From Chloroflexota bacterium (GTDB lineage Bacteria > Chloroflexota > Anaerolineae > Anaerolineales > Anaerolineaceae): a stretch of 6,240 nt of DNA. The notes below the pieces were generated by a model. That model searched no databases. It saw nothing but the letters and a program-made list of their open reading frames with translations, and had not been told where the DNA came from. How positions within the stretch are numbered: the first letter of the stretch is position 1; each line of letters opens with the position of its first letter. The stretch covers positions 1 to 6,240 of the forward strand of contig JAJUJY010000217.1 in the NCBI GenBank assembly GCA_029265085.1, in the 5' to 3' direction. Of this stretch, positions 1 through 6,240 are shown piece after piece. Made by a program: the position numbers and the translations under genes.

Positions 1-200
1 CCAGTTGCCCCTTCATCCAGAACCGCAAAAGGCACAAACCCCAATTCACTAACCTGAGCGGATTGATCTTGCCCAAACAAATCTTGAATCGATGCCTCAA
101 GCGTCGGGAAAGACGAAACAAGGCGGGCTACCCCAATCACTAACAATAATATTCCAACACCAACAATCCAATGAGATTTCATCGTTTTAATAATCGTCAT
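1..200 (-). CDS. N-terminal part of an unrecognised membrane-anchored or secreted protein
   Basis: An open frame on the minus strand starts with ATG at 200 and runs off the left edge after 66 codons, so only the N-terminus is visible. It begins MTIIKTMKSHW, followed by a hydrophobic stretch at about residues 11-28 (WIVGVGILLLVIGVARLV) after a few basic residues. This looks like an uncleaved signal anchor or a signal peptide, with the rest (SSFPTLEASIQDLFGQ and onward) outside the membrane. There is no lipobox cysteine. GGGAAAG lies about 7 bases before the ATG and is an acceptable ribosome binding site; a second ATG at 182 (MKSHW) is a possible alternative start. The gene lies 128 bp downstream of the response regulator on the same strand and could be its co-transcribed partner or target, but this is only position. 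I do not recognise the family. Confidence 0.6.
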   Translation of the reverse strand, partial: MTIIKTMKSHWIVGVGILLLVIGVARLVSSFPTLEASIQDLFGQDQSAQVSELGFVPFAVLDEGAT

Positions 201-275
201 ATATTGCTTTCCCAAGAAGCTCAATGCTGGCCAGGTTGCTTCCACACTTCATCGTGAAAGCGCCAAATAGATACC

Positions 276-295
276 ATCACAAGCGTTGTTGTGAT
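276..295. repeat. Perfect 7-bp inverted repeat between the regulator and the next gene
   Basis: ATCACAA (276-282) and TTGTGAT (289-295) form a perfect dyad around the 6-base loop GCGTTG. On the plus strand it is followed by CGTTTTT, a terminator-like tail, but no plus-strand gene precedes it. On the minus strand it sits 33 bp after the regulator's stop codon without a clear U-tract, so it would be a weak terminator there, or an operator for the gene starting at 200. The remainder of the 201-328 gap shows no gene and no convincing promoter. Confidence 0.4.
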
Positions 296-328
296 CGTTT
301 TTCATAGCAAAAATTAATTGGATGGTTG

Positions 329-1075
329 TTAGTCGCCGGTATCCAATTTATAGCCAAGCCGGTCAATATTTACGATCAGCTTATCTGCTTCAACTGACAC
401 ATCCATCAATTTCTTGCGCAATAAATATACCAGATATTTAATTCTCTGTTTGGATTGTGCAAAATCTTTTCCCCAAACATTTTGAGAAATCACTTGATAA
501 TGCACAATTTCAGGGGCATGCTTGGCCAAAGTGGTTAAAACGCTAAACTCCTTGGCAGTTAAAGGAATCTTCTCGTTTTTATAAATTACTTCGCGTGCAT
601 GCATGTCAATTGCCAACCCTAATTGAGGGAAAGCATAACGATTGGTTTGTCGAGTTCCTTTCGCCCGCCGGAGAACTGCATTCACCCTGGCGACAACTTC
701 AGCCTTAAAAAACGGCTTGGTTAAATAATCATCCACCCCTTTTTGGAAACAATTAACCACATTTTCTTTACTGGTTAAGGCAGATACAATGATGATTGGC
801 ATCTGGCTAACCTGGCGCAACCGATCAATGGTCTCCCACCCATCCATCTCTGGCATCATCAAATCCAACAAAACCAGATCAGGATACCCGAGGTTGCATT
901 TATTTAATGCATCTAAACCATTCGCGGCGCTCAGAACATCAAAACCAGCCAGGCGTAGAATTTGTTTTAGCAATATGGCTGTATCGTGATCATCTTCCAC
1001 GACCAGAATTCTGGATCGTTCACTGGAGTAATATTCATCCAGATCCGCCCCTACCATAGCACTCTGATCCAACAT
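329..1075 (-). CDS. Orphan OmpR/PhoB-type response regulator
   Basis: A 248-residue DNA-binding response regulator. The receiver domain spans about residues 23-140. The acidic pocket is E27/D28/D29 (ILVVEDD), the phosphoacceptor is D71 (LLDLMMPEMDGW), S98 is the switch Ser/Thr (IIIVSAL), Y117 the aromatic switch and K120 the conserved lysine (YLTKPF), so all catalytic residues are present. A winged-helix OmpR-type domain follows at about 150-245: PLTAKEFSVL, the recognition-helix region QRIKYLVYLLRKKL and the wing hairpin NIDRLGYKL. I chose the ATG at 1075 because AAAGGAGG lies 5 bases upstream. An in-frame start at 1105 exists but would place that ribosome binding site inside the gene. About 22 acidic residues precede the receiver, longer than usual. 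No sensor kinase is adjacent, so the signal is unknown. Transcription must come from promoters at 1253-1318 through the terminator at 1111-1140. Confidence 0.95.
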   Translation of the reverse strand: MLDQSAMVGADLDEYYSSERSRILVVEDDHDTAILLKQILRLAGFDVLSAANGLDALNKCNLGYPDLVLLDLMMPEMDGWETIDRLRQVSQMPIIIVSALTSKENVVNCFQKGVDDYLTKPFFKAEVVARVNAVLRRAKGTRQTNRYAFPQLGLAIDMHAREVIYKNEKIPLTAKEFSVLTTLAKHAPEIVHYQVISQNVWGKDFAQSKQRIKYLVYLLRKKLMDVSVEADKLIVNIDRLGYKLDTGD

Positions 1076-1080
1076 AATTT

Positions 1081-1088
1081 CCTCCTTT
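1081..1088 (-). promoter_or_regulatory. Strong ribosome binding site that fixes the regulator start
   Basis: AAAGGAGG on the minus strand stands 5 bases before the ATG at 1075. It is a near-perfect Shine-Dalgarno match and decides between this start and the longer in-frame one at 1105. Confidence 0.85.
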
Positions 1089-1110
1089 GAGAATGAAAAC
1101 GACACAGCTT

Positions 1111-1140
1111 AAAAACAAAAACCGACCCAAAGGCCGGTTT
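1111..1140 (-). terminator. Intrinsic terminator inside the leader of the regulator gene
   Basis: In the minus-strand RNA, AAACCGGCC (1140-1132) pairs with GGUCGGUUU (1127-1119) as nine pairs including one G-U. The loop is UUUG and the U-rich tail is UUGUUUUU (1118-1111). It lies downstream of both promoters and only 36 bp before the regulator's start codon, with no room for another promoter in between. It must therefore be read through for the regulator to be made, or it ends a separate small RNA. It could also stop read-through from the hydrolase gene upstream. Confidence 0.8.
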
Positions 1141-1246
1141 CGCTATTTGGCTCCCTGATTATCCGCTCAATAAAAGAGCTAAGCGACCATATTGGATAAT
1201 CAGATCAACGCCGCCTTAATATGCTTTTTAAAATGTTAACGAAAGC
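1111..1246 (-). ncRNA. Candidate structured leader RNA (riboswitch/attenuator-like) or small RNA
   Basis: The transcript expected from the inner promoter, from about 1246 to the terminator, is roughly 136 nt; from the outer promoter about 173 nt. It contains a perfect 10-bp helix, CUGAUUAUCC (1203-1194) with GGAUAAUCAG (1164-1155). Inside is a 4-bp hairpin, GCUC (1179-1176) with GAGC (1168-1165), stacked directly on the 3' strand. This leaves a 14-nt one-sided bulge (1193-1180). UCGCU in the bulge (1186-1182) is complementary to AGCGA (1144-1140) in the linker before the terminator, so a pseudoknot is possible. GAGCCAAA (1153-1146) can pair with UUUGGGUC (1131-1124), with one G-G mismatch, which would disrupt the terminator. 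A further helix UGCUUU/AAAGCA (1247-1242 with 1227-1222) sits at the 5' end. I recognise no known riboswitch class. No leader peptide is evident: the only AUG, at 1190, is followed by two codons and a stop. Confidence 0.55.
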
Positions 1247-1252
1247 ACAAAT

Positions 1253-1281
1253 ATTACACAAACGAAAAAAATATTTGTCAA
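1253..1281 (-). promoter_or_regulatory. Inner sigma-70-type promoter (P2) of the regulator leader
   Basis: On the minus strand TTGACA (1281-1276) and TGTAAT (1258-1253) are separated by exactly 17 bases: a perfect -35 and a 5/6 match at -10. Start of transcription is expected near 1246. It follows P1 in tandem with a 37-bp offset. Confidence 0.7.
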
Positions 1282-1289
1282 TTTCAATA

Positions 1290-1318
1290 ATTATAGTAAT
1301 CCAAAAATTGTTTGTCAA
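1290..1318 (-). promoter_or_regulatory. Outer sigma-70-type promoter (P1), exact consensus
   Basis: On the minus strand TTGACA (1318-1313) and TATAAT (1295-1290) are separated by 17 bases, an exact consensus promoter. Start of transcription is expected near 1283. Being intrinsically strong, it would make the downstream terminator the natural control point. A direct repeat abuts its -35 element. Confidence 0.85.
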
Positions 1319-1319
1319 G

Positions 1320-1339
1320 ATCAAACCAATATCAAACCA
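1320..1339. repeat. Two direct repeats ATCAAACCA, 11 bp apart, next to the P1 -35
   Basis: ATCAAACCA occurs at 1320-1328 and again, identical, at 1331-1339. The 11-bp period is one helical turn, the arrangement bound by head-to-tail dimers of OmpR/PhoB-family regulators. It ends 1 bp from the -35 of P1. Binding by the response regulator encoded downstream (autoregulation) is a reasonable inference but not shown. Confidence 0.5.
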
Positions 1340-1351
1340 GCCTGAAAACCC

Positions 1352-1366
1352 TTCTAATTATTAGAA
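1352..1366. repeat. 15-bp perfect palindrome, possible operator
   Basis: TTCTAAT and ATTAGAA mirror each other around a single T at 1359. It lies 4 bp beyond the hydrolase stop codon and about 76 bp upstream of the P1 start. The stem is nearly all A-T and is followed by GGGTTTTC on the minus strand, so it is a poor terminator. It could be an operator, or chance in AT-rich DNA. Confidence 0.35.
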
Positions 1367-1370
1367 CTTT

Positions 1371-2132
1371 CTATCCTTTTTTCACAGGATTAATCAACTC
1401 GCCAATACCCTCCACTTCAACCTTCACAATATCACCTGTCTGGAGTGGACCAACCCCCGCAGGTGTACCAGTCAGAATTACGTCCCCCGGCTCTAAGGTC
1501 ATCACGGAAGAAATAAAAGCGATTAATTGCTGAATTGGGAAAACCATATCACGAGTCGAGGCCATTTGGCGAATTTCATCATTCACCCTGACCGTTAATA
1601 AGGTATCGCCTGGATTAACATCCGTTTCAATCCATGGGCCTAATGGACAAAAAGTATCAAACCCTTTACCACGCGTCCACTGCCCATCTCTGCGTTGTAA
1701 ATCACGGGCAGTAACATCATTTCCAATTGTGTAACCCAACACATACTCCAGTGCCTCTTCAGCTGGAATCCACCGTCCTCGCTTACCAATCACCACAGCC
1801 AGTTCCCCTTCGTGCTCCACTTGCTGAGATTGAGGCGGCAAAATGATCGGTTCATACACTGCAATTAATGCAGTTCCTGGTTTCAAAAATATCATTGGAA
1901 TATCTGGGACATCCGCGCCCTGTTCTTTAGCGTGATCAACATAATTTCGCCCAATACAAATAATTTTCCCCGGCAATACCGGCGTCAACAACTTCACACT
2001 GCTCAAATCAATTTCGGCTTCTAACCGGCGGTATTCACCAAAAGGGCTGCCCTCAATGGGACCAATTTTATCCCCGAACACCCAACCATATTTTGCTTCC
2101 TCACCACGCTGCAAGAAACGCACGAATCGCAT
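1371..2132 (-). CDS. Fumarylacetoacetate hydrolase (FAH) family protein
   Basis: A 253-residue cytosolic enzyme of the FAH superfamily (FAHD1 / 2-hydroxyhepta-2,4-diene-1,7-dioate isomerase-like). Members cleave, decarboxylate or isomerise 2-oxo acids using a divalent metal. A short N-terminal domain (1-50) is followed by KIICIGRNYVDHAKEQG (56-72). The metal site is seen as E108 and E110 (HEGEL) and D139 (GNDVTARD); K156 (RGKGFDTF) is the likely active-site lysine, and TGTPAGVG (221-228) closes the pocket. Length is normal for bacterial members. I chose ATG 2132 because GGAGGG lies 4 bases upstream; a TTG at 2144 in the same frame lies before that site. The substrate cannot be told from sequence: oxaloacetate decarboxylation, acylpyruvate hydrolysis and aromatic-breakdown isomerisation are all known for close relatives, and no aromatic pathway genes are adjacent. 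The promoter region is shared with the divergent tRNA. Confidence 0.93.
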   Translation of the reverse strand: MRFVRFLQRGEEAKYGWVFGDKIGPIEGSPFGEYRRLEAEIDLSSVKLLTPVLPGKIICIGRNYVDHAKEQGADVPDIPMIFLKPGTALIAVYEPIILPPQSQQVEHEGELAVVIGKRGRWIPAEEALEYVLGYTIGNDVTARDLQRRDGQWTRGKGFDTFCPLGPWIETDVNPGDTLLTVRVNDEIRQMASTRDMVFPIQQLIAFISSVMTLEPGDVILTGTPAGVGPLQTGDIVKVEVEGIGELINPVKKG

Positions 2133-2156
2133 AATTCCCTCCAAATTCTTTAGAAA

Positions 2157-2165
2157 AGTTTAGCA
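2157..2165 (-). promoter_or_regulatory. Possible extended -10 for the FAH-family gene
   Basis: On the minus strand TGCTAAACT (2165-2157) matches an extended -10 (TG-N-TANNNT) and would start transcription near 2150, about 18 bases before the ATG. No good -35 is seen at the expected distance. It lies upstream of the tRNA -10, so the divergent promoters share a 69-bp gap. Confidence 0.3.
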
Positions 2166-2184
2166 CACTTTTGCATGAATCGTG

Positions 2185-2190
2185 TATAAT
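2185..2190 (+). promoter_or_regulatory. -10 element of the tRNA-Val promoter
   Basis: A perfect TATAAT lies 11 bp before the tRNA. Transcription would start near 2197, and the following AGGGCCTGCA is a G/C-rich discriminator as found at growth-rate-controlled stable RNA promoters. The -35 is poor: TTAGCA at 2160-2165 would need a 19-bp spacer. Confidence 0.6.
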
Positions 2191-2201
2191 AGGGCCTGCA
2201 C

Positions 2202-2275
2202 GGGCGGATAGCTCAGTTGGTTAGAGCACATCCCTTACAAGGATGGGGTCGCAGGTTCGAGTCCTGTTCCGCCCA
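2202..2275 (+). tRNA. tRNA-Val (anticodon UAC)
   Basis: The 74 bases fold into a standard cloverleaf. The acceptor GGGCGGA pairs with TCCGCCC, the D stem is GCTC/GAGC, and the anticodon stem is CATCC/GGATG around the loop CTTACAA. The variable loop is 5 bases, the T stem is GCAGG/CCTGT with loop TTCGAGT, and the discriminator is A2275. Anticodon UAC reads valine GUA and probably other GUN codons. The 3' CCA is not encoded (next bases CTA) and must be added by the CCA-adding enzyme. No terminator follows: the stop codon of the convergent lipoprotein gene begins 8 bp away. No second copy of the tRNA 3' end was seen in the window, so there is no sign of an integrated element. Confidence 0.97.
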
Positions 2276-2283
2276 CTATTTAT

Positions 2284-3450
2284 TTAAAACTGGCCTTGCA
2301 TCGAATGAGCATACCCGGTCAATTCGACATACCCGAACCCTGTCACTGTTTTTGCCCCAACCGTCCCAGAAATTTCGACAGCACCTTCCCAATAGGTGAA
2401 TGATACTCGCATTTCCTGGTTGACTATCAATGGGTTGATCTGCAGTTGAATTTGGTGCTCAGGAATGCTGATTTGCCACCTTGCAGGATACACTGCCCCA
2501 GATTCTGGACTGGTCCAGGTAGAATTAACATTAATCTCAAAGTCAGCAGCTTTTACCGGGATGGTTTCACCAGATGGCAAAATGATCGTGCCGCTCGAAT
2601 ATTCATCTCGCGTGCCATCTATTTTTCGCAAATTAAATACCATGATCTCCATTTCATTATTCAATTGGATTGAAAACCAATCCCACCCAACCTGGTCTAT
2701 CCCCAATGCGCTGGTAGAAAACTCATGATCCATCCAACTATAACCAGAAATGGAATATTCGCGGTTCTGGATTTTAATTGTCCCTTTGGTTTCTAATCTT
2801 GTCTGACTAATGTAATACGATGCATTTCCAGGTTCAGGACCTTTTTGACTATACCCATTGATGCCTTGCAGGATTGGCCCTTTAATATCCTCTAATTCCA
2901 AATGGATCGATATCCCCTCATGTGACGCTTTTAATGCATATCGATGCTCGCTGATTTGTCTGACTGACCAATCTTTAAGCCACACCTCAAAATACGGTAA
3001 GCCTTGAGCACCAGCTAATCCACCTGCACCTCTTGAAATTTTTTCGGTTCCATAAAATCGATTTTCTCTTACGTCCGTCAGTCCAAAATGAGCCAGGTAT
3101 ATCTGCTCCACGGCCAGGCTCGATTCTCGTTCCGACTGTTCCATTTCTGGCCGTAAAGCCCTACGGAAAAAGGTTAATTGATAGCCAAATCGATTACCTG
3201 ACTCATCGGCCAAATTTCCAGTGTAATACCACCATTCTGTTTGAAAATTATCATGTGGTCCATGATCTTCTGGAAAATTAAATGGGATTGGGCTGTCTGC
3301 CCTTTGAAATTGTGCATTGGCGGTCAAAGGATACCCGTTTAATAATGGAATCGCAGTCGAATCAATTGCAGATTGAGTTTGTAAACCGCAACCTGTTAAG
3401 GCAGTAAGAATAACCACTGGAATAGTCAATAATTTGGCTAATTTACTCAT
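2284..3450 (-). CDS. Lipoprotein of the CrtC/AttH lipocalin-like family
   Basis: A 388-residue envelope lipoprotein related to AttH and carotenoid 1,2-hydratase (CrtC). The signal peptide MSKLAKLLTIPVVILTALTG ends in the lipobox L-T-G-C with Cys21, so the mature protein should be lipid-anchored on the outer face of the membrane. Family landmarks: FPEDHGPHDNFQTEWWYYTG (59-78), GYSWMDHEFS (236-245), GWDWFSIQL (255-263), YPARWQISIP (321-330), YWEGAVEISG (353-362) and GFGYVELTGY (371-380), giving two lipocalin-like barrels. ATG 3450 overlaps the end of the permease gene by 8 bp (ATGAGTAA arrangement), with GAGG 9 bases upstream, indicating translational coupling; a TTG at 3465 is a less likely start. 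Encoded with an ABC exporter, it is more likely a carrier or acceptor of a lipophilic substrate than a carotenoid hydratase, since no carotenoid genes are near. The substrate is unknown. Confidence 0.88.
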   Translation of the reverse strand: MSKLAKLLTIPVVILTALTGCGLQTQSAIDSTAIPLLNGYPLTANAQFQRADSPIPFNFPEDHGPHDNFQTEWWYYTGNLADESGNRFGYQLTFFRRALRPEMEQSERESSLAVEQIYLAHFGLTDVRENRFYGTEKISRGAGGLAGAQGLPYFEVWLKDWSVRQISEHRYALKASHEGISIHLELEDIKGPILQGINGYSQKGPEPGNASYYISQTRLETKGTIKIQNREYSISGYSWMDHEFSTSALGIDQVGWDWFSIQLNNEMEIMVFNLRKIDGTRDEYSSGTIILPSGETIPVKAADFEINVNSTWTSPESGAVYPARWQISIPEHQIQLQINPLIVNQEMRVSFTYWEGAVEISGTVGAKTVTGFGYVELTGYAHSMQGQF

Positions 3451-6004
3451 ATCGTATTGCCTCAATAGCAGTCATGCGGCTAATCCGATAAGCAGGGATA
3501 ACTCCTGCCATTAATGCAGCTATCAATGCAGTCATTACCGCAAACAATACACCCAGCGGCTGGATATTCATTTGCAAAGTCCAACCAAAAGAACGCATGT
3601 TAATGATAAATATCAAAATCAAAGATAAAACAATCCCTGTAGGTATGGCGAAAACACCAGCTGCCAGCCCCATCAAACCGGTTTCTAACATAATCATTTT
3701 CCAAAGTTGCCGGCCAGTCAGCCCTAAAGCCATAAATATCCCTAATTCACGCTGTTTTTCCATTAATAGCATCAGAAGGGTTGATAAAATTCCGATAAAA
3801 GCAACAACTGTCGCGAGTATTCTTAATGCAAAAGTAATTGCAAATGTTCGGTCAAAAACATCCATCACTTCTTCCCGAAGTGCCTGGTTGGCCCGAATTA
3901 ATAATGACTGATTTGTTCGAATTTGATCTTGCAACTTTGTTGCAAATTCATCCGCATTAACTCCATCTCGCAATCGAATTCCGATTGCAGTAACCCCTGG
4001 ATCACCCCAGGATTTCTGATATCTATCCAGCGAAATCATTGCACTGCCTTCACTAGACGCATAATCATAAAAGATACCAATTACTTGGAACTGGGTCAAA
4101 CCGCCTGGTGTGTAAATTCCAAACAGATCACCAACTTCAAGGTGGAAACGATTTGTCAACGGCTCAGATATTAAAATTCCGCCCTGATTCAATTGTTCAT
4201 AAATCAATGCTTGTTGCACACGTACACTTTTAAAATATCGTTCTTTCCCAATATCCGGATTATTCGTTGCTGATAAATTTAGACCACCCAAAGGACTATC
4301 TGCTTTGATTGTGCGCAACAAATCAACTCTCTGAATATTTGGCCAATTCCGCAATTGGGAAACAACATCTTGATCAATGAGAGTTGTTGATTGGGTAGAT
4401 GTAAAACTAGGTGCGGAAATATAAATATCACTCTGAAGTGTTTGTTCCAGCCAGATCGTTACGGTATAACGGAAACTATCAATCATTAAAGTAACCCCAA
4501 TTGATACCGCTACAGCAATCATTAAGGCTGAAACTGCAATTCCAGTCCTACTTAATGAACTCAATAAAGATCGCGGCGCAATTTTCCCAATCCAGCCAAA
4601 TAACTTCTGAGTAATTGGCCGTATAACGGTCATCATCCATTGCAACCCATTAATGGACAACATCGCAAATCCAATAACAACAAAAAAAGTCCCTCCAAAA
4701 CCAAATATCAAATATTCATTTGGTACCCAAAAAGCGATTCCCCCAAGGATAAAACAGATCACACCACCCAGCGTAATCCACCCAGTAAATCGTTGGGCTT
4801 TTTCTTCTATTCCAGATCGAGTTATTGCCACACGCGGCGGAACGCCAGCTGCTTCAATCGCAGGAATAACTGCGGTAACAATTGTTGCAACCAATCCAAT
4901 CAAGCCCCCTTTTATCAGGCTTGATAATGGTAAACCAATATCTCGAACTGTTGTCGTGAAATAAAGGTCATTGATTGTCTGACTTACGAGAGAAATGGTA
5001 TTTCTACCCATTCCAATACCTAAACCAACCCCAATAGCTGAACCAATTATTCCAACAATAATCGCTTCTCCAAGAACAATTATAAATATTTCTTTTCTGG
5101 TTACGCCAAGGCAGCGCAGTGTCCCAAACAACGCTCGTCTTTGGATAACAGAAAATGTCATCGTGTTATAAATCAAAAACAATCCAACCACCAATGCAAG
5201 CATTGATAGAGCACTAAGATTCAGCTGGAATGCTGCTGTCATTTGTTGAATTGCATCGGCTTGCGCCTGAGCAGGAACAATTCTTACTTCCTCAGGAAGG
5301 ATTGCTTGAATATCCTTTTCGATATTTTGATTACCCTCAGGAATGATTAAATCGATACGGCTGATTTTTCCAATAAAACCAGTAATCTCTTGAGCAGTTG
5401 CAATATCTGCGAGGATCAGACCACTTAAAGTTCTAGCAGATAAATTATCTCGAGGATAGACGATCCCTGCTAAAAACACTTTTGTGTCGATACCATTTAC
5501 TAGAATAGATATCTCTTGTCCAATGGTTAATTGATACCTTTCTGCCATATCTTTTGATAACAATACGGCTCCAGGCTGAGTGAAAAATGAGACCAGGTTA
5601 GGCCAATCAATTTGTGCCTGCTCGTCCCAATAATCCCGAAAAGGCCGATCCTCCAGAAAATCAAATCCCAATAATTGATATGGCTGGTTCCCCAGGTTTG
5701 GCGAAGAAACATTGATGGAGATGATGGGTGAAACCGCTTCGAGTAAACCCGTTTTCTGCAAATCAACATAAATGGACTCGTCAAAAGCCTCACCAGATGC
5801 AATTATTTGATGGGTAGCTTTTCCAGTTATTGCTTGGGTACTAAGTTCAAATGCTCTTCTTGACCCGGCATTCGCCAGATCAATCGATACCATAACTGCA
5901 ACACCTAAAGCAATCCCAAACACCATGAGCAAAGTTTGCCAGCGATGAATCCATAAATATCGCCAGCTTACTTTCCTTAAAGAGATCAGGGACATGGAAT
6001 TCAT
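3443..6004 (-). CDS. ABC transporter permease with two FtsX domains (AttF-AttG-like)
   Basis: An 853-residue inner-membrane permease of the FtsX/MacB/LolCE superfamily. About ten membrane segments are visible: 25-45, 265-285, 304-332, 363-385, 408-427, 430-452, 486-508, 722-747, 770-800 and 815-837. Two large extracytoplasmic domains lie at about 46-260 and 510-720, each after one membrane segment, so the chain is a duplicated permease. The end, GVIPAYRISRMTAIEAIRYE, is the typical FtsX C-terminal motif, and EKQRELGIFMALGLTGRQL is the usual cytoplasmic coupling loop. The ATG at 6004 lies 3 bp after the ATPase stop with only a weak ribosome binding site, so coupling is likely; ATG 5995 (MSLISL) is an alternative. 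The family uses ATP to move lipoproteins, lipids or peptides out of the membrane or periplasm. With the ATPase before and the lipocalin-like lipoprotein after, an AttEFGH-type export system is the best reading. Confidence 0.93.
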   Translation of the reverse strand: MNSMSLISLRKVSWRYLWIHRWQTLLMVFGIALGVAVMVSIDLANAGSRRAFELSTQAITGKATHQIIASGEAFDESIYVDLQKTGLLEAVSPIISINVSSPNLGNQPYQLLGFDFLEDRPFRDYWDEQAQIDWPNLVSFFTQPGAVLLSKDMAERYQLTIGQEISILVNGIDTKVFLAGIVYPRDNLSARTLSGLILADIATAQEITGFIGKISRIDLIIPEGNQNIEKDIQAILPEEVRIVPAQAQADAIQQMTAAFQLNLSALSMLALVVGLFLIYNTMTFSVIQRRALFGTLRCLGVTRKEIFIIVLGEAIIVGIIGSAIGVGLGIGMGRNTISLVSQTINDLYFTTTVRDIGLPLSSLIKGGLIGLVATIVTAVIPAIEAAGVPPRVAITRSGIEEKAQRFTGWITLGGVICFILGGIAFWVPNEYLIFGFGGTFFVVIGFAMLSINGLQWMMTVIRPITQKLFGWIGKIAPRSLLSSLSRTGIAVSALMIAVAVSIGVTLMIDSFRYTVTIWLEQTLQSDIYISAPSFTSTQSTTLIDQDVVSQLRNWPNIQRVDLLRTIKADSPLGGLNLSATNNPDIGKERYFKSVRVQQALIYEQLNQGGILISEPLTNRFHLEVGDLFGIYTPGGLTQFQVIGIFYDYASSEGSAMISLDRYQKSWGDPGVTAIGIRLRDGVNADEFATKLQDQIRTNQSLLIRANQALREEVMDVFDRTFAITFALRILATVVAFIGILSTLLMLLMEKQRELGIFMALGLTGRQLWKMIMLETGLMGLAAGVFAIPTGIVLSLILIFIINMRSFGWTLQMNIQPLGVLFAVMTALIAALMAGVIPAYRISRMTAIEAIRYE

Positions 6005-6007
6005 TGC

Positions 6008-6240
6008 TTAAGCTTCTGATGGATCAACAAAACGTCCGTTTCGTAAAGTGAAATAACGATCAGCAAAATGAGCTGCCTCTTGACTATGGGTAACCATAAT
6101 GAGTACTTTTCCGGCTTTGCGGGTAAGACGATCAAGCAGGTCAAGGATATTTTTTCCTGTACCCTCGTCCAGATTACCTGTAGGCTCATCTGCCAATACA
6201 ATCATAGGGTCATGAACTAATGCTCTGGCAATTGCCACTC
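6008..6240 (-). CDS. ABC transporter ATPase (LolD/MacB/AttE-like), C-terminal part only
   Basis: The last 77 codons of an ATP-binding subunit; the gene starts beyond the right edge. The visible part begins just after the LSGGQ signature ([11 protein letters not shown]), then Walker B with the catalytic glutamate ([13 protein letters not shown]), the D-loop within the same run, and the H-loop histidine in [20 protein letters not shown] is characteristic of the LolD/MacB/FtsE group that works with FtsX-type permeases. The GTG at 6238 is the internal valine of RVAIARA, not a start. The stop TAA is 3 bp before the permease ATG, placing it first (as seen) in the operon and making it the energy source for that permease. 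Walker A lies outside the window. Confidence 0.93.

Follow-up and report, generated by a model that had tools for sequence, protein, structure and literature searches.

A leader RNA ahead of an OmpR-type regulator gene in Chloroflexota is very probably a divergent c-di-GMP-II riboswitch

Introduction

Class II c-di-GMP riboswitches are reported to be transcriptional ON switches in C. difficile (PMC11477304). One of them, Cdi-2-2, turns up cmrRST, which includes two OmpR-family regulators (PMC8844915, PMC12548384). As described, the cmrRST transcript starts 699 nt before cmrR with an invertible DNA switch between, and the operon includes a kinase and a second regulator. The 3Q3Z aptamer contains a kink-turn (PMC4316175), and a review lists its c-di-GMP contacts as A13, A14, U37, G39, U60, A61 and C68-A74 (PMC7288161). 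A survey with Rfam models reports that riboswitches are enriched in Chloroflexota, lists the GAG and GCG families, and finds tandem c-di-GMP switches enriched in phyla other than Chloroflexota (PMC12452182).

Here, we analysed a 6,240-nt stretch of Chloroflexota DNA, hereafter the window. A leader RNA encoded in it is very probably a divergent, cis-acting c-di-GMP-II riboswitch, a predicted ON switch for an OmpR-type regulator gene and probably also for a sortase gene. The arrangement resembles cmrRST in that a class II riboswitch precedes an OmpR-family regulator, with induction by c-di-GMP predicted here from the terminator overlap. In view of the Cdi-2-2/cmrRST precedent, the circuit logic is not new; the Chloroflexota members of c-di-GMP-II and their link to this regulator are. 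Unlike cmrRST, the window combines a compact leader with a probable sortase gene behind the regulator, and no nearby kinase gene could be recognised. In the open-access literature on riboswitches or c-di-GMP with Chloroflexota or Anaerolineae, the element was undescribed in the titles and abstract openings among the matches listed. For a largely uncultured bacterial group, the locus provides a testable second-messenger circuit in which an RNA-sensed regulator often stands beside a sortase gene, and related switches precede surface and exopolysaccharide genes. The similar wiring in C. difficile, of class II riboswitch, OmpR-family regulators and surface adhesins, suggests that the design is either old or convergent.

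Organisation of the leader

Coordinates are those of the window, and the leader element is read on its minus strand. The features were as follows:

1322..1338, minus strand: direct repeat GGTTTG-N5-GGTTTG, immediately 5' of the first promoter (found by script)
1290..1318, minus strand: first promoter, TTGACA-17-TATAAT, 12 of 12 consensus letters
1253..1281, minus strand: second promoter, TTGACA-17-TGTAAT
1224-1123, minus strand: c-di-GMP-II-like aptamer, whole model 1-84 (RF01786 match)
1214..1217, minus strand: P1 5' strand AAGG, partner 1133-1130 (covariation over 61 elements)
1210..1212, minus strand: P1b 5' strand GGC, partner 1151-1149 (96.7% of cells paired, double changes in two of three pairs)
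1205..1209, minus strand: kink-turn with 3-nt bulge 1209-1207, G1206.A1152 and A1205.G1153
1194..1203, minus strand: 5' strand of P2, a 10-bp helix, partner 1164-1155 (covariation)
1182..1189, minus strand: UGG (1189-1187), then pseudoknot 5' strand UCGCU (1186-1182)
1165..1179, minus strand: accessory 4-bp hairpin within the P2 loop, 1179-1176 with 1168-1165 (folding)
1134..1147, minus strand: A1147 (equivalent of A61), pseudoknot 3' strand AGCGA (1144-1140) and predicted ligand strand AACCGG (1139-1134)
1118..1141, minus strand: intrinsic terminator, its 5' arm being the ligand strand AAACCGGCC
1081..1085, minus strand: ribosome binding site GGAGG (from the sequence)
329..1075, minus strand: OmpR-type response regulator, 248 aa (PF00072, E 9.7e-29; PF00486, E 9.1e-15)
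3..200, minus strand: 5' end of the following gene, a probable sortase gene, truncated by the window end with about 66 codons inside

The original prediction had described much of this architecture: two strong promoters, a 10-bp helix, a 29-nt interior with a one-sided 14-nt bulge and a 4-bp hairpin, complementarity between UCGCU and AGCGA, and a terminator as expression platform. All of these were found. The promoters match TTGACA-17-TRTAAT twice (0.01 expected), the bulge spans 1193-1180, and the complementary segments correspond to the c-di-GMP-II pseudoknot written in other letters. The riboswitch-like architecture thus stands. The leader had also been left unassigned to a known class, and this part falls, since RF01786 matches it end to end; a described family is the outcome that had been named as refuting.

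Of the 61 element upstream regions, just five have this direct repeat or a similar one ahead of the promoter: that of the window and those of its four closest relatives. The regulator may itself bind there. MAFFT placement had suggested the second promoter as the ancestral one, an idea that we abandoned because the direct repeat sits before the first. A repeat or mobile element as the origin of the region was rejected, repeats of at least 12 bases being absent from 1000-1450.

None of 200 dinucleotide shuffles folded as well as the leader (1246-1111; z = -3.07), most of the signal coming from the terminator hairpin (z = -3.87). Sub-stretches free of the terminator were unremarkable: 1215-1140 gave z = -1.63, with 11 of 200 shuffles equally good, and 1201-1150 gave z = -1.48, with 19 of 200. 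Thermodynamics alone is therefore a modest argument for structure in the leader, and what places it beyond chance is conservation and covariation over the 61 elements described below. Prefix folds of the window leader suggest a pairing of UUUCGUU with AGCGAA.

Occurrence before regulator homologues

Searching 147 genomes with the regulator returned 102 places in 61 genomes. The scores split into 81 places with at least 172 bits (39-76% identity) and 21 paralogues with at most 161 bits (33-40%). The closest genes, at 74-76% identity, lie in four Chloroflexi bins, one labelled Anaerolineaceae. Upstream flanks, of up to about 720 nt for fetched loci and 430 nt for L141, were scanned with R1, our own model built from eight well-aligned sequences including the window and its four closest relatives. 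The 81 loci yielded 60 strong matches (43.8-108.6 bits) in addition to the window, the next best scoring 14.7 bits. Six weak matches (at most 14.7 bits) were left out before alignment A5, and the element set used throughout comprises the 60 strong matches and the window. An earlier alignment, A2, of 17 mixed elements was discarded because the 3' arm of P2 was misplaced in several rows.

An element on the same strand preceded 46 of the 81 homologues, 35-372 nt before the coding start, or 42 of 77 when the four model-building loci were removed. The association followed relatedness to the regulator: 8/8 at 70% identity or more, 22/31 at 50-69% and 16/42 at 39-49%. Among the lower-scoring paralogues, one of 21 had a strong match, and 5 of the 60 R1 matches were located elsewhere than upstream of the bait regulator. 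As 35 of the 81 homologues had no element in the scanned flank, the link to the regulator is not universal.

Elements occur in pairs before seven regulators and as a triplet before one (L114:2282-2685 on the minus strand, L140, L144, L145, L147, L148, L150 and L151). These tandem elements are complete, each with its own terminator, and should give a steeper response.

Structural conservation

Over the 61 elements, 93.7% of pair cells were paired, as compared with 76.0% in shuffled and 26-46% in slid controls. The covariation score, which carries no phylogenetic correction, was 0.527, versus 0.188 for shuffled and at most 0.096 for slid controls, and 18 of 22 pairs contained double changes. P2 had double changes at all 10 pairs and 94.4% of its cells paired. 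In P1, the inner two pairs were paired in 98.4% of cells and the outer two were weak (61% and 70.5%). The nested helices are favoured because the alignment was fitted to them; the pseudoknot, which was absent from the model, had 99.7% of its cells paired, with double changes in two of its five pairs (G-C to A-U in L150 and U-A to C-G in L124). The search for conservation and covariation before orthologous regulators that had been proposed for this leader thus found both.

Unpaired and non-canonical positions were similarly constrained. The kink-turn G.A occurred in 59 of 61 elements and the A.G in 60. UGG at 1189-1187 was invariant, as were the equivalents of A1147, A1139, C1137, C1136 and G1135, and those of A1138 and G1134 were kept in 60 of 61.

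Relationship to c-di-GMP-II

At gathering thresholds, Rfam models detected only a tRNA in the whole window. In E-value mode, RF01786 (c-di-GMP-II) covered 1224-1123 end to end with 40.6 bits against a gathering score of 53.5 (E 1.2e-7, or 1.2e-5 when searched together with 31 kb). In the four closest genomes, too, it gave the best match in front of the regulator's orthologue, with scores (31.5-35.9 bits) that likewise fell short of the cut-off. These scores lower any claim of formal membership in RF01786, which is carried instead by structural features. The P1, P1b and P2 helices occur in model order, with outer P1 weak in the window. Between P1 and P2 lies the kink-turn, and a pseudoknot joins the P2 loop to the strand before AACCGG, its location being that of RF01786 and 3Q3Z, as are the UGG and AACCGG pocket letters. 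The differences are the pseudoknot letters (UCGC/GCGA rather than GCAC/GUGC in the consensus), C-G instead of A.A at A13/A74, and the accessory hairpin in the P2 loop, an extra segment when compared with RF01786 (18 unshown positions versus one in the model alignment). Other models matched the leader below their own cut-offs and were set aside as chance: rnk_pseudo (20.9 bits), CRISPR-DR25 (20.2), STnc240 (18.0), sroH (16.2), MicC (16.0) and NrrF (13.8).

RF03169 (c-di-GMP-II-GAG), of the same clan, shares the GGUCGC/GGCGA style of pseudoknot, and all ten related genomes tested had sibling elements that scored above its cut-off. On the regulator's own elements in these ten, it passed in one (G013, 42.6 bits), those of the four closest genomes reaching just 28.4-30.6 bits against a cut-off of 40. 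The name presumably refers to the GAG before ACC in the model consensus, whereas the window and all 61 elements have GAA. The best clan match of the window element is RF01786.

The four closest genomes contained 28 RF01786-like matches (9, 6, 7 and 6), none over cut-off; two of these, L036 and L038, cover model positions 13-60 only and look like chance. The same search of 14 control genomes returned no match. In the family of G002, 68 of 147 genomes had an RF01786 match at E ≤0.001, and in six a match exceeded the cut-off. The cut-off thus leaves most such elements unlabelled, 62 of the 68 matching genomes having none over it, and RF03169 labels some of those left out. Of 400 genomes sampled from the phylum, a few of them from the same family, 35 had an R1 match (E ≤1e-6).

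A second sequence type (L013, L014, L015, L016 and L017) occurs in the same genomes, before subtilase or 5'-nucleotidase genes. It has a GGACGCC loop and a GGCGUAACCGG strand, lacks the accessory hairpin and is nearer RF01786 (45.8-52.5 bits); its pseudoknot is written in yet other letters, with changes that compensate for each other.

Equivalents of the listed ligand contacts

The listed 3Q3Z contacts were mapped by shifting their numbers by one throughout, which brings them into agreement with the RF01786 consensus. The window keeps 8 of the 13: U37, G39, A61, A69, A70, C71, C72 and G73. The five that changed are all at positions that pair or can pair. A14-U60 is a covarying pair, G-C in the window; C68 is A, which pairs with U in the pseudoknot; and A13 and A74 are C and G, which can pair. 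Based on the kept contacts and the covarying or pairable changes, c-di-GMP is likely the ligand. GGDEF domains were found in all four closest genomes (7, 9, 6 and 9 matches, one below cut-off) and also in 8 of 14 control genomes. Two elements, L021:1501-1611 (G003:C30) and L037:1612-1501 (G001:C149), are preceded at a distance of about 0.9 kb by same-strand GGDEF domains.

Proposed switching mechanism and alternatives

In 60 of 61 elements, AAACCGGCC, which holds the AACCGG contacts, doubled as the 5' arm of an intrinsic terminator, an overlap seen in 27 of 1220 shuffled regions. As this conserved arm belongs to the aptamer, the information lies in the 3' arm that matches it and in the U run. 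The closed aptamer and the terminator are mutually exclusive. Ligand-free energies were calculated as -33.9 kcal/mol for the terminator state and -19.2 kcal/mol for the aptamer, and -5.2 kcal/mol for the pseudoknot duplex. Since the ligand strand is the terminator's 5' arm, ligand binding should block termination, which points to an ON switch.

In the proposed mechanism, the leader would fold into P1, the kink-turn and P2 plus the pseudoknot, and the latter would set AACCGG in the ligand pocket. Without ligand, AAACCGGCC would pair with the following GGUCGGUUU to form the terminator, and transcription would stop before the regulator. With c-di-GMP bound, the AAACCGGCC strand would be kept in the aptamer, blocking the terminator and allowing readthrough, so that the OmpR-type regulator would be made, probably together with the sortase 3' of it.

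The changed letters raise the question of whether the c-di-GMP-II fold could bind another cyclic dinucleotide or a related molecule. The letters C and G at A13 and A74 and the changed pseudoknot pair beside the pocket, with A at C68, depart from the listed contacts, and Rfam has named aptamer variants, including RF03169 with its above-cut-off matches to other elements. We nevertheless give this reading a small probability. The equivalents of U37, G39, A61, A69, C71, C72 and G73 are present in 61 of 61 elements and that of A70 in 60. At the A13 position, number 12 with the offset, C (21/61) and A (37/61) both occur before homologous regulators and also within the triple array L114, and the GAG of RF03169 is found in none of the 61. 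A wider form of this idea holds that the elements are a distinct variant class with altered ligand preference, through which a messenger other than c-di-GMP sets a kinase-less regulator, sortase and surface-protein regulon family-wide; we regard it as similarly improbable.

Two further alternatives do without a small molecule or without control in cis. The strong terminator in the leader could belong to an attenuator that senses a protein or translation, its aptamer likeness being inherited; conservation is highest at the pocket letters, a constraint not expected from attenuation alone, and the pseudoknot has double changes, so this is very unlikely. A stand-alone small RNA ending at the terminator and acting in trans would account for the leader having its own promoters and terminator. 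This alternative to the original prediction is the least credible, with a negligible probability, because the location before the regulator gene is conserved in the 46 homologues and the overlap of the terminator arms with the ligand strand is kept. For the c-di-GMP-II riboswitch favoured here, the terminated short transcript may have a second role.

Associated genes

The regulator has a receiver and a winged-helix domain (Pfam). Its start is most likely ATG 1075 rather than that of the longer listed GTG frame; a public protein, P0001, has the same length of 248 aa. The phosphorylation site, judged from the sequence by the motifs we take to mark it, is intact. Scans of neighbouring frames, six in the window and nine at L076 of G002, revealed no recognisable kinase gene. 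The original description of an OmpR-type regulator without a kinase gene nearby is supported, and so is the proposal of an input besides a kinase.

The next gene resembles the start of the sortase of L001 (30% over 57 aa, E 5e-5 in a small database), and fragment 3..200 alone had no Pfam match. With one query and flanks of up to 1.5 kb, 14 of 30 regulator loci were found to have a same-strand sortase gene (PF04203) 3' of the regulator, among them all ten with at least 60% identity; in another locus, it lay upstream. We infer that the regulator and sortase are co-transcribed. The first sortase gene at L076 is faced by another, sortase-like gene (L076:6589-7290, minus strand) with a weak PF04203 score of 24.0 bits (cut-off 26.6).

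Behind other elements in the four closest genomes, eight proteins included a subtilase, three 5'-nucleotidases and PKD and PT repeats, with camelysin-like matches in two, one below cut-off. Nine proteins from the wider family comprised two sugar transferases, one with DUF4215, one with sub-threshold beta-helix matches alone and five without a match. By inspection, a response regulator was the first frame in 6 of 27 wider-family loci. Surface, matrix-like and exopolysaccharide genes behind related elements are the kind of output expected of c-di-GMP; the physiological role of the element is itself putative.

Several neighbouring features were observed. An FMN riboswitch (92.3 bits, over cut-off) is divergent from a tandem element pair (L018:1198-1063, minus strand; L020:1924-2059, plus strand). 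The tRNA gene of the window (2202-2275, plus strand), which is over its gathering score, has a counterpart next to the regulator locus of each of the four closest relatives. At 2284-6238 on the minus strand, the window encodes an FtsX/MacB-type permease and a CrtC/lipocalin protein, and one frame without a Pfam match reads like the end of an ABC ATPase. Genes for FtsX, lipocalin and FAA-hydrolase proteins also precede the element at L076.
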